Assembly (NCBI RefSeq): GCF_022095675.1
Contig: NZ_JAHYSG010000068.1
Coordinates: 1 to 64,000 of the forward strand
Direction of reading: 5' to 3'
Length of the DNA: 64,000 nt
Origin: Dactylosporangium sp. AC04546
Lineage (GTDB): Bacteria; Actinomycetota; Actinomycetes; Mycobacteriales; Micromonosporaceae
The notes beneath the pieces were generated by a model. The model was given only the letters and a program-made list of their open reading frames with translations. It was not told the origin of the DNA and searched no databases. A program made the translations under genes and the position numbers. Below, in pieces: positions 1 to 64,000 of the stretch (the first letter of the stretch is position 1; every line of letters begins with the position of its first letter).

Positions 1-852
1 GGCCAGGCGGACGCGGGGGCGGGGCTGACAGCGCGGGCAGGAGAACGACGAGCGGTTCATGAACGACTCGCGGCGGATCGCCGTGCCGCAGCGGTTGCAC
101 GGCAGGCCCTCGCGGCCGTAGGCGTTCAGGGAGCGTTCGAAGTAGCCGCTCTCGCCGTTGACGTTCACGTACAGGGCGTCGAAGCTCGTGCCGCCCTGGC
201 CGATCGCCTCGTGGAGCACGTCGCGGACGTGGCCGAGCAGGCGGCGGACCGCCGGGCGGGTCAGCAGCGACGTGTCCCGGGCGCCGTGCAGCGACGCCCG
301 CCACAGCGCCTCGTCGGCGTAGATGTTGCCGACGCCCGAGATCAGCGTCTGGTCCAGGATGGCGCGCTTGACCTCGGTACGACGCCGGCGCATGGCCGCC
401 ACGAACGCCTCGTCGGCGAAGAGGGGGTCCACCGGGTCGAGGGCGATGTGCGCCAGCTCGGCCGGCAGGACCGCGCCGCCGGACGACACGGCCAGGCCGC
501 CGAACGTGCGCTGGTCGACGAAGCGCAGCTCCGGGCCGTCGTCGTCGAACTGGAACCGGACGCGCAGGTGCGTCTCGTCGGGCGCGTCGACGGGCTGCAT
601 GAGCAGCTGGCCGGACATGCCGAGGTGGCCGATGAGGGCGTCCTCGTCGTCGAGGGGGAGCCAGAGGTACTTCCCGCGGCGCATCACCGTGCCCACCCGC
701 CGACCGGCGAGCAGGCTGGCGAAGTGCGCGGCGCCGGGCAGGTGCCGGCGCACGGCCCGGGGATGCAGCACCTCGACGGTGGCGATGCGCCGACCGGAGA
801 CCCATTTGTCGAGCCCGCGGCGGACGGTCTCGACCTCGGGAAGCTCGGGCAT
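1..852 (-). CDS. mutM: Formamidopyrimidine-DNA glycosylase (Fpg/MutM), C-terminus cut by window edge
   Basis: Base-excision repair enzyme that removes 8-oxoguanine and formamidopyrimidines and cleaves the AP site. The reading frame starts at ATG 852 with [10 protein letters not shown], giving the catalytic Pro2 and Glu3 of the family. The H2TH region ([17 protein letters not shown]) is present. The C-terminal zinc finger is complete, with Cys-x2-Cys-x16-Cys-x2-Cys spacing (CNRC...CPRC), so only a short tail after residue 284 lies outside the window. It follows the membrane mannosyltransferase gene by 8 bp and is the last gene of the rpmF-plsX-rnc block, the fpg-rnc association seen in mycobacteria. 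Identification is very secure. Confidence 0.97.
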
Positions 853-860
853 GTGGTCCC

Positions 861-2012
861 CTAGATCGCGTAGTGCCAGGCGGTGATGAGATACGAGCCG
901 TACCACAGCCCGAACGCGCCGCAGCCCGCCAAGACTAGCGCCGCCGTGCGCGGGCGGGCCCGGGCCAGGGCGACGGCCGGCGGCACCAGGATGAGCAGCG
1001 CGGGCACGAGCAGCCGAGGCTTGGAGTGGTAGTAGCCGCCCTGCCCCAGGACCAGCACGAGGACGAGCAGGCCGTAGACGGTGAGCGGCGGCCAGATGCG
1101 CATCGTGAGGGCGACGGCGGCGAGGATCACGACACCGATGACCATCCACGCGATGCTCACCTGGACCCAGCCGTCGCCGGCCCGCAGGGCGTCGCGCACG
1201 AACTTGAAACTGGACGTGCCGTAGTCGAACGTCGTGCCCCAGCCGGCCGTCTGGATGTCGAACCACGCGCCGAGGTCGCCGACACGCATGCCCACCCACA
1301 GCAGATAGGCGGGCACTCCGGCCAGCGCCACCAGGGCCGCCGCGACGGGTTTCCATGCGGCGGTACCGAGGGTGCCGCGCCCACGGTACAACGTGATCCC
1401 GGCGGCGACAGCGAGGGCGATCGCGGCCGCGGCACCGGTCGGCCGGGTCAATGCCGCCCCGAGCCCGAGCGCGCCGGCGAGCAGCCAGTCGCCCCGGTGC
1501 GCGAACAGCAGCATGCCGGCGACCAGCGCGGTGAACAGCGCCTCGGAGTACGCCATCGACAGGGCCATCGCCATCGGCTGCGTGCAGAACAGGGCGGTCA
1601 GGGCGAGACCGGCCCGCTCGTCGTAGAGCCGGGTGCCGAGCGCGCACAGCAGCACGGCCGCGGCGCCGCCCGCGATCCACGACACGGTGATCGCCGCCGT
1701 GGGGTAGTCGAGCCGCGTGACGAAGTGCGTCAGCCGCACGAGCATCGGGTAGCCGGGGAAGAACGCCAGGCCGTTGCCGACGAGGACGCCCTCGGCGTTG
1801 TAGGTGTACCCGGTCGGGTAGCCCTCCTCGGCCACCCGCACGAAGTGCCCGCCGTCCCAGGCGAGCAGCCGGTCGCGGACCTTGCCGTCGTCGGCCATCC
1901 ACCAGACCAGGCAGAGCTGCACGAGGCGGCTCAGCGCGTACAGGCCGAGCGGGTACGCCAGCAGGATCGAGGCGTTTCGCTTGCGCTCGAGCACCTCAGC
2001 GACCGGCGTCAT
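861..2012 (-). CDS. Membrane mannosyltransferase of the PIG-V/GT-C type
   Basis: A 383-residue polytopic membrane protein with about ten hydrophobic segments. The N-terminal loop after the first helix contains [18 protein letters not shown], resembling the luminal acidic (WD) loop of PIG-V/GPI mannosyltransferase II-like GT-C enzymes, which use polyprenyl-phosphate mannose. A related actinobacterial protein would mannosylate an extracytoplasmic lipid or glycan; the acceptor cannot be read from the sequence. Its ATG overlaps the end of rnc by 17 bp, so the two are probably translated from one message. Family assignment is good, substrate unknown. Confidence 0.8.
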
Positions 2013-2733
2013 CGCCGGCTTCCGCGGTGCCGTCGGCCTCGGCCGGTCGCTCCGACAGCTCGCGCCAGGCGGCCTCGGCCGCGCGCTGCTCGGCCTCCTT
2101 CTTGCTGCCGCCCTGCGACCCGCCGTAGCGCCGCTTGGCCACGATCACCCACGCGGTGAACCGCTTGGCGTGGTCGGGGCCCTCCTCGTCGATGCGGTAC
2201 TCCGGGACACCGAGGCCACGGCCGGCGGTGAGCTCCTGGAGGCTGGTCTTCCAGTCGAGGCCGGCACCACGGAGGGCGGCCTCGGCCATCAGCCCGTCGA
2301 ACAGCTTGTGGATCACCTGGGCCGTCTGATCCAGCCCGTACTGCAGGTAGACCGCGCCGATCAGCGCCTCGAGCGTGTCGGCGAGAATGCTGGCCTTGTC
2401 GCGGCCCCCGGTGGCCTCCTCGCCCCGGCCGAGCAGCAGGTAGGGCCCGATGCCGTCGGGGCCCAGCCGGCGGGCGACGTCCGCCAGCGCGCGCATGTTG
2501 ACCACGCTCGCGCGCAGCTTGGCCAGCTGCCCCTCGGCCAGGTCTGGGTGGTTGTGGAACAGGGCGGTGGTGATCACGACGCCGAGCACCGCGTCGCCCA
2601 GGAACTCCAGGCGCTCGTTGGTGGGCAGGCCGCCGTTCTCGTAGGCGTAGGAGCGGTGGGTCAGCGCGCGCCGCAGCATGTCGGGGTCGAATTCGACGCC
2701 GAAGGCGTCCTCGAGCTGGGTCGGTTTCTTCAC
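1996..2733 (-). CDS. rnc: Ribonuclease III
   Basis: Double-strand-specific endoribonuclease that processes rRNA precursors and structured mRNAs. The 245-residue protein has the RNase III signature [12 protein letters not shown] (residues 40-51, with E40, E43 and D47) and the second metal-binding pair D119/E122 in [13 protein letters not shown] double-stranded RNA-binding domain follows from about residue 165, ending in [15 protein letters not shown]. The start ATG overlaps the plsX stop by 4 bp, so translation is likely coupled. The length and every key residue are normal for an active enzyme. Confidence 0.97.
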
Positions 2734-3746
2734 GAGCGCTCTCCCAGTTGGTCACGGATGGTCAGGCCGCCGGCCGAGGAGAGTTCGGTCAGCAGATCGT
2801 CGGCGAGCGCCGTGACGGCAGGGATGATGCCGTCGCGGTGCAGTCGGGCGGCGAGGGCGATGCCGTCGGCGATGTCGGGGCCGGTGGCGGCGCCGTGGCA
2901 GACCACGACGTCGCCGACGACGCCGAGCAGCACGGCTGCCGCCTCATGGTCACGGGTGCCCCGCAGGGCGCCCTCGATGCCCTTGAGCAGGACGTTGCCG
3001 GTGAACCCGTCGGTGATCACAACGTCGGCCGAGCCGCCGCGGGCCACGTCGTGCCCCTCGACCAGGCCGACGTACCGGCCGTCGCCGGGCAGCGGGATGT
3101 CGGACAGGGCGATGGAGACCGCGCGGCGCAGCCGGTCGCCCTTGCCGGGCTCGCTGCCGATCGACAGCAGGCCGACACGCGGCTCGGCGATGCCGAGCGC
3201 GACGCGGGCGTAGGCGGCGCTGAGCACGGCGTGCTGCACCAGCTCCAGCATGGTGGCGTCGAGGGTGACCCCGACGTCGGCGAGCAGCACCGGGCCGTGC
3301 GGCGTGGGCAGCGCGGCGGCGAGCCCCGGGCGGCGGACGCCGCCCAGGCGGCCCAGGACGTGGGCGGAGGCGGCGACGGCGGCGCCGCTGGAGCCGGCGG
3401 AGACCATGCCGTGGGCCCGGCCGGCGAAGACCGTCTCGGCGGACGCGCGGACCGTCGACTCCCGCCGGATGTTGCGCAGCGGGGAGTCGGCCATGCCGAT
3501 GCGGCTCTCGACGACGATGACACTGACGCGCTCGCGGTCGTGGACCGCGAGCGCGCCGATGACCTCGTCGGCCGCGGCCTGCGGCCCGACGAGGACGAGG
3601 TGGAGGTCTGGATCGGCGCTGCATGCGCGCAGAGCGCCGTCAACCACGACGGCGGGAGCCCCGTCCCCGCCGAGGAGGTCGACGGCGATCCGCGCGACGC
3701 CGGACGGGGGCTTCCCGCCGTGCGGCGATCGGTCGGATCGCGTCAC
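2730..3746 (-). CDS. plsX: Phosphate acyltransferase PlsX-like
   Basis: Predicted to convert acyl-ACP and phosphate into acyl-phosphate for the first step of phosphatidic acid synthesis. The 338-residue protein begins its domain with [22 protein letters not shown], matching the PlsX N-terminal AvDamGGD pattern, and contains [18 protein letters not shown] and [18 protein letters not shown]. Actinobacterial copies are divergent, and this one has Leu-Leu in place of the usual Ala-Met in the first motif. The start is GTG 3746. It sits between rpmF and rnc, the conserved rpmF-plsX-rnc arrangement of many bacteria. Confidence 0.9.
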
Positions 3747-3759
3747 CCGGATCCGGTGG

Positions 3760-3933
3760 TCAGACCTCGATGACCTGGCGGCCGTTGTACGTGCCGCAGA
3801 CCGAGCAGGCAGCGTGGGGCAGCTTCGGCGAGCGGCACTGCGGGCACGGCTGGGTGGAGACCGCGACGGCCTTCCACTGGCTCCGGCGGGCCCGGGTGTT
3901 GCTGCGCGACATCTTCCGCTTGGGAACGGCCAC
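3760..3933 (-). CDS. rpmF: 50S ribosomal protein bL32
   Basis: A 57-residue ribosomal protein starting at GTG 3933, preceded by an AGGAG ribosome-binding site. The start MAVPKRKMSRSNTRARRSQW is diagnostic of bL32. Cysteines 30, 33, 43 and 46 form the Cx2C...Cx2C zinc ribbon, so this is the zinc-binding (C+) form. It lies 5 bp after yceD and 13 bp before plsX, the usual arrangement linking ribosome assembly to lipid synthesis. A longer in-frame extension upstream overlaps yceD and is not real. Confidence 0.97.
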   Translation of the reverse strand: MAVPKRKMSRSNTRARRSQWKAVAVSTQPCPQCRSPKLPHAACSVCGTYNGRQVIEV

Positions 3934-3938
3934 GGGTC

Positions 3939-4502
3939 TTACTCCTCTGACGTCTTGATCTGGGACAGGGCGGCCCAGCGCGGGTCGAGCTGCTCGTGCG
4001 TGTGGCCTTCGGGCAGCTCGTCGAGCGGCACCCCGCAGTCGGGGCACAGCCCTGGGCAGTCTTCGCGGCACACGGGATTGGCGGCCAGGGAGAGCACCAC
4101 CGCGTCCCGCAGTGCCGGCTCCAGGTCGATCAGATCGCCCTGCAGCCGACCGACCTCGTCCTCGTCGGTCGTCTCGTCCGTCGTGCTGTGCTCATAGGCA
4201 TAGAACTCTTGGATCGGGACGTCCAGCGTGTCGCTGATCGGACGTAGGCAGCGTCCGCACTCGCCCGCCAGCGGGCCGGTGACGATGCCGGAGACGAGCA
4301 CGCCTTCTGACACCGACTCCATGCGCAGCTGGAGGTCGAGCTCGGCGCCCTGGGGCACGCCGATCAGCTCCAGGCCGAGGTCTTGAGGTGCCGGCACCTT
4401 CCGGGAGACCGCATGCAGAGCGCCCGGTCGGCGTGGGAGGTCTCTCGTCTCGAGGACCAGCGGCGACCGGGGATCCAGGTGCGGGTGCGGTTGGTGTGGC
4501 AT
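3939..4502 (-). CDS. yceD: YceD/DUF177 family protein (23S rRNA accumulation)
   Basis: A 187-residue protein of the YceD family, which is needed for normal 23S rRNA accumulation and is almost always encoded just before rpmF. Visible features are the central GECGRCLRPI motif (first CxxC) and a C-terminal cysteine cluster CREDCPGLCPDCG, which together could bind a metal ion. Between them lies an acidic stretch (TTDETTDEDE). The start ATG 4502 has a GGAAAG sequence just upstream. Family assignment rests on the motifs and the neighbouring rpmF; the biochemical role is known only by analogy. Confidence 0.92.
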   Translation of the reverse strand: MPHQPHPHLDPRSPLVLETRDLPRRPGALHAVSRKVPAPQDLGLELIGVPQGAELDLQLRMESVSEGVLVSGIVTGPLAGECGRCLRPISDTLDVPIQEFYAYEHSTTDETTDEDEVGRLQGDLIDLEPALRDAVVLSLAANPVCREDCPGLCPDCGVPLDELPEGHTHEQLDPRWAALSQIKTSEE

Positions 4503-4601
4503 CTTTCCAGACTCCGGCCAGGCAGGGCCGACGGACTAGGCTACCTGAGCGGCAGATCTTCCGTCGAATCGCCCCTACCTTACCGCGCTTTTCCCCGGGC
4601 C

Positions 4602-5102
4602 CTAGAAGGGCAGTGGCCGGTCATCCTCGCCGGACGGGGTGAACGAGCCGATCTCCCGCAGCGCGTGCATCTTGTCCCGCCCGCGCTCGATCGAGGCGAG
4701 CGACCGGGTGAGGAACTGCTCGAAGTTGGCCAGCGCCGTGTCGACGTAGTCGTCGACCTCGTCGCGCAGCCGCTGCGTCTCGGCGCGAGCCTCGTTGATC
4801 ATCCGCGACGCCTCATGCTCGGCCGAGACGACGATCTCGTTGATCGACACGAGCCGGGTGTGCTCGGACTCGGCCTCCGAGATGATCCGCTCGGCCTCGC
4901 GCCGCCCGGCGTCGACGATCTTGTCCCGCTCGTCGAGCAGCGCCGTCGCCCGCCGCAGTTCCCCCGGCAGGTCGGCGCGCAACTGGTCGAGCAGGTTGAT
5001 CATCTCGGCCCGGTCGAATACGAAGTTGCTCCGCGACATCGGTGCCGACCGGGCCTGCTCAACCAGCGTGATGATCTGGTCGATTGTCTCGAGCGGATCC
5101 AC
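4602..5102 (-). CDS. DivIVA-like coiled-coil protein
   Basis: A 166-residue protein, mostly charged heptad-like helix (about residues 45-130), matching the actinobacterial protein encoded upstream of yceD-rpmF-rnc (Rv2927c in M. tuberculosis). The N-terminus MDPLETIDQIITLVEQARSAP and the SRSNFVFDRAEMINLLDQL segment are characteristic. These proteins are related to DivIVA/Wag31 and are thought to act at the septum or pole, but the role of this branch is uncertain. The start is GTG 5102 with AGGAG upstream. It is separated from yceD by 99 bp. Confidence 0.85.
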   Translation of the reverse strand: MDPLETIDQIITLVEQARSAPMSRSNFVFDRAEMINLLDQLRADLPGELRRATALLDERDKIVDAGRREAERIISEAESEHTRLVSINEIVVSAEHEASRMINEARAETQRLRDEVDDYVDTALANFEQFLTRSLASIERGRDKMHALREIGSFTPSGEDDRPLPF

Positions 5103-5192
5103 CTGCGGTCACTCCTGTCCCAACGTCGAACGACGTAACCATCATGCGGCCCGATCCACGGTGCCGCTTTATCGCCACTCGGGTTTTGAGCC

Positions 5193-5690
5193 TCAGTTTC
5201 GTGACGGTTGGCCGGTGGCGGCGAACCGTTCACGCAGGCGATTCGCCACCAGATCGGGTACATGCGGCGAAATGTCGCCGCCCCACTTGGCGACCTCTTT
5301 GATCAGGCTCGACGAGACGAACGAGAACTTCGGGTTGGTCGGCATGAACAGCGTCTCGATGCCGCCGAGCCCCAGGTTCATCTGGGCCATCTGCAGCTCG
5401 TAGTCGAAGTCGCTGGCCACCCGCACACCCTTGACGATCGCGCCGATCTCGTTGGCGTGGCAGAACTCGACCAGCAGACCCTGGAACGCGTCGACCCGGA
5501 CGTTCGGATACGGGGCGACCACCTCGGCGAGCATCTCCAGCCGCTCGTCGACGGTGAAGAGTCCCGCCTTGCTCTGGTTGATCAGCACCGCGACGACAAC
5601 CTCGTCGAACATCTTCGATGCGCGTCCGACGATGTCAAGGTGCCCGTTCGTGACCGGATCGAACGAACCCGGACAGACCGCGCGCCTCAT
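5193..5690 (-). CDS. coaD: Phosphopantetheine adenylyltransferase
   Basis: Catalyses the penultimate step of coenzyme A synthesis, 4'-phosphopantetheine plus ATP to dephospho-CoA. The 165 residues match the family length. The nucleotidyltransferase T/HxGH motif is seen in PGSFDPVTNGHLDIVGRA, and the C-terminal ATP-binding motif in FVSSSLIKEVAKWGGD. The intermediate KGVRVASDFDYELQMAQMN block is also typical. It lies 58 bp downstream of rsmD, the usual rsmD-coaD pair. Confidence 0.98.
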   Translation of the reverse strand: MRRAVCPGSFDPVTNGHLDIVGRASKMFDEVVVAVLINQSKAGLFTVDERLEMLAEVVAPYPNVRVDAFQGLLVEFCHANEIGAIVKGVRVASDFDYELQMAQMNLGLGGIETLFMPTNPKFSFVSSSLIKEVAKWGGDISPHVPDLVANRLRERFAATGQPSRN

Positions 5691-5748
5691 TGCACCAGCC
5701 CAAGCCTCATGAGCGGGGACCGTACCAAAGGCTCTCTAAAGGTTTGCG

Positions 5749-6315
5749 TCAGCCATCCGGGTCGCGTCGGGCATACCACAGCGTCGTCTCGCCGTACCGC
5801 CGCTCGGCGTGCTCCCGCAGACCCTCCGGCCAGGCCATCGGCGCGCCCCGGCTGGACCGCTCGACGACCACGACGGCGTCGCCGGCGAGCCACCGCTCGA
5901 CCAGCGCCCGCAGCACCTCGTGGACCCGCTCGTCGGCCACCGCATACGGCGGGTCGAGGAACACCACGTCGTAGGGCTCGTCGGGGGTGCCGGCCAGCAG
6001 CCGCTCGACCTTGTCGGCGACCAGCCGGACCCGGTCCCCCACGCCGAGCGCCGCGATGTTGGACCGCGCGATCCGGGCCGCCTTGGCGTCGGCCTCGGCC
6101 AGCAGGACGTGGACGGCCCCGCGCGAGCAGGCCTCCAGCCCGACCGCGCCCGAGCCGGCGTAGAGGTCGGCGAAGCGGGCGCCGTCGAGGTCGGCGACGT
6201 GGTCCAGGGTGCTGAACAACGCCTCGCGGACCCGGTCGGAGGTCGGGCGGGTGCCCTGGCCGGCCGGCACGGTGAGCCGCCTGCCGCCGAGCGCGCCGGC
6301 GACGATGCGCGTCAT
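5749..6315 (-). CDS. rsmD: 16S rRNA (guanine(966)-N2)-methyltransferase
   Basis: SAM-dependent methyltransferase that modifies G966 of 16S rRNA. The 188-residue protein starts MTRIVAGALGGRRL, typical of RsmD, has the SAM-binding glycine loop DLYAGSGAVGLEA, and the N6/N2-methyltransferase catalytic motif DPPY in VFLDPPYAV. Its ATG shares one base with the recG stop codon (TGATG), so the two genes are translationally linked, and coaD follows. Confidence 0.97.
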   Translation of the reverse strand: MTRIVAGALGGRRLTVPAGQGTRPTSDRVREALFSTLDHVADLDGARFADLYAGSGAVGLEACSRGAVHVLLAEADAKAARIARSNIAALGVGDRVRLVADKVERLLAGTPDEPYDVVFLDPPYAVADERVHEVLRALVERWLAGDAVVVVERSSRGAPMAWPEGLREHAERRYGETTLWYARRDPDG

Positions 6316-8510
6316 CAGCCCTTCTCCAGATACTCGGCGCGCTCCTCGTCGACGAGCCGCGCGATCGTGGCGGCGAGGCCGGGGTGCCGCTGCAGCTCCG
6401 GGTCCTCGTCGATCAGCTCGATCGCCTGGGCCCGCGCCTCGCCGATCAGGTCGGCGTCGCGCTGGAGCGACAGCAGACGCAGGTGGGAGCGGTGGCCGGA
6501 CTGGGCCGCGCCGAGCACGTCGCCCTCGCGCCGCTGCTCCAGGTCAAGCTCGGCGAGCTTGAACCCGTCGGTCGTCGACGCCACGGCGTCGAGCCGGGCC
6601 CGGGCCGGGGTGCCCTCGCCGGCGTCGGTGACGAGCAGGCACAGCCCGGGCGCGCTGCCCCGGCCGACCCGGCCGCGCAGCTGGTGCAGCTGGGAGACAC
6701 CGAACCGGTCCGCATCCATGATCACCATCATGGTCGAGTTGGGCACGTCGACGCCCACCTCGATCACCGTGGTCGCGACCAGCACGTCGAGGTCGCCCGC
6801 CGCGAACGAGCGCATCACCGCGTCCTTCTCGTCGGCCGGCAGCCGGCCGTGCAGGATGCCGATCCGCAGCCCGTGCAGCGGGCCGTCCTCCAGCTCGGGC
6901 GCCACGTCGAGCACCGCCAGCGGGGGCCGACGGCCGTCGTCGCCGACGGCGGCGTCCTCGCCCTCCGACTTCGCGTCGCCGATGCGCGGGCACACCACGT
7001 ACGCCTGGTGCCCCTTCGCGACCTCCTCACGCAGGCGGCGCCAGGCCCGGTCGAGGAAGGCCGGCTTCTCGGAGACCGGCACGACGTGGGAGGCGATCGG
7101 CGAGCGGCCCTTGGGCAGCTGGCTCAGCACCGACGTCTCCAGGTCGCCGAAGACGGTCATGGCGACGGTGCGCGGGATCGGTGTGGCGGTCATCACCAGG
7201 ACGTGCGGCGGCTGGTCGGCCTTGGCCCGCAGGGCGTCGCGCTGCTCGACGCCGAAGCGGTGCTGCTCGTCGACCACGATCAGCCCGAGGTCGGCGAAGT
7301 CGACCCCCTCGTAGAGCAGGGCGTGCGTGCCGACCACGATCCCGGCGGCGCCGCTGCGCAGGTCCTCCTGCACCTTGCGGCGGGCGGCCGCGCCCAGCGA
7401 GCCGGTGAGCAGCGCGACCCGGGTGGCCTGGTCGGCCGCGTCGAGCTCCCCCGCCCGGGCCATGGCGCCGAGCAGGTCGGCCACGTTGCGGTGGTGCTGG
7501 GCGGCCAGCACCTCGGTCGGCGCGAGCATCGCGGCCTGGCCGCCGGCGTCGACCACCTGGAGCATCGCCCGCAGCGCGCAGAGCGTCTTGCCGGAGCCGA
7601 CCTCGCCCTGTAACAGCCGGTGCATGGGGTGGGCCCGGGACAGGTCGGCGGCGATCTCGTCGCCCACGTCGCGCTGGCCCCGCGTCAGCTCATAGGGCAG
7701 GCCCGCGTCGAACGCCGCCAGCAGCCCGTCGGCGCGGCGCGGCCGGGGCTCGGCCGGCCAGTCCTCGGCCCGCTTCTTGCGCTGGACCAGGGTCAGCTGG
7801 AGGGCGAACGCCTCGTCCCACTTCAGCCGCCGCCTCGCCTTGGCCAGCGACGCCTGCGACTCGGGCCGGTGGATCTCACGCAGGGCCTTGTCGAGCGCCG
7901 ACAGGTTGCGCTGGGCCCGGATCGTCGCCGGGACCGGGTCGGGCGTCGGCGGCAGCACGTCGAGCACGGTCCGCACGGCGGCGGCGATCCGCCAGGTCGG
8001 GACCTTGGCCGACGCCGGATACACCGGGATGATCGCCCCGGCGAACTCCTCGACGGCCTCCTCGCCCTCGCCGGCGTCGAGCAGCACGTAGTCGGGCTGG
8101 TTGAGCTGAAGCTTGTGGTTGAACCGGCCGACCTTGCCGGAGAACAGCCCCCACCGGCCCGGGCGCAGCTGGTTTTCCCGCCAGGGCTGGTTGAAGAACG
8201 TGACGCTGATCTCACCGCCGCTGTCGTCGCCGATCACCGCCTCGACCAGCGAGCCGCGCTTGCCCCGCGTCGCGCCGCGCTGCTGGGTGAACTGCCGCGC
8301 GTTGACCCGCTTGACCTGGCCGAACACGGTCACGTCCGTGTCGATCTCCAGCGCCCGGATGTCGGTGTGCTCGCCGCGCTCCTCGTAGCGGCGGGGGAAG
8401 TGGTAGACGAGGTCGCCGACCGTCTGCAGGCCGAGGCTCTCGCCGAGCAGCTTGGCGCCGGCGCCCCCGACCACCTTCTGCAGCGGCGTGGACAGGTCGA
8501 TCTCGGTCAA
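6315..8510 (-). CDS. recG: ATP-dependent DNA helicase RecG
   Basis: Branch-migration helicase that remodels stalled forks and Holliday junctions. The 731-residue protein has an N-terminal wedge/OB region, Walker A in LLQGEVGSGKT, the DEQH motif II in IVVDEQHRFGVEQR, motif III MTATPIPRT and motif VI QLRGRVGRG. The start appears to be TTG 8510, four bases after the preceding gene's stop, so a rare initiation codon is used in a coupled setting. A small acidic insertion (KSEGEDAAVGDDG) separates two helicase motifs. Confidence 0.97.
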   Translation of the reverse strand: MTEIDLSTPLQKVVGGAGAKLLGESLGLQTVGDLVYHFPRRYEERGEHTDIRALEIDTDVTVFGQVKRVNARQFTQQRGATRGKRGSLVEAVIGDDSGGEISVTFFNQPWRENQLRPGRWGLFSGKVGRFNHKLQLNQPDYVLLDAGEGEEAVEEFAGAIIPVYPASAKVPTWRIAAAVRTVLDVLPPTPDPVPATIRAQRNLSALDKALREIHRPESQASLAKARRRLKWDEAFALQLTLVQRKKRAEDWPAEPRPRRADGLLAAFDAGLPYELTRGQRDVGDEIAADLSRAHPMHRLLQGEVGSGKTLCALRAMLQVVDAGGQAAMLAPTEVLAAQHHRNVADLLGAMARAGELDAADQATRVALLTGSLGAAARRKVQEDLRSGAAGIVVGTHALLYEGVDFADLGLIVVDEQHRFGVEQRDALRAKADQPPHVLVMTATPIPRTVAMTVFGDLETSVLSQLPKGRSPIASHVVPVSEKPAFLDRAWRRLREEVAKGHQAYVVCPRIGDAKSEGEDAAVGDDGRRPPLAVLDVAPELEDGPLHGLRIGILHGRLPADEKDAVMRSFAAGDLDVLVATTVIEVGVDVPNSTMMVIMDADRFGVSQLHQLRGRVGRGSAPGLCLLVTDAGEGTPARARLDAVASTTDGFKLAELDLEQRREGDVLGAAQSGHRSHLRLLSLQRDADLIGEARAQAIELIDEDPELQRHPGLAATIARLVDEERAEYLEKG

Positions 8511-8514
8511 CGGT

Positions 8515-10143
8515 TCACTCCACTCCCACCAGCAGCGGGTAGTGCGGCTGGCCGCCCTCGTAGCACTGCACCTCGACGAACGGCCAGGCCGCGGCGACGT
8601 GCTCGCGCAGCGCGTCGGCCAGCCCGTCGGGCGCGTCCTGCCCGGCGATGAGCGTCACCAGCTCGCCGCCGCCCGACAGCATCCGGTCGAGCAGGCGCTG
8701 CCCGGTGCCCGGCAGGTCGTCGCCGATGATGTTGACCTCGCCGTCGACGATGGCCAGCACGTCGCCCGGCTGGCATCGCCCGGCGACGGTGAGCGCCTCG
8801 CGGCTGGCCACGGTCAGCTCGGCCGACCGGCATCGGGCCGCGGCCTCGGCCATGGCGATGACGTCGTCCTCGAACCGCCGCTGCGGATCTCGTACCGCCA
8901 GGGCGGCCAGCGCCTGCACCGGCGAGCGGGTCGGCACCACCCCGGCCCGGATGCCTTCGGCCCGCGCCTCCGCGGCCGCGGCCGTCGCCACCGCCAGCAC
9001 GTTGGGATCGTTGGGCAGCACGACCACGCGCTCCGCGCCGGTGCGCCGGATCGCCTCGAGCAGCTCCCCGGTCGACGGCGTGCCGCCGACGACGGTCGCC
9101 CCCTCGCCGGCCATCAGCTCGCCCAGCCCGGCCCCGCCGCACACCACGACGACCCCGCGCGGCCCGAGCGCGAGCTCGTGCTGGCGCACCCGCACCTGGT
9201 CGGCGAAGCGCGTCACCGCGATCCGGCTGGGCCGCCCCGCCTCGACGCCGGCCTCGATGGCCGCCCCGATGTCGTTGACGTGGACGTGGACGTGCCAGGT
9301 GCGGTCGTCGCCGACGACCACGAGGGAGTCACCGAGCGGCATGAGCCGGTGCTTCAGCCCGCGCACCGCCTCGGCGGGCGCCTCCAGCAGATACTGCACC
9401 TCGTAGGCGAACTCGTCGGACCCCGCCTCACGCTCCATCTCGCCGCTCGCGCCGCGGACCCCGCGCGCCGGGGCGAAGTCGTCGTCCGGCATGCGCTCCC
9501 CGGTGACGGTCTCGACCAGCGCGTCGAGCAGCACGACGAACCCACGCCCGCCCGCGTCGACCACACCCGCCCGGGCGAGCGCCGGCAGCTGCTCGGGCGT
9601 GCGCGCGAGCGCGATGCGTGCCCCGTGCGCGGCGGCGCGGGCCACGGCCCGGACCCCACCGCCACGCTGCCCGTCCGGCCGCTCCGCCCCGTTGACGCTC
9701 TCGGCGGCGGTCAGCGCGGCCCGGGCGGCGGCGACGCCCACGGTCAGCACGGTGCCCTCGACCGGTGCCGCCACCGCCTCATACGCCGTCCTGGCCGCGT
9801 GGTCCAGGGCTCTGGCCAGTGCGGCACCGTCGACCGCCGCGACACCTTCGAGCGACTCGGCCAGGCCCTTGAAGACCTGCGCCAGGATGATGCCCGAGTT
9901 GCCCCGGGCGCCGAGCAGCGCGCCGCGGGCCACCCGCCGCAGCACCGCACCGATCGGCTCGTCCCCCGCCGCGTCGGCGGCCTCGACCGCCGCGGCCAGG
10001 GTCAGCATCATGTTGGTGCCGGTGTCGCCGTCGGGCACCGGATAGACATTGAGTGCGTTGATCTCGGCCTCGTGCCGGCGCAGGGCACCGAGGCCGGTGG
10101 CACACCACCGGCGGACGGCGGCGGCGTCCACACTGTCTGGCAC
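8515..10143 (-). CDS. DAK2-domain protein (YloV/FakA-like)
   Basis: A 542-residue protein beginning with a DAK2/DhaL nucleotide-binding domain: ALNVYPVPDGDTGTNMMLTL carries the two metal-coordinating aspartates and GARGNSGIILAQ is the phosphate-contacting loop. The rest is the DegV-like/YloV C-terminal region. Homologues in Firmicutes (FakA) phosphorylate fatty acids bound to FakB; in Actinobacteria the role is not settled. I chose GTG 10143 because the conserved region starts right after it. An ATG at 10224 in the same frame is possible. It precedes recG by 4 bp and is divergent from rpmB. Confidence 0.85.
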   Translation of the reverse strand: MPDSVDAAAVRRWCATGLGALRRHEAEINALNVYPVPDGDTGTNMMLTLAAAVEAADAAGDEPIGAVLRRVARGALLGARGNSGIILAQVFKGLAESLEGVAAVDGAALARALDHAARTAYEAVAAPVEGTVLTVGVAAARAALTAAESVNGAERPDGQRGGGVRAVARAAAHGARIALARTPEQLPALARAGVVDAGGRGFVVLLDALVETVTGERMPDDDFAPARGVRGASGEMEREAGSDEFAYEVQYLLEAPAEAVRGLKHRLMPLGDSLVVVGDDRTWHVHVHVNDIGAAIEAGVEAGRPSRIAVTRFADQVRVRQHELALGPRGVVVVCGGAGLGELMAGEGATVVGGTPSTGELLEAIRRTGAERVVVLPNDPNVLAVATAAAAEARAEGIRAGVVPTRSPVQALAALAVRDPQRRFEDDVIAMAEAAARCRSAELTVASREALTVAGRCQPGDVLAIVDGEVNIIGDDLPGTGQRLLDRMLSGGGELVTLIAGQDAPDGLADALREHVAAAWPFVEVQCYEGGQPHYPLLVGVE

Positions 10144-10336
10144 GCGCCAGAGCCTATCGGCGACCACCGACAGTTCCCACCGAAGCCGCCCCGACCGGGC
10201 CGATTGGGTGTGGCGGGCCGGCATCAGGTAACCTTGCTGGGTTGTCTGCCGGGTGTCCGGCCGATGGCACCTGGAATCCGCTCCGCGGTGCGGCGAGGGT
10301 TCCGACCCGAGACGCAATCAATCCCAGGAGATCCCC

Positions 10337-10528
10337 GTGGCTAGCGTGTGCGACGTCTGCGGCAAGGGACCGGGCTTCGGCCACAACGTGTCCCACTCGC
10401 ACCGGCGGACCAACCGCCGTTGGAACCCCAACATTCAGACGGTGCGCACCCCGGCCGGTGGCGGCACCACGCGGAAGGTGCAGGTCTGCACCTCCTGCCT
10501 GAAGGCCGGCAAGGTCGTCCGCGGCTGA
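10337..10528 (+). CDS. rpmB: 50S ribosomal protein bL28
   Basis: A 63-residue ribosomal protein starting at GTG 10337, seven bases after an AGGAG ribosome-binding site. It begins [20 protein letters not shown] and carries CDVC and CTSC pairs, so it is a zinc-binding (C+) bL28. A strong terminator follows directly, so it is expressed alone. Its place opposite the dak2-recG genes is the common actinobacterial arrangement. Confidence 0.97.
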
Positions 10529-10544
10529 TCCCGCCGAGCGCGAC

Positions 10545-10577
10545 AAGGCCCCGCGAGTGGCTCGCGGGGCCTTTTGC
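10545..10577 (+). terminator. Rho-independent terminator of rpmB
   Basis: A perfect 13-bp stem (10545-10557 with 10561-10573), three-base loop TGG, followed by a TTTT run. It lies 17 bp after the rpmB stop. Confidence 0.93.
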
Positions 10578-10588
10578 CGTGCCCGAGG

Positions 10589-10861
10589 TCAGGTCCCGTG
10601 GAGCTGGCCGCGGAGGGCGCCGTCGACGTTCCTCACCCGCAGCACGTAGCAAATTTTCCCATTCCGGTGCAATTGGAGCAGCGCGAAGCCGTTCGCGTCG
10701 GGATCACCGGCGTTCTTCGGCTCCTGCTCGCCGGACAGGTGCGCCGCCAGCCCCTGGGTCGAGGCCGAGGGCGCGGCCGCCGCCGGTGTGGCCGCTGTCA
10801 GCGCCAGCAGGCCGGCCGTGACGAGTGTCGCCGTCGCCCGCAGCGTCGTGGATGAGCGCAT
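10589..10861 (-). CDS. Small secreted protein with a truncated CHRD-like domain
   Basis: A 90-residue protein with a clear Sec signal peptide (MRSSTTLRATATLVTAGLLA, probable cleavage after the Ala-rich stretch near residue 29). The mature part (LSGEQEPKNAGDPDANGFAL...GKICYVLRVRNVDG) resembles the first half of a CHRD domain, but the frame stops where the family would continue to its conserved His-containing strand. It is thus either a short variant or a decayed gene. AGGGGG lies just upstream of ATG 10861. Function unknown. Confidence 0.65.
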   Translation of the reverse strand: MRSSTTLRATATLVTAGLLALTAATPAAAAPSASTQGLAAHLSGEQEPKNAGDPDANGFALLQLHRNGKICYVLRVRNVDGALRGQLHGT

Positions 10862-10937
10862 GGCACAACCCCCTAATCGGAGAAGTCCGAAAAATCGGAA
10901 ATCTGAACCAGGGGGATGACGGCCGAGCCGTGCGAAC

Positions 10938-11444
10938 TCAGCAGTGAACCGGACCGGGGGTAGCGGTCTCGGGGACGGTGGCCACGATCGGGGGCGACAG
11001 GTTGACCACCCAGGAGCCCTCGGCGTCCTTCGGCACCACGACCCGCAGCGGCACCTTCCGGTCAACCGACTGCCAGACGGTCTCCGCCGAGCGCTCTTCC
11101 GGATACCAACATACGTTGGAAAGCGTCAGCAACTGGGCATTTTGCGGAATCGGGCCACCCGCCACCCCGCACGACAGCACGATCGGCGGGTCGCCGAAGG
11201 CCGCGTTCTGCTCGCCGCCCGCGGTCACCGGGCGGCGGTCAAGGCCGCCCAGCGACTCCGGCAGCCGCGCCACCAGGGCGCGGCAGACCGCGGCGGTGTC
11301 CTGGTCGAGCTGGCCGGCCGTGGCCGGCACCGCCGACGTCGACGGCGCCGACGGGAAGCCGCCGAGCGCCCAGAACACGCCGAGGCCCGCCAGCAGCGCG
11401 ACCGGGAGCGCTGCCAGCGTGGCGATCCGGGACGGAGACGCCAT
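10938..11444 (-). CDS. DUF3515 family membrane-anchored or secreted protein
   Basis: A 168-residue protein with an N-terminal hydrophobic segment (about residues 9-30) and an extracytoplasmic part with cysteines in AVCRAL, VLSCGV, NVCWYP and a C-terminal Cys. It matches the DUF3515 family, which sits near ddl and thiL in actinobacterial genomes. Its start ATG follows the stop of the Lrp-like gene with no spacer, so the two are co-translated. Function unknown. Confidence 0.75.
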   Translation of the reverse strand: MASPSRIATLAALPVALLAGLGVFWALGGFPSAPSTSAVPATAGQLDQDTAAVCRALVARLPESLGGLDRRPVTAGGEQNAAFGDPPIVLSCGVAGGPIPQNAQLLTLSNVCWYPEERSAETVWQSVDRKVPLRVVVPKDAEGSWVVNLSPPIVATVPETATPGPVHC

Positions 11445-11678
11445 CTATAAGTGCACCACTGAGCAGGTGAGGGTACGGGTGATGCCCGGCACCATCTGGA
11501 CCTTGCTGACGATCAGTTTGCCCAGTTCGTCGACGCTGCGGGCCTCGGTGAGGACCACCACGTCATACGGGCCCGTGACCGCGTCGACCCGCACCACCCC
11601 GGAGAGATCCTGGATGGCCGTCGCCACATCACGCGCCTTGCCGACCTCTGTTTGGATCAGGATGTATGCCTGTACCAC
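11445..11678 (-). CDS. Stand-alone Lrp/AsnC ligand-binding (RAM) domain protein
   Basis: A 77-residue protein that is only the effector-binding alpha/beta sandwich of Lrp/AsnC regulators, with no helix-turn-helix. The pattern AYILIQTEVGKARDVATAIQ ... VDAVTGPYDVVVLTEA is typical, including the GxYD ligand-site motif. Such free domains exist in Actinobacteria and may bind amino acids or join full-length Lrp proteins. The start is GTG 11678. It immediately precedes the DUF3515 gene and is divergent from thiL. Confidence 0.85.
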   Translation of the reverse strand: MVQAYILIQTEVGKARDVATAIQDLSGVVRVDAVTGPYDVVVLTEARSVDELGKLIVSKVQMVPGITRTLTCSVVHL

Positions 11679-11820
11679 GACACGACCCCTTCCTGCGCCG
11701 CGCGAGCGCTGATCAGGCGTGAACCTACCGCAACATGAGAGTCAGCAATCCACCGCCGTGCGTGATCATGCCAGAACACGCCGGGTGAGTAACAATATCG
11801 AGCATCAAGATGGAGGACGG

Positions 11821-12783
11821 GTGACCGTAGCAACCGCCGGGGAGTTCGGGCTGATCTCGCGGGTGACGGCCCGGCTCGGGGCGGAGTCGCCCTATGTGCT
11901 GCTCGGTCCGGGAGACGACGCCGCGCTGGTCGCGGCGCCCGACGGCCGGGTCGTCGCGAGCACCGACGTGCTGGTCGAGGGCCGGCACTTCCGCCGCGAC
12001 TGGTCGAGCGCACGTGACGTGGGCCACCGCGCCGCCGCCGCCAACCTGGCTGACATCGCCGCCATGGGGGCGCGGCCGACCGCGTTGCTGGTGGCTCTCT
12101 GCGCACCGGCGAACCTGCAAATTTCGTGGGCCGAGGAGTTGGCCGACGGGCTCGCGGCCGAGGCCGGCAAGACGGGCGCCGTGGTCGTCGGCGGCGACAC
12201 CTCGGCCAGCCCGACGCTGACGATCTCCGTGACCGCGCTCGGCGACCTGGGCGGGCAGCCCCCTGTGCTGCGCAGCGGGGCGCAGCCGGGCGACACCGTC
12301 GCGGTCGCGGGCCGGATCGGGCACGCCGCGGCGGGGTACACCATCCTCTCCCGCGGCTTCCGCTCACCGAAGCTGCTGGTCGAGGCGTTCCGCCGGCCCG
12401 AGGTCCCCTATCAGCTCGGCCCGGTCGCCGCGCGGCTCGGCGCCACGTCGATGATCGACGTCTCCGACGGGCTGCTCGCCGACCTGGGGCACATCGCGGC
12501 GGCCAGCAGCGTCGGCATCGACGTGCGGCGCGAGGCGTTCACGGTGCCGGAGCCGATGCGGGACGCGGCGACCGCGCTGGGCGTCGACCCCTACGGCTGG
12601 ATCCTGGCCGGCGGCGACGACCACGCATTGGCGGCCACCTTTCCCAAAGACACCAAGCTGTCGTCCGACTGGCTCGTCATCGGCAGCGTCGTCGAGGCCA
12701 GTTTGTTCACAGCGGGTGACGGTGTGACGGTCGACGGGCGACGTTACACGGGTGGGGCCCCTGGATGGGATCACTTTCGGTAG
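11821..12783 (+). CDS. thiL: Thiamine-monophosphate kinase
   Basis: Phosphorylates thiamine monophosphate to the active cofactor TPP. The 320-residue protein starts at GTG 11821 behind a GGAGG site. It has the AIR-synthase fold signatures: GPGDDAALV (metal-binding Asp pair), STDVLVEGRHFRRDW, GGDTSASP and MIDVSDGLLADLGHIA. Length and motifs are normal. No TPP riboswitch is visible upstream, as expected for a kinase that acts after the regulated steps. Confidence 0.96.
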   Translation: MTVATAGEFGLISRVTARLGAESPYVLLGPGDDAALVAAPDGRVVASTDVLVEGRHFRRDWSSARDVGHRAAAANLADIAAMGARPTALLVALCAPANLQISWAEELADGLAAEAGKTGAVVVGGDTSASPTLTISVTALGDLGGQPPVLRSGAQPGDTVAVAGRIGHAAAGYTILSRGFRSPKLLVEAFRRPEVPYQLGPVAARLGATSMIDVSDGLLADLGHIAAASSVGIDVRREAFTVPEPMRDAATALGVDPYGWILAGGDDHALAATFPKDTKLSSDWLVIGSVVEASLFTAGDGVTVDGRRYTGGAPGWDHFR

Positions 12784-12835
12784 CCGCTCACCGCCGATGC
12801 CGTAAGGCGCAAAACGGACTATACCCTTTACCCTC

Positions 12836-13312
12836 GTGACCGAGATCGACATCCGACTGACCCGCTACGGCTCGCGCGTCGCCACCACTCTGACGACCGC
12901 CGCGGTGGCCGAGCTGGCCGAGCGTTACGGCGGCGACGGCGACAGCACGCCGATCGAGCCGGGCGAGTTCGACCCGCCGGAGGGCGGCTTCCTCGTCGCC
13001 TACGTGGCCGGCGCGCCCGCCGGGTGCGTGGGCTGGCGCACGCTGACCGAGGACGAGCAGTTCGACACCGCGGAGCTCAAGCGGATGTATGTCGCGCCGG
13101 AGCACCGCGGGCTCGGCATCGCCAAGGCGCTGCTCGTCGCGGTCGAGGACGACGCCCGCCGGGCCGGCCGCAAGCGGATGTGGCTGGAGACGGGCACCGC
13201 GCAGCCGGAGGCGATCGGCCTGTACGAGCGGACCGGCTACGCGCGCATCGAGGACTTCGGGCACTACAAGGGCTATCCGGACGTCCGCTCGTTCGGCAAG
13301 GACCTCCTCTAG
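12836..13312 (+). CDS. GNAT-family N-acetyltransferase
   Basis: A 158-residue acetyltransferase with the acetyl-CoA-binding motif A in KRMYVAPEHRGLGIAKALL (Q/R-x2-G-x-G/A form) and the motif B region LYERTGYARIEDFGHY. The start is GTG 12836. It is 52 bp downstream of thiL in the same direction and converges on the ddl-like gene. Substrate unknown; this type includes acetylators of small amines and of protein termini. Confidence 0.85.
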   Translation: MTEIDIRLTRYGSRVATTLTTAAVAELAERYGGDGDSTPIEPGEFDPPEGGFLVAYVAGAPAGCVGWRTLTEDEQFDTAELKRMYVAPEHRGLGIAKALLVAVEDDARRAGRKRMWLETGTAQPEAIGLYERTGYARIEDFGHYKGYPDVRSFGKDLL

Positions 13313-13326
13313 GGCCTCGGCAGGGC

Positions 13327-14295
13327 CTAGTGCAGGCCGGTCCCCCGGCGCACGGCCGCGCGGATCAGGCGCGAGACGAGGGTGTCGTAAGGCACGCCGC
13401 TCGCGCTCCAGACCGCGGGGAACGGCGCGGCGGGATCGAACGCCGGCATCGTGTCGATCGCGTCGAGCGTGACCTCGCCCGCCGGGGTCACGGTGAAGTC
13501 GACGCGGGCCAGCCCGGCGCAGTCGAGCGCCACGAACGCGCGCACCGCCAGGTCGCGCACCGCGCGCTCGGCGCCGTGGGGCAGCTCGGCCGGGGCGGTG
13601 ACACCGTCCTCGGTGAGCTCGCCGGGGACGCTGGCCTCGGGCGCGCCGCCGGCCTCGAGGACGCCGACCGTGACGCGGACCCCCGCCGGAACGCTCGCGA
13701 CGACGACCTTGCCGTCGACCTCCCGCGCGGCGTCGACGGCCGCGTCGAGCTCCGCCCAGTCGCCGACGAGCGTCTCGCCGCCGGTGCCGCGCGCCGGCAG
13801 TACCACCACCGGAAGCGCCAGCCGTGCCCGGCCGGCCTCGTCGAGGGGCGCGCCGCCGCGGAGCACGGCATAGGGCGCCACCGGCAGGCCGGCGGCGACC
13901 GCGAGCTTGCGCAGGTGGTCGCGGTCGAGGGCGGCCGAGGACGCGAAGACACCGGATCCGACGTACGGCAGGTCGGCCATCTCCAGCAGCCCCTGGATCG
14001 TGCCCTCGTGGCCGAACGCGCCGCGCAGCACCGGAAAGACCACGTCGATGCCGGCCAGCCGGGCCACCCCGGCGCGGGCGTCGACGACGGTCACGTCACC
14101 ACCGGCCACCGGCACCAGGTCGGTCGAGGTCGATGCGGCGGCGGGCAGCACCCACCGCCCCTCGCTGGTCACACCGATCGGCACGATCTCGAACTCGTCG
14201 CCGGCGTCGAGGGCCGCGCTGACGCTGCTGATGGCGTGCTCCGTGCTACCCCCGCCGAACACGACGGCGACCCGGGTCTTCTCTGGCGTATCCAC
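13327..14295 (-). CDS. Degenerate D-alanine--D-alanine ligase-like protein (catalytic residues lost)
   Basis: A 322-residue open frame at the usual actinobacterial ddl position. N-terminal blocks are well kept (VAVVFGGGSTEHAISSVSA with E19, VFPVL.GAFGHEGTIQGLLEMADLPYVGSGV) and so is GLARVDFTVTPAGEV. Residues needed for ligase activity are gone: the ATP-binding Lys of VKP is Leu166, the glycine/serine loop is rewritten (RGTGGETLV), the YEAKY region is deleted around 229-237, and the metal-binding Glu and Asn of the NEINTMPG motif are Ala279 and Asp281. The protein is therefore probably not a ligase, yet it has no stop or frameshift. GTG 14295 is the likely start. A functional ddl must lie elsewhere. 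Confidence 0.85.
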   Translation of the reverse strand: MDTPEKTRVAVVFGGGSTEHAISSVSAALDAGDEFEIVPIGVTSEGRWVLPAAASTSTDLVPVAGGDVTVVDARAGVARLAGIDVVFPVLRGAFGHEGTIQGLLEMADLPYVGSGVFASSAALDRDHLRKLAVAAGLPVAPYAVLRGGAPLDEAGRARLALPVVVLPARGTGGETLVGDWAELDAAVDAAREVDGKVVVASVPAGVRVTVGVLEAGGAPEASVPGELTEDGVTAPAELPHGAERAVRDLAVRAFVALDCAGLARVDFTVTPAGEVTLDAIDTMPAFDPAAPFPAVWSASGVPYDTLVSRLIRAAVRRGTGLH

Positions 14296-14317
14296 GCCGC
14301 CGACCCTAGCCGGATCC

Positions 14318-15430
14318 TCAGACCCGCGCCGCGTCCAATGCCCGACGCAGGTCCGCCACCAGGTCGGCGGTGTCCTCGATACCGCAGGAGAAGCGCACCA
14401 GCCCCTCCGGAGCGTCGTCGCCCCACTGCGCACGGCGGTCGGCCGACGTGTGCAACCCGCCGAACGAGGTGGCCGCGAAGACCAGCTCGGAGGCGTCGAG
14501 GAAGCGGTCGACGGCCGCCTTGTCGGCGAGCGTGAACGTCACCACGCCCGGCACCCGCCGCATCTGCCGCTTGGCCAGCCCGTAGGCGGGGTCCTCCGGC
14601 CGGCCGGGCCAGCGCACCGACCGCACCGCCGGGTGCCCGGCCAGCACGTCGGCGACCGCGGCGGCGTTGGCCGACTGCCGGGCCAGCCGCAGGTCGAGCG
14701 TGCCCAGCGAGCGGTGGGCCAGCCACGCCTCGAACGGCCCCGGCACCGCGCCGGTCCGGCCGCGCCAGGTGCGGATCGTCGCGGCGAGCTGCGGGTCGCG
14801 GGTGCAGACGTAGCCGAGCAGCAGGTCGGAGTGGCCGGTGAGCGCCTTGGTGCCCGACGCGACCGAGAAGTCGGCGCCGTGGTCGAGCGGGCGCTGCCCG
14901 AGCGGTGTCGGCGTGGTGTTGTCGACCGCGACCAGGCCGCCGTGCGCGTGCACCGCCGCGGCCAGCCCGCCCAGGTCGCACACGTCGAGGCCCGGGTTCG
15001 ACGGCGTCTCCAGCAGCAGGAGCCGCACGTCGTCGAAGGCCGGATAGGGCCCGGAGGTCGGCGCCGTCAGCACCGTCACGCCCCGCTCCGGCAGGTGCTC
15101 GGCGGCGAACACGCGGGTCAGGTAGTAGCCGTCGCCCGGCAGCACCAGGGTGTCACCGCCGCGCAGCGTGGTCAGCAGTACCGCGGTGACCGCCGCCATG
15201 CCGCTCGCGAACACGACGCACTCGCCGCCCTCGAGCTCGCCGATCGCCGTCTCCAGCGCGCGGTAGGTGCTGTTGTCCGTGCGCCCGTAGCCGTCGACGC
15301 CGGGCTGCGGGCCGGCGACGGGGTCGAGGTGGTAGGGCGCCGCGGGCACCGGGCCGGGCAGGAACGGGCGGCCGGGCACCGGGGCGGGCAGGCCGGCGTG
15401 CACGGCGCGCGTGCCGTCACCGAGAGGCAT
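14318..15430 (-). CDS. Cystathionine gamma-lyase/synthase-type PLP enzyme
   Basis: A 370-residue Cys/Met-metabolism PLP-dependent enzyme. Evidence: the substrate/PLP loop YGRTDNSTYRALE, the FASGMAAVTA phosphate-binding region, LLLETPSNPGLDV, the cofactor Asp in VAVDNTTPTP and the Schiff-base lysine in SGTKALTGHSD. Family members act on cystathionine, homoserine esters or methionine, and the sequence alone does not settle which. It lies 9 bp after the end of gpsA's frame region and 22 bp before the ddl-like gene, so it may share their transcript. Confidence 0.88.
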   Translation of the reverse strand: MPLGDGTRAVHAGLPAPVPGRPFLPGPVPAAPYHLDPVAGPQPGVDGYGRTDNSTYRALETAIGELEGGECVVFASGMAAVTAVLLTTLRGGDTLVLPGDGYYLTRVFAAEHLPERGVTVLTAPTSGPYPAFDDVRLLLLETPSNPGLDVCDLGGLAAAVHAHGGLVAVDNTTPTPLGQRPLDHGADFSVASGTKALTGHSDLLLGYVCTRDPQLAATIRTWRGRTGAVPGPFEAWLAHRSLGTLDLRLARQSANAAAVADVLAGHPAVRSVRWPGRPEDPAYGLAKRQMRRVPGVVTFTLADKAAVDRFLDASELVFAATSFGGLHTSADRRAQWGDDAPEGLVRFSCGIEDTADLVADLRRALDAARV

Positions 15431-15439
15431 GCGGCAACC

Positions 15440-16459
15440 CTACTGTCCGGGCCGCTCCGGCTTGGTCTCCCTGGACATGAGGGCCGCGAGGGCCTTGAGC
15501 GGGTCGAGCCCCTCGTGGCACACCAGCTCGACCTGCTCGGTGATGGGCATCTCGACGCCGACGCTGTGGGCCAGGTCGCGGATCGACAGGCAGCTCTTGA
15601 CGCCCTCGGCGGTCTGGCGGGTCGCCGCCTGCGCCTGCTCCAGCGTCTCGCCGTGGCCCAGCCGCTCGCCGAACGTGCGGTTGCGCGACAGCGGCGACGA
15701 GCAGGTCGCGATGAGGTCGCCCAGGCCGGCCAGGCCGGCGAACGTCATCGGGTTGGCGCCGAGGGCCGCGCCCAGCCGGGCCGTCTCGGCCAGGCCGCGG
15801 GTGATCAGCGTGGCCCGGGTGTTGTCGCCGAAGCCGAGGGCGGCGGCCATGCCGTAAGCGAGCGCGATCACGTTCTTCACGGCGCCGCCGAGCTCGCAGC
15901 CGACGACGTCGTCGTTCGTGTACGGCCGGAGGTAGCGCGTGCTGATCGCCCGCTGCACCAGCTCGGCCCGGCGGATGTCGCTGCCGGCCACGACAGTGCC
16001 GGCGACCTGCTCGGCGGCGATCTCCGGGGCCAGGTTGGGCCCGGTGACCACGGTCACGCGGTCGGGCTCGACCCCCGCCACCTCGACGATGACCTCGCTC
16101 ATCCGCTTGAGCGTGCCGAGCTCGATGCCCTTCATGAGGCTGGCCAGCGTCGCGTCGGGGCCGATGAGGCCGGCCCAGGCGGCGAGGTTCTGCCGCAGCG
16201 TCTGCGACGGCACGGCGAGCACGACCAGTTCGGCGCCGTCGAGCGCCTCGGCCGGGTCGGAGGTCGCGGTGACCGCTGGCGGCAGCAGCACGGACGGCAG
16301 GTACTCCGGGTTGACCCGCCGCTCGCGGATCGCGGCCGCCTGCTCGGGCCGCCGGGCCCACACGGTGATCTCTGGCGTGCCGGCGTCGGCCAGCACCTTG
16401 GCGAACGCGGTGCCCCACGAGCCGGAGCCGAGGACCGCGACCCTGCTGATCGCTTTCAT
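15440..16459 (-). CDS. gpsA: Glycerol-3-phosphate dehydrogenase [NAD(P)+]
   Basis: Reduces dihydroxyacetone phosphate to sn-glycerol-3-phosphate for phospholipid synthesis. The 339-residue protein has the Rossmann motif [18 protein letters not shown], the SLMKGIE and [10 protein letters not shown] blocks, the catalytic lysine in [13 protein letters not shown] and [23 protein letters not shown] 16459 overlaps the plsC-like stop by 4 bp, so the two lipid genes are translationally coupled. A longer in-frame extension upstream is the antisense-free shadow of that gene. Confidence 0.97.
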
Positions 16460-17184
16460 GCGGTCTGCTCTTCTGACGGGCTGTTCCGCTTCGGCATGCC
16501 GTAGAGCGGCGGCGGGGTGCCGCCGCGCAGGTCGACCAGCATGCCCCGCAGGTGCAGCATGATGTGGTCGGTGATCTCGGTGAGCGTCTGCGCGGTGGGC
16601 TGCGCACCGGCCCAGGCCGACAGGTCGAGCGGCGGGCCGGCGGTGATCTGCATCATCTTCCGCGGGAACAGGTCGACCTTCTTGGTGCGCGGGTCGTAGA
16701 TCTGCTCGGGGCCCCACATCACGATCGGAACGACCGGGGCGCCGGTGTCGAGCCACAGCCGCGCCGCGCCGGTCTTGCCGCGCATCGGCCACAGGTCGGG
16801 CTCGCGCGACGTGGTGCCCTCCGGGTAGATGACCACGCACTCGCCGCTCTTGACCCCGATGCGAGCCGCCTCCAACGCCTTGACCGCGTCGGTGGTGCCC
16901 CGGCGGACCGGGATCTGGTGCACCGCCTTGAGCAGGTAGCCGAGGACCGGCACCTCGAACAGGCTGGACTTGGCCAGGAACGACGGCCACCGTCCGGCGT
17001 CGTAGATGTAGTGTGCGACGGCGAGCGGGTCGGCGTGGGAGATGTGGTTGATCACGATGATCACCCCGCCCTCGGCCGGGATGTGCTCCATTCCCTGCCA
17101 CGTCCGGCGGGTCAGCGCCCCGATCAAGGGCTTCACGGTCATGACGGCGAAACGCCGCCAAAAGCCCAGCCTCCGGCGCGCCAT
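16456..17184 (-). CDS. plsC: 1-acyl-sn-glycerol-3-phosphate acyltransferase family (PlsC-like)
   Basis: A 242-residue membrane-associated acyltransferase that would make phosphatidic acid. The catalytic HX4D motif is in [12 protein letters not shown], the second block in IPVRRG, and the glycerophosphate-binding motif in [13 protein letters not shown] long basic N-terminus ([20 protein letters not shown]) suggests membrane attachment. It is coupled to gpsA, which supplies glycerol-3-phosphate, and is divergent from cofC. Confidence 0.92.
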
Positions 17185-17257
17185 CTCACCCTCCCCTCAC
17201 AGTTCTGCTGCGAATCATGCCACTGCCGGGCGTCACAGCGTCGTGTCAGGATGGGTC

Positions 17258-17887
17258 ATGCTCAGCCACCGACCGGCCTCGTGGGTCGCCGTGGTCCCGG
17301 TGAAGCCGCTGCGGTCGGCCAAGACGCGGCTGCGCGGCGCGGTCCCGGCGGCGGTCCACCCCGACCTGGTGCTGGCGATGGCGCGCGACACGGTCGCCGC
17401 CGCGCTGGCCTGCCGCGCGGTGACCCGCGTGGTGGTCGTCTGCGACGACCCGGCGGTGCGCGCGGAGCTGACCCGGCTGGGCGCGACCTGCGTCCCCGAC
17501 ACGCCGGCGGCCGGGCTCAACGCGGCGCTGGCCTTCGGCGCGCGCAACGCCGACGGCCCGGTCGTGGCCCTGACCGCCGACCTGCCGGCGCTGCGGGCGA
17601 CCGACCTGGAGTCTGCGCTGGCCGCGGCCGAGCGGGCCGGCCGGCGGGCGTTCGTGCCCGATCAGGAGGGCACCGGCACGGTCCTGCTGGCCACCCCGCC
17701 CGGCGTGCCCCTGGCCCCGCACTTCGGGCCGGGCTCGGCGGCCGCTCACCTGCGCTCCGGCGCGACCCGGCTGGACGGCACCTGGCCGAGCCTGCGCCGC
17801 GACGTCGACACGGCGGCCGATCTCCACGCGGCGACAAGCCTGGGCGTCGGCACCCATACCGGACACGTCATCTGCACGGTAGCGTGA
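17258..17887 (+). CDS. cofC: 2-phospho-L-lactate / phosphoenolpyruvate guanylyltransferase
   Basis: Nucleotidyltransferase of coenzyme F420 biosynthesis (CofC/FbiD), which activates 2-phospholactate or phosphoenolpyruvate with GTP. The 209-residue protein begins near WVAVVPVKPLRSAKTRLRG, the conserved GTP-binding start, and contains VVALTADLPALRATDLE and the GTGTVLL and PHFGPGSAAAHL blocks that line the active site. ATG 17258 has AGGATGG upstream. In mycobacteria the gene occupies the same place, between gpsA/plsC and ppk. It indicates an F420-producing organism. Confidence 0.93.
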   Translation: MLSHRPASWVAVVPVKPLRSAKTRLRGAVPAAVHPDLVLAMARDTVAAALACRAVTRVVVVCDDPAVRAELTRLGATCVPDTPAAGLNAALAFGARNADGPVVALTADLPALRATDLESALAAAERAGRRAFVPDQEGTGTVLLATPPGVPLAPHFGPGSAAAHLRSGATRLDGTWPSLRRDVDTAADLHAATSLGVGTHTGHVICTVA

Positions 17888-17892
17888 TCGGC

Positions 17893-18090
17893 ATGCAGGG
17901 CACGGTGGCGACGTTCGACGAGACGACCCGCACCGGCACGGTGCTGCTCGACGACGGCGTTCAAGTGACCTTCCCGGCGGCCGCATTCGACGCCTCCGGC
18001 CTGCGGCACCTGCGACTGGGGCAACGGGTGCGGCTAGACCACGACGATGTGGGCATTGTCATCAAGGTCACGCTCCCCACGCTCCCGTGA
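17893..18090 (+). CDS. Small cold-shock-like (OB-type) protein
   Basis: A 65-residue protein starting at ATG 17893, five bases after the cofC stop. The pattern [22 protein letters not shown] ... [13 protein letters not shown] resembles a cold-shock or OB fold (KGTVKWFN-like start, G-rich beta-hairpin, late GQRV), but the aromatic RNA-binding residues of CspA are not conserved. Likely co-transcribed with cofC. Probably a conserved small nucleic-acid-binding protein; function unproven. Confidence 0.6.
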
Positions 18091-18148
18091 CGCCCCGAAC
18101 AGCGAGAAGTTCATGTTGAGACCGGCACAAACAGGTCATGATGATCCG

Positions 18149-20596
18149 GTGGACGAGAGCTCGACCGGTCGCAGCCGCCCGCGCAACGCCGCCCAGCGGA
18201 CGGAGCAGCCGGCGAGCACACCTCCCAAGACGATGCGGTCGACGGTGCGGGCCCGGACCACGAAGGTTGCGAAAGCCACGGCGAGCTCGGACGACAAAGA
18301 GGTCACGGTGAACGAGACCACCACGGAGCAGTCGGCTCCGGCCGACCTGGTTCCGACCCAGCAGAAGCCCCCCACGCAGGCAGCGGCGAAGCCGCCCGCC
18401 ACTCGGCCGGCGGCCGCGAGGCCACCGGCGACCCCGACCCCGAAGCCCGCGACCGCGGCGACCGCGGAACAGCCCGCCGAGGAGCAGCCGGCCGCCGCGG
18501 ACGTGACGGCGGCGGAGGCGGCGCCCGAGGTACCAGAGCGCAAACCGCTGCCCGACGACCGCTATCTCAACCGTGAGCTCTCCTGGCTCGACTTCAACGC
18601 GCGGGTGCTCACCCTCGCCGAAGACAGGTCGACGCCGCTGCTGGAGCGGGCCAAGTTCCTCGCGATCTTCGCCAGCAACCTCGACGAGTTCTACATGGTC
18701 CGGGTCGCCGGCCTGAAGCGGCGCCTGCAGACCGGCCTGCCGGTGCGCCGCCCCGGCTTCCTGCCGCCGACGGAGCAGCTGGAGCAGATCGCCGAGCGCA
18801 CGTCGGCGCTGATGTCGCGCCAGTCGCGCGTCTTCGCCGAGGAGATCGTGCCCGCGCTGGCGGACGAGCACATCCACATCGTGAAGTGGAGCGAGCTCGA
18901 CCCGGCCGAGCGGGAGCGCATGCGGGCGTCGTTCCGCGAGCAGATCTTCCCGGTGCTCACGCCGCTCGCGGTCGACCCGGCCCACCCGTTCCCGTACATC
19001 TCCGGCCTGTCGCTGAACCTGGCCGTCGTGGTGCGTGAGAAGGACGGCGGCCCCGAGCTGTTCGCCCGGATCAAGGTCCCCAACAACGTGCCGCGGTTCT
19101 TCGCGCTCGACCGGGTCACCCGCGACGGCGCCCGCACCATGCGGTTCCTGCCGGTCGAGGAGCTCATCGCGGCCCACCTGGGCCAGCTGTTCCCGGGCAT
19201 GCAGGTCGCCGAGCACCACCTGTTCCGGGTGACCCGCAACGCCGAGGTGGAGCTCGACGAGGACCGTGACGAGGACCTGCTCCAGGCGCTGGAGCGGGAG
19301 CTGGCCCGGCGCCGGTTCGGCCCGCCGGTGCGGCTGGAGGTCGCCGCGTCGATCTCCGACCACGTGCTGGAGCTGCTGGTCCGCGAGCTCGACATGGACT
19401 CGCACGACGTGCTGCGGGTGCCCGGCCTGCTCGACCTGACCGCGCTCTGGCAGATCTACAACGGTGTCGACCGGCCCGACCTCAAGGACCCGCCGTTCGT
19501 GCCGGCCACCCACCCGCACTTCGCCGAGGGTGAGACGCCGCGCAGCGTCTTCGCCCGGCTGCGCGACCACGACATCCTGGTGCACCACCCGTACCACTCG
19601 TTCTCCACGAGCGTGCAGCGGTTCATCGAGCAGGCCGCCGCCGACCCGAACGTGCTGGCGATCAAGCTCACGCTGTACCGCACCAGCGGCGACTCCCCGA
19701 TCGTCGACGCGCTGGTCGACGCGGCCGAGGCCGGCAAGCAGGTGGTGGTGCTGGTCGAGGTGAAGGCGCGCTTCGACGAGAAGGCCAACATCGGCTGGGC
19801 CCGGACGCTGGAGCGGGCCGGCTGCCACGTGGTGTACGGCCTGGTGGGCCTCAAGACCCACACCAAGACGGCGCTGGTCGTCCGGCAGGAGGGCAACCAC
19901 ATCCGGCGGTACTGCCACGTCGGCACGGGCAACTACCACCCGAAGACGGCCCGGCTCTACGAGGACTACGGCCTGCTGACGGCCGACCCGGAGGTCGGCG
20001 CCGACCTGACCGACCTGTTCAACGTGCTGACCGGCTACAGCCGCCAGACCTCCTACCGGCGGCTGCTCGTCGCGCCGCACGGGGTGCGCCGCGGCATCAT
20101 CGAGCGGATCGAGCGCGAGGTCGCGCTCGGCACCGAGGGCCTGGTGCAGCTCAAGGTGAACTCGCTCGTCGACGAGGAGGTCATCGACGCGCTGTACCGG
20201 GCGAGCCAGTCCGGCGTGCGGGTCGACCTCATCGTGCGCGGCATCTGCGCGCTGCGCCCGGGCGTGCCGGACCTGTCGGAGAACATCCACGTCCGCTCGG
20301 TGCTCGGCCGGTTCCTGGAGCACTCGCGGGTGTTCCGGTTCGGCCGCGGGGCGCGCGCGGAGTACTGGATCGGATCGGCGGATCTCATGCACCGCAACCT
20401 CGACCGCCGGGTCGAGGCACTGGTGCAGGTGACCGACCCGGCCGGCCAGGAGGAGCTGCACCGCGTGCTCACGCTCATGATGAGCGAGGAAACGGGCGCG
20501 TTCGAGCTGTCCGGCAACGGCCAATGGCACCGCCGGCCCGGCAAGAACCCCCAGGAGGCGCTGCTGCGGAGGATCGTCGACCGCGTCGAGGGCTAG
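18149..20596 (+). CDS. ppk: Polyphosphate kinase 1 with a long disordered N-terminal extension
   Basis: Makes and degrades inorganic polyphosphate. The conserved protein begins at [24 protein letters not shown], and downstream blocks include [53 protein letters not shown], the phospho-histidine region [31 protein letters not shown] and [21 protein letters not shown] 18149 would give about 130 residues of Pro/Ala-rich tail first; the third-position GC bias supports this. GTG 18308, with GAGG before it, is the main alternative and gives a length (762) close to the M. tuberculosis enzyme. Confidence 0.95.
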
Positions 20597-20616
20597 TCGA
20601 GGGCTAGGGTGTCCGG

Positions 20617-22083
20617 ATGCTTAGGTTTGTCGCGGACGGCGACTTCGCCGTGCCGGACCTGTTCCCGGCCGCCCCGGCGACCACCGTCCGGACGATCTAC
20701 TACGACACCCCCGAGCGGTGGCTCGCGAGATCCGGGGTGTCGTTGCGCTACCGCGGCGGCGAGGCCTGGACCGTGCGGCTGCCGGCGCCGAAGTCCGGCC
20801 TGGAGTACGACTACTCCCTGCCGGTGACCGGTACCGGGGTCATCCCGCCCGAACTGCTCGACCTGGTGACGGCGCACCGCCGCAGCGCCGGCCTGGCCGC
20901 GGCGGTGACGCTGCGGACCCGGCGCACCGCCTACGAGCTCGGGTTCGCCGACGTCGTCCACGACGACGTCAGCGTGATCGACGGCCGGCGGGTGGTGGCG
21001 CGGTTCCACGAGATCGAGGTCGCGCCCCGCCAGGACCGGCCCAAGCAGCTGCGCCGCCTGGAGGAGGCGCTGCTGGACGCCGGCGCCGCGCCGGCGGACG
21101 ACGTCGAGCCCGAGCACCTGCGCGCCCTGGGCCCGCTCGAACCGGCGCCCCTCGTGCGCCCGGCGCCGCTGCCGCCCAAGGCCCGCGCCGGCGAGGTGGT
21201 GACCGAGGCGATCCGGCGCGGCGTGGCGCGGATCGCCGGCTACGACGCCTTCGCCCGGCTGCGCGAGACGATGCCCAACGGCGACACCCCGGTGCACCAG
21301 ATGCGCGTGGGCACCCGGCGGCTGCGCAGCGATCTCCAGACGTTCCAGGCGCTGCTCGACCCGGTCTGGACCGGCACGCTGCGCGTGGAGCTGAGCTGGC
21401 TGGCCGAGGCGCTGGGCGGCGCCCGCGACATCGAGGTGCTCCGGGACCGGCTGCGCCAGACGGCCGCGAGCGACCCGCTGGCGCCCCTCGACGAGGCGGC
21501 GGTGGCGCGGATCGACGCGGCGCTGGCGGAGCGGCACGAGGAGGCCTTGGCGGTACTGGACGAGGCGCTGCACGATCCGCGGTACGTGCTGCTGCTCGAC
21601 GCCCTCGTGGAGGCGGCCGCCACGCCCCGGTTCACGGCGCTCGCCTCGGAGCGGGCGGCCGACGTGCTGCCCGGGATCGTCCGGCGGCCCTGGCGGCGGC
21701 TGGTGGTCGGCGGCGGCGCGGCGCCCGGGGCCGGCGAGCTCACCCCGGACCTGCCCGACGACGAGTGGCACGAGGTCCGCAAGCGGGCCAAGCGCGCCCG
21801 CTACGCCGCCGACGCGGTCTCGGGTGTCGTGGGTGAGGACGCGGTACTGCTGGCCAAGGCGATCGCGCGGGCCCAGGGCGTCCTCGGCGAGCACCAGGAC
21901 GCCGCCATCGCGGCCGAGACCTGGCTCGACATCGCCGCCGCCGACCCGGGCGACCACGCCATGGCGGTCACCGCCGGGCGGCTCGCCGAGCGGGAGCGCG
22001 CGGCGGTGACGCGGTCGCGGGCCGCGTTCCCGGCCGTGTGGGCGGCCGTGATCGAGGAAAAGAACATCGCATGGCTGAGGTGA
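20617..22083 (+). CDS. CYTH-CHAD domain protein
   Basis: A 488-residue two-domain protein. The N-terminal CYTH (triphosphate tunnel) part has TIYYDTPERWLARSGVSLRY and later ARFHEIEVAP; its very first ExExK motif is reduced (LRFVADGDF), so enzymatic activity is doubtful. The C-terminal CHAD helical domain has the histidine-bearing VHQMRVGTRRLRSDLQTF and the matching WHEVRKRAKRARYAADA motifs known to bind polyphosphate. It starts 20 bp after ppk and ends 13 bp inside mutT1, so a polyphosphate-related role is very plausible. Confidence 0.9.
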   Translation: MLRFVADGDFAVPDLFPAAPATTVRTIYYDTPERWLARSGVSLRYRGGEAWTVRLPAPKSGLEYDYSLPVTGTGVIPPELLDLVTAHRRSAGLAAAVTLRTRRTAYELGFADVVHDDVSVIDGRRVVARFHEIEVAPRQDRPKQLRRLEEALLDAGAAPADDVEPEHLRALGPLEPAPLVRPAPLPPKARAGEVVTEAIRRGVARIAGYDAFARLRETMPNGDTPVHQMRVGTRRLRSDLQTFQALLDPVWTGTLRVELSWLAEALGGARDIEVLRDRLRQTAASDPLAPLDEAAVARIDAALAERHEEALAVLDEALHDPRYVLLLDALVEAAATPRFTALASERAADVLPGIVRRPWRRLVVGGGAAPGAGELTPDLPDDEWHEVRKRAKRARYAADAVSGVVGEDAVLLAKAIARAQGVLGEHQDAAIAAETWLDIAAADPGDHAMAVTAGRLAERERAAVTRSRAAFPAVWAAVIEEKNIAWLR

Positions 22084-22943
22084 ACTCGGTCGTCCGCGCG
22101 GCGGGCGGCGTGGTGTGGCGGGACGGCGGCGAGATCGTGCTGGTGCACCGGCCGCGCTACAACGACTGGTCGCTGCCGAAGGGCAAGCTCGACCCGGGCG
22201 AGCACCCGCTGGAGGCCGCCGTGCGGGAGGTCCACGAGGAGAGCTTCGTGCGGGCCGTGCCGCAGGTCCGGCTTCCTTCCATCCGGTACCTCACGGGCGA
22301 GCCCGGCGTCGAGAAGCACGTCGACTTCTGGTCGATGCGGGCCGTCGAGTGGCAGGACCGGCCGGCCGACCACGAGATCGAGGAGGCGCGGTGGGTGCCG
22401 GCAGGTGAGGCCCAGCGGCTCCTGTCGTACGCCCACGACCGCGGCGTGGTGAAGGCCTTCCTCGCCCTGCCGGCCGTGACGGCGGTCGTCGCGGTGGTCC
22501 GCCACGCCAAGGCCGGCAAGCGCCGCGACTGGGACGGCGAGGACGCCGACCGCCCGCTCGAGGACAGCGGAAAGCGCGACGCGGCGGGCCTGTGCGCCCT
22601 CCTGACGCTCCTACGGCCGGACCGGGTGGTGTCGGCCACCCCCACGCGCTGCCGGCAGACGGTGGAGCCGCTGGGGCTGTCGTTCTCGGTCGACGCCCGG
22701 TTCGACGAGCAGGGCTCCCCGGCCGACGGCGCCGCGGCGCTGGCGGAGCTGGCCCGGTTGGGCGGCACGAGCGTGGTGTGCAGCCAGGGCAAGCTGATGC
22801 CGCCGATGCTCACCGAGGCGACCCGGCGCGGGGACGTCAACTTCCACACCCGCAAGGGCGCCGGCTGGATCCTCGGCCTCGCGGGCACCCGCGTGGTGGG
22901 CCACGACCGCCTGGCCCCGCTCACGGTCTCCGGCGAGGTGTAG
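22071..22943 (+). CDS. mutT1: MutT1-type Nudix hydrolase with histidine phosphatase domain
   Basis: A 290-residue fusion. Residues 1-140 form a Nudix domain with an intact Nudix box (GKLDPGEHPLEAAVREVHEES, pattern Gx5Ex7REUxEE). Residues 140-290 are a histidine-phosphatase-like domain starting VVRHAKAGKRRDW with the RHG-type catalytic His. The two-domain layout is that of mycobacterial MutT1, which hydrolyses 8-oxo-dGTP, 8-oxo-GTP and dinucleoside polyphosphates. ATG 22071 lies inside the end of the CYTH-CHAD gene. A bidirectional terminator follows. Confidence 0.93.
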   Translation: MAEVNSVVRAAGGVVWRDGGEIVLVHRPRYNDWSLPKGKLDPGEHPLEAAVREVHEESFVRAVPQVRLPSIRYLTGEPGVEKHVDFWSMRAVEWQDRPADHEIEEARWVPAGEAQRLLSYAHDRGVVKAFLALPAVTAVVAVVRHAKAGKRRDWDGEDADRPLEDSGKRDAAGLCALLTLLRPDRVVSATPTRCRQTVEPLGLSFSVDARFDEQGSPADGAAALAELARLGGTSVVCSQGKLMPPMLTEATRRGDVNFHTRKGAGWILGLAGTRVVGHDRLAPLTVSGEV

Positions 22944-22957
22944 TTCCCGGCCATTAG

Positions 22958-22994
22958 AAAGGGCGGCACCGGTTATCCCGGCGCCGCCCTTTTT
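22958..22994. terminator. Bidirectional terminator between mutT1 and hupB
   Basis: Stem AAAGGGCGGC (22958-22967) with GCCGCCCTTT at 22983 onward, ending in five T on the plus strand and TTTCT on the minus strand. It ends both converging genes. Confidence 0.9.
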
Positions 22995-23004
22995 CATTGC
23001 GGTT

Positions 23005-23580
23005 CTACTTGGCGGCGGCCTTCTTCGCCGGCGCCTTCTTGGCGGCCGTCGTGGTCTTCGCGGCCGCGGTAGCGGTGGTGGTCTTGCGCGCCGTGGTCGC
23101 AGCGGCGGCGCGGGTCGTCTTGGCAGCGGCCTTCTTGGCCGGGGCCGTCTTGGTCGCGGCCTTCGCCGGGGCCGTCTTGGTGGCGGCCTTGGCCGGCGCG
23201 GCCTTGGCCGCGGTCGCCTTGGCCGTGGTGGCCTTCGCGGTGGTGGCCTTGGCAGCGGTCGTCTTCGTCGCGACGGCCTTCTTGGCCGGGGCGGCCTTCG
23301 GCACCTTGCCGCTGGCGACCATCTCGCGGAAGCTGGCGCCGGCCCGGAACGCGGGCACCGACGTCTTCTTCACCTTCACCGCTTCACCGGTGCGCGGGTT
23401 CCGGGCCGTTCTCGCACCACGGATGCGCTTCTCGAAGACCCCGAACCCGGTGATGGCGACCTTGTCGCCCTTGGTCACGGCGGCCTGGATCTCGGCCAGA
23501 ACCGCGTCCAGCGCAGCGTTTGCCGACTTCTTGTCGCCCAGGCGAGCGCTGAGCGCCTCGATGAGCTCGGCCTTGTTCAC
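23005..23580 (-). CDS. hupB: HU-type nucleoid protein with lysine/alanine-rich tail (HupB)
   Basis: Architectural DNA-binding protein of the nucleoid. Residues 1-90 are an HU domain (MNKAELIEALSARLGDKKSA; GFGVFEKRIRGARTARNPRT is the DNA-binding arm). From about residue 95 the tail repeats AKK, PAK and ATKT units up to residue 191, the histone H1-like extension typical of actinobacterial HupB. GTG 23580 has an excellent GGGAGGAAAC site. The tail DNA contains near-identical direct repeats of about 25 bp (around 23127-23200), so its length is probably variable between strains. Confidence 0.97.
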   Translation of the reverse strand: MNKAELIEALSARLGDKKSANAALDAVLAEIQAAVTKGDKVAITGFGVFEKRIRGARTARNPRTGEAVKVKKTSVPAFRAGASFREMVASGKVPKAAPAKKAVATKTTAAKATTAKATTAKATAAKAAPAKAATKTAPAKAATKTAPAKKAAAKTTRAAAATTARKTTTATAAAKTTTAAKKAPAKKAAAK

Positions 23581-23616
23581 GTTTCCTCCCGTACCAGAAA
23601 TGAAGTCCCTGTGGGC

Positions 23617-23644
23617 AAGGTATCCCAACGCACACAGGATACAA
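23617..23644 (-). promoter_or_regulatory. hupB: Candidate hupB promoter
   Basis: On the minus strand a TTGTAT box (23639-23644) and a TACCTT box (23617-23622) are 16 bp apart, 36 bp before the GTG start, in an AT-richer island. It fits the main vegetative sigma factor; not experimentally shown. Confidence 0.5.
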
Positions 23645-23717
23645 ACATATGACGGAAAAGAAATCGTTGTGGAGTAACGGATTTGACCGAGGGCTCCTCG
23701 AGACGCCCAGCGTGGGC

Positions 23718-24305
23718 CTAACGAACGACCGGTGTCCACTCCGGACGGCGTTGTTCGAACGCGTCGATAGCGTCCGCGTGGCGCAGGGTGAGACCGATGT
23801 CGTCCAGGCCCTCCAGCAGGCGCCAACGGCTGAAATCGTCCAGCGGGAACTCCCATTCGTGGCCGTCGGCGCGCAACTGGCGACCCTCGAGGTCGACCGT
23901 TACCGGCAGCTTCGGATCCGCCTCGACGGCGGCCCACAAAATTTCCACGAGTTTCAGGTCGAGCTCGACCGGCAGCAGCCCCGCCTTGAGGGCGTTGCCG
24001 CGGAAGATGTCCCCGAACCGGGGCGCGACGACCGCCTTGAAGCCGAAGTCCTGCAGCGCCCAGACGGCGTGCTCGCGCGACGAGCCGGTGCCGAACTCGG
24101 GGCCGGCGATGAGGATCGACGCCCCTTCGTAGACGGGATTGTTCAGCACGAATGCCGGATCGGACCGCCAGGCGTTGAAGAGGCCGTCGGCAAACCCGGT
24201 GCGGGTGACGCGCTTGAGGTACACGGCCGGGATGATCTGGTCGGTGTCCACGTTGGAACGGCGCAGCGGGACGGCCGTGCCGGTGTGGACGGTGAACTTC
24301 TCCAT
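23718..24305 (-). CDS. leuD: 3-isopropylmalate dehydratase small subunit
   Basis: Small swivelling subunit of the LeuCD isomerase in leucine synthesis. The 195-residue protein starts [27 protein letters not shown] and has the [21 protein letters not shown] active-site loop and [15 protein letters not shown]. The ATG is 14 bp downstream of the leuC stop, so the pair forms an operon. Nothing unusual is seen. Confidence 0.97.
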
Positions 24306-24319
24306 GTCGGTTCCCAGTC

Positions 24320-25732
24320 CTAGTTCAGATCGGCGGGCGCGGCGAGGCGGCCCACGACGGCGGTGGCGGCGGCGACCGGCGGCGACACGAGGTGCGTGCG
24401 CCCGCCGCGGCCCTGGCGGCCCTCGAAGTTGCGGTTCGACGTCGACGCCGAGCGCTCCCCGGGCTTGAGCGTGTCGGGGTTCATGCCCAGGCACATGGAG
24501 CAGCCGGCGAACCGCCACTCCGCCCCGGCCTCGGTGAAGACCTGGTCGAGGCCCTCCTGCTCGGCCGCCGCCCGCACCGACGCGGAGCCGGGCACGACGA
24601 GCATCCGAACGCTCTCGGCGACCTTCCGGCCGCGCAGCACCTCGGCGGCGGCGCGCAGGTCCTCGAGCCGGCCGTTGGTGCACGAGCCGAGGAACACCAC
24701 GTCGACCGGGACGTCCCGCAGCGCGGTGCCGGGCGTGAGGTCCATGTACTCCAGCGCCTTCTCGGCGGCGACCCGCTCGGCGCTCTCGGCGAAGTCCTCC
24801 GGGTTCGGCACGAAGCCGCCGAGCGGCGCGCCCTGGCCCGGGTTGGTGCCCCAGGTGACGAACGGGGTGAGCTGCGAGACGTCGAGCGTCACCTCGGTGT
24901 CGAACTTGGCGCCCTCGTCGGTGCGCAGGCTCGTCCAGTAGGCCTTGGCCGTCTCCCAGTCCTCGCCCGCAGGCGCGTACTGCCGGCCCTCGATGTAGGC
25001 GAAGGTCGTCTCGTCCGGCGCGATCATGCCGGCCTTGGCGCCCCACTCGATGGACATGTTGGAGATGGTCATGCGGCCTTCCATCGACAGCTTCTCGATG
25101 GCCGGGCCGCGGTACTCCACGACGTGGCCGCGGCCGCCGCCGGTGCCCACCTGGGAGATGAGCGCCAGGACCAGGTCCTTGGCGGTCACGCCCGGGCCGA
25201 GCTCGCCGACGACGTTGACCGCCATGGTGCGCGGCCGCGCCTGCGGCAGGGTCTGGGTGGCGAGGACGTGCTCGACCTCGCTGGTGCCGATGCCGAACGC
25301 CAGCGCGCCGAACGCCCCGTGCGTCGAGGTGTGCGAGTCGCCGCACACGATGGTCATGCCGGGCTGGCTGAGGCCCAGCTGCGGTCCCATGACGTGGACC
25401 ACGCCCTGCTGGTCGTCGCCGAGCGAGTGGATGCGGACGCCGAACTCGCTCGCGTTCTTGCGCAGCGTCTCGATCTGCGTGCGGGAAACCGGGTCGCTGA
25501 TCGTCAGGACGTTGTCGGTCGGCGTGTTGTGGTCCTCGGTCGCGATCGTGAGATCGGGCCGGCGGACCGGACGCCCCGCCATGCGCAGGCCGTCGAACGC
25601 CTGCGGACTGGTGACCTCGTGCACCAGGTGCAGGTCGATGTAGAGCAGATCGGGCTCACCGGCGGCGGAATGCACGACGTGCGCGTCCCACACCTTCTCG
25701 GCGAGCGTCCGTGGTTGTGCTTCTCCCACCAT
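24320..25732 (-). CDS. leuC: 3-isopropylmalate dehydratase large subunit
   Basis: Aconitase-family [4Fe-4S] enzyme that interconverts 2- and 3-isopropylmalate with LeuD. The 470-residue protein carries the cluster cysteines: one in [16 protein letters not shown] and a CxxC pair in [13 protein letters not shown]. The [21 protein letters not shown] block is characteristic. It starts at ATG 25732, 49 bp from the divergent regulator ndgR, which in Streptomyces controls leuCD. Confidence 0.97.
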
Positions 25733-25767
25733 CTGGACATCCTAAAATCTGGGAGGTATGTTTCGGT

Positions 25768-25780
25768 CTGTGGGACACAG
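25768..25780. promoter_or_regulatory. Palindrome in the leuC-ndgR intergenic region (candidate operator)
   Basis: CTGTGGGACACAG is a perfect 5-3-5 inverted repeat, directly before the proposed ndgR start and within the short divergent promoter region. It is a plausible binding site for NdgR itself, but I cannot match it to a published consensus with certainty. Confidence 0.4.
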
Positions 25781-25781
25781 T

Positions 25782-26468
25782 ATGAGCGGTGTGGGCGTGC
25801 TCGACAAGGCGGTGGTCATCCTGGCCGCCTGTGTCGACGGCGCCAGCCTTGCCGAACTGGTGGACCGGACCAAGCTTCCCCGGGCAACGGCGCACCGGCT
25901 CGCACAGGCCCTGGAGATCCACCGATTGCTCGTTCGTGACGCGCAGGGGCGCTGGCGCCCGGGACCGCGACTGGGCGAGCTCGCGAACGCGGCCCCAGAT
26001 GTGTTGCTGACCGCCGCCGAGCCGATGCTGACAGCGCTGCGCGACGCCACGGGCGAGAGTGCCCAACTGTACCTCCGCCGCGCGGACGAACGCCTGTGTG
26101 TCGCCGCCGCGGAGCGCGCGAGCGGCCTGCGTGACACGGTGCCGATCGGCGCGGTGCTGCCGATGACGGCGGGCTCCGCCGCACAGGTCCTCCTGGCGTG
26201 GGAACCGCCGGAGGCCGTGATGCCGCTCCTGCCACGCTGCAAGTTCACCGGCCGCACGCTGGCCGAGGTCCGCCGCCGCGGCTGGGCCCAGAGCGTGGCC
26301 GAGCGCGAGGTGGGCGTGGCGAGCGTCTCGGCCCCGATCCGCGACCGCACGGGCCGCGTGATCGCCGCGATCTCGGTGTCGGGCCCGATCGAGCGCCTGG
26401 GCCGCCGCCCGGGCGACCGCCACGCCATGGCCGTCGTGCGGGCCGGTCAACGCCTCTCCGGCCTGTAG
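25782..26468 (+). CDS. ndgR: IclR-family regulator of leucine genes (NdgR/LtbR-like)
   Basis: A 228-residue IclR regulator: winged helix-turn-helix in LDKAVVILAACVDGASLAELVDRTKLPRATAHRLAQALE followed by the effector domain (AEPMLTALRDATGESAQLYL). The divergent position next to leuCD is the same as that of NdgR in Streptomyces and LtbR in Corynebacterium, which control leucine and other amino acid genes. I prefer ATG 25782, where similarity begins. ATG 25758 is possible but leaves only one base after its GGAGG. Confidence 0.88.
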   Translation: MSGVGVLDKAVVILAACVDGASLAELVDRTKLPRATAHRLAQALEIHRLLVRDAQGRWRPGPRLGELANAAPDVLLTAAEPMLTALRDATGESAQLYLRRADERLCVAAAERASGLRDTVPIGAVLPMTAGSAAQVLLAWEPPEAVMPLLPRCKFTGRTLAEVRRRGWAQSVAEREVGVASVSAPIRDRTGRVIAAISVSGPIERLGRRPGDRHAMAVVRAGQRLSGL

Positions 26469-26552
26469 GCCTGGCCGCGGCGGGCGCTTACGATCGGCGG
26501 GTGCGCCTGCGGCGCACAGGCGGGATGCCTTTCTCGGCTGGAAGGAATGCCA

Positions 26553-26792
26553 GTGCCCGATACCACCCCTGCCTCGCCCGGGCCCGAAGACGGCTCGGGC
26601 GGGCTCAGCCCCGCGCCCACCGACGGAACGCCGGCCTCGCCGACTTCGAGGCCTGACGGGCCGGACTCCCCCACGCCGCCCGCGCCGGCGCCCTCGGCAC
26701 CGTCCGGCGGCGGCCGTGGGGGGTGCATGACCGCGATGATCGGGCTGTTCGTGTTCGTCGCGGCGCTGCTCGGCATCGCCACGCAGCTCTAG
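26553..26792 (+). CDS. Small proline-rich protein with a C-terminal membrane segment
   Basis: A 79-residue hypothetical protein from GTG 26553 (GAAGGA six bases upstream). The first 50 residues are Pro/Ser/Thr-rich and disordered; GGGRGGC then leads into one hydrophobic helix, so it is probably tail-anchored. A strong terminator follows. No homologous family is recognised. Confidence 0.55.
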   Translation: MPDTTPASPGPEDGSGGLSPAPTDGTPASPTSRPDGPDSPTPPAPAPSAPSGGGRGGCMTAMIGLFVFVAALLGIATQL

Positions 26793-26805
26793 CCAGCATC
26801 GACCG

Positions 26806-26839
26806 ACGGCGCTCTCCGGACATCGGAGAGCGCCGTTTC
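26806..26839 (+). terminator. Terminator after the small proline-rich gene
   Basis: A perfect 13-bp stem (26806-26818 with 26824-26836), loop GACAT, then TTTC. Works mainly on the plus strand. Confidence 0.85.
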
Positions 26840-26904
26840 GGCTGAGCGCGCCAGGTGGCTCTCCCCCGCTACCATCTCGATCACATTCACGGGGGAGGAA
26901 CACC

Positions 26905-28599
26905 ATGACAGGAGAAGAGCGTCCGCCCGCTGCCGAGCACGAGGCGGAAGCCGGCCCGGCGCCCGAAGCGACGATCGCAGTGACCGGAGCACCGGTGGGC
27001 GAGACCGGAACCGAGGCTGGAGCCGAGACCGGAACCGAGGCTGAGGTACCGCCGAAGCGGTCACGGAAGAAGCTCGCCGGCGTGCTCGCCGCGGCAGGCG
27101 TCGCGCTCGCCGTCGTCGCGGCCGGCGGGGCGTTCGCCGTGGTACGGCTGTGGCAGGACAGCGTCGGGCGGATGCCCGAGGACGTGCTGCCGGCCTCCGC
27201 CGCCGCCTACGCCCGCATCAACCTGACGCCGGGGCTGCGCCAGCGCCTCAAGCTCGGTGCCCTCATCGCGGACAGCGGCGGGAAGGGCGACGACGACCAC
27301 GCGCTGGAGCGGATCGTGTTCGAGAGCGGCCCGATCTCGTACCGCGACGTCGCCCCGTGGTTCGACGGCCGGCTCGGCGTCGCGCTCTGGGCCGACCCCG
27401 CACACCCCGACGCCCCGGTGACCCTGGTCGCCGCCGCGGCGAAGGACGCCGACAAGGCCCGCAAGGCGCTCGACGCGGCCCAGAAGAAGGCCGGCACGGA
27501 CCGGCTGGGGTTCACGGTCGCCGACGGGTACGCGCTGCTGGCCTTCGGCGAGCAGGATGCCCAGGGCGCCGCGACGGCCGCGGCGAAGCAGCCGAAGCTG
27601 GCCGGGGCCGCCGCCTTCCGCAGCGCGGTCGCCACGCTGCCGCCGGACCAGCCCCTGCTCGTCTGGGCCGACCTCGGCCCGGCGGCGAAGCTGGCCGAGA
27701 AGCTCGCGGTCAGCGCTTTCCCGTATCTCCCGATCGAAGCGGGCGACCCGGAAACGGTCGGGCTGGCCGGCCCGGAGATTCCCGACGACCTCACGGGCAC
27801 GCTCGTCCTCGGTGCCCAGGCGGCCGACGGGAGCATCGAGGTGCGCGGCCGGTTCATCGGCGCGGCCCAGCCGGCCGGCCAGACGCCGGTCGACGCCGTC
27901 CAGGCGCTGGGCCAGCTGCCCTCCGGCACCGTGGCGTCCGGCGTCGTGTCCGGCCCGTTCACCGCGATCGAGGACGTGCTCGGCGAGGACCTGGGCTGGA
28001 TGCCGCTCACGCTCTTCGGCGACCTCGCCATGGGCCCGGGCCTGCTGCCCGAGGGTGAGGTGCCCGAGGCCGTCGACCCCGAGGCGATCCAGAAGTACCT
28101 CGAAGAGCACCCGGAGGTGCTCGAAGGAGGCGGCGACCGCTACGTCTTCCTCGGCCCCGGGCTTGGCCCCGGCAACGAGACGATGCCCGACCCGCAGCAG
28201 GCGGCCGACGCCTTCAGCGCGGGTGTGCAGGCGGCCAAGGCGCTGAGCTTCAGCATGGTGAACAGCGCCACCGCGACCGGCAGCGCGCCGCTCATGCTCG
28301 ACCTGCACATGCCCGACGCGGCGGCGGCCAAGCAACTGCAGACCGACCTGGCCGCCTTCACCCGGCTCACCACGACCACGTGCGAGGTGAGCGGCGAGCA
28401 CGTGCTGCTCAAGGCGAAGAGCTACGCGCCGGGCACCGGCAAGCTGGCCGAGAGCGACCTGTTCAAGAAGGCGATGGCCGGCGGTGTCGCGCACCCGTAC
28501 GCCGCCCTGTTCTTCGACAGCGGCTCCGACCAGGTCGGCTTCACGGCCGGCCGCGACGGCGCGGACACCGTGCTCTTCGCACGGGTGGTCATGCGGTAG
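26905..28599 (+). CDS. DUF3352 domain protein, membrane-anchored
   Basis: A 564-residue protein with a disordered acidic N-terminus containing an exact repeat (ETGTEAGAETGTEAE), one membrane helix at about 56-77 and a large extracytoplasmic part starting LPASAAAYARINLTPGLRQR, typical of DUF3352. The start has a GGGGGAGGAAC site. Its last 11 bp overlap the end of the converging oxidoreductase gene. Function unknown; the family is extracellular and widespread in Actinobacteria. Confidence 0.85.
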   Translation: MTGEERPPAAEHEAEAGPAPEATIAVTGAPVGETGTEAGAETGTEAEVPPKRSRKKLAGVLAAAGVALAVVAAGGAFAVVRLWQDSVGRMPEDVLPASAAAYARINLTPGLRQRLKLGALIADSGGKGDDDHALERIVFESGPISYRDVAPWFDGRLGVALWADPAHPDAPVTLVAAAAKDADKARKALDAAQKKAGTDRLGFTVADGYALLAFGEQDAQGAATAAAKQPKLAGAAAFRSAVATLPPDQPLLVWADLGPAAKLAEKLAVSAFPYLPIEAGDPETVGLAGPEIPDDLTGTLVLGAQAADGSIEVRGRFIGAAQPAGQTPVDAVQALGQLPSGTVASGVVSGPFTAIEDVLGEDLGWMPLTLFGDLAMGPGLLPEGEVPEAVDPEAIQKYLEEHPEVLEGGGDRYVFLGPGLGPGNETMPDPQQAADAFSAGVQAAKALSFSMVNSATATGSAPLMLDLHMPDAAAAKQLQTDLAAFTRLTTTTCEVSGEHVLLKAKSYAPGTGKLAESDLFKKAMAGGVAHPYAALFFDSGSDQVGFTAGRDGADTVLFARVVMR

Positions 28600-29515
28600 C
28601 CAGCCGGACCACCTCGTCTGCGCAGCCCCAGGCGAGGGTCACCCCGGCACCGCCGTGCCCGTAGTTGTGGACGACCCGGGTGCCGCCCGGCAGCGGCTCC
28701 GGGTCGGCCGCCACCCGCGGGCCGCCGTGCCGGGCCGGGCGCAGGCCGGCCGCCTCCCGCAGCACGGGGGCGCCGGCCAGCTCCGGCACCAGCGCGACAC
28801 AGCGGCGCAGGATCGCGGCGGACACCGCCGGGTCCGGCGTCGTGCTCCAGTCGTCGAGCTCGAACGTGCCGCCCAGCACGACGTCGCGGCTGCGCGGGTG
28901 GATGTACGTCATCCCCTCCGGGTGGGCCTCGTCGCGCACCGACGTGACGAGGCCCGGGTTGGCCACCGCGACGATCTGGCCGCGGGCCGGGTGCACCGCC
29001 GGGTCGCCCGCGAGCGAGCGGGCGGCCAGGCCCGTCGCGTTCACCACGACGGGCGCACGGCCGCCGAGCTCGCCGAGCCGGCCGATCCGTTCGGTGGCGA
29101 ACGACCCGCCGAACGCGCGGACGCGCTCGGCGAGCCACTGGAGGTACACCTCCATCTCCATCGACGGCACGGTGAAGCGCCACTCGTCGCGCGTCGCGCT
29201 GAAGTCCGGAACCGCGTCGGCCCACCACGGGCGGTCGGCGGGGCGGCGCAGCAGCATCCGGGTCGGGCGCGGCACCACGCCGGGGACGCCGCCGGACGCC
29301 TGGCGGGAGAGCTCGTCGTACGTCGAGCGCGCCCAGGCCAGGACGAGCGGATCGGCGGCGGTGCGCGTCGGGTACCACACGGCGGCGGCGAGGCTCGACA
29401 CCGTGCGCTCCGGCGGGTCCGCGGCCACGACGGCGACCCGCGCACCGGCCTCCAGGAGCCGGATCGCGCTGGTCAGCCCGCAGACGCCGGCACCGAGAAC
29501 GATGACATCGACCAT
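28589..29515 (-). CDS. FAD-dependent D-amino-acid oxidase-like protein
   Basis: A 308-residue flavoprotein. The dinucleotide-binding motif is VIVLGAGVCGLTSAIRLLEAGA. The DAO-family C-terminal signature VVHNYGHGGAGVTLAWGCADEV contains the Arg/Gly/His region near the isoalloxazine, and an upstream block SLAAAVWYPTRT is like that of D-amino-acid oxidases. It most likely oxidises D-amino acids to 2-oxo acids, with peroxide as by-product. ATG 29515 has GAGGGG just upstream. The next gene upstream is an alpha/beta hydrolase, 9 bp away. Confidence 0.85.
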   Translation of the reverse strand: MVDVIVLGAGVCGLTSAIRLLEAGARVAVVAADPPERTVSSLAAAVWYPTRTAADPLVLAWARSTYDELSRQASGGVPGVVPRPTRMLLRRPADRPWWADAVPDFSATRDEWRFTVPSMEMEVYLQWLAERVRAFGGSFATERIGRLGELGGRAPVVVNATGLAARSLAGDPAVHPARGQIVAVANPGLVTSVRDEAHPEGMTYIHPRSRDVVLGGTFELDDWSTTPDPAVSAAILRRCVALVPELAGAPVLREAAGLRPARHGGPRVAADPEPLPGGTRVVHNYGHGGAGVTLAWGCADEVVRLATA

Positions 29516-29524
29516 CCCCTCACG

Positions 29525-30346
29525 TTACTCACGGCAGAACGCGAGCAGGTCGGCGTCGAACTCCCGCTCATAGGCGCCGTGGATGCCGTGCGAGGCTCCG
29601 GGGTACACCTTCAGGGCCGCGTCCTTCAGCAACTGGACGCTCTTGTGGGCGGCGGCGCGGATCGGCACGATCTGGTCGTCGTCGCCCTGGGCGACCAGCA
29701 CCGGCACGTCGATCCGCTTGAGGTCCTCGGTGAAGTCGGTCTCCGAGAACTGCGCCACGCAGTCGTAGGAGGCCTTGAGGCTGACCTGCATGCTCAGGCG
29801 CCAGAACTGCTCGCGCAGGCCCTGTGAGACGGTGCTGCCGGGGCGGTTGGCGCCGTAGAAGGGCGCGCTGAGCTCGCGGTAGAACTGCGAGCGGTCGGCC
29901 ATCAGGCCGGCCCGGATCGCGTCGAACGACTCCTTCGGCGTGCCCTCCGGGTTGGCGCTGGTCTTGAGCATGAGCGGCGGGACCGCGCCGACGAGGACCG
30001 CCTTGGCCACGCGGGAAGTGCCGTGGCGGCCGAGGTACCGCGTGACCTCACCCCCGCCGGTGGAGTGCCCGACGAGGATCGCGTCACGCAGGTTGAGCCG
30101 GTCGACCAGCGTGCCGAGGTCGTCTGCGTACTGGTCCATGGTGTTGCCGTCCCACGTCTGGGTCGACCGGCCGTGGCCGCGCCGGTCGTGGGCGATCGCC
30201 CGGAACCCGTGATCGGCGAGGAGCTTGAGCTGGGTGTCCCAGGCGTCCGAGCTGAGCGGCCACCCGTGGCTGAAGACGACGGGCTGTCCGGATCCCCAGT
30301 CCTTGTAGAAGATCTCGGTGCCGTCGGGCGTGGCGATGAAAGGCAT
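29525..30346 (-). CDS. Alpha/beta hydrolase (non-heme chloroperoxidase/esterase type)
   Basis: A 273-residue single-domain hydrolase. The nucleophile elbow is GHSTGGGE, the oxyanion region HGWPLSSDAWD, the acid is in VAQGDDDQIVP and the histidine in YPGASHGI. This pattern, with MPFIATPDGTEIFYKDWG at the start, is typical of cofactor-free haloperoxidases and related esterases. Physiological substrate unknown. It may form a two-gene operon with the oxidase downstream. Confidence 0.9.
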   Translation of the reverse strand: MPFIATPDGTEIFYKDWGSGQPVVFSHGWPLSSDAWDTQLKLLADHGFRAIAHDRRGHGRSTQTWDGNTMDQYADDLGTLVDRLNLRDAILVGHSTGGGEVTRYLGRHGTSRVAKAVLVGAVPPLMLKTSANPEGTPKESFDAIRAGLMADRSQFYRELSAPFYGANRPGSTVSQGLREQFWRLSMQVSLKASYDCVAQFSETDFTEDLKRIDVPVLVAQGDDDQIVPIRAAAHKSVQLLKDAALKVYPGASHGIHGAYEREFDADLLAFCRE

Positions 30347-30410
30347 GGCCCGGGTTCTGACCGCACTACGCGCTGTTAAACGCTCAAAGGGCGGTGAAGG
30401 CTACCTTAAG

Positions 30411-30424
30411 TGAGAGCGCTCCAT
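30411..30424. promoter_or_regulatory. CebR/CelR-like operator candidate upstream of LPMO
   Basis: TGAGAGCGCTCCAT agrees at 11 of 14 positions with the TGGGAGCGCTCCCA operator of actinobacterial LacI-type cellulose regulators, including the perfect palindromic core GAGCGCTC. It lies 102 bp before the LPMO start, just upstream of the proposed promoter. Confidence 0.5.
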
Positions 30425-30446
30425 CGAGCGAGTTCCATAAAGGTTA

Positions 30447-30475
30447 TTTACTGTTAACAATCCTTCCCTTACCTT
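30447..30475 (+). promoter_or_regulatory. Candidate LPMO promoter
   Basis: TTTACT (30447-30452) and TACCTT (30470-30475) with a 17-bp spacer, 37 bp before the LPMO ATG, in an AT-rich window. Confidence 0.45.
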
Positions 30476-30512
30476 GGCTGCATCACCCCCACCGCTGGAA
30501 GGGAGCGATTGG

Positions 30513-31259
30513 ATGCGAAGAGCATTCGCTCTGGTACCCCTGGTGCTCGGCGCCGTCGTGGCGTCTCTGCTGGTGACGGCGTCACCGGCGGGCGCACACG
30601 GGTACATCTCCTCACCCCCGAGCCGTCAGGCGATGTGTGCCCAGGGCCGCGTCGCCAACTGCGGCGACATCATCTACGAGCCGCAGAGCGTCGAGGCCCC
30701 CAAGGGCTCGATGCAGTGCAACGGCGGCGGTAGCCGGTTCACCGTCCTCAACGACGAGAGCAAGGGCTGGCCGGCCACGTCCGTCGGCAACAACGTCACG
30801 TTCAACTGGGTGCTGACCGCGCGTCACTCGACCAGCACGTGGGAGTACTTCGTCGGCAGCACCCGCATCGCGGTCTTCGACGACGGCGGTCGCCAGCCTG
30901 GCGCGACCGTCTCCCACAACGTGAGCCTCGGCGGCCGCACCGGCCGGATCAAGGTCCTGGCCCGCTGGAACATCGCGGACACGATCAACGCCTTCTACTC
31001 GTGCGTCGACCTGCAGGTCGGCGGCGGCAACCCGACGCCGACGCCCACGCAGCCGACCCCGTCCCCCACCAACCCGACCCCGTCGCCGACCACGACCACG
31101 ACGCCGCCGAACCCGGGTGGCACCTGGGCCGCCGGCACCGCGTACAAGGTCGGCGACCGCGTCACCTACGGCGGCGTCACGTACGAGTGCCGCCAGGCGC
31201 ACACCGCGATCGCCGGCTGGGAGCCGCCCAACGTCCCGGCGCTGTGGCTGCGCGTCTGA
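30513..31259 (+). CDS. Lytic polysaccharide monooxygenase AA10 with CBM5/12 chitin-binding module
   Basis: A secreted copper enzyme for oxidative cleavage of chitin or cellulose. The signal peptide (residues 1-28, ending SPAGA) leaves His29 as the mature N-terminus (HGYISSPPSRQAMC), which forms the copper histidine brace with His105 (LTARHSTSTWEYF). A Phe in NAFYSCVDL near residue 161 fits the axial position. A Pro/Thr linker (about 173-202) leads to a C-terminal CBM5/12 (GGTWAAGTAYKVGDRVTYGG...). A chitin-type substrate is most likely. ATG 30513 follows GGAAGGGAG. Confidence 0.95.
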   Translation: MRRAFALVPLVLGAVVASLLVTASPAGAHGYISSPPSRQAMCAQGRVANCGDIIYEPQSVEAPKGSMQCNGGGSRFTVLNDESKGWPATSVGNNVTFNWVLTARHSTSTWEYFVGSTRIAVFDDGGRQPGATVSHNVSLGGRTGRIKVLARWNIADTINAFYSCVDLQVGGGNPTPTPTQPTPSPTNPTPSPTTTTTPPNPGGTWAAGTAYKVGDRVTYGGVTYECRQAHTAIAGWEPPNVPALWLRV

Positions 31260-31267
31260 CCCATTGT

Positions 31268-31299
31268 GTGGCGCCCCCTGCCCCTTGGGGGCGCCACCT
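31268..31299 (+). terminator. Hairpin after the LPMO gene
   Basis: A perfect 10-bp GC stem (31268-31277 with 31287-31296), followed by CTTCC. It may end the LPMO message before the DUF305 gene; the weak T-run lowers certainty. Confidence 0.6.
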
Positions 31300-31315
31300 T
31301 CCTCCCGGAGGCATC

Positions 31316-31867
31316 GTGAAGCGACTGCTCGTCGTGCTCACCGCTTTCCTCCTGGCGGGCTGCGCCGCCGCCCCGGCGCAGCCCGCCCCCGGAGGCACGG
31401 CGTCGAAGTACTACAACGACACCGACGTGATGTTCAGCCAGATGATGGTCGCCCACGTCGGCCAGGGGCTGGAGATGGTCCGGCTGGCCCGCACCAAGGC
31501 CGTCCGCGAGGACGTGCGCACGCTCGCCGCCGCGATCGACGTGACCGAGGCCGACGAGCTCAAGACGATGCAGATCTGGCTGCAGAGCTGGGGCCAGCCC
31601 CCGACCGCCGACCCGTCGTCCCACGCCGGCCACGGCGGCGCCCACGGCACGAGCGCGGCCGACATCGAGGCCCTGGGAACGTTGGACGGCCCGGAGTTCG
31701 AGCGGAAGTTCCTGACGATGCTGGTGGCGCACCAGCACAACGCGGTCGAGATCGCCCGGATGGAGACCGGCTCGGGCATCAACCCGGGGGCCCTCGACCT
31801 GGCCAAGCGCATCGACCAGTCGAGGACCGGCGAGATCCAGCAGATGCTCCGGTACCTCGACAGCTAA
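31316..31867 (+). CDS. DUF305 lipoprotein
   Basis: A 183-residue lipoprotein: GTG 31316 start, signal peptide with lipobox LAGC (Cys16), then a ferritin-like DUF305 domain with its two paired motifs, MFSQMMVAHVGQGLEM and FLTMLVAHQHNAVEIARM, whose Met and His residues are candidates for copper binding. A His-rich turn (SSHAGHGGAHG) lies between. Often linked to copper handling, which may fit with the nearby copper-dependent LPMO (inference). It ends directly against the converging Excalibur gene. Confidence 0.85.
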   Translation: MKRLLVVLTAFLLAGCAAAPAQPAPGGTASKYYNDTDVMFSQMMVAHVGQGLEMVRLARTKAVREDVRTLAAAIDVTEADELKTMQIWLQSWGQPPTADPSSHAGHGGAHGTSAADIEALGTLDGPEFERKFLTMLVAHQHNAVEIARMETGSGINPGALDLAKRIDQSRTGEIQQMLRYLDS

Positions 31868-32395
31868 TCACTCACAGGCGATGCCGTCCTTGTCGGCGTC
31901 GAGCCGGTACACGTCGGGGCCGATGACCCGGATCGGTCCGGTGACGTAGACCGGCCCGTCGCCGCTGCCCCCGGCACAGTCCACGTCGGACGCGACCGGC
32001 ACGCACGGCGAGTAGCTCGGGTGGCAGTTGTTCGCCGGCGGTTTCGTGGTCGGCTTCGGGGCCGGTTTCGTGGCCGGCTTCGTCGTGGTCGGTTTGGTGG
32101 CCGGCTGCGTCGGGGCCTGCGTGGTCTGCGTGGTCTGCGTGGCCGCCGGTGGCGTGGTCGTCGTTTCGGCGGCGCTTGTGGGCGCGGCGCTTGTGGGCGC
32201 GGCCGACTGGCTTCGCTGGACGGCCAGGGCGCCGTTCTTGGCCACGTCGGTCTTCTGCGTCTCCGGCTGGTCGCTGTTGCCGGCCGCGGCCACGACGATG
32301 CCGCAGAACACGAACACCCCGAGCACGGCGGCGCCGACCACGACCCAGATGCCGTGGTTCGAGCGTTTCGGCTGGTGAGGCTGCGGATAGGTCAC
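31868..32395 (-). CDS. Membrane-anchored Excalibur calcium-binding protein
   Basis: A 175-residue protein with one N-terminal membrane helix (WVVVGAAVLGVFVFCGIVVA), a Thr/Pro/Lys-rich extracellular stalk (repeats such as TKPATKPAPK and a duplicated APTSA) and a C-terminal Excalibur domain ending RLDADKDGIACE, with the DxDxDG calcium site and the closing Cys. The start is GTG 32395. Function unknown, probably at the cell surface. Confidence 0.85.
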   Translation of the reverse strand: MTYPQPHQPKRSNHGIWVVVGAAVLGVFVFCGIVVAAAGNSDQPETQKTDVAKNGALAVQRSQSAAPTSAAPTSAAETTTTPPAATQTTQTTQAPTQPATKPTTTKPATKPAPKPTTKPPANNCHPSYSPCVPVASDVDCAGGSGDGPVYVTGPIRVIGPDVYRLDADKDGIACE

Positions 32396-32478
32396 CCGGC
32401 GAAGTGTCCTCGGGAGCGACCCGGAAGGCAGTGGCCGGACGGCCGGTTTTGTCGGTCCCCGGTCGTAAACTCGGCCGC

Positions 32479-33717
32479 ATGTCGGTGGACTGGAAGAACT
32501 GGGCCGGAAACATCACCTTCGAGGCCGCGCGGGTGCACCGGCCGGAGTCGGTCGAGCAGGTGCAGGAGATCGTCTCCGCGGCCGAGCAGGTGCGGGTGCT
32601 GGGGTCCGGGCACTCGTTCAACCGCATCGCCGACACGACGGCCGACCTGGTCAGCGTTGCCGGGCTGCCGGCCGAGGTCCGCGTCGACGCCGAGCGGGGC
32701 ACGGTGAGCGTCGCGGGCGGCGTGCGATACGGGGAGCTGGCCGCCCAGCTCGACGCCGCCGGCTATGCGCTGCACAACCTCGGGTCGCTGCCGCACATCT
32801 CGATCGCCGGGGCCGTCGCCACCGGCACGCACGGGTCCGGCGCGGGGCTGGGCAACCTGGCCACCGCGATCGCCGGGCTCCAGCTCGTCACGGCCGACGG
32901 CGAGCTGGTCGAGCTGCGCCGCGACGACCCGGACTTCGCCGGGGCGGTGGTCGCGCTGGGGGCGCTGGGCGTGGTGGTCCGGGTGGAGCTGGACATCTCC
33001 CCGACCTATCAGGTGCGCCAGACGGTCTACGAGGACCTGCCCCGCGCCCGGGTGGACGCGCACTGGGCCGAGCTCGCCACGAGTGCCTATAGCGTGAGCC
33101 TCTTCACCGACTGGTCCGGCGACACGGTCAACCAGGTCTGGCTCAAGCGGCTCGACGACGGCGAGGCGGCGCCGGCGGAGCTGTTCGGGGCGCGGCCGGC
33201 CGACGGGCCGCGGCACCCGATCTCGGGGGTCTCGCCGGTCAACTGCACCGAGCAGGGCGACGTGCCCGGGCCGTGGCACACCCGGCTGCCGCACTTCCGG
33301 CTGGAGTTCACCCCGAGCAGCGGCGAGGAGCTGCAGTCGGAGTTCTTCGTGGCCCGGCAGGACGCGGTCGCCGCGTTCGCCGCCGTCGAGCGGGTCCGCC
33401 ACCTGGTGACGCCTGTGCTGCAGATCTCCGAGGTGCGCGTGGTGGCCGCCGACGACCTGTGGCTCAGCCCGCACTACCGCCGCGACAGCGTGGCGCTGCA
33501 CTTCACCTGGGTGCCCGACACCGAGGCGGTCCTGCCGGCGGTGGCGGCGCTGGAGGCCGAGCTGGCGCCGTTCGGGGCGCGGCCGCACTGGGGGAAGGTG
33601 TTCCACACCGCCCCGGATTACGAGCGGATGGGCGACTTCCGGGCCCTCGCCGCGCGGCTCGACCCGCAGGGCAAGTTCCGCAACGCGTTCGTGCGGCGCC
33701 ATCTGTTCGGGGAGTAG
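32479..33717 (+). CDS. aldO: Alditol oxidase (AldO/xylitol oxidase)
   Basis: A 412-residue VAO-family flavoprotein that oxidises alditols (xylitol, sorbitol) at C1 to aldoses with hydrogen peroxide. It begins WKNWAGNITFEAARVHRP and contains RVLGSGHSFNRIA, the covalent FAD-attachment His, and NLGSLPHISIAGAVATGTHGSG. The NCTEQGDVPGPWHTRLPHFR and FARPHWGK-type region (GARPHWGKVFH) match Streptomyces AldO along the whole length. It lies 83 bp from the divergent Excalibur gene and 10 bp upstream of the FAH gene, probably as an operon. Confidence 0.92.
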   Translation: MSVDWKNWAGNITFEAARVHRPESVEQVQEIVSAAEQVRVLGSGHSFNRIADTTADLVSVAGLPAEVRVDAERGTVSVAGGVRYGELAAQLDAAGYALHNLGSLPHISIAGAVATGTHGSGAGLGNLATAIAGLQLVTADGELVELRRDDPDFAGAVVALGALGVVVRVELDISPTYQVRQTVYEDLPRARVDAHWAELATSAYSVSLFTDWSGDTVNQVWLKRLDDGEAAPAELFGARPADGPRHPISGVSPVNCTEQGDVPGPWHTRLPHFRLEFTPSSGEELQSEFFVARQDAVAAFAAVERVRHLVTPVLQISEVRVVAADDLWLSPHYRRDSVALHFTWVPDTEAVLPAVAALEAELAPFGARPHWGKVFHTAPDYERMGDFRALAARLDPQGKFRNAFVRRHLFGE

Positions 33718-33727
33718 GGTTCCGACC

Positions 33728-34516
33728 GTGCGTATCGCTCGTTTTGCCCACAGCAGTGGGATGTCGTTCGGGGTCGTCGAGGGCGAGCCGGCGGCGGGCC
33801 TGACCGGCCTGACCGTCGCCGAGATCGACGGTCACCCGTTCGGGGAGATCCGGTTCACCGGCCAGCGCTGGGCGGTCGCCGACGTCCGCCTGCTCTCGCC
33901 GATGCTCCCCAGCAAGGTCGTGTGCGTGGGGCGCAACTACGCCGACCACGCCGCGGAGCTCGGCAACGACGTGCCGAAGGAGCCGCTGCTCTTCCTGAAG
34001 CCGTCCACCTCGATCATCGGCCCCAACGACGCGATCCGGCTGCCCACGCAGTCCCAGCAGGTCGAGCACGAGGCCGAGCTGGCCGTCGTGATCGGCGTCA
34101 CGGGCGCCCGCCGGGTCGACCGGGCCGGCGCCGCGGCCGCGATCTTCGGCTACACCTGCGCCAACGACGTCACCGCCCGCGACCTGCAGCGCAAGGACGT
34201 GCAGTTCACGCGGGCGAAGGGCTTCGACTCCTTCTGCCCGATCGGCCCGTGGATCGTGACCGGCATCGACGTCGGCGACGTCGAGGTCCGCTGCGAGGTC
34301 AACGAGGAGGTCCGCCAGCTCGGCCGCACCAAGGACATGGTCTTCGACGTCCCGACCCTGGTGTCATATGTGTCACACGTCATGACCCTGCTCCCGGGCG
34401 ACGTGATCCTCACCGGCACCCCCGCCGGCGTAGGGCCCTTGGCCGCCGGCGACACCGTCGAGGTCTCGATCGAGGGCATCGGCGCCCTCACCAACCGCGT
34501 CCTGACCCTGGATTAG
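33728..34516 (+). CDS. Fumarylacetoacetate hydrolase-family protein
   Basis: A 262-residue FAH-superfamily enzyme, starting at GTG 33728. Signatures are KVVCVGRNYADHAAELGNDVP, the metal-ligand EHEAELAVVIG motif, GYTCANDVTARDLQRKD and LTGTPAGVGPL. Members hydrolyse acylpyruvates or fumarylpyruvate or decarboxylate oxaloacetate; the sequence does not show which. Close neighbours of this type lie near gltX in Actinobacteria. It ends 73 bp before tRNA-Gln. Confidence 0.9.
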   Translation: MRIARFAHSSGMSFGVVEGEPAAGLTGLTVAEIDGHPFGEIRFTGQRWAVADVRLLSPMLPSKVVCVGRNYADHAAELGNDVPKEPLLFLKPSTSIIGPNDAIRLPTQSQQVEHEAELAVVIGVTGARRVDRAGAAAAIFGYTCANDVTARDLQRKDVQFTRAKGFDSFCPIGPWIVTGIDVGDVEVRCEVNEEVRQLGRTKDMVFDVPTLVSYVSHVMTLLPGDVILTGTPAGVGPLAAGDTVEVSIEGIGALTNRVLTLD

Positions 34517-34589
34517 GCGGCTTCGCGACAACCGATTTGGCGGCGGAGGGGGACTCCGGTAAAGTTCTCTTTCGGCGCGAGAGCGTCGA

Positions 34590-34661
34590 TGGGGTATGGG
34601 GTAATTGGCAGCCCAACTGATTCTGGTTCAGTTAGTCTAGGTTCGAGTCCTGGTACCCCAG
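34590..34661 (+). tRNA. tRNA-Gln (CTG)
   Basis: A cloverleaf of 72 nt: acceptor TGGGGTA/TACCCCA, anticodon stem ACTGA/TCAGT with loop TTCTGGT giving anticodon CTG, and a T-loop with GTTCGAGTC. Discriminator G; the CCA end is not encoded. Confidence 0.96.
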
Positions 34662-34725
34662 CGCCGCAGCAAGATCGCGGTGCTGTAGTGTTTCACCGCA
34701 CGACAGCAACACAAGGAAGTACTGG

Positions 34726-34798
34726 GGCCCCGTCGTCTAGCGGCCCAGGACGCCGCCCTCTCAAGGCGGTAGCGCCGGTTCGAATCCGGTCGGGGCTA
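34726..34798 (+). tRNA. tRNA-Glu (CTC)
   Basis: Acceptor GGCCCCG pairs with CGGGGCT including a G1-U72 wobble, anticodon stem CCGCC/GGCGG with loop CTCTCAA giving CTC, T-arm GCCGGTTCGAATCCGGT. Discriminator A and CCA is encoded (to 34801). Likely co-transcribed with tRNA-Gln 64 bp upstream. Confidence 0.96.
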
Positions 34799-34806
34799 CC
34801 ACCGTT

Positions 34807-34849
34807 CAGGCCGCGCACTCCTCTCCGGGAGCGCGCGGCCTGCTTGGTT
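34807..34849 (+). terminator. Terminator of the tRNA-Gln/tRNA-Glu unit
   Basis: Stem CAGGCCGCGC (34807-34816) with GCGCGGCCTG (34833-34842), followed by CTTGGTTTT, directly after tRNA-Glu. Confidence 0.8.
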
Positions 34850-35537
34850 TTCCGGCCCCCACCTCCCGCGCAGACGGCCCGCTCGCTTGCCGGGCCGCCC
34901 CGCAAGCGCGTGGCCAGCTCAGATCTCAGGCCGCGAGCCGACCCGCCGAGTTCGACCCGCCGCCCGTTCGACCGGCAGCGCCCGGCCCCCACCGGCGGCG
35001 AGTTCGTCGAGCGACCCCGCTCGGCTCCCAGACCCGGCCCCCATCCCCTGCGATCGTGGGGTCCACCCCGGTCCGCTTGGCCGAGGCACGCGACTCAGCG
35101 CCCCGCCCGGTTCCGGCCAGTGCCCCTCCCGGCAGTCGTGTGGCTCACCCGGCGTTCAGCGTGGCGAGGCCCAACGCGCCGAGCTCGGCCCGGGCCCCGC
35201 CCCGCAGTCGTGCCGCGCGCCCGGGATCAGCGTGGCGAGACACAACCCGCGACGTTCGGCCCAGACCCTGGCCCCGCGAGCCTCAGGCGCGCCCCGGACC
35301 AGCCTGGCGAGACACAGCCCACGACGTTCGGCCGAGGACCCGCCCCGCGGGCCTCAGGCGCGCCTGAGATCGGTGTGGCGGGGCAGGACCGGCGATCCGA
35401 GGTTCGGGCCGCGACCCTGCCCGCAAGCGCCCGCCCCACCGGCGCTCCGCGAACTGGCAGCCTGCTCTGTTTCACAGTGTCGCCGACGCGCGGACGTCGG
35501 GTGGCCTCCCCGACGTCCGCGAATCACGAAGGGGTTG
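34850..35537. other. Non-coding 0.7 kb stretch without a convincing gene
   Basis: Very GC-rich sequence between the tRNA terminator and the ABC permease gene. Open frames across it are low-complexity Arg/Pro/Ala products without start signals, and none keeps frame through the internal repeats. Apart from the ~71-bp tandem repeats listed separately I see no gene, RNA or operator. Confidence 0.6.
35075..35420. repeat. Degenerate ~71-bp tandem repeat, four to five units
   Basis: The anchor TGGCGAG recurs at 35162, 35233, 35305 and (as TGGCGGG) 35375, spaced 71, 72 and 70 bp, followed each time by related text such as ACACAACCCGCGACGTTCGG / ACACAGCCCACGACGTTCGG and later GAGCCTCAGGCGCGCC. A fifth, weaker unit starts near 35078. 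Spacing is not a multiple of three, arguing against a repeat protein. Confidence 0.75.
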
Positions 35538-36338
35538 TCAGGCGTCCCGGCGTTTGAACAAGTAGGACGCCGTGGCCAGCAGGAGGACCGTCCAGCCCGC
35601 GAAGACCGCCAGGCCCTCCCACGGGGTCAGCAGCGCGCCCGGGGAGACCGTCGGCTGGAAGATCAGCTGGCCCGCGTTCGTCGGCATCCAGGCGTTCACG
35701 TGGGCGCCCCAGGAGCCGGGCAGGAGCGATGTCAGGTTCGACACGATCAGGATCAGGCCCAGGACCGCCGTGATCGCGCCCGCCGTGTAGCGGACGATCG
35801 CGCCCACCGCCAGCGAGAACAGGCCCAGCACGGCCATGAACAGGCCGGCGCCGATCACCGAGCGGAGGACCCCCGGGGCGTCCAGGGACAGCTCCACGTG
35901 CGGGGACAGGATCGCCCGGCCCAGGAAGAAGGCGGCGAAGGACAGCAGCTCGCCGACGACCAGCATCAGGGCGGTGAACACGCCCACCTTCGCGGCCAGG
36001 ACCGTCAGGCGGCGCGGCTGGGACTGGAGCGTGGAGCGGATCATGCCGGTGGTGTACTCGGCCGAGATCACCAGCACGCCCAGGACGGCGATCACGAGCT
36101 GGCTGATGTACACCGGGCGGGCGATCACCAGCTCCAGCGGGTACTTCCGCAGGAGCTCCTGCGTGCCCGGGTCCGTGGAGTTCCACTGGCGCATGACGCT
36201 CCACGCGATCACCGACATGAGGCCCAGCGAGATGCCGGCCATCGCCACCAAAGACCAGACGGTCGAGCGGACCGTCCGCAGTTTGGTCCACTCCGAGCGG
36301 ACCATGCCGGGCAGGCCGGCCCGTGCGATGACGGTCAT
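35538..36338 (-). CDS. ABC-2 type transporter permease
   Basis: A 266-residue membrane protein with six hydrophobic segments. It begins MTVIARAGLPGMVRSEWTKLRTVRSTVWSL, the pattern of actinobacterial ABC-2 permeases (EWTKLRTVRS), and includes ISAEYTTGMIRSTLQSQPRR in the cytoplasmic loop that docks the ATPase. It overlaps the ATPase gene by 4 bp. Substrate unknown; such pairs often export drugs, lipids or peptides. Confidence 0.9.
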   Translation of the reverse strand: MTVIARAGLPGMVRSEWTKLRTVRSTVWSLVAMAGISLGLMSVIAWSVMRQWNSTDPGTQELLRKYPLELVIARPVYISQLVIAVLGVLVISAEYTTGMIRSTLQSQPRRLTVLAAKVGVFTALMLVVGELLSFAAFFLGRAILSPHVELSLDAPGVLRSVIGAGLFMAVLGLFSLAVGAIVRYTAGAITAVLGLILIVSNLTSLLPGSWGAHVNAWMPTNAGQLIFQPTVSPGALLTPWEGLAVFAGWTVLLLATASYLFKRRDA

Positions 36339-37255
36339 GACGACTCCCCCAGTGGTGCGGCCTGGTACTCGACGCTGTCGCGGGTCAGTTCCATGAAGGC
36401 CTGCTCCAGCGAGGCCTGCAGGGGCGACAGCTCGTACAGCCGGATCCCGTGCTCGAAGGCCAGGTCACCGACACGCTCGGCGGGCAGCTCGGTCACGAGC
36501 AGGGCGCCGTCGGACGACGTCGTCGTCTTGCCGCCGGCCTGCGCCACGACGGCGGCCAGCGCGGACGGCGACGACGCGCGGACCCGCAGGGCCAGCGCCG
36601 AGTTGCGCTCGATGAACTCGCGGACCGTGCAGTCGGCGATCATCCGGCCGCGGCCGATGACGAGCAGGTGGTCGGCGGTGTGCTCCATCTCCGACATGAG
36701 GTGGCTGGAGACGAGGACGGTGCGGCCCTCGGCGGCCAGGGACTTCATGAGGTTGCGGATCCACAGGATGCCCTCGGGGTCGAGCCCGTTGACCGGCTCG
36801 TCGAACATCAGAATGCGCGGGTCGCCGAGCAGGGCGGCCGCGATGCCGAGCCGCTGGCCCATGCCCAGCGAGAAGCCCTTGGACCGCTTGCGCGCCACCT
36901 GCGTGAGCCCGACGGTCTCCAGCACCTCGTCGACCCGCCGCCGCGGCAGGTTGTTGCTCTGCGCGAGGCAGAGGAGGTGGTTGTACGCGCTGCGGCCGCC
37001 GTGGATCGCCTTGGCGTCGAGCAGCGCGCCGACCTCCCGCATCGGACTGTTCATCGCCGCGAACGGCCGGCCGTTGACCGTGACCCGACCGGCGGTCGGG
37101 GTGTCGAGGCCGACGATCATGCGCATGGTCGTCGACTTGCCCGCGCCGTTCGGGCCGAGGAACCCGGTGACCTGACCGGGCCGCACGGTGAACGAGAGCC
37201 CGTCGACGGCGACCCGTTCGCCGTACCGTTTCGTGAGGCCGACAGCCTCGATCAT
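36335..37255 (-). CDS. ABC transporter ATP-binding protein
   Basis: A 306-residue ATPase: Walker A GPNGAGKST (residues about 34-42), signature FSLGMGQRLGIAAALL (variant of LSGGQ), Walker B ILMFDEPVNGLDPEG and switch histidine VSSHLMSEM. The C-terminal DUF4162-like region (SVEYQAAPL end) is typical of drug/lantibiotic exporters. ATG 37255 follows GGAAGGA. It is the first gene of the two-gene exporter operon. Confidence 0.93.
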   Translation of the reverse strand: MIEAVGLTKRYGERVAVDGLSFTVRPGQVTGFLGPNGAGKSTTMRMIVGLDTPTAGRVTVNGRPFAAMNSPMREVGALLDAKAIHGGRSAYNHLLCLAQSNNLPRRRVDEVLETVGLTQVARKRSKGFSLGMGQRLGIAAALLGDPRILMFDEPVNGLDPEGILWIRNLMKSLAAEGRTVLVSSHLMSEMEHTADHLLVIGRGRMIADCTVREFIERNSALALRVRASSPSALAAVVAQAGGKTTTSSDGALLVTELPAERVGDLAFEHGIRLYELSPLQASLEQAFMELTRDSVEYQAAPLGESS

Positions 37256-37338
37256 GACTGGTCCTTCCCTCGGTGTGCCTGCCAGGGGAAGGTAGGGCGG
37301 TTGTGCTGTGACGGCGGTGAGAGAAGCTGTGACCCGGC

Positions 37339-37797
37339 TCAGCGGGGCCGTTCGTAGGTCATGTCGAACTCGCGGAGCCAGGTGCGGCCGTCCTTGGACC
37401 ACTCCCAGTGCGCGACGATCCGGTACCCGTTCGAGCTGATGGTCCCCGTGAAGCGCTGGTGGAAGCCCTCCGCCGCGCGCCAGATCCGCCACTCACGGTC
37501 GACCAGGGTCATGTCGTAGACGCGGAAGGCGCCCCGCGCGTCGGAGTACAGCTGCGTGAACCGGTCCGCGGCGTCGTCGTAGCCGATCACCGAGACGGTC
37601 GGGAACGGGGTGTTGTCGAGCCACTCCTGGGGCACGTCTTCGCCGGGTGGGCCGCCGTCGGCGCGCTGGATGAGGAACTCGCCCTCGTCGGCCCACGCGA
37701 AGCTCGTCCAGCCCTTGCTGGTCACCACGCCGCCGACGGTCGTCTCAACGTCCCACAATCCCAGCAGCGGCCGCAGCCGCCGCCGAACCTCGCTCAT
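37339..37797 (-). CDS. Conserved hypothetical protein, calycin-like
   Basis: A 152-residue soluble protein rich in predicted beta-strands (LGLWDVETTVGG, GEFLIQRADGG, TVSVIGYDDAADRFTQLYSD, GTISSNGYRIVAHWEWSKDG), which suggests a small beta-barrel of the DUF1579 or lipocalin sort. No catalytic motif is recognised. It is 83 bp upstream of the ABC exporter on the same strand. Function unknown. Confidence 0.7.
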   Translation of the reverse strand: MSEVRRRLRPLLGLWDVETTVGGVVTSKGWTSFAWADEGEFLIQRADGGPPGEDVPQEWLDNTPFPTVSVIGYDDAADRFTQLYSDARGAFRVYDMTLVDREWRIWRAAEGFHQRFTGTISSNGYRIVAHWEWSKDGRTWLREFDMTYERPR

Positions 37798-37857
37798 CCC
37801 GTCCGCCTCCGTTCCGCAGGGTCCGGGGTCGACAAGATCCTAGGGCGCCCCGGTGTG

Positions 37858-38640
37858 TCAAGGGCCTGCGAGCAAGCGTTCGCACTCCGCCAGTAGCCGG
37901 GACCGCAGCGGCGCCGCGCGGTCGGCGAAGGCACGCTGTGCCTCGACGTAGCGGGCCCGGCCCTCCGCCGTCTCGATGGGCACCGGCTCGTAGCCGAGAG
38001 CGGCCAGGTCGTACGGCGAGGCCTGCATGTCGAGCGTGCGGATGTCGCGGGCCAGCTCGAAGCAGTCGGCGACGAGCTCGGCCGGCACCAGCGGGGCCAG
38101 CTTGTACGCGTGCTTGTAGAGGTCCATGTTCGCGTGCAGGCAGCCGGGCTGCTCGAGCGCGTGCTGAGCCTCGCGGGTCGGCTGGAGCAGGTTCAGCGGC
38201 CGGGCGGGCTCGGTATAGAAGCGGAACGCGTCGAAGTGGCTGCACCGTATCCGCGCGCCCGCGACGACGGCGTCGGTGCCGGCGGCGCCGAGCCGCAGCG
38301 GCCAGGCGTTGTGCCGCACCTGCTCGTGGGTCTGCCGGTAGACCATGGCCCACTCGTGCAGGCCGAAGCAGCCGAGGTGCGGCGGGCGCGAGGCGGTGGC
38401 GGCCAGCAGGTCCCGGATCCACTCGACGGCGGGGCGGCGCCGCTCGTCCAGCACACCGCCGGGGAACCAGCGGCGCAGCTGGGCCGGCCGGTACGAGTAG
38501 TAGGTGAACAGGAAGTCCTCGACGGGATGCTTCTCGCCCCGGCGCCGGCGGGCCAGGTGCGGCTCGATCCAGGCGTCGACGCGTGCCTCGTGAGCGGCCC
38601 GGCGGGCCGCCCACGTGGACTGGTCGAGGACCGGAAGCAC
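37858..38640 (-). CDS. Conserved actinobacterial protein (often labelled 3-methyladenine DNA glycosylase)
   Basis: A 260-residue soluble protein from GTG 38640. It has conserved blocks RRRRGEKHPVEDFLFTYYSYRPAQLRRW, GLHEWAMVYR and SHFDAFRFYT...NLLQPTREAQ, LHANMDLYKHAYKLAPL. I recall this family being labelled a 3-methyladenine DNA glycosylase in databases, but I see no helix-hairpin-helix or other glycosylase signature and regard the label as unproven. Divergent from the sorbosone dehydrogenase-like gene, with only 23 bp between them. Confidence 0.7.
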   Translation of the reverse strand: MLPVLDQSTWAARRAAHEARVDAWIEPHLARRRRGEKHPVEDFLFTYYSYRPAQLRRWFPGGVLDERRRPAVEWIRDLLAATASRPPHLGCFGLHEWAMVYRQTHEQVRHNAWPLRLGAAGTDAVVAGARIRCSHFDAFRFYTEPARPLNLLQPTREAQHALEQPGCLHANMDLYKHAYKLAPLVPAELVADCFELARDIRTLDMQASPYDLAALGYEPVPIETAEGRARYVEAQRAFADRAAPLRSRLLAECERLLAGP

Positions 38641-38663
38641 GTGCCAAGGGTAGCGTCATCGGC

Positions 38664-39959
38664 ATGCGCAAGCTCTGGGCCGCCGTCCTCGCCGGCGCGA
38701 TCGCGCTCGCCGCCTGTACCAACAGCGATCACAGCGAGCAGCCGCCCGAGCAAGCGACCGGTCAACCCGGAAGCCCGGAGGAAAGCCCGCCGACCAGAAC
38801 GCCGGTGCAGGTACCGACCGGCCTGAACGCGGCGCCGTTCGACCAGCCGCGATACCTCGACGTGCCCGCCGGCTGGACGGTCGCCGTGTATGCGCGGATC
38901 GACAAGGCCCGCTTCCTGGCCCTGACCCCCAGCGGCGACCTGCTCGTGTCGCAGCCGTCGACCGGAAAGATCCACATCGTCCGCGCCGGCAAGGTCACCG
39001 AGTTCGTCAGCGGCCTGCGCCAGCCCCACGACATGGTGTTCGCCCAGCTCGGCGGCAAGATGTACCTCTTCGTCGCCGAGTCGCACCGCGTGCAGCGCTA
39101 CCCGTACACCGACGGCGACCTCAAGGCCCAGCCCGGCCAGGTCGTCGTCGACGGCCTGCCCGACAGCAGCACGCCCGAGCTGCGCGGCAGCTACGCGCAC
39201 CAGCTGAAGAACATCGCCGTGCACGGCGACCGGCTGTACCTCTCGATCGCCAGCACCTGCAACGCGTGCGTGTCCGACACCGTCAGCGACCCGCGGCGCG
39301 CCGCCATCTACACCTACGCCGCCGCGGGCACCAACGCCGAGCGCAAGCTGCTGGCCACCGGCATCCGCAACGCCGAGGGGCTCGCGTTCCGGCCCGGCAC
39401 CGACGAGCTGTGGGCCGTCGTGAACAACCGCGACAACACGCTGGTGCCCGACGACCGCGACGTCGACGGCGACGGCCAGTCGGACAAGGGCAAGCGGATG
39501 GCGCAGTTCGTCGACGACTACCCGATCGAGCCGTTCATCAAGGTGCGTGACGGCGGGTTCTACGGCTGGCCGTTCTGCAACCCTGACGGCAAGGGCGGCT
39601 TCGACCGCGACTACGAGCTCAACCGCGACGGTCAGCGGGCCGACTGCGCCAAGGCCGACCCGATCGCGCTCGGCCTCCCCCCGCACAGCGCGCCGCTCGG
39701 CCTGACGTTCTACAGGGACGGTGCGGTCGTGCCGCTGCACGGCTCGTGGAACAGCACCAAGCCGGCCGGCTACAAGGTGCAGTTCATCCCGTTCGGCAAC
39801 GGCACTCCGGGCGCCGCGACCGACCTGGTGACCGGCTTCGTCGGGCCCGATGGCAGGTGGTGGGGGCGCCCGGTGGACGCCGCCGCCGACCGCGACGGAT
39901 CGCTCCTCGTCAGTGACGACGGCAGCGGTACCGTCTATCGCCTCACGCCTTCGAAATAG
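38664..39959 (+). CDS. Sorbosone dehydrogenase/PQQ sugar dehydrogenase-like lipoprotein
   Basis: A 431-residue lipoprotein (lipobox LAAC, Cys18) with a beta-propeller of the glucose/sorbosone dehydrogenase family: SGLRQPHDMVFAQLGGKMYLFVAE, GIRNAEGLAFRPGTDELWAVVNNRD, the calcium-type loop DRDVDGDGQSDKG, and YGWPFCNPDG plus HSAPLGLTFYRDGAVVPLHGSWNS. PQQ-dependent sugar oxidation outside the membrane is plausible, but no PQQ biosynthesis genes are in the window. Its last 17 bp overlap the converging glycosidase gene. Confidence 0.85.
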   Translation: MRKLWAAVLAGAIALAACTNSDHSEQPPEQATGQPGSPEESPPTRTPVQVPTGLNAAPFDQPRYLDVPAGWTVAVYARIDKARFLALTPSGDLLVSQPSTGKIHIVRAGKVTEFVSGLRQPHDMVFAQLGGKMYLFVAESHRVQRYPYTDGDLKAQPGQVVVDGLPDSSTPELRGSYAHQLKNIAVHGDRLYLSIASTCNACVSDTVSDPRRAAIYTYAAAGTNAERKLLATGIRNAEGLAFRPGTDELWAVVNNRDNTLVPDDRDVDGDGQSDKGKRMAQFVDDYPIEPFIKVRDGGFYGWPFCNPDGKGGFDRDYELNRDGQRADCAKADPIALGLPPHSAPLGLTFYRDGAVVPLHGSWNSTKPAGYKVQFIPFGNGTPGAATDLVTGFVGPDGRWWGRPVDAAADRDGSLLVSDDGSGTVYRLTPSK

Positions 39960-41871
39960 CCGCGGGCGACCCGTCGGCCATCAGGAACACGACGCCGACG
40001 GGTCCATTGTGGACCGTCAAGGCACCCGCCGCGGTGACGCTCACGTCCAGCTCGCCCTCGCCGATCTTCAGGCCGCGCACCCGGAACGCGCCGACCGGCG
40101 ACGGGGTCATGGGGTCGAACGTGATCCGCCCGCCGGGCACGTCGGCGTCCAGGCCGAGCAGGGCCGTCAGGATCGCCGGTCCGGCCGCCGCGGCCCACGC
40201 CTGCGGGCGGCACGAGGCCGGGTAGGGCGTCGGCAGGTCGTCCCCGCCGTACAGCTCGGGCAGCCGGTAGTCGAAGCGCTCACCGGCGTCGAGCAGCGCG
40301 CGGATCACCGCCGCCGCCTCGCCGGCGTGGCCGTCGCGCACGAGGCCGAGCAGCGCGATCGCGGTGTCGTGCGGCCAGACCGAGCCGAGGTGGTACGAGA
40401 GGGCGTTGTACCCGGCCGACGACGGCGCGACGGTCCGGATCCCGAACGGCGAGCGCAGCTCGGCCAGCCGCCCGGCGACGGCGGCGCTCTCGGCCGCGGA
40501 GAGCAGGCCGGTGCCCAGCAGGTGGCCCATGTTCGAGGCGATGCTGTCGACCTGCTGCCCGGTGCCGTCGAGCGCGATCGCCGGGTAGCCCCCCGGGCAC
40601 CAGAACGCGGCCCGGAACCGCTCGGCGAGGTCGGCCCCCCACGCGCGCCAGCGATCGCCTCCCTCGCGGCCGAACGACTCCAGCAGCCAGGCGGCGTCGA
40701 CGGCGGCCCGGTACGCGTACGCCTGGACCTCACTCAGCGCCAGCGGACCGGCCGCCAGCCGCCCGTCGGCGTGCTGGACCCCGTCGCCGGAGTCCTTCCA
40801 GCCGTGGTTGGTCAGGCCCTTGGCGCTCGACTGGTACGCGATGAAGCCGTCGTGGCCGGCCAGCCACTCCATCGCGCGCTCGACGCTGTCCAGCAGCGCC
40901 TCGACCGCGAGGCGGGACATGCCCCAGCGGTACGCGTCGGCGAGGGTGCTCACGAAGAGCGCGGTCGCGTCGACGGTGCCGTAGTACACCGGCGGCAGGA
41001 AGTAGGTGGCGTCGGGCGGGCGGACCTCGTGCAGGATCTTGCCGGGCTCCTCGTCGGTGTCCGGGTCGTGCTTGACGCCCTGCCGCTTGGCGAGCGCCCG
41101 CAGCGTGCCGGCCGCGACGTCGTGGCCGAGGGGCAGGCCGAGCCGGGCCGACCAGAGCGAGTCGCGGCCGAAGAGGGTGAGGTACCACGGGCTGCCCGCG
41201 GTGTAGTACACGTCCTCGCCGTCGGCCAGCCGCAGTGCGTCGAGGTCCTGCACGCCGGCCCGCACGAGCGCGTCGAGGCGGCGGTCGTCGGCGCTGACCC
41301 GCAGCGTGCTGAAGCGCTTGCTGCGCGCGACCGGCGGCCCGTCGGTGCGCGTGAAGCGCAGCTCGACGGACCAGCTCTCGCGCGGCGGGATGGTGACCTC
41401 CCAGCGGAAGTCGGGCGACGCCGGCACCGACTCGTAGGAGACCGTCATCCCGTCCTCGGCCGCGGCGGCCACGCCGTCCTTGATCGCGCCCATGCCCGCG
41501 TAGTCGGTCGACGCTTCGACCTCCAGCGACACGGTCAGCGTCTGGTGGGAGGCGTTGGCAAGCGTGATCGTCTCGGTGCCGCCGTTGGGCTCGACCAGGC
41601 GCCGCCGGGTCAGCGTGACCGTCGGGTCGGGGCCGTCGTCGCCCAGCTCCCGCAGCACACCCACGAAGACCGCCGACGACGCACCGGCCCGTCGAGCCGT
41701 CACCGGCACGGGTTCCCGCCCGTCGACCGTCACCACGAGTCGTGAGAGCACCCTGCGGTCGTTGACGTAGAGGCCGTCGGCACCGCCGGTGAGCTGCCCG
41801 GACGGCCCTGACAGCCAGGTGGCCGGGGCGGCGACACACGCCACGTGATCGTGCAGGTAGGGCTGCGCCAT
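39943..41871 (-). CDS. Amylo-alpha-1,6-glucosidase/glycogen-debranching-type glycosidase
   Basis: A 642-residue cytoplasmic enzyme: an N-terminal beta-sandwich 'glycogen debranching N-terminal' domain (AGLPLYVNDRR-like: GGADGLYVNDRRVLSRL) followed by an (alpha/alpha)6 barrel with WYLTLFGRDSLWSARL (Asp general acid region), NHGWKDSGDGVQHADG and YNALSYHLGSVWPHDTAIALLG. It should hydrolyse an alpha-linked oligosaccharide. ATG 41871 follows AGAGGAAC. It is divergent from lacI and probably under the same operators, so it would process the sugar imported by the adjacent ABC system. Confidence 0.88.
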   Translation of the reverse strand: MAQPYLHDHVACVAAPATWLSGPSGQLTGGADGLYVNDRRVLSRLVVTVDGREPVPVTARRAGASSAVFVGVLRELGDDGPDPTVTLTRRRLVEPNGGTETITLANASHQTLTVSLEVEASTDYAGMGAIKDGVAAAAEDGMTVSYESVPASPDFRWEVTIPPRESWSVELRFTRTDGPPVARSKRFSTLRVSADDRRLDALVRAGVQDLDALRLADGEDVYYTAGSPWYLTLFGRDSLWSARLGLPLGHDVAAGTLRALAKRQGVKHDPDTDEEPGKILHEVRPPDATYFLPPVYYGTVDATALFVSTLADAYRWGMSRLAVEALLDSVERAMEWLAGHDGFIAYQSSAKGLTNHGWKDSGDGVQHADGRLAAGPLALSEVQAYAYRAAVDAAWLLESFGREGGDRWRAWGADLAERFRAAFWCPGGYPAIALDGTGQQVDSIASNMGHLLGTGLLSAAESAAVAGRLAELRSPFGIRTVAPSSAGYNALSYHLGSVWPHDTAIALLGLVRDGHAGEAAAVIRALLDAGERFDYRLPELYGGDDLPTPYPASCRPQAWAAAAGPAILTALLGLDADVPGGRITFDPMTPSPVGAFRVRGLKIGEGELDVSVTAAGALTVHNGPVGVVFLMADGSPAAISKA

Positions 41872-41923
41872 GTCGGTTCCTCTTGACAAGCCTGTTGGCG
41901 GGTGAGACCGTCCGGTCATCCTG

Positions 41924-41935
41924 TTGAACGTTCAA
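41924..41935. promoter_or_regulatory. LacI-type operator O1
   Basis: TTGAACGTTCAA, a perfect 12-bp palindrome with central CG typical of LacI-family operators, in the divergent promoter region between the glycosidase and lacI genes. An identical copy lies 35 bp away. Confidence 0.85.
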
Positions 41936-41958
41936 AAGGGCTAATGCCACCGCACGAT

Positions 41959-41970
41959 TTGAACGTTCAA
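41959..41970. promoter_or_regulatory. LacI-type operator O2
   Basis: Second exact TTGAACGTTCAA, centre-to-centre 35 bp from the first and 30 bp before the lacI start codon. Two identical sites allow control of both divergent transcription units. Confidence 0.85.
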
Positions 41971-42000
41971 CTCGGCACCTTACGGCATTTGGGAGGGAAT

Positions 42001-43029
42001 GTGCACCCGCCGACCGTCGAGGACGTGGCACGGGCCGCCGGGGTCTCCCGGCAGACCGTCTCCAACGTTCTCAACGCGCCCGAGCGCGTGCGCCCCGAGA
42101 CGCGGCTGCGCGTCGAGGCGGCCATCGACCAGCTCGGGTACCGGCCCAACCGGGTCGCGCAGTCGCTGCGTGCGTCCACCTCTCGCATGATCGGCTATCG
42201 CATCGAGCCGATGCACCCGCAGTCCCTCGCCAGCATCCACGACCGGTTCCTGCACGCGCTGGCCGAGGCCGGCCGGGCGGCGGACCACCACCTGCTGCTG
42301 TTCACCGCCAACGACCCCGAGGACGAGGTCGCCAACGTCCAGGCCCTGCACCGGGCCGGCGCGATCGACGGCGTCGTCCTCTACGGCATCTCGACCGACG
42401 ACCCGCGCCCGCCCGGGCTGCGCCAGCTGCGCATCCCGTTCGCCGCGTTCGGCCGCACAGGGGCCGACTCGGCCCACCCGTGGGTCGACATCGACAACGC
42501 CGCCGGCACCGCCGCCGCCGTCGAGCACCTGGTGACCCGCGGGCACCAGCGGATCGCGTTCGTCGGCTACCCCGAGGGCGCGGCCGTCGGCGACCGGCGG
42601 GCCGATGGCTGGCGCACCGCGCTCGACAAGCACGGCCTGCTCGACGGCTCCCGCCACCTCGACCTGCGGGGCGAGGACTCGCTCGCCACCGGGGCCCGCC
42701 TCGGCGAGGCCCTCCTGCAGCACCACACCCCACCCACCGCCGTCGTCGCCGCCACCGACACGCTCGCCGCGGGGGTGCTGCGCGTCGTGCAGCGCCGCGG
42801 CGCGCGCCTCGCGGTGGTCGGCTTCGACGACACCCCGACGGCCGCCGCGCTCGACCTGTCGAGCGTCCGCCAGCCCATCGAGGCCGTAGGGCACGCCATG
42901 ATCCGGGCTCTGCTCGCCTATTCGCCCGACCGGCCGGGGCCTTCGGCTCCCGACCCACATGGTGCTGAACCCACCAGCCAACTGCTGACGCCCGAACTGA
43001 TCGTCCGGGCCAGCAGCGCACTGCACTGA
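42001..43029 (+). CDS. LacI-family transcriptional regulator
   Basis: A 342-residue regulator from GTG 42001 (GGGAGGG upstream). The helix-turn-helix is TVEDVARAAGVSRQTVSNVLN and the hinge helix region follows (RPNRVAQSLRAST). The rest is a periplasmic-binding-protein-like effector domain (VDGVVLYGISTDD, HLVTRGHQRIAFVGYPEG, VVAATDTLAAGVLR). It almost surely binds the two TTGAACGTTCAA sites just upstream and represses itself, the ABC genes and the divergent glycosidase; the inducer is unknown but should be an alpha-glucoside or related sugar. Confidence 0.93.
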   Translation: MHPPTVEDVARAAGVSRQTVSNVLNAPERVRPETRLRVEAAIDQLGYRPNRVAQSLRASTSRMIGYRIEPMHPQSLASIHDRFLHALAEAGRAADHHLLLFTANDPEDEVANVQALHRAGAIDGVVLYGISTDDPRPPGLRQLRIPFAAFGRTGADSAHPWVDIDNAAGTAAAVEHLVTRGHQRIAFVGYPEGAAVGDRRADGWRTALDKHGLLDGSRHLDLRGEDSLATGARLGEALLQHHTPPTAVVAATDTLAAGVLRVVQRRGARLAVVGFDDTPTAAALDLSSVRQPIEAVGHAMIRALLAYSPDRPGPSAPDPHGAEPTSQLLTPELIVRASSALH

Positions 43030-43058
43030 AACCTCTCCGACCCCCTGGGAGCGACATC

Positions 43059-44282
43059 ATGAAACGGACACCCCGCCTCCTCGCCGCCGCGTTGCTACTG
43101 GTCGGCCTCGGCGCCACAGCCGCCTGCGGCGACGACGGATCCGGCACCGAGGGCACCGACACCGGCGCCAAACTGACGATGTTCGCGTTCTCCTCGTCCC
43201 CGGCCGAGGACGCGGTACTGCGAAAGGCCGTCGAGGACTACAACAAGCTCGGCCGCAACACCGTCGAGCTGAAGGTGCTGCCGGAGTACGACACCGCGCT
43301 CACGACCGCGCTGGCCGGCGGCGAACCGCCGGACGTCTTCTACGTCAACGACAACAAGCTGCCCGACCTGGGCAAGAACGGCGCGCTCGAGCCGATCGGC
43401 GACAAGGTCGAGAACCCGGGCGACTTCTACGACACGCTCAAGCAGTCGTTCACCTACAAGGGGACGTACTACTGCGCGCCGAAGGACTTCTCCACGCTGC
43501 AGTTGGTGTACAACACCGCCGACTTCACCGCCGCCGGCGTCCAGCCGCCCAAGACCTGGGACGAGCTGGCCGCCGCCGCGAAGGCGCTGACCAAGCCGGG
43601 TCACCCCGGGCTGGTGTTCGGTCCCGAGTTCTACCGCTGGGGCGTGTTCATGGCGCAGGCCGGCGCGTGGCCGACCAACGACGACATCACCAAGATGACG
43701 ATGGACACGCCCGAGATGAAGGCGGCCCTGCAGTACGTGACCGACAACCACAAGAACGGGAACTTCGGCACGCCGGCGTCGGTCGGCGCCGGATGGGGCG
43801 GCGAGGCGTTCGGCAAGGGCCTGACGTCGATGACCATCGAGGGCAACTGGATCGTCGGGGCAATGAAGAACGACTTCCCCAACGTGAAGTACGCGGTCGC
43901 CGAGCTGCCGGCCGGCCCGAAGGGCAAGGGCACGATGTCGTTCTCGGTCTGCTACGGCGTGGCCAAGGCGTCGAAGAACAAGGCCGCCGCGACCGACTTC
44001 GTCAAGTGGCTCACCTCGCCCGACGAGCAGTTCGCGGTCACCAAGGAGTTCCCGGTGATGCCGTCGCGCAAGTCGCTGGCCGACAAGTGGCTGGCCGACA
44101 AGCCGGAGCTCAAGGCGTTCGTCGCCGGCGGTGACTACGCGAAGAAGTCGGTGTTCGTGCCCGGCTTCTCGACCGCGATCGACACGTTCAACGACGGCAT
44201 CCAGGGCCTGGCCAAGGGCAACAAGCAGGTGGACGAGGTCGTCTCCAGCACCCAGAAGGCCGGGACCGACATCCTCGGCTGA
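43059..44282 (+). CDS. Sugar ABC transporter substrate-binding lipoprotein
   Basis: A 407-residue solute-binding protein. The signal peptide ends in the lipobox TAAC (Cys23). The mature protein is a CUT1/extracellular-binding-family-1 fold: LTMFAFSSSPAEDAVLRKAVEDYNK, GEPPDVFYVNDNKLPDL, PKTWDELAAAAKALT, GKGTMSFSVCYGVAKASKNKAAATDFVKWL. It is 29 bp after lacI and precedes two permeases, so it delivers an oligosaccharide. A stable hairpin follows the gene. Confidence 0.93.
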   Translation: MKRTPRLLAAALLLVGLGATAACGDDGSGTEGTDTGAKLTMFAFSSSPAEDAVLRKAVEDYNKLGRNTVELKVLPEYDTALTTALAGGEPPDVFYVNDNKLPDLGKNGALEPIGDKVENPGDFYDTLKQSFTYKGTYYCAPKDFSTLQLVYNTADFTAAGVQPPKTWDELAAAAKALTKPGHPGLVFGPEFYRWGVFMAQAGAWPTNDDITKMTMDTPEMKAALQYVTDNHKNGNFGTPASVGAGWGGEAFGKGLTSMTIEGNWIVGAMKNDFPNVKYAVAELPAGPKGKGTMSFSVCYGVAKASKNKAAATDFVKWLTSPDEQFAVTKEFPVMPSRKSLADKWLADKPELKAFVAGGDYAKKSVFVPGFSTAIDTFNDGIQGLAKGNKQVDEVVSSTQKAGTDILG

Positions 44283-44292
44283 CCGTTTGACC

Positions 44293-44325
44293 GGGGCCGC
44301 CGCCTCCCCCCTTGGCGGCGGCCCC
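44293..44325 (+). promoter_or_regulatory. Intercistronic stem-loop between binding-protein and permease genes
   Basis: A perfect 12-bp GC-only stem (44293-44304 with 44314-44325), with a 9-nt loop and no T-run after it. It probably protects the upstream mRNA or partly attenuates, giving more binding protein than permease. Confidence 0.7.
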
Positions 44326-44344
44326 TACTGGAGGTACCCCCGAA

Positions 44345-45403
44345 ATGACCGCCACCGTTGAGGCGCCGCCGGACGCACCCCCCGGCCGCCGCCCGAAGTC
44401 GCGTATCCACGGCCGGCAGGGCCTGGCCGGCTGGCTGTTCGTCACCCCTGCCCTCATCGGGCTGGGCGCGTTCATGGTCGCGCCGATCCTGCTGGCGCTG
44501 TGGGTGTCGTTCCGCGACTGGAGCGGCCTCAACCCGCTCGCCGACTCCACCAACGCCGGCACCGGCAACTACGCCGACCTGCTCACCGACTCCGGCGTCG
44601 TGCGCGGCGACTTCGCCAAGAGCCTGCGCAACAACCTGTACTACGTGCTCGGCGTCGTCCCCGCGCAGACGGTCCTGGCCTTCCTGCTCGCCATTATCGT
44701 CAACTCCCGCCTGCTCAAGGGCCGCACGTTCTTCCGCACCGCGTTCTACTTCCCGTCGGTGACGAGTTCGATCGCGGTCGCCTTCATCTTTGTTTTCCTC
44801 TTCAGTCCCGCGGGCGTGGTCAACACCGTGCTGTCCGCGGTACTGCCGGGAAAGGTCGACCTCGTCTGGCTGGACGACTCGGACGGCCTGATCCACCTGC
44901 TGCTGCGGGCCGTGGGCGTGGACCGGCCGCCGTCCGCCCTGCGCGGCGAGTTCATGGACCTGTCCTGGTGGGACTGGCTGTCCGGGCCGAGCGTCGCGCT
45001 CAGCTCGGTGATGATCCTGGCCACCTGGACCACCACGGGCACGTTCATGCTGATGTTCCTGGCCGGCCTGCAGAACATCCCGGAGGAGCTCGAGGAGGCC
45101 GCGGCGCTCGACGGCGCGTCGGCCCGCCAGCGCTTCTTCACCATCACGCTGCCGCTGCTGAAGCCGACCCTCTTCCTGGTGCTGACGCTGGGCATCATCG
45201 GCACGTGGCAGGTCTTCGACCAGGTGTACGCCATGACGGCCGGCGGCCCGCAGAAGACCACGCTGACGCCCGCCTATCTCGTGTACCGCGAGGGCTTCCA
45301 GAACAGCGCGATGGGCCGCGCGGCGGCGATCGCCTTCGTCGTCTTCGTCATCATCCTGGTCTTCACCGCCGTGCAGCGGCTGGTGCTGCGGAAGGAGCGC
45401 TGA
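44345..45403 (+). CDS. Sugar ABC transporter permease (MalF type)
   Basis: A 352-residue inner-membrane permease with six predicted helices, starting at ATG 44345 behind GGAGG. The EAA loop that docks the ATPase is IPEELEEAAALDGASARQRFFTITLPLLKP. An unusually long extracytoplasmic loop after helix three (PGKVDLVWLDDSDGLIHLLL... to about residue 215) is rich in charged and tryptophan residues. The partner permease follows after one base. Confidence 0.92.
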   Translation: MTATVEAPPDAPPGRRPKSRIHGRQGLAGWLFVTPALIGLGAFMVAPILLALWVSFRDWSGLNPLADSTNAGTGNYADLLTDSGVVRGDFAKSLRNNLYYVLGVVPAQTVLAFLLAIIVNSRLLKGRTFFRTAFYFPSVTSSIAVAFIFVFLFSPAGVVNTVLSAVLPGKVDLVWLDDSDGLIHLLLRAVGVDRPPSALRGEFMDLSWWDWLSGPSVALSSVMILATWTTTGTFMLMFLAGLQNIPEELEEAAALDGASARQRFFTITLPLLKPTLFLVLTLGIIGTWQVFDQVYAMTAGGPQKTTLTPAYLVYREGFQNSAMGRAAAIAFVVFVIILVFTAVQRLVLRKER

Positions 45404-45404
45404 C

Positions 45405-46229
45405 ATGCGGCGCGCGCTGCGGTACGGCATCCTCATCTTCTTCGCCGTGATCTTCATCTACCCGTTCGTGCTGTCGTTCGCCACCTCGTTCAAGTCCCGC
45501 CCGGAGGTGGCGTCCAGCCCGGTGATCCCGTGGCCGCAGGCGTTCGACACCCGGGCCTGGACCGACGTGCTGGTGCACAGCGACTTTCCCCTGTGGACGT
45601 TCAACTCGATCCTCGTCACCGTGCTGGCGACGCTGGGCCGGGTGTTCCTGGACTCGCTGGCCGGGTACTCGCTGGCCCGCCTGACCTGGCGCGGCCGGAA
45701 CCTGGTGTTCGCGGGCGTGGTCTCGGTCCTCGCGGTCCCCCCGATCGTCCTGACCGTCCCGCGCTTCCTGGTGTTGAAGGAGATGAGCCTCCTCAACTCG
45801 TACACGGGCCTGATCCTGCCGCTGGCGGTGGACGCGATGGGCATCTTCCTGATGCGCCAGTTCTTCGCCGAGCTGCCACGGGAGCTGGAGGAGGCGGCCC
45901 GCATCGACGGTGCGTCGATCTTCCAGGCCTACTGGCACGTGGTACTGCCACTGGCCCGCCCGGCCCTGCTGACCCTCACGATCCTGTCGTTCCAGGGCGT
46001 GTGGAACGAGTTCCTGATGCCCCTGATCGTCGTCCGGGCCAGCCCGGAGCACTGGACGCTCCCGTTCGGCCTGTCCACGCTGGGCCGAGGCGGCGCCGGC
46101 GGCCAGTCCTACGACTACCCGGTGATGATGGCGGGATCGATCCTGACCATCATCCCGGTGGCGATCGTCTTCATCATCTTCCAGCGCTTCTTCGTGCGGG
46201 GGGTGGCCCAGACGGGCGTCAAGGGCTGA
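45405..46229 (+). CDS. Sugar ABC transporter permease (MalG type)
   Basis: A 274-residue permease with six helices. The EAA motif is LPRELEEAARIDGASIFQAYWHVVLPLARP, and the characteristic end of MalG-type proteins (IIFQRFFVRGVAQTGVKG) is present. One base separates it from the first permease. No ATP-binding gene follows, so the system presumably uses a shared MsiK-type ATPase encoded elsewhere, as usual in Actinobacteria. Confidence 0.93.
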   Translation: MRRALRYGILIFFAVIFIYPFVLSFATSFKSRPEVASSPVIPWPQAFDTRAWTDVLVHSDFPLWTFNSILVTVLATLGRVFLDSLAGYSLARLTWRGRNLVFAGVVSVLAVPPIVLTVPRFLVLKEMSLLNSYTGLILPLAVDAMGIFLMRQFFAELPRELEEAARIDGASIFQAYWHVVLPLARPALLTLTILSFQGVWNEFLMPLIVVRASPEHWTLPFGLSTLGRGGAGGQSYDYPVMMAGSILTIIPVAIVFIIFQRFFVRGVAQTGVKG

Positions 46230-46235
46230 CCGGGG

Positions 46236-46958
46236 TCAGGCGCCGATGACGTTCACCGCCCGTGCCACCACCAGAAGGACCGTCACCAGCGACGTCAGGG
46301 CCTCGCTCAGCATCAGGAGCTTGGCCCACGTCGACATCGGCATGGTGTCCGTGGGGCTGAAGGCGGTGGCGTTGGTGAACGACACGTACAGGTAGTCCAC
46401 GAACGTCGGCTCCCAGTCCCGGTCGGCAAGCTCCGGAACCTGCATCTGGGTGAACAGGAAGTCCGGGTGCGGCGTCCGGCCCTCGGCGCGGGCCGCCGGG
46501 CCGCCGCGGTCGGCCTCCCAGAACCACAGGGCGAAGACGATGACGTTCGTCAGCCAGATCGCGCCGCCCCACAGCAGCAGGTGCTCCGGGGCGAGGCCAC
46601 CGTGGTGGAACAGCGCCCGCACCAGCAGCGCCACCGACCACGCGGTCACCAGGCTGAGCACCGCCACCAGGCCGATGCTCAGCGGGCGCAGAATCCGGGC
46701 CTCGCGGTTGATCCGCAGCGGGTTCACCGCCACCACCGTCACCAGCAGCAGCGACTCCAGCGCGGGCAGCAGCCAGCGCGGTCGTGGGGCCAGGTCCGGC
46801 GGGAGGATCATGTGGATGGCGATCGCCACGGCGATGGCCAGGGCGGCCGGCCAGCGCTGCTCGGCCTCGGTGCGGCGCAACCAGCCGGGCAGCTGCCCCG
46901 GCTTCTTCGGCTGGGGCGGGCCGTTGCCCCGATCCAGCGCGGGCGGTAGGTCGCTCAC
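46236..46958 (-). CDS. Polytopic membrane protein (DUF1345-like) ending the radical SAM operon
   Basis: A 240-residue membrane protein from GTG 46958, with about five to six hydrophobic helices. The C-terminal block VDYLYVSFTNATAFSPTDTMPMSTWAKLLMLSEALTSL resembles DUF1345 family members, which share a pore-loop-like segment of unknown meaning. Its start overlaps the 86-residue gene by 4 bp (GTGA), so it belongs to the same operon. Function unknown. Confidence 0.75.
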   Translation of the reverse strand: MSDLPPALDRGNGPPQPKKPGQLPGWLRRTEAEQRWPAALAIAVAIAIHMILPPDLAPRPRWLLPALESLLLVTVVAVNPLRINREARILRPLSIGLVAVLSLVTAWSVALLVRALFHHGGLAPEHLLLWGGAIWLTNVIVFALWFWEADRGGPAARAEGRTPHPDFLFTQMQVPELADRDWEPTFVDYLYVSFTNATAFSPTDTMPMSTWAKLLMLSEALTSLVTVLLVVARAVNVIGA

Positions 46959-47215
46959 GCCAGCCAACCGTAGACGTGCCAGCCCACTCCCGCCAGGCCG
47001 GCCACCGCCAGTGCCGCCAGGTAGGTCAGGACCAGACGGGTGTCCCGCAGCACGCACTTCGAGCGGGTCAGACCGCGGCGGCGGGCGCGGAGGTAGCCGG
47101 AGAAGCCCAGCACCGCGAAGCCCAGGACCGCCAGCGGGCCCAGCAGCCAGGCCAGCGCCGCGATCGTCGCGTAGACGCACAGGCGCAGCGGGTCGTAGGG
47201 CTGCGGGTCAGCCAC
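46955..47215 (-). CDS. Small two- to three-helix membrane protein in the radical SAM operon
   Basis: An 86-residue hypothetical protein, GTG 47215 start, with hydrophobic segments at about 13-38 and 60-80 separated by a strongly basic loop (RARRRGLTRSK). It overlaps the radical SAM gene end by 8 bp and the DUF1345-like gene start by 4 bp. No family recognised; context suggests a membrane partner of the radical SAM system. Confidence 0.75.
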   Translation of the reverse strand: MADPQPYDPLRLCVYATIAALAWLLGPLAVLGFAVLGFSGYLRARRRGLTRSKCVLRDTRLVLTYLAALAVAGLAGVGWHVYGWLA

Positions 47216-48758
47216 GGCGCGGGAGGCGCTGGATCGACAGCAGGGGCCACGCCTGAACCGCGCAGAACGGCGCGCACTGGTCCTGCGACGAGGCGCTGCG
47301 GGTGGCCACGTGGACGCAGCACTGCAGGAGCCGCTCCTCGATCATCGTGTGCATGTCCATGAACGGCTTCACCGTGATGCGCTTGACCCGCTCGCCGAGC
47401 ATCTTGCGCAGCCGGTTGCGGCCGCCCGGCAGCGACGACGACACGAGCGTGGTCAGGGTCGAGATGCCGAGGTCGCAGTTCTCGCAGATGTCCCGCCACA
47501 GGTTGCCGACGTCGGGGTGGGACAGCGACGACTGCTCCGACAGCAGCCCGAGCAGCGAGTCCTTGACCGCGGTGCGCAGGGCCGCGGGCAGCTGGACGTC
47601 GGCGATCCGGTTGGCCACCAGGTCCGGCGCCAGGTCGAGGAACGACAGCAGGCGGTCGTGGCCGATGAGCTTGGTCATCGACTGCCACTGGCCGGCATCG
47701 TCGCGCAGGAGGTAGCCCACCGAGCAGCAGTGCGGGTGCGAGCACGGCAGCGCCGTGAGGTCGCGCCAGGTGACCAGGTCGCCGGTCTGCGGGCCGAGCC
47801 GGGCCAGCACGCCGGTGTGGGTCAGCCGGTCCACCGGGTCGATCGGGCCCGAACGACCCGAACCGAACTGCGGCTGCAGCGAGACCCCGCCGACGTAGGG
47901 CGTGTCGAGCGCCCGCTTCACGACCGCGCCGATCTCGTCGTCGTTGACGCCGAGCGCGCAGGTCATGGTGAGGGTGGTGAAGATGCCGCGGGCGGAGAGC
48001 CGGTCGATCGCCTGCTCCTTGAGCCGGCGCAGGTCGGCGCCGCGGTGGTGCCGGGAGGCGCGCTCGGTCACGCCGTCGTACTGGAGGTACACCTCCACCC
48101 GCTCCCGGTGCGCCGTGAGGAGGTCGAGCAGCGCGTCGTCGCGGGCGATCCGCACGCCGTTGGTGTTGACCAGGATCCGCACCACGTTGCGCTCCGAGAC
48201 CTCGCGCAGGAGCTCCGGGAGGTGGGGGTACAGCGTGGGCTCGCCGCCGGAGAGCATCAGCACGTCGATGCGGCCGTTCTCCCGGGACAGCTTGGTGTCG
48301 ACGCTCGCCAGCACGTCGGCCAGCGGTACGACGCCTTCGATGGCCGGAGACGAGTCCGTGAAGCAGGTGGGGCACTTCAGGTTGCAGCTGTCGGTCAGGT
48401 CGGCCAGCAGGATGCAGGTGTGCTGCGTCTGCATCTCCGGCAGCCCGTCAAGATACGCCGACGGGACCGGGGCGAAGTTGCCGGCCAGGTCCGGCACGTG
48501 CGTCTTGGTGGGCGCGGTCCACTGCTCGAGGTACCGCAGAATCTCCGGCTCCTCGTCGTAGAGGGTCCGCACGAGCCCGTGGCCGGGGCAGCCGCGCTCG
48601 AGCCAGATCCGCCCGTCGCGCTCGGCGAGCCAGCCCGACAGCCGCTGGACCGTCTCCAGTGGACGGTCCGGCCGTTCGTCGTGGCAGTGCGGGCAGAAGG
48701 CGTTGACGTAGCGGTGGATGCGGTCCCCGCGCAGGGGCATGCCCGTGTCGGTGCTCAT
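47208..48758 (-). CDS. Radical SAM protein of the MJ0619/tetraether-lipid-synthase-like family
   Basis: A 516-residue multi-cluster radical SAM protein. The SAM-cluster motif is C125NLKC129PTC132, followed by GGEPT (171-175). An N-terminal region has CPHC (22-25) and CPGHG (57-61), and the C-terminal half has PCSHPHCC (338-345), CENC (425-428) and CCVHVATRSASSQDQCAPFC (480-499). This arrangement is that of MJ0619-type proteins, which bind several [4Fe-4S] clusters plus a rubredoxin-like iron; the archaeal member Tes joins lipid alkyl chains. It is coupled (ATGA) to a small membrane protein gene upstream. A lipid-modifying role is inferred. Confidence 0.85.
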   Translation of the reverse strand: MSTDTGMPLRGDRIHRYVNAFCPHCHDERPDRPLETVQRLSGWLAERDGRIWLERGCPGHGLVRTLYDEEPEILRYLEQWTAPTKTHVPDLAGNFAPVPSAYLDGLPEMQTQHTCILLADLTDSCNLKCPTCFTDSSPAIEGVVPLADVLASVDTKLSRENGRIDVLMLSGGEPTLYPHLPELLREVSERNVVRILVNTNGVRIARDDALLDLLTAHRERVEVYLQYDGVTERASRHHRGADLRRLKEQAIDRLSARGIFTTLTMTCALGVNDDEIGAVVKRALDTPYVGGVSLQPQFGSGRSGPIDPVDRLTHTGVLARLGPQTGDLVTWRDLTALPCSHPHCCSVGYLLRDDAGQWQSMTKLIGHDRLLSFLDLAPDLVANRIADVQLPAALRTAVKDSLLGLLSEQSSLSHPDVGNLWRDICENCDLGISTLTTLVSSSLPGGRNRLRKMLGERVKRITVKPFMDMHTMIEERLLQCCVHVATRSASSQDQCAPFCAVQAWPLLSIQRLPRRG

Positions 48759-49138
48759 AGCGTTCCCGTCTGGCTGTTGACGATGGCGATGCAGACGCCG
48801 ATCCCGGCGATCGGGAAGACCAGCACGCTCACCGCCCAGCCGATGATGAGGCCGAGGCCGATCCCGCGGTCCTTCTGGACGATCCAGATGATGCCGAAGG
48901 TCAGGCAGGCGAGGAAGAGCAGGATCTGCAGCAGGATCTCGGCGTAGACCCCGAACAGGGCGTTCTCGCTGTTGTCGGACATGGCGAAGAGGAACGTGAT
49001 CAGCACGCCGAGCCCGATCACCAGGACCTGGCCGAGCGCGGCCAGGCCGATGCCGGCGAACACCTTCCGGCCGCGGATCGGCCGCTCTGGGCCGGACGGC
49101 GGCGGAGGCGGCGGTGGCGGGACCGTCCACTCGTTCAT
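48755..49138 (-). CDS. Small proline-rich multi-helix membrane protein
   Basis: A 127-residue protein. It begins MNEWTVPPPPPPPPSG, a polyproline cytoplasmic head, then has three to four hydrophobic helices resembling DUF4190-like proteins (ALGQVLVIGLGVLITFLF, LLQILLFLACLTFGIIWIV, GWAVSVLVFPIAGIGVCIAIV). ATG 49138 has GGAGGACGC directly upstream. Its stop overlaps the radical SAM start by 4 bp. Function unknown; conserved position suggests a membrane scaffold for the operon. Confidence 0.8.
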   Translation of the reverse strand: MNEWTVPPPPPPPPSGPERPIRGRKVFAGIGLAALGQVLVIGLGVLITFLFAMSDNSENALFGVYAEILLQILLFLACLTFGIIWIVQKDRGIGLGLIIGWAVSVLVFPIAGIGVCIAIVNSQTGTL

Positions 49139-49220
49139 GCGTCCTCCGCTCCGCTCCGGCCGCCTGAACCCCACCCTGAGCCCACGATGAGTGGCCTCCT
49201 CCGCTTCGCTCCGGAACCCC

Positions 49221-49985
49221 TCATGTCGTGACACCTTCCGCGCGTCGGGAGCGCCAGGCCAGCCGGGCCGCGAGCAGCGGCAGGCAGGCCAGCAGGAACA
49301 ACTGCGAGCGGGTCAGGCCCACCCACACGACCTCGTTGCCGCGGACGAACTCGACCCCGAACCGGAACGCGGCGTAGCCGGCGAGGTACAGCGTGAACAG
49401 GCGGCCCGGCGTGGTGATCCGCTTGCGCAGTGCGAGCAGCGCGGCGAACGCGGCCGCGTGAAAGAGGATCTCGTAGGCGAATGACGGATGCAGGGGTACA
49501 CCGGCCGGAACATGCATCGCGGCGGCCTGCTCCGCGTCCAGCGTCACGCCCCAGGGCAGTCCCGTGGGTGTGCCCGGCGGCTCGGCGAAGAAGCAGCCCA
49601 GCCGCCCCACCGCCATGCCGAGCGCGACCGCCGGGGCGAAGAGATCGCCGGTCTTGTGCGGGTAGCCGGCGAGCCGCTTCGCCAGGAGCGCGCCCACGTA
49701 GGCGCCGACGAGGCCGGACAGGATGCTGCGGTTGCCGTACGCCCACTGCTCGAGCAGCGACGCGTTGTCCCGCGGGTCGAGGTGCTGCGCCCACGTGCCG
49801 AGCCGGGCGAAGAGCGCGCCGCCGGCGAGCGCGCCGGCCAGCACGTACCAGAGCCGTTCGTCCTGCGCCTGCCGCCGGCGGACCTCCCACAGGAAGACCA
49901 GGGCGGCGACCCCGATGCCAAGGGCCACGAACACGTCGTGGGTCAGGATCGCCACCGGACCGAACCGAGCGATCACCGGGTGCAC
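49221..49985 (-). CDS. Lgt-like (prolipoprotein diacylglyceryl transferase family) paralogue
   Basis: A 254-residue polytopic membrane protein with the Lgt architecture: DLFAPAVALGMAVGRLGCFFAEPPGTPTGLPWGV corresponds to the GRxGNF-N-E...PTxLPWGV region, and VPLHPSFAYE to the HPxQLYE motif. The catalytic His of the HGG loop (here GNRSILSG) and the Asn of GNFIN (here GCFFA) are not conserved, so it is unlikely to be the lipoprotein-modifying Lgt. Start GTG 49985. It is the first gene of the radical SAM operon and divergent from the EEP gene. Confidence 0.8.
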   Translation of the reverse strand: MHPVIARFGPVAILTHDVFVALGIGVAALVFLWEVRRRQAQDERLWYVLAGALAGGALFARLGTWAQHLDPRDNASLLEQWAYGNRSILSGLVGAYVGALLAKRLAGYPHKTGDLFAPAVALGMAVGRLGCFFAEPPGTPTGLPWGVTLDAEQAAAMHVPAGVPLHPSFAYEILFHAAAFAALLALRKRITTPGRLFTLYLAGYAAFRFGVEFVRGNEVVWVGLTRSQLFLLACLPLLAARLAWRSRRAEGVTT

Positions 49986-50079
49986 GGCTGCCGAGCCTAA
50001 TGTGTCGGTCCCGTGGATTTCCTGGAAAGGCGTCCAAGCGACAGCGACGGGGGTGGCGGACGCCGTCTACCCTGACGGG

Positions 50080-51096
50080 ATGGTCAGCACCGAGGAAACG
50101 CTGCCCCTCGTTCCCCCTTCGGCGCCCCGCCGCCGTCGCCGGTGGTTGACGGTCCTGGTGTGGCTGATGGTCGTGCCGTTCGTGATCTGGACGGCCGCCC
50201 GCCTGCTGGGGCTCGAGAGCGGCTTTCCCACGGTCCAGCTGATCGCGTTCACCCCGTATGTCGCGGTCGCGTCGCTCGTCCCGCTGGCCATCGCGATCCT
50301 CACCAAGCGCATCTGGCCGGCCGTGGTCGTCGCGGTCGCCACGATCGCGCTGGCCGCCTGCGTCCTGCCGCGCATGATCGCCGACAGTGACCCGGGCACC
50401 GAGGACGGGCCGTCGCTGCGGGTCATGACGGTCAACATGCTCATGGGCCGGGCCGACCCGGTGCGGATCGTGAACCTGATCAGGGAGCACAAGGTCGACC
50501 TGCTGGCCCTGCAGGAGTTCACCGAGGAGGCCCGGGGCGCCCTGCGGCGAGCCGGTCTCGAAACCGAGCTCCCCAACACGGTGTCGTATCCGCGGCCGGG
50601 CGTCGGTGGGTCGGCCGTCTACAGCCGGTTCGAGGTCTCCGACAAGGGCTATCGGAGGTTCAGCCCGCCGTTCGGCCAGGCCCAGGCCGGTGTCAAGGTG
50701 CCCGGGGCCAAGGATCTCTATGTGGAGTCGGTGCACCCGTGCGCCCCGGCGCCCACCACCGATCGCGACGAGTGCTTCGTCGACGATCTCGCGGCGCAGC
50801 CGGCCGCCACCCCGGACGGCCCCACGGTGAACGTCCTCCTGGGCGACTTCAACTCGACGATCGACCATGAGGCGTTCCGCGGGGTGCTCGACAAGGGGTA
50901 CCGCGACGCCGCCGACGTGGTCGGCGCCGGATGTGTCGGTTCGTGGCCGTACGACGACCGCTGGTTCATCCCCGCCGTGCAGCTCGACCACGTGGTGGCG
51001 GACAAGCGGGTGGGCGTGCGCAAGGTGTCGGCCCACCAGGTCGCCGGCAGCGACCACAAGGCCGTCTACGCGGAACTGGTACTGCCGAAGGCCTAG
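50080..51096 (+). CDS. Endonuclease/exonuclease/phosphatase-family membrane protein
   Basis: A 338-residue protein with three N-terminal membrane helices (about 24-105), then an EEP domain on the outside: LRVMTVNMLMGRAD, LLALQEFTEEA (metal Glu), VNVLLGDFNSTIDH (Asp/Asn pair) and GSDHKAVYAEL (catalytic Asp-His). Membrane-anchored EEP proteins may hydrolyse phosphodiesters of lipids or nucleic acids. Start ATG 50080. Substrate unknown. Confidence 0.88.
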   Translation: MVSTEETLPLVPPSAPRRRRRWLTVLVWLMVVPFVIWTAARLLGLESGFPTVQLIAFTPYVAVASLVPLAIAILTKRIWPAVVVAVATIALAACVLPRMIADSDPGTEDGPSLRVMTVNMLMGRADPVRIVNLIREHKVDLLALQEFTEEARGALRRAGLETELPNTVSYPRPGVGGSAVYSRFEVSDKGYRRFSPPFGQAQAGVKVPGAKDLYVESVHPCAPAPTTDRDECFVDDLAAQPAATPDGPTVNVLLGDFNSTIDHEAFRGVLDKGYRDAADVVGAGCVGSWPYDDRWFIPAVQLDHVVADKRVGVRKVSAHQVAGSDHKAVYAELVLPKA

Positions 51097-51238
51097 ACAC
51101 AACCCGCCGATCGGGCCGAAATCGGACCGAAGAGATCACTTCGGCGTACCTCCGCCTATACGCGGTTCGTTGGCCGGGAGTACCTTCACGTACGGATCGG
51201 GCGGAGCGCCCGGACATGGACCACGTTGGAGCAGATGG

Positions 51239-51733
51239 GTGACACGATCGTTCCGCGGCCTCGCGGTCGCCTTCGTCATCCCGCTTGTCCTGGGCATCGC
51301 TGCATGCTCGGACAAGAAGTCGGACGACGCGAGCAACGAGTCGGCGAGCGACCGTCCGACGGTTGAGGTGACGGCGCAACCCCAGGACGCCGCCTCGGCT
51401 CAGGTCACCGCCGAGCAGTTGTTCGACAACCTCAGCGAGGGCGACTGGGCGGGCGCCTACGACCTGTGGACCGAAGCCGCCAAGACGTCGATCGCCAAGG
51501 ACGCCTACATCGACCTGGTGGCGACTTGCACGGCGCAGCAGGGCGAGTACATGGTGACCGGGGTGACCCCGGTCGACGACGCGACGGCCACGATCAAGTG
51601 GTCGCACACGCCGACCGGGTCGACCGCGGCCCCGCTGATCGGCACGAGCACGGTGCGCTACCAGAACGGGGCGTGGCGGTTCGAGCCTGACGCGGTGTCG
51701 CTGGCGGCCTACAAACAGAACAAGTGCCCGTAA
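51239..51733 (+). CDS. Lipoprotein of unknown function
   Basis: A 164-residue lipoprotein: GTG 51239, signal MTRSFRGLAVAFVIPLVLGI with lipobox IAAC (Cys23), an acidic Ser/Asp-rich linker, then a small alpha+beta domain (AEQLFDNLSEGDWAGAYDLWTEAAK ... YMVTGVTPVDDATATIKW) resembling NTF2-like/DUF4878 folds. Two cysteines (ATCTAQQ and NKC near the end) could pair. A terminator follows. Confidence 0.8.
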   Translation: MTRSFRGLAVAFVIPLVLGIAACSDKKSDDASNESASDRPTVEVTAQPQDAASAQVTAEQLFDNLSEGDWAGAYDLWTEAAKTSIAKDAYIDLVATCTAQQGEYMVTGVTPVDDATATIKWSHTPTGSTAAPLIGTSTVRYQNGAWRFEPDAVSLAAYKQNKCP

Positions 51734-51741
51734 CGACGACC

Positions 51742-51775
51742 TGGCCGCCCCTCTCGACGAGGGGCGGCCAAGTCC
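51742..51775. terminator. Terminator between the lipoprotein and cimA genes
   Basis: A perfect 12-bp stem (51742-51753 with 51759-51770) at a convergent junction. The T-run is short on the plus strand (AAGTCCGTTT). Confidence 0.75.
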
Positions 51776-51778
51776 GTT

Positions 51779-53380
51779 TCAGACGCGCACCTGGTGCGCG
51801 ATGCCGTAGCTGAGCGCGTCGACGAGCGCCTGCCAGCTCGCCTCCACCACGTTCTCGTGGACGCCGACGGTGGTCCAGTCCTCGCCGGCCGACCGGGTCT
51901 CGACCAGCACCCGCGTGATCGCGCCGGTGCCGTGGCTGCCCTCCAGGATGCGGACCTTGTAGTCGGCCAGCTCGAACCGGGTCAGCTCAGGGTAGTGCCG
52001 GGCCAGCGCGACCCGCAGCGCCTCGTCGAGGGCGTTGACGGGGCCGTTGCCCTCGGCGGTGGCGATCACGCGCTCGCCGCGCACGCGGACCTTCACGGTG
52101 GCCTCGGAGACGACCGCGCCGTCCTCGCGGTGTTCGACGATCACGCGGTACGACTCCAGGGCGAACGGCCGGGGCAGCGCGCCCTCGGCGAGCTCGGAGC
52201 GCGCCAGCAGCTCGAAGGAGGCGTCGGCGGCCTCGAACGACCAGCCGCGGGCCTCCAGCTCCTTGACCCGGTTGGTGACCCGGGTGAGCGCCTCCGGATG
52301 GCCGGCCAGGTCGACGCCGAGCTCGCGTGCCTTGAGCTCGATGCTGGCCCGGCCGGCCATCTCGGTGACCAGGATCCGCATGTCGTTGCCCACGACGACC
52401 GGGTCGATGTGGTTGTAGAGCACGGGATCCACTTTGATCGCGCTCGCGTGCAGGCCCGCCTTGTGAGCGAACGCTGACGACCCGACGTAGGCCTGGTGGG
52501 TGTCGGGTGCGATGTTGGCGATCTCGGCGATGGAGTGCGAGACGCGCACCATCTGCTCGACGCAGCCGTCCGGTAGGACGGGCATACCGAGCTTGAGCTG
52601 AAGGTTGCCGACGACGGCGAAGAGGTCGGCGTTGCCGGGGCGCTCGCCGTAGCCGTTCGCGGTGCACTGGAAGTGCGGCACGCCGGCCTCGACGGCGGCG
52701 ACGGTGTTGGCGACGGCGCAGGACGTGTCGTTCTGGCAGTGGATGCCGAGCCGGGCGACGGCCTCCTCGGGCGTCACGCCGAGCGCCACCGCGAGGCGCT
52801 CGCGGACCTCGCCGACCGTGCGGGTGATCAGCGACGGCAGCATCCCGCCGTTCGTGTCGCACATGACGGCGGCCTCGGCGCCCGCCTCCAGGGCGGCCAG
52901 GGCGACGCTCGTCGTGTACTGCGGGTCGAAGCGGTACCCGTCGAAGAAGTGCTCGCAGTCGAGGAAGACGCGGCGGCCCTCGCTCACGAAGTACGCCACC
53001 GTGTCGCGGACCATCGCGAGGTTCTCCTCGGCGGTCGTGCGCAGCGCCCGCTCGACGTGGCGCAGGTCGGACTTCGCGACCAGGGTCACGGCCGGCGTCT
53101 CGGCCTCGAGCAGCGCGCGGACCTGCGGGTCGTCCTGCACCCGGACGCCGGCCTTGCGGGTCGCGCCGAACGCGACGAAGACGGCGTGTCTCAGGTTGAG
53201 CTCGGTGCGCGCCCGGCGGAAGAACTCGGTGTCCTTCGGCATGGCCCCCGGCCACCCGCCCTCGATGAACCCGACGCCGAACTCGTCCAGCAGCCGCGCG
53301 ACGGCCAGCTTGTCGACCACCGAGTAGCTGATCGCCTCACGCTGAGCCCCATCGCGCAGCGTCGTGTCGTACACCTGCAT
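51779..53380 (-). CDS. cimA: Citramalate synthase (CimA family)
   Basis: A 533-residue LeuA/CimA-family enzyme: catalytic start YDTTLRDGAQREAISYSVVDK (DTTLRDG), GIHCQNDTSCAVANTVAAVEAG metal site, CTANGYGERPGNADL, and a C-terminal LeuA allosteric domain (VEHREDGAVVSEATVKVRV ... VLVETRSAGEDWTTVGVHEN). The overall length and AISYSVVDKLAVARLLDEFG fit citramalate synthase, which makes isoleucine precursors from pyruvate and acetyl-CoA. ATG 53380 has AGAGGAG upstream. An attenuator with a Leu-Ile-Ile leader precedes it. Confidence 0.9.
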   Translation of the reverse strand: MQVYDTTLRDGAQREAISYSVVDKLAVARLLDEFGVGFIEGGWPGAMPKDTEFFRRARTELNLRHAVFVAFGATRKAGVRVQDDPQVRALLEAETPAVTLVAKSDLRHVERALRTTAEENLAMVRDTVAYFVSEGRRVFLDCEHFFDGYRFDPQYTTSVALAALEAGAEAAVMCDTNGGMLPSLITRTVGEVRERLAVALGVTPEEAVARLGIHCQNDTSCAVANTVAAVEAGVPHFQCTANGYGERPGNADLFAVVGNLQLKLGMPVLPDGCVEQMVRVSHSIAEIANIAPDTHQAYVGSSAFAHKAGLHASAIKVDPVLYNHIDPVVVGNDMRILVTEMAGRASIELKARELGVDLAGHPEALTRVTNRVKELEARGWSFEAADASFELLARSELAEGALPRPFALESYRVIVEHREDGAVVSEATVKVRVRGERVIATAEGNGPVNALDEALRVALARHYPELTRFELADYKVRILEGSHGTGAITRVLVETRSAGEDWTTVGVHENVVEASWQALVDALSYGIAHQVRV

Positions 53381-53440
53381 GGTCGTCTCCTCTTACCGGC
53401 GTCCTGGGGAAGTCTCGGGTCGGCTCTTACCTGGGCCAAC

Positions 53441-53470
53441 AAAAAGACCCCTCGCGAATGCGAGAGGTCT
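53441..53470 (-). terminator. Attenuator terminator upstream of cimA
   Basis: On the minus strand a stem GACCTCTCGC/GCGAGGGGTC (53469-53460 with 53455-53446), loop ATTC, followed by TTTTT (53445-53441). It lies between the leader peptide and the cimA start. A competing hairpin precedes it at 53471-53500. Confidence 0.85.
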
Positions 53471-53500
53471 GCGCGTCCAGCGGATGTTTGCTGGGCGCGC
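53471..53500 (-). promoter_or_regulatory. Leader hairpin upstream of the cimA attenuator
   Basis: Arms GCGCGCCCAGC and GCTGGACGCGC (10 of 11 pairs) directly after the leader-peptide stop codon. It precedes the terminator hairpin, so a ribosome stalled on the leader would change its folding. Confidence 0.65.
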
Positions 53501-53526
53501 TAGGGGCCAATAATGAGCCGAGTCAC
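53500..53526 (-). CDS. Leader peptide of the cimA attenuator (MTRLIIGP)
   Basis: An 8-codon frame, GTG start to TAG, encoding MTRLIIGP. The consecutive CTC-ATT-ATT codons (Leu-Ile-Ile), with ATT rare in this GC-rich genome, are followed at once by the alternative hairpins. Starvation for Leu or Ile should stall the ribosome here. No strong ribosome-binding site is seen, so initiation may be leaderless. Confidence 0.7.
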   Translation of the reverse strand: MTRLIIGP

Positions 53527-53706
53527 GTTCGGTAGCTTGCCACGCACGGGCCACCCGTGACAGGTGATTCCGAACTTTGAGATCGGAGGTGATCTGCTTC
53601 ACGATTCACCCTGTTCGTCACGCACCTGTAACGAGGGCCGGGCAAGGTTGTTGTCAGTCCCGCTCGCGGGAGTTCCGATCACGGTTCGTGAGGAGGTGTT
53701 CGTTCG

Positions 53707-54213
53707 ATGTCCATGCCGGCCCTGCCGCCGTATGCGCGGGACCTCGAGCTGAACCTCCGCTCCCTGCTCGATGGCGACCTGCTCACCGAGCAGCAGCTGT
53801 GGGGCGCCGCGCTCGCCTGCGCGATGACGACCCGCAGCGCGCCGACGATCCGCTGGGCGCTCGGAAACGCGAAGCCCGAGACCGCCGAGGCCGCGAAGGC
53901 CGTCGCGTCGCGGATGGCGATCCACAACGTCTACTTCCGCGCCAAGCACCTCATCGGTGACGAGGCGTACCAGCACCTGCCGGCGCGGCTGCGCCGCCAG
54001 GTGACCTCCACGCCGGGCGTCCCCATGGTGGACACCGAGCTGTGGTCCGTTGCAGTATCCGCGATCACCGGGTGCGGGGTGTGCCTGGAATCGCACGAAA
54101 GATCACTTCGTGGTGCAGGGGTGTCCCGCGAAGTGGTCGACGAGGTGTTGCGCGTCGCCGGAGTGATCCACTCCGTGGCGGTGACCCTCGAAACAGAGGC
54201 GGCTCTCGACTAA
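53707..54213 (+). CDS. ahpD: Alkyl hydroperoxide reductase AhpD-like protein
   Basis: A 168-residue carboxymuconolactone decarboxylase-fold peroxidase. The catalytic site is AITGCGVCLESHERSL with Cys123, Cys126 and His130, and Glu111 in the position of the proton-relay Glu. ATG 53707 follows GAGGAGGTG. In mycobacteria AhpD reduces AhpC through lipoamide, but no ahpC lies next to this gene. An inverted-repeat terminator follows. Confidence 0.93.
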   Translation: MSMPALPPYARDLELNLRSLLDGDLLTEQQLWGAALACAMTTRSAPTIRWALGNAKPETAEAAKAVASRMAIHNVYFRAKHLIGDEAYQHLPARLRRQVTSTPGVPMVDTELWSVAVSAITGCGVCLESHERSLRGAGVSREVVDEVLRVAGVIHSVAVTLETEAALD

Positions 54214-54229
54214 GGAGCTTTCCTCTTTT

Positions 54230-54268
54230 GTACGGGTGTCGGAGTGGCGGCTCCGGCACCCGTACGCA
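54230..54268 (+). terminator. Hairpin terminator after ahpD
   Basis: A 15-bp near-perfect stem (54230-54244 with 54251-54265), loop TGGCGG, and a short TTTCC afterwards. Confidence 0.7.
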
Positions 54269-54375
54269 TTTCCGGACCCTTCCGTGCAACTTGCGCACAG
54301 GCTGTCTGCGTCGCGGCCTTCCGGGCGGTTACCGTTGTCGCTCAGAGCGGTGGCAGCGAGGACCTTGGGAGCACG

Positions 54376-54636
54376 ATGATGGACGTTACGCCGGACGAGC
54401 CGCCGCTCGAGCCGCCGCTCGGGTGCGCCGACCCGCTGCTGTGGCGGGTCGCCCGGTCGCTCTATCAGGCGCACCGGCCGCGCACCGACAACTTCTGCGA
54501 GTGCCGCGCCTTCTGGCCGTGCCCGGACGCGCAGCTCGCCGAGGAGGCACTGCAGCTGGCCTACGACCGGCCGTCGCCCCGCACCGCCCGCTCGGCCCTG
54601 GGCCGCACGTCAAACTTGGGCCGCTGGTCCGCGTAA
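54376..54636 (+). CDS. Small conserved hypothetical protein with a cysteine cluster
   Basis: An 86-residue soluble protein starting MMDVTPDEPPLEPPLGCADP (GGGAG upstream). The middle segment DNFCECRAFWPCPDAQ gives CxC...C spacing that could bind zinc or form a disulfide. Otherwise short helices and a charged end (LGRTSNLGRWSA). Similar small proteins occur in other actinomycetes; function unknown. Confidence 0.75.
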   Translation: MMDVTPDEPPLEPPLGCADPLLWRVARSLYQAHRPRTDNFCECRAFWPCPDAQLAEEALQLAYDRPSPRTARSALGRTSNLGRWSA

Positions 54637-54665
54637 CGCACCGCACCCCTCCGCCCCGCCCCCGG

Positions 54666-54742
54666 CCGCGATCTTGGAGTTGTGGTCCCTAATATGTCGG
54701 AAATTTCGCCATAAAGTCGGGACCACAACTCCAAGATCGCGG
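54666..54742. repeat. Perfect 24-bp inverted repeat (REP/MITE-like) at a convergent junction
   Basis: Arms CCGCGATCTTGGAGTTGTGGTCCC (24 bases, given here by ends 54666-54689) and its exact reverse complement (54719-54742), with a 29-nt AT-rich loop that is itself partly palindromic. It lies between two converging genes. Its sequence is unlike the neighbouring genes and resembles dispersed palindromes known from Micromonosporaceae genomes (from memory). Confidence 0.8.
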
Positions 54743-54753
54743 AGGTGTCAGCG

Positions 54754-55851
54754 TTACAGGACCCGGTGGACCCAGCCGTGCGGGTCGGCGGTCAGGCCGC
54801 GCTGGATGCCCACCAGCGTGTCACGCAGCGACATGGTCACCTCGCCGGCCTTGCCGTCGGCCACCACGAACTCGCCGTCGCGGTCGCGGATGGTGCCGAT
54901 CGGCGTGATCACGGCCGCGGTGCCGCAGGCGAACGCCTCCCGGAGCTTGCCGCTGCGGGCGTCGGCGCGCCACTGCTCGTACGAGTAGAGCTCCTCCCGC
55001 ACGGTCAGGCCGCGGTCGCGGGCCAGCCGGATCACCGACTCGCGCGTGATGCCCGGCAGGATCGTGCCGGTGAGCGGCGGGGTGGTGATCGAGCCGTCCT
55101 CGAACACGTAGAAGACGTTCATGCCACCGAGCTCTTCGACGTAGCGCTGCTCGGCGGCGTCGAGGAACACCACCTGGTCGCAGCCGTGCTCGATCGCCTC
55201 CGCCTGGGCGACCAGGCTGGCGGCGTAGTTGCCGCCGCACTTCGCGGCGCCGGTGCCGCCGTTGGCGGCGCGGCTGTAGTCGCGGGAGACCCAGACGCTG
55301 ACCGGCTGGACGCCGCCCTTGAAGTAGCTGCCGACCGGCGACGCGATGACCACGAAGAGGTACTCCGACGACGGCTTCACGCCGAGGAAGACCTCGCTCG
55401 CGTACTGGAACGGGCGCAGGTAGAGGCTGCCCTCCGGGTCGTCGGGGACCCAGTCGCGATCGGTGCGGATGAGCGCGTCGAGCGCGTCGAGGAACAGCCG
55501 CTCCGGCACCGGCGCCATGGCCATCCGGTGTGCGGACGCACGGAACCGGGCAGCGTTGGCGTCGGGGCGGAACATGGTCACGCCGCCGTCCGCCGACCGG
55601 TAGGCCTTCAGCCCCTCGAAGATCTCCTGCGCGTAGTGCAGGACCGCGGTGGCCGGGTCCATCGGGATCGGGGCGCGGGCCTCGACGCGGGCGTCATACC
55701 AGCCCTTCCCGTCCGCATAGCGGATGGTGACCATGTGGTCGGTGAAGATCCGCCCGAAGCCCGGGTTGGCCAGCAGCGCGGATCGCTCCGCGGCGGCTAC
55801 CGGCGCCGGATTCGGTCGGATCTCGAAGTCGAGAGTTTCACCACCGCTCAT
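54754..55851 (-). CDS. ilvE: Branched-chain amino acid aminotransferase
   Basis: Last step of valine, leucine and isoleucine synthesis. The 365-residue fold-type IV PLP enzyme has LHYAQEIFEGLKAYRSADG, RPFQYASEVFLGVKPSSEY, KCGGNYAASLVAQAEAIEHGCDQVVFLDA (PLP lysine region) and VEELGGMNVFYVFEDG. ATG 55851 has a near-perfect GGAGGT site; a GTG 15 bp further up is less likely. Downstream of leuB on the same strand. Confidence 0.96.
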   Translation of the reverse strand: MSGGETLDFEIRPNPAPVAAAERSALLANPGFGRIFTDHMVTIRYADGKGWYDARVEARAPIPMDPATAVLHYAQEIFEGLKAYRSADGGVTMFRPDANAARFRASAHRMAMAPVPERLFLDALDALIRTDRDWVPDDPEGSLYLRPFQYASEVFLGVKPSSEYLFVVIASPVGSYFKGGVQPVSVWVSRDYSRAANGGTGAAKCGGNYAASLVAQAEAIEHGCDQVVFLDAAEQRYVEELGGMNVFYVFEDGSITTPPLTGTILPGITRESVIRLARDRGLTVREELYSYEQWRADARSGKLREAFACGTAAVITPIGTIRDRDGEFVVADGKAGEVTMSLRDTLVGIQRGLTADPHGWVHRVL

Positions 55852-55954
55852 GCGTACCTCCAACACGATGTCGGCACGCGAGGGCCACGCGCCGTGCCTG
55901 CAACTTACCCGAACGGACGTTCAATCGCAGCCAGCGCGCGGAACGGCGAGCGTG

Positions 55955-56986
55955 TTACGCCACCGCGGCGGCCAGGCGGTCACCGATCGCCTCGGTCGAC
56001 AGCGCGGAGCCGGGCGTCCGCGCGGCGACCTCGGCGCCGACCGCCTCGGATACTCGCGTGGCGGCCTCGGGGTGGCCGAGGTGGTCGAGCAGCAGCGCGG
56101 TGGAGAGCACCGCGGCCGCCGGGTCGGCGACGCCCTTGCCGGCGATGTCCGGCGCCGAGCCGTGCACCGGCTCGAACATGGACGGGAACGCGCGCTCCGG
56201 GTTGATCGAACCGCTGGCGGCGAGCCCGATGCCGCCGGTGACCGCGGCGGCGATGTCGGTGAGGATGTCACCGAAGAGGTTGTCCGTGACGACCACATCG
56301 TAGCGCTGCGGGTTGGTCACCAGGAACATGGCGGCCGCGTCGACGTGCTGATACTCGGTCTCGATCTCCGGGAACTCCGCCTTGACCGCGTTGAACGCGC
56401 GGGCCCACAGGCCGCCGGCGTGGGTCAGGACGTTGGTCTTGTGCACCAGCGTGACCTTGCGCCGCTCGCGCTTCTGCGCGCGGGCGAAGGCGTCGCGGAT
56501 GACCCGCTCGACGCCGTGCCGGGTGTTGAGGCTCTCCTCGGTCGCGACCTCGGCGGCGGTGCCCGGGTGCAGGTTGCCACCGGCGCCGACGTAGAGACCC
56601 TCGGTGCCCTCGCGGACCACGACGAGGTCGATCTCGCCGGCCTTCACGCCGGCCAGCGGGCTGGTCGTGCCGGGCCACAGGCGGGAGGGGCGCAGGTTCA
56701 CATACTGGTCGAAGTCGAAGCGCAGCTTCAGCAGCAGGCCGCGCTCGAGCACGCCCGGCGGGACGCTCGGGTCGCCGACCGCGCCGAGCAGGATGGCGTC
56801 GTGGCCGCGCAACTCGTCGAGCACGCTGTCGGGCAGCACCTCGCCGGTGCGGTTGTAGCGGGCCGCGCCGAGGTCGTAGTCGTTGGTCTCGACGCCCGGG
56901 AGCACGACGCGCAGCACCTTCAGCGCCTGCGCCACCACCTCGGTTCCGATACCGTCGCCAGCCACGACCGCGATCTTCGCCACCAC
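55955..56986 (-). CDS. leuB: 3-isopropylmalate dehydrogenase
   Basis: NAD-dependent oxidative decarboxylase of leucine synthesis. The 343-residue protein has [47 protein letters not shown], the [12 protein letters not shown] tract and [25 protein letters not shown], which holds the metal-binding aspartates, then [21 protein letters not shown] 56986 is the start, preceded by GAGGAAAGGGGCGA. Actinobacterial type, as in mycobacteria. Confidence 0.96.
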
Positions 56987-57058
56987 TCGCCCCTTTCCTC
57001 AGACCCGCCTACGGTACGCGCTTGTCCTACGGATTGGACGGTTGTCCCGAAAGATGAG

Positions 57059-57090
57059 AGGGCGGGGAGCGCCGCCACGCTCCCCGCCCT
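57059..57090. terminator. Hairpin between serA and leuB
   Basis: A perfect 13-bp GC stem (57059-57071 with 57078-57090), loop CCGCCA, a few bases after the serA stop on the minus strand. No strong T-run, so it may also be a processing or stability element. Confidence 0.7.
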
Positions 57091-57104
57091 CATGAGAGGA
57101 ACGA

Positions 57105-58715
57105 CTATTCGCCCGAAAGGTCGACCGTGCTCGCCGCCGTCGCGCCGATGGACTGCGCCGCGTCGCTGAGCAGATCCGCCTCCACCGCGTTGTCGACGGT
57201 CAGCGTCATGAGCGCCTCCCCGCCGGCCTCGCGCCGGGCCACCTGCATCGCCGCGATGTTGACACCCGCCTTGCCGAGAATCGACCCGACCGTCCCGACG
57301 ACGCCGGGCCGGTCCGCATAGCGGAAGAACAACAACACGCCTTCGGCCGCGAGCTCCAGGCTGAAGCTGTCGATCTCGGTGAGCTTCAGCGCCTCGCGCG
57401 GGCCGGCGACGTAGGTGCCGGATACCGAGGCTACCCGGCCGTCCGGGAGCGCTCCGCGCACGGTCACCAAGTTCGCGTGATCGGTCGACTCGGTGAACAG
57501 CGCGAGGGCGACCTCGACCCCGCGGTCGGCGGCCAGATGCGGTGCGTTCACATAGGTGACCTGATCGGCGACAACGCTGCTGAACAGGCCTTTTGTCGTC
57601 GCCAGCTTGAGCACCGAGACGTCGTGGTTGGCCACCTCGCCGTGGACCTCGACGGTCACCGACGAGGCGATGCCGCCGGCGACCGCGGTGAACACCCGGC
57701 CGAGCTTCTCGGCCAGTGGGAGCAGTGGACGTACCTCCTCGGCCACCACGCCACCCACCTGGACATTCACCGCATCTGGGACGAACTCGCCGTCGAGGGC
57801 CAGTTTCACGCTGCGCGCGACGGCCAGCCCGGCCTTGTCCTGCGCCTCCACGGTCGAGGCCCCGAGGTGCGGGGTCGCGACCACGCTGTCGAACGCGAAC
57901 AGCGGCGAGGCGACGCACGGCTCCTTCGCGAAGACGTCGATGCCGGCGCCGGCCACCCGGCCGTCGGCGAGCGCGTCGGCGAGCGCCTGCTCGTCGACCA
58001 GCCCGCCGCGGGCCGCGTTGATGATCCGCACGCCGGGCTTCACCAGCGTCAGCTCGCGCGCGCCGATGAGCCCGACGGTCTCCGGCGTCTTCGGCAGGTG
58101 GATCGAGATGAAGTCGCTCTCGCGCAGCAGCTCGTCGAGGCCGAGCAGCCGCACGCCCAGCGAGGCGGCCCGCGCGGGCTGGATGTACGGGTCGTAGGCG
58201 ACCAGCCGGACCCCGAACGCGGCCATGCGCTGGGCGAACAGCACCCCGATGCGGCCGAGCCCGACCACACCGACGGTCTTGCCGGACAGTTCGACGCCGG
58301 TGTACTTCGAGCGCTTCCACTCGCCGGCCTTGAGCGCGGACGACGCCGCGGCCGTGTTGCGCGCCACGGCGAGCAGCAGCGCGACGGCCTGCTCCGCGGC
58401 GGAGACGATGTTCGACGTGGGGGCATTGACGACCATGACGCCGCGGGCGGTGGCGGCCGGCACGTCGACGTTGTCCAGGCCGACGCCGGCGCGGGCGACG
58501 ACCTTCAGCCGCGGCGCGGCGGCGACCGCTTCGGCGTCGATCTGGGTGGCGCTGCGGACGATCACGGCGCTGGCGTCGGCCAGCGCCTCCAGGAGCGCGG
58601 TCCGGTCGGTGCCGTCGATGTGACGGACCTCGTAGTCGTCGGCGAGCACCTCCAGGGCGGCGGGGGCGAGCTCCTCGGCGATCAGCACCACCGGGCGGTC
58701 AGGAGGGAGGGTCAT
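57105..58715 (-). CDS. serA: D-3-phosphoglycerate dehydrogenase (ACT-containing)
   Basis: First enzyme of serine synthesis, 3-phosphoglycerate to 3-phosphohydroxypyruvate. The 536-residue protein has VVARAGVGLDNVDVPAATARG, the NAD loop VGVVGLGRIGVLFAQRMAAFG, NAARGGLVDEQALADAL and TPHLGASTVEAQDKAGLAVARSV (catalytic His), then an intervening ASB domain and C-terminal ACT domain (LLFFRYADRPGVVGTVGSILGKAGVNIAAMQVAR). This is the long M. tuberculosis-type enzyme, inhibited by serine. Start ATG 58715 (GAGGACC upstream). Confidence 0.97.
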   Translation of the reverse strand: MTLPPDRPVVLIAEELAPAALEVLADDYEVRHIDGTDRTALLEALADASAVIVRSATQIDAEAVAAAPRLKVVARAGVGLDNVDVPAATARGVMVVNAPTSNIVSAAEQAVALLLAVARNTAAASSALKAGEWKRSKYTGVELSGKTVGVVGLGRIGVLFAQRMAAFGVRLVAYDPYIQPARAASLGVRLLGLDELLRESDFISIHLPKTPETVGLIGARELTLVKPGVRIINAARGGLVDEQALADALADGRVAGAGIDVFAKEPCVASPLFAFDSVVATPHLGASTVEAQDKAGLAVARSVKLALDGEFVPDAVNVQVGGVVAEEVRPLLPLAEKLGRVFTAVAGGIASSVTVEVHGEVANHDVSVLKLATTKGLFSSVVADQVTYVNAPHLAADRGVEVALALFTESTDHANLVTVRGALPDGRVASVSGTYVAGPREALKLTEIDSFSLELAAEGVLLFFRYADRPGVVGTVGSILGKAGVNIAAMQVARREAGGEALMTLTVDNAVEADLLSDAAQSIGATAASTVDLSGE

Positions 58716-59002
58716 GTGCGGTCCTCGGCTCTCTGCTGTGCGGCTGGCGTCGGCGCGTGGAGCGCGGCACTGCACGCCACGCGGAGAGACGGCGACGGGG
58801 CCGGGCGGGCGGCCTCTTCCGGCGATCGTAGGCCCGGCGGTGCGACCGGCTCGCCCCCGCGCGGACGTGAGCGGCGTCACAGCACTCGTCCGGGTACCGC
58901 TGTCGGAGACCTGACCGGGCGGCGCTGAACCGGGCGGCCGCGCACAGCCGTGTCCTCGGGCATCGGCACGACCCCATCCGCACATGGCGAGGAGAACCGA
59001 GG

Positions 59003-59233
59003 ATGAGCGAGTACTACGACGGCGGCCACGACAGCGGCTACGAGGGCGGTCACGAGGGCAACTACGAGGCCGGCTACGAGGCGGGCTACGAGGGCCACGA
59101 GACCTACGAGCCGCCGGGCTACGACCACGTGGAGGAGAAGGTCCAGGAGATCGTCGAGCGCATCGAGGAGCACTTCGAGCAGTACGACGACAAGGGCGAG
59201 TACGACGCCCAGCAGTCCTACGTGCGCTCCTGA
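59003..59233 (+). CDS. Tiny Gly/Tyr/Glu/His-rich repeat protein
   Basis: A 76-residue protein starting behind GGAGAAC. Residues 6-38 are a low-complexity repeat of GYEGGHE/GNYEAGYEAGYEGHE type. Residues 42-58 are a charged helix (VEEKVQEIVERIEEHFEQ). No signal peptide. A strong terminator follows, so it is a separate unit between serA and the TipAS gene. The repeat could bind metal through His and Glu or act as a disordered linker; function unknown. Confidence 0.7.
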   Translation: MSEYYDGGHDSGYEGGHEGNYEAGYEAGYEGHETYEPPGYDHVEEKVQEIVERIEEHFEQYDDKGEYDAQQSYVRS

Positions 59234-59250
59234 TCGCAGCGGTCAGGCAG

Positions 59251-59291
59251 AGAGCACGGCCCCGACCCGGGGCCGTGCTCTCACTTTTTTT
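59251..59291 (+). terminator. Terminator after the Gly/Tyr/Glu-rich gene
   Basis: A perfect 13-bp stem (59251-59263 with 59269-59281), loop GACCC, then CACTTTTTTTG. Confidence 0.93.
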
Positions 59292-59302
59292 GTTCAGGTT
59301 GT

Positions 59303-59731
59303 TCAGGCGCGATCCGCGTTGGCGTGGATCGCGTCCCGGATGTACTGCGCGAGACCCGGGTTCCCGGTGTCGTAGGTGGCGGTGAACCGAGGGTCCGCCA
59401 CGTACATGTCACCGAGGCCGCGCTGGGTCTCGTAGGAGCAGTCGTAGAACCACCGGCTGATGTGCTGCCGGTGCTCCTCGGCGAGGGCTCGGGCCCGGTC
59501 GCTGTCGGCCGGGACGCCGCCGGTGAAGGCCGCGATGAAGCCCTCCGTGTTCGCCGCGGCCTCGGCTTTGATCCGCTCCCAGTCCTGCTTGGTGTACCGC
59601 GCGGTGCGCCGCGCCGACTCCTTGTAGGCGTCGGTCTGGCCCCAGCGCTGCTCGGCCTCGTCGGCGTACTGGTCGGGGTCGAAGTCGCCGAAGACCTCGC
59701 GCTTCTCGTCCGGTGTCAGATTCGTCGTCAT
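59303..59731 (-). CDS. Stand-alone TipAS antibiotic-recognition-domain protein
   Basis: A 142-residue protein made only of a TipAS domain: DEKREVFGDFDPDQYADEAEQRWGQTDAYKESARRTARYTKQDWERI is the diagnostic N-terminal half, and ALAEEHRQHISRWFYDCSYETQRGLGDMYVADPRFTATYD the C-terminal half. TipA normally fuses this domain to a MerR helix-turn-helix and senses thiopeptides; here there is none. Related single-domain proteins bind antibiotics and may act as sequestering or resistance factors. ATG 59731 chosen, since the similarity starts there. Confidence 0.85.
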   Translation of the reverse strand: MTTNLTPDEKREVFGDFDPDQYADEAEQRWGQTDAYKESARRTARYTKQDWERIKAEAAANTEGFIAAFTGGVPADSDRARALAEEHRQHISRWFYDCSYETQRGLGDMYVADPRFTATYDTGNPGLAQYIRDAIHANADRA

Positions 59732-59814
59732 GCCAAGAAGCGTGGAGTCTCCAGCCACAGGAGAGTCAAGGCCCCCGCGGCGAACCGCGGGGGCCTTGTC
59801 GGTTACGGGGACGA

Positions 59815-63247
<3,433 letters not shown>

Positions 63248-63298
63248 CGCAGTTCGCACTTTCGCTCGAAGGTGTCTTGGTTATCGGCCCCGGACATG

Positions 63299-63328
63299 AA
63301 AAAACCCCACGTGCGATGCACGGGGGGC
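63299..63328 (-). terminator. Attenuator terminator upstream of ilvB
   Basis: On the minus strand a stem CCCC..GTGC/GCAC..GGGG with loop ATC ends in TTTTTT (63304-63299). It sits between the ilvB leader peptide and the ilvB start. Confidence 0.85.
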
Positions 63329-63330
63329 TA

Positions 63331-63357
63331 GCGCGCTGACGGCAGGCGTCGGCGCGC
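63331..63357 (-). promoter_or_regulatory. Leader hairpin upstream of the ilvB attenuator
   Basis: Inverted GCGCGC arms (63331-63336 and 63352-63357) with partly pairing inner bases, directly after the leader stop codon and before the terminator stem; likely the alternative structure. Confidence 0.6.
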
Positions 63358-63401
63358 TAGATGATAAGTACTCGGAGCGACCTCGACGACATGCTCGTCA
63401 T
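63357..63401 (-). CDS. Leader peptide of the ilvB attenuator (ends LRVLII)
   Basis: A 14-codon frame encoding MTSMSSRSLRVLII, ending in Leu-Arg-Val-Leu-Ile-Ile before TAG, immediately followed by the attenuator hairpins. Every product of the pathway (Leu, Val, Ile) is represented near the stop. Starts at ATG 63401; an internal ATG at 63392 is possible. This is the typical actinobacterial ilvB arrangement. Confidence 0.8.
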   Translation of the reverse strand: MTSMSSRSLRVLII

Positions 63402-63465
63402 GCTGCCCCATCTCACGGCCTGAGTCAACCGATCCCACGATCCGGACCGTGGCATGCTGACAGGT

Positions 63466-64000
63466 ATGCCCGAGCTGCGGTCTAGGACCTCCACTTCTGG
63501 TCGCAACATGGCCGGTGCACGCGCCCTGTGGCGCGCCACCGGCATGACCGACGACGACTTCGGCAAGCCGATCGTCGCCATCGCCAACAGTTTCACGCAG
63601 TTCGTGCCGGGCCATGTCCACCTGCGCAATCTCGGAATGATCGTGGCTGACACGGTCGCCGAGGCGGGTGGGGTCGCCAAGGAGTTCAACACCATCGCCG
63701 TCGACGACGGCATCGCCATGGGCCACGGCGGGATGCTCTACTCGCTGCCCAGCCGCGAGCTCATCGCCGACGCCGTCGAGTACATGGTGCAGGCCCACTG
63801 CGCCGACGCCCTCGTGTGCATCTCCAACTGCGACAAGATCACGCCCGGCATGCTGCTCGCCGCGCTCCGCCTCAACATCCCCACCGTGTTCGTCTCCGGC
63901 GGCCCCATGGAGGCCGGCAAGACGATCGCGATCGAGGGCGTGGTCCACGAGAAGGACGCGAAGCTCGACCTCATCGACGCGATGATCGCGTCAGCCAACG
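63466..64000 (+). CDS. ilvD: Dihydroxy-acid dehydratase, N-terminal part (runs off the window)
   Basis: Third common step of branched-chain synthesis. The first 178 residues are visible: [84 protein letters not shown] and [22 protein letters not shown] with the cluster cysteines. ATG 63466 is preceded by AGG. It is divergent from ilvB-ilvN-ilvC. Confidence 0.96.

Follow-up and report, generated by a model that had tools for sequence, protein, structure and literature searches.

The locus lies in a 64,000-nucleotide window of Dactylosporangium sp. AC04546 and contains five genes on the minus strand, whose places and order, as given in the first-pass annotation, agree with the open reading frames in the sequence. 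The first gene (49221..49985, GTG start) encodes a 254-residue Lgt paralogue (PF01790), which pairs with the radical SAM gene at the core of the cassette. After a gap of 82 bp comes a gene (48755..49138) for a small membrane protein of 127 residues with a Pro-rich N-terminus and three transmembrane segments. The radical SAM gene (47208..48758) encodes a 516-residue member of the Tes/MJ0619 superfamily that belongs to a separate actinobacterial clade. The fourth gene (46955..47215, GTG start) encodes an 86-residue transmembrane protein, and the fifth (46236..46958) encodes a membrane protein with weak similarity to DUF1345, which is co-directional here and lies outside the conserved cassette. 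From the Pro-rich gene onward, neighbors overlap by 4 bp (ATGA), 8 bp, and 4 bp (GTGA), as had been annotated. The gap figures among relatives depend on start codons picked by nearest fit.

We then inspected how these genes are associated elsewhere. Among the 296 genomes of the Actinomycetota survey, 9 have the cassette-type radical SAM protein, and exactly these 9 also have the Lgt paralogue. By tblastn, 79 of 80 named loci have the Lgt-like gene directly beside the radical SAM gene, with either of two gene orders, and the lone exception is a locus cut by a contig edge; the 80 loci are a subset kept from 458 related stretches, so that their diversity is biased toward close relatives. Some loci are near-duplicates, and L094 and L095 come from one assembly. 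Locus counts rest on tblastn and HMM searches, and the 87 full loci leave out the radical SAM fragments of L110 and L111. The proposed co-occurrence holds for the radical SAM/Lgt-like pair but not for the DUF1345-like gene, which lies no more than 3.5 kb from the radical SAM gene at 2 of the 87 full loci and farther away at 2 more, all of them in Dactylosporangium. The five-gene operon was rejected as a conserved unit on this ground. The DUF1345-like label itself is backed by a weak match of 17.1 bits, which is under the Pfam gathering cut-off of 31.8.

Both small membrane proteins accompany the radical SAM gene. An HMM of the Pro-rich protein finds it co-directional and no more than 3.5 kb away in 81 of the 87 loci, a figure that arises partly by construction because the HMM was seeded from open reading frames near the radical SAM gene, and finds it divergently oriented in 3 more; as a control, the same loci hold two matches more than 3.5 kb away. 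The 86-residue protein is encoded beside the radical SAM gene in 76 of the 87 loci and nowhere else in them. As the absences do not overlap, every full locus has at least one of the two genes, either no more than 3.5 kb away or just divergent. Together with the radical SAM/Lgt-like pair they make up a four-gene cassette whose conservation exceeds chance, and this gene system is well established. Other recurrent neighbors, among the best 25 clusters (several of them spurious frames), are mostly restricted to a genus or family. In Mycobacterium loci an AMP-binding ligase-type gene lies upstream of the Lgt-like gene at a distance of 0.4–4 kb, a different one (26% identity) is beside the Lgt-like gene in L108 and L109, and in two Nocardioidaceae such a gene is more than 3.5 kb away. 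It was not counted as part of the cassette, since most loci have none and it is far off in the two Nocardioidaceae.

Neither small protein has a Pfam match above the cut-off. The Pro-rich family shares a recurrent C-terminal motif, GxGxxIGxAx(n)GxC. In the 86-residue protein, Cys13 and Cys54 are shared by at least 95% of the 78 aligned members and rank among the most conserved positions. These cysteines, including that of the terminal GxC, and the presence of at least one small protein at every full locus would fit a role as substrates, in which the radical SAM protein or the Lgt paralogue modifies a conserved Cys (by a thioether, a cross-link or a lipid) to give a modified membrane peptide. 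Nevertheless, the 86-residue gene is missing from 11 of the 87 loci and the Pro-rich gene from 3, the radical SAM protein has no SPASM match in Pfam, and its model folds like a lipid enzyme. We consider a substrate role distinctly improbable.

Archaeal Tes joins lipid tails by C–C bonds. The cassette radical SAM protein matches the Radical_SAM Pfam model with 69 bits (cut-off 29.5) and the HMPTM zinc ribbon with 40 bits (cut-off 27), and all of the cysteine motifs listed at first pass are present (CPHC, CPGHG, CNLKCPTC, PCSHPHCC, CENC, CCVH, and CAPFC). Its predicted model has the full-length Tes fold; the structural comparison by VIA-align covers the Foldseek top 1000. With archaeal Tes/GDGT-MAS (MJ0619; PDB 7TOL and 7TOM) it shares the whole-length fold, the rubredoxin-type CX2C...CX2H site, the radical SAM cluster, the SAM-contact residues, and three Cys of the C-terminal domain. 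In all 88 cassette members, the radical SAM [4Fe-4S] motif CNLKCPTC (residues 125–132; 48363..48386, minus strand) retains its three Cys. Likewise present in all 88 are Cys344, Cys480, and Cys499, equivalent to C338, C455, and C470 of MjTes, in the C-terminal auxiliary cluster domain (47262..47729, minus strand), which also retains the FMD, CC-x-H, and PFC motifs.

Other features differ from archaeal Tes. Residues 98–110 (48429..48467, minus strand) align, across the 88 members, with the stretch of MjTes that carries the ligands of an N-terminal auxiliary cluster (C73, C77, C80, and H83), which are lost here. The members mostly have V/I, D/R/Q, P/G, and Q at these positions (Q in 88/88), whereas all four ligands are present in 10 of 10 archaeal Tes and in 6 of 6 other bacterial relatives. 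Met439 and Tyr459 of MjTes are replaced by Lys (Lys464 here) and Val in all 88. There are also extra Cys, relative to MjTes, at 115, 339, 345, 428, and 495. Identity to eight archaeal Tes is 23–25%. In a tree of 20, 12, and 6 rows, the cassette proteins (support 100/100) and archaeal Tes (100/98) form separate groups, and the cassette stem branch measures 3.85 changes per site. The Lys/Val replacements, the missing ligands, the low identity and the long stem branch all speak against the lipid-remodelling proposal set out below, in which C–C coupling is the most likely step. The earlier description as a Tes/MJ0619-like protein is thus right for a full-length structural and sequence homologue, but the protein falls outside the archaeal Tes clade. 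Membership in Tes was rejected on the NCBIfam score (NF045702, 147 bits; equivalog cut-off 450), the separate clade, and the lost ligands, Met439, and Tyr459. TrsS is the best-scoring NCBIfam profile (NF045646, 190 bits; equivalog cut-off 490), and membership in TrsS was likewise rejected on the score, the clade, and the missing N-terminal cluster ligands.

TrsS and the TrsS-like actinobacterial relatives belong to the same superfamily as the cassette protein, so the Tes fold alone does not fix the reaction. Unlike the cassette protein, six TrsS/Tes-like relatives (five of which were scored) retain the ligands of the N-terminal cluster, and tblastn finds no Lgt-like gene within about 17 kb of them. 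It is unlikely, though by no means far-fetched, that the radical SAM protein alters a lipid tail otherwise than by C–C coupling, through methylation, sulfur insertion, desaturation, or hydroxylation, while the Lgt paralogue uses or anchors the lipid. Such chemistry would accord with the invariant loss of the N-terminal ligands, Met439, and Tyr459, with TrsS being the nearest profile, and with the putative methyltransferase gene that follows the TrsS-like genes of L113–L115. The retained C-terminal domain argues against it. So does the M439A variant of MjTes, which stays active according to the excerpt of PMC9433317, where Met439 and Tyr459 are also given as completely conserved in 1000 archaeal homologues. 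The bacterial membrane-spanning lipid synthase Mss is said, in part of PMC13274423, to share the Tes architecture.

The Lgt-like protein was correctly recognized as a paralogue, as it matches PF01790 with 112 bits (cut-off 24.9). Lgt handles phosphatidylglycerol diacylglycerol. The cassette protein shares with E. coli Lgt (PF01790; 5AZB) the family, R143, R239, E243, R246, and the HPxxxYE motif, and the head-group residues R143 and R239 are each present in 85 of 85 aligned cassette proteins. The residue counts leave out 3 of the 87 extracted Lgt-like proteins, which are fragments (84 kept). The cassette protein differs from canonical Lgt in three positions and forms its own clade with 100/100 support. 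His16 (49938..49940) takes the position of E. coli Tyr26 (H in 85/85), Leu89 (49719..49721) that of His103 (L in 84/85), and in Arg128-Leu-Gly-Cys131 (49593..49604), which corresponds to R143..N146, Cys replaces Asn146 (C in 85/85); all three features are on the minus strand. Alanine at Y26, H103, or N146 leaves growth unrestored in E. coli, and N146C, as well as H103 replaced by W, Y, or F, occurs in other Lgt proteins, according to the excerpt of PMC13251419. A functional Lgt equivalog was rejected, as the TIGR00544 score is 77 bits (cut-off 118.9) and H, L, and C stand in place of Y26, H103 (or W/Y/F), and N146.

Since three positions required in E. coli are changed, ordinary lipoprotein anchoring appears unlikely from the sequence. 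A more specialized version would suit the LGT family membership and the two DUF3558 genes directly upstream in M. branderi: here the paralogue would still attach diacylglyceryl to lipoproteins, but from a special lipid donor, and the radical SAM protein would alter the anchors of some lipoproteins. In addition to the altered positions and their alanine phenotypes, this version is opposed by the two canonical Lgt genes that are present and by the best 25 neighbor clusters, among which no lipoprotein gene shared across families was noticed. We regard it as quite improbable. M. smegmatis has a second Lgt homologue, MSMEG_5408, which may belong to the same cassette type.

The carriers are soil actinomycetes and some mycobacteria. 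The distribution is patchy (18 of 150 family genomes) and plasmid copies exist, which is common for accessory traits and would be compatible with a role unrelated to lipids, for example in cofactor chemistry or phage defence, where the Lgt paralogue would be no more than a membrane scaffold. This role is very improbable, given the kept Lgt head-group residues and the viral search, in which none of four pattern matches was a relative. The PADLOC matches are to three viperin models and confined to the radical SAM core, and a defence system was rejected for that reason.

A lipid-related role for the cassette is reasonable, in view of the co-occurrence of the gene pair and the full-length Tes homology of the radical SAM protein. 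Tentatively, and at somewhat short of even probability, we propose a membrane complex that would rebuild, by coupling or otherwise, the acyl tails of a phosphatidylglycerol-type lipid and hand the diacylglyceryl unit on to an unusual acceptor. The proposal draws on the gene pairing, the conserved partners, the gene overlaps, the Tes fold of the model, the retained SAM-site and C-terminal Cys, and the altered Lgt site. As fold and residues suggest, the radical SAM protein may sit at the inner membrane face, kept in place by the small membrane proteins. It would draw the acyl tails of phosphatidylglycerol or another glycerophospholipid into a Tes-like pocket, make a carbon radical with SAM, park it on the open C-terminal [4Fe-4S] cluster, and then couple it. 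The most likely product would be a C–C bond that links tails within one lipid or across two. Judging from the residues kept and lost, the Lgt paralogue may still bind the phosphatidylglycerol head group and would pass the remodelled diacylglyceryl on to some acceptor different from the lipobox cysteine. PF09989, which we take as a proxy for the glycerol ester reductase Ger, has no match in this genome, so there is no sign of ether lipids.

The joining of unactivated lipid tails is a rare reaction, known in archaea and some bacterial groups. A bolder version of our proposal, rather unlikely as it stands, is that aerobic actinomycetes including some mycobacteria make C–C-coupled (macrocyclic or membrane-spanning) ester glycerolipids through a Tes-superfamily enzyme of its own clade, and that the Y26H/H103L/N146C Lgt paralogue moves the coupled diacylglyceryl to a new, non-lipoprotein acceptor. 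Our literature searches turned up no description of the cassette, and none of the titles and abstract openings that they gave reported membrane-spanning lipids from these actinomycetes. Among these papers, PMC12383918 names both Actinobacteria and branched tetraethers, and PMC8939145 proved unrelated. Two published screens, according to excerpts of PMC11868695 and PMC13274423, required at least 30% identity and may have missed the cassette because of its lower identity to archaeal Tes. If the bolder version is true, we know of no earlier lipid-coupling cassette equipped with a dedicated head-group transferase, and the unassigned second lgt of M. smegmatis would be explained. The cassette offers a candidate function for the altered-site Lgt paralogues and for two small membrane protein families lacking a Pfam model above the cut-off. 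Compact, conserved, and found in culturable actinomycetes, it gives a direct route to ask about coupled lipids or new lipid-anchor chemistry, and it points to an undescribed remodelling of bacterial membrane lipids.

The first-pass annotation had described five minus-strand genes at 46236–49985 in the order Lgt-like, Pro-rich TM, radical SAM, 86-aa TM, and DUF1345-like, and the window bears out these ORFs, their order, the overlaps of 4, 8, and 4 bp, and the gap of 82 bp. The genome is a 13.0-Mb draft with a listed contamination of 11.5%, near the 4–10% of six genus mates. A scan of relatives found the closest named locus in Dactylosporangium sucinum, whose radical SAM protein is 97% identical, which makes Dactylosporangium the probable genus of the window. 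The plus strand at 41902–46229 reads as ABC transporter-type genes (a binding protein and two permeases) with a LacI-like regulator, and stops 6 bp from the last co-directional gene. Upstream of the cassette, on its strand, 51779–53380 reads as a citramalate/isopropylmalate synthase-like gene, and several Micromonosporaceae loci have a similar stretch close to the cassette. Two tRNA genes were located at 34590–34661 and 34726–34798 (Rfam).

The scan, with one genome per species, gave 458 stretches with a radical SAM relative, of which the best 80 were kept; their record titles are all actinobacterial. The Lgt-like gene adjoins the radical SAM gene in 79 of these 80 loci, the sole exception (L060) beginning at a contig edge. 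Sixty-five loci have the order Lgt-like, radical SAM, 86-aa; eight have Lgt-like, radical SAM; six have radical SAM, 86-aa, Lgt-like; and one has radical SAM, 86-aa. The third order is carried by five Microbacteriaceae and one MAG, hence the linkage survives reshuffling. With start codons placed by nearest fit, the Lgt-like and radical SAM genes overlap by 4 bp in 30/84 loci, and the radical SAM and 86-aa genes in 35/77, which suggests translational coupling. Seven more loci extended the full-length radical SAM set to 87. The 86-aa gene is present in 76 of them, its model matching nowhere else in those loci. An HMM placed the Pro-rich 3-TM protein within 3.5 kb of the radical SAM gene and on its strand in 81 of the 87, and divergently, within about 760 bp, in three more (L034, L040, and L064); it found none in L106, L108, and L109, and just two additional matches farther off. 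The loci lacking the 86-aa gene and those lacking the Pro-rich gene form disjoint lists, and a Pfam search returned no family above cut-off for either protein. Of the annotated five-gene unit, four genes thus recur across loci, but the DUF1345-like gene, near the radical SAM gene in 2/87, was rejected as a cassette part. Confidence is very high that this is a real, conserved gene system.

An independent sample of 296 genomes spread across the phylum contained radical SAM matches at 1e-30 in 15, comprising nine of cassette type (E < 1e-100) and six distant relatives with no detectable Lgt-like neighbour. The predicted co-occurrence of the gene pair was confirmed: an Lgt-like protein of at least 49% identity is found in exactly those nine. 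Some Lgt-like match at 1e-12 occurs in 186/296 genomes, and among the matches listed the non-cassette ones are at most 39% identical. The 86-aa protein occurs in 6/296, all within the nine; the three without it are one genus in the window's order. Within the window's own family 18/150 genomes carry the radical SAM gene, so the distribution is patchy. Some copies are plasmid-borne, on the mobilizable M. avium plasmid pS2b and on a plasmid of M. branderi. In these cassettes (L158 7225–10545; L159 7358–10551) two ORFs separate the radical SAM gene from the Lgt-like gene, and each has a transposase gene close by. Immediately upstream of its Lgt-like gene, the M. branderi plasmid carries two DUF3558-domain genes (L159 6240–7297), an arrangement seen once that makes a lipoprotein link possible. 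In some Mycobacterium loci an AMP-binding acyl-CoA ligase-type gene is just upstream of the Lgt-like gene. Such genes lie at L041 6266–8197, L108 about 5158–6630, and L109 10903–12744; those of L108 and L109 are also upstream, yet a different gene (26% identity), and most loci have none.

The window's Lgt-like protein matches PF01790 (112 bits) and falls below the cut-off of the functional TIGR00544 model. Y26, H103, R143, N146, G154, and R239 are reported as required in E. coli Lgt, and a role in binding the phospholipid head group has been proposed for R143 and R239; Firmicutes and Actinobacteria are described as having Y or W at position 103, and distant Lgt proteins as having C at position 146 (PMC13251419). 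We aligned 85 cassette proteins, the window's and those of 84 loci, in E. coli numbering. Y26 is His in 85, H103 Leu in 84, and N146 Cys in 85, while R143, Y235, R239, E243, and R246 are kept in 85 and D129 in 84. The best 21 non-cassette actinobacterial matches (L131–L151) all have N146C, and none has His26 or Leu103; hence the triple signature marks the cassette clade among the proteins compared. In this comparison group N146C is often paired with E151C (GCFxNGCCYG-type motif), and position 103 is Tyr in 20/21 and Gln in L139. The cassette proteins form one group in the tree (100/100 support). Given the retained versus altered residues, and two further Lgt genes with canonical residues in the window's genome, the paralogue probably still handles phosphatidylglycerol, but without the usual acceptor.

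The cassette pairs a radical SAM enzyme of the Tes superfamily with an Lgt partner that is both constant and altered. We found no description of such a partner for this radical SAM family in the open-licence literature, from which subscription papers are largely missing. Homologues of archaeal tetraether synthase (Tes) are reported from bacteria, where a role in making branched GDGTs has been proposed for them (PMC8941075), and mention is made of bacterial GDGT-MAS homologues that are uncharacterised (PMC9433317). The bacterial membrane-spanning lipid synthase Mss is said to share the Tes architecture (PMC13274423), and its homologues were reported in 17/146 Actinobacteriota MAGs from the Black Sea (PMC11868695); both Mss studies give an identity threshold of at least 30%. 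The cassette enzyme aligns with eight archaeal Tes at 23–25% identity. Three loci hold distant TrsS-like relatives from the same superfamily, at 330–355 bits (below cut-off), with the N-terminal cluster ligands kept. The gene that directly follows has a KxCCAxxY stretch close to its start and reads as a methyltransferase (L113 7082–9561; L114 8197–10517; L115 7331–9723); one of these genomes (9.7 Mb) belongs to the window's class.

The cassette's role is read most economically as the remodelling of inner-membrane lipids. The radical SAM enzyme would carry out lipid-tail chemistry and the Lgt paralogue diacylglyceryl transfer, and the two small membrane proteins may be anchors, chaperones, or substrates. 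We favour C–C coupling, without certainty, because the enzyme retains the entire Tes scaffold with its C-terminal domain and because MjTes can do without Met439, its M439A mutant being reported as robustly active (PMC9433317). With a cluster and certain Tes residues missing, the enzyme could instead carry out some other radical chemistry. An ester lipid is expected, since the ether-bond proxy (PF09989, standing in for glycerol ester reductase, Ger) was not found in the window's genome.
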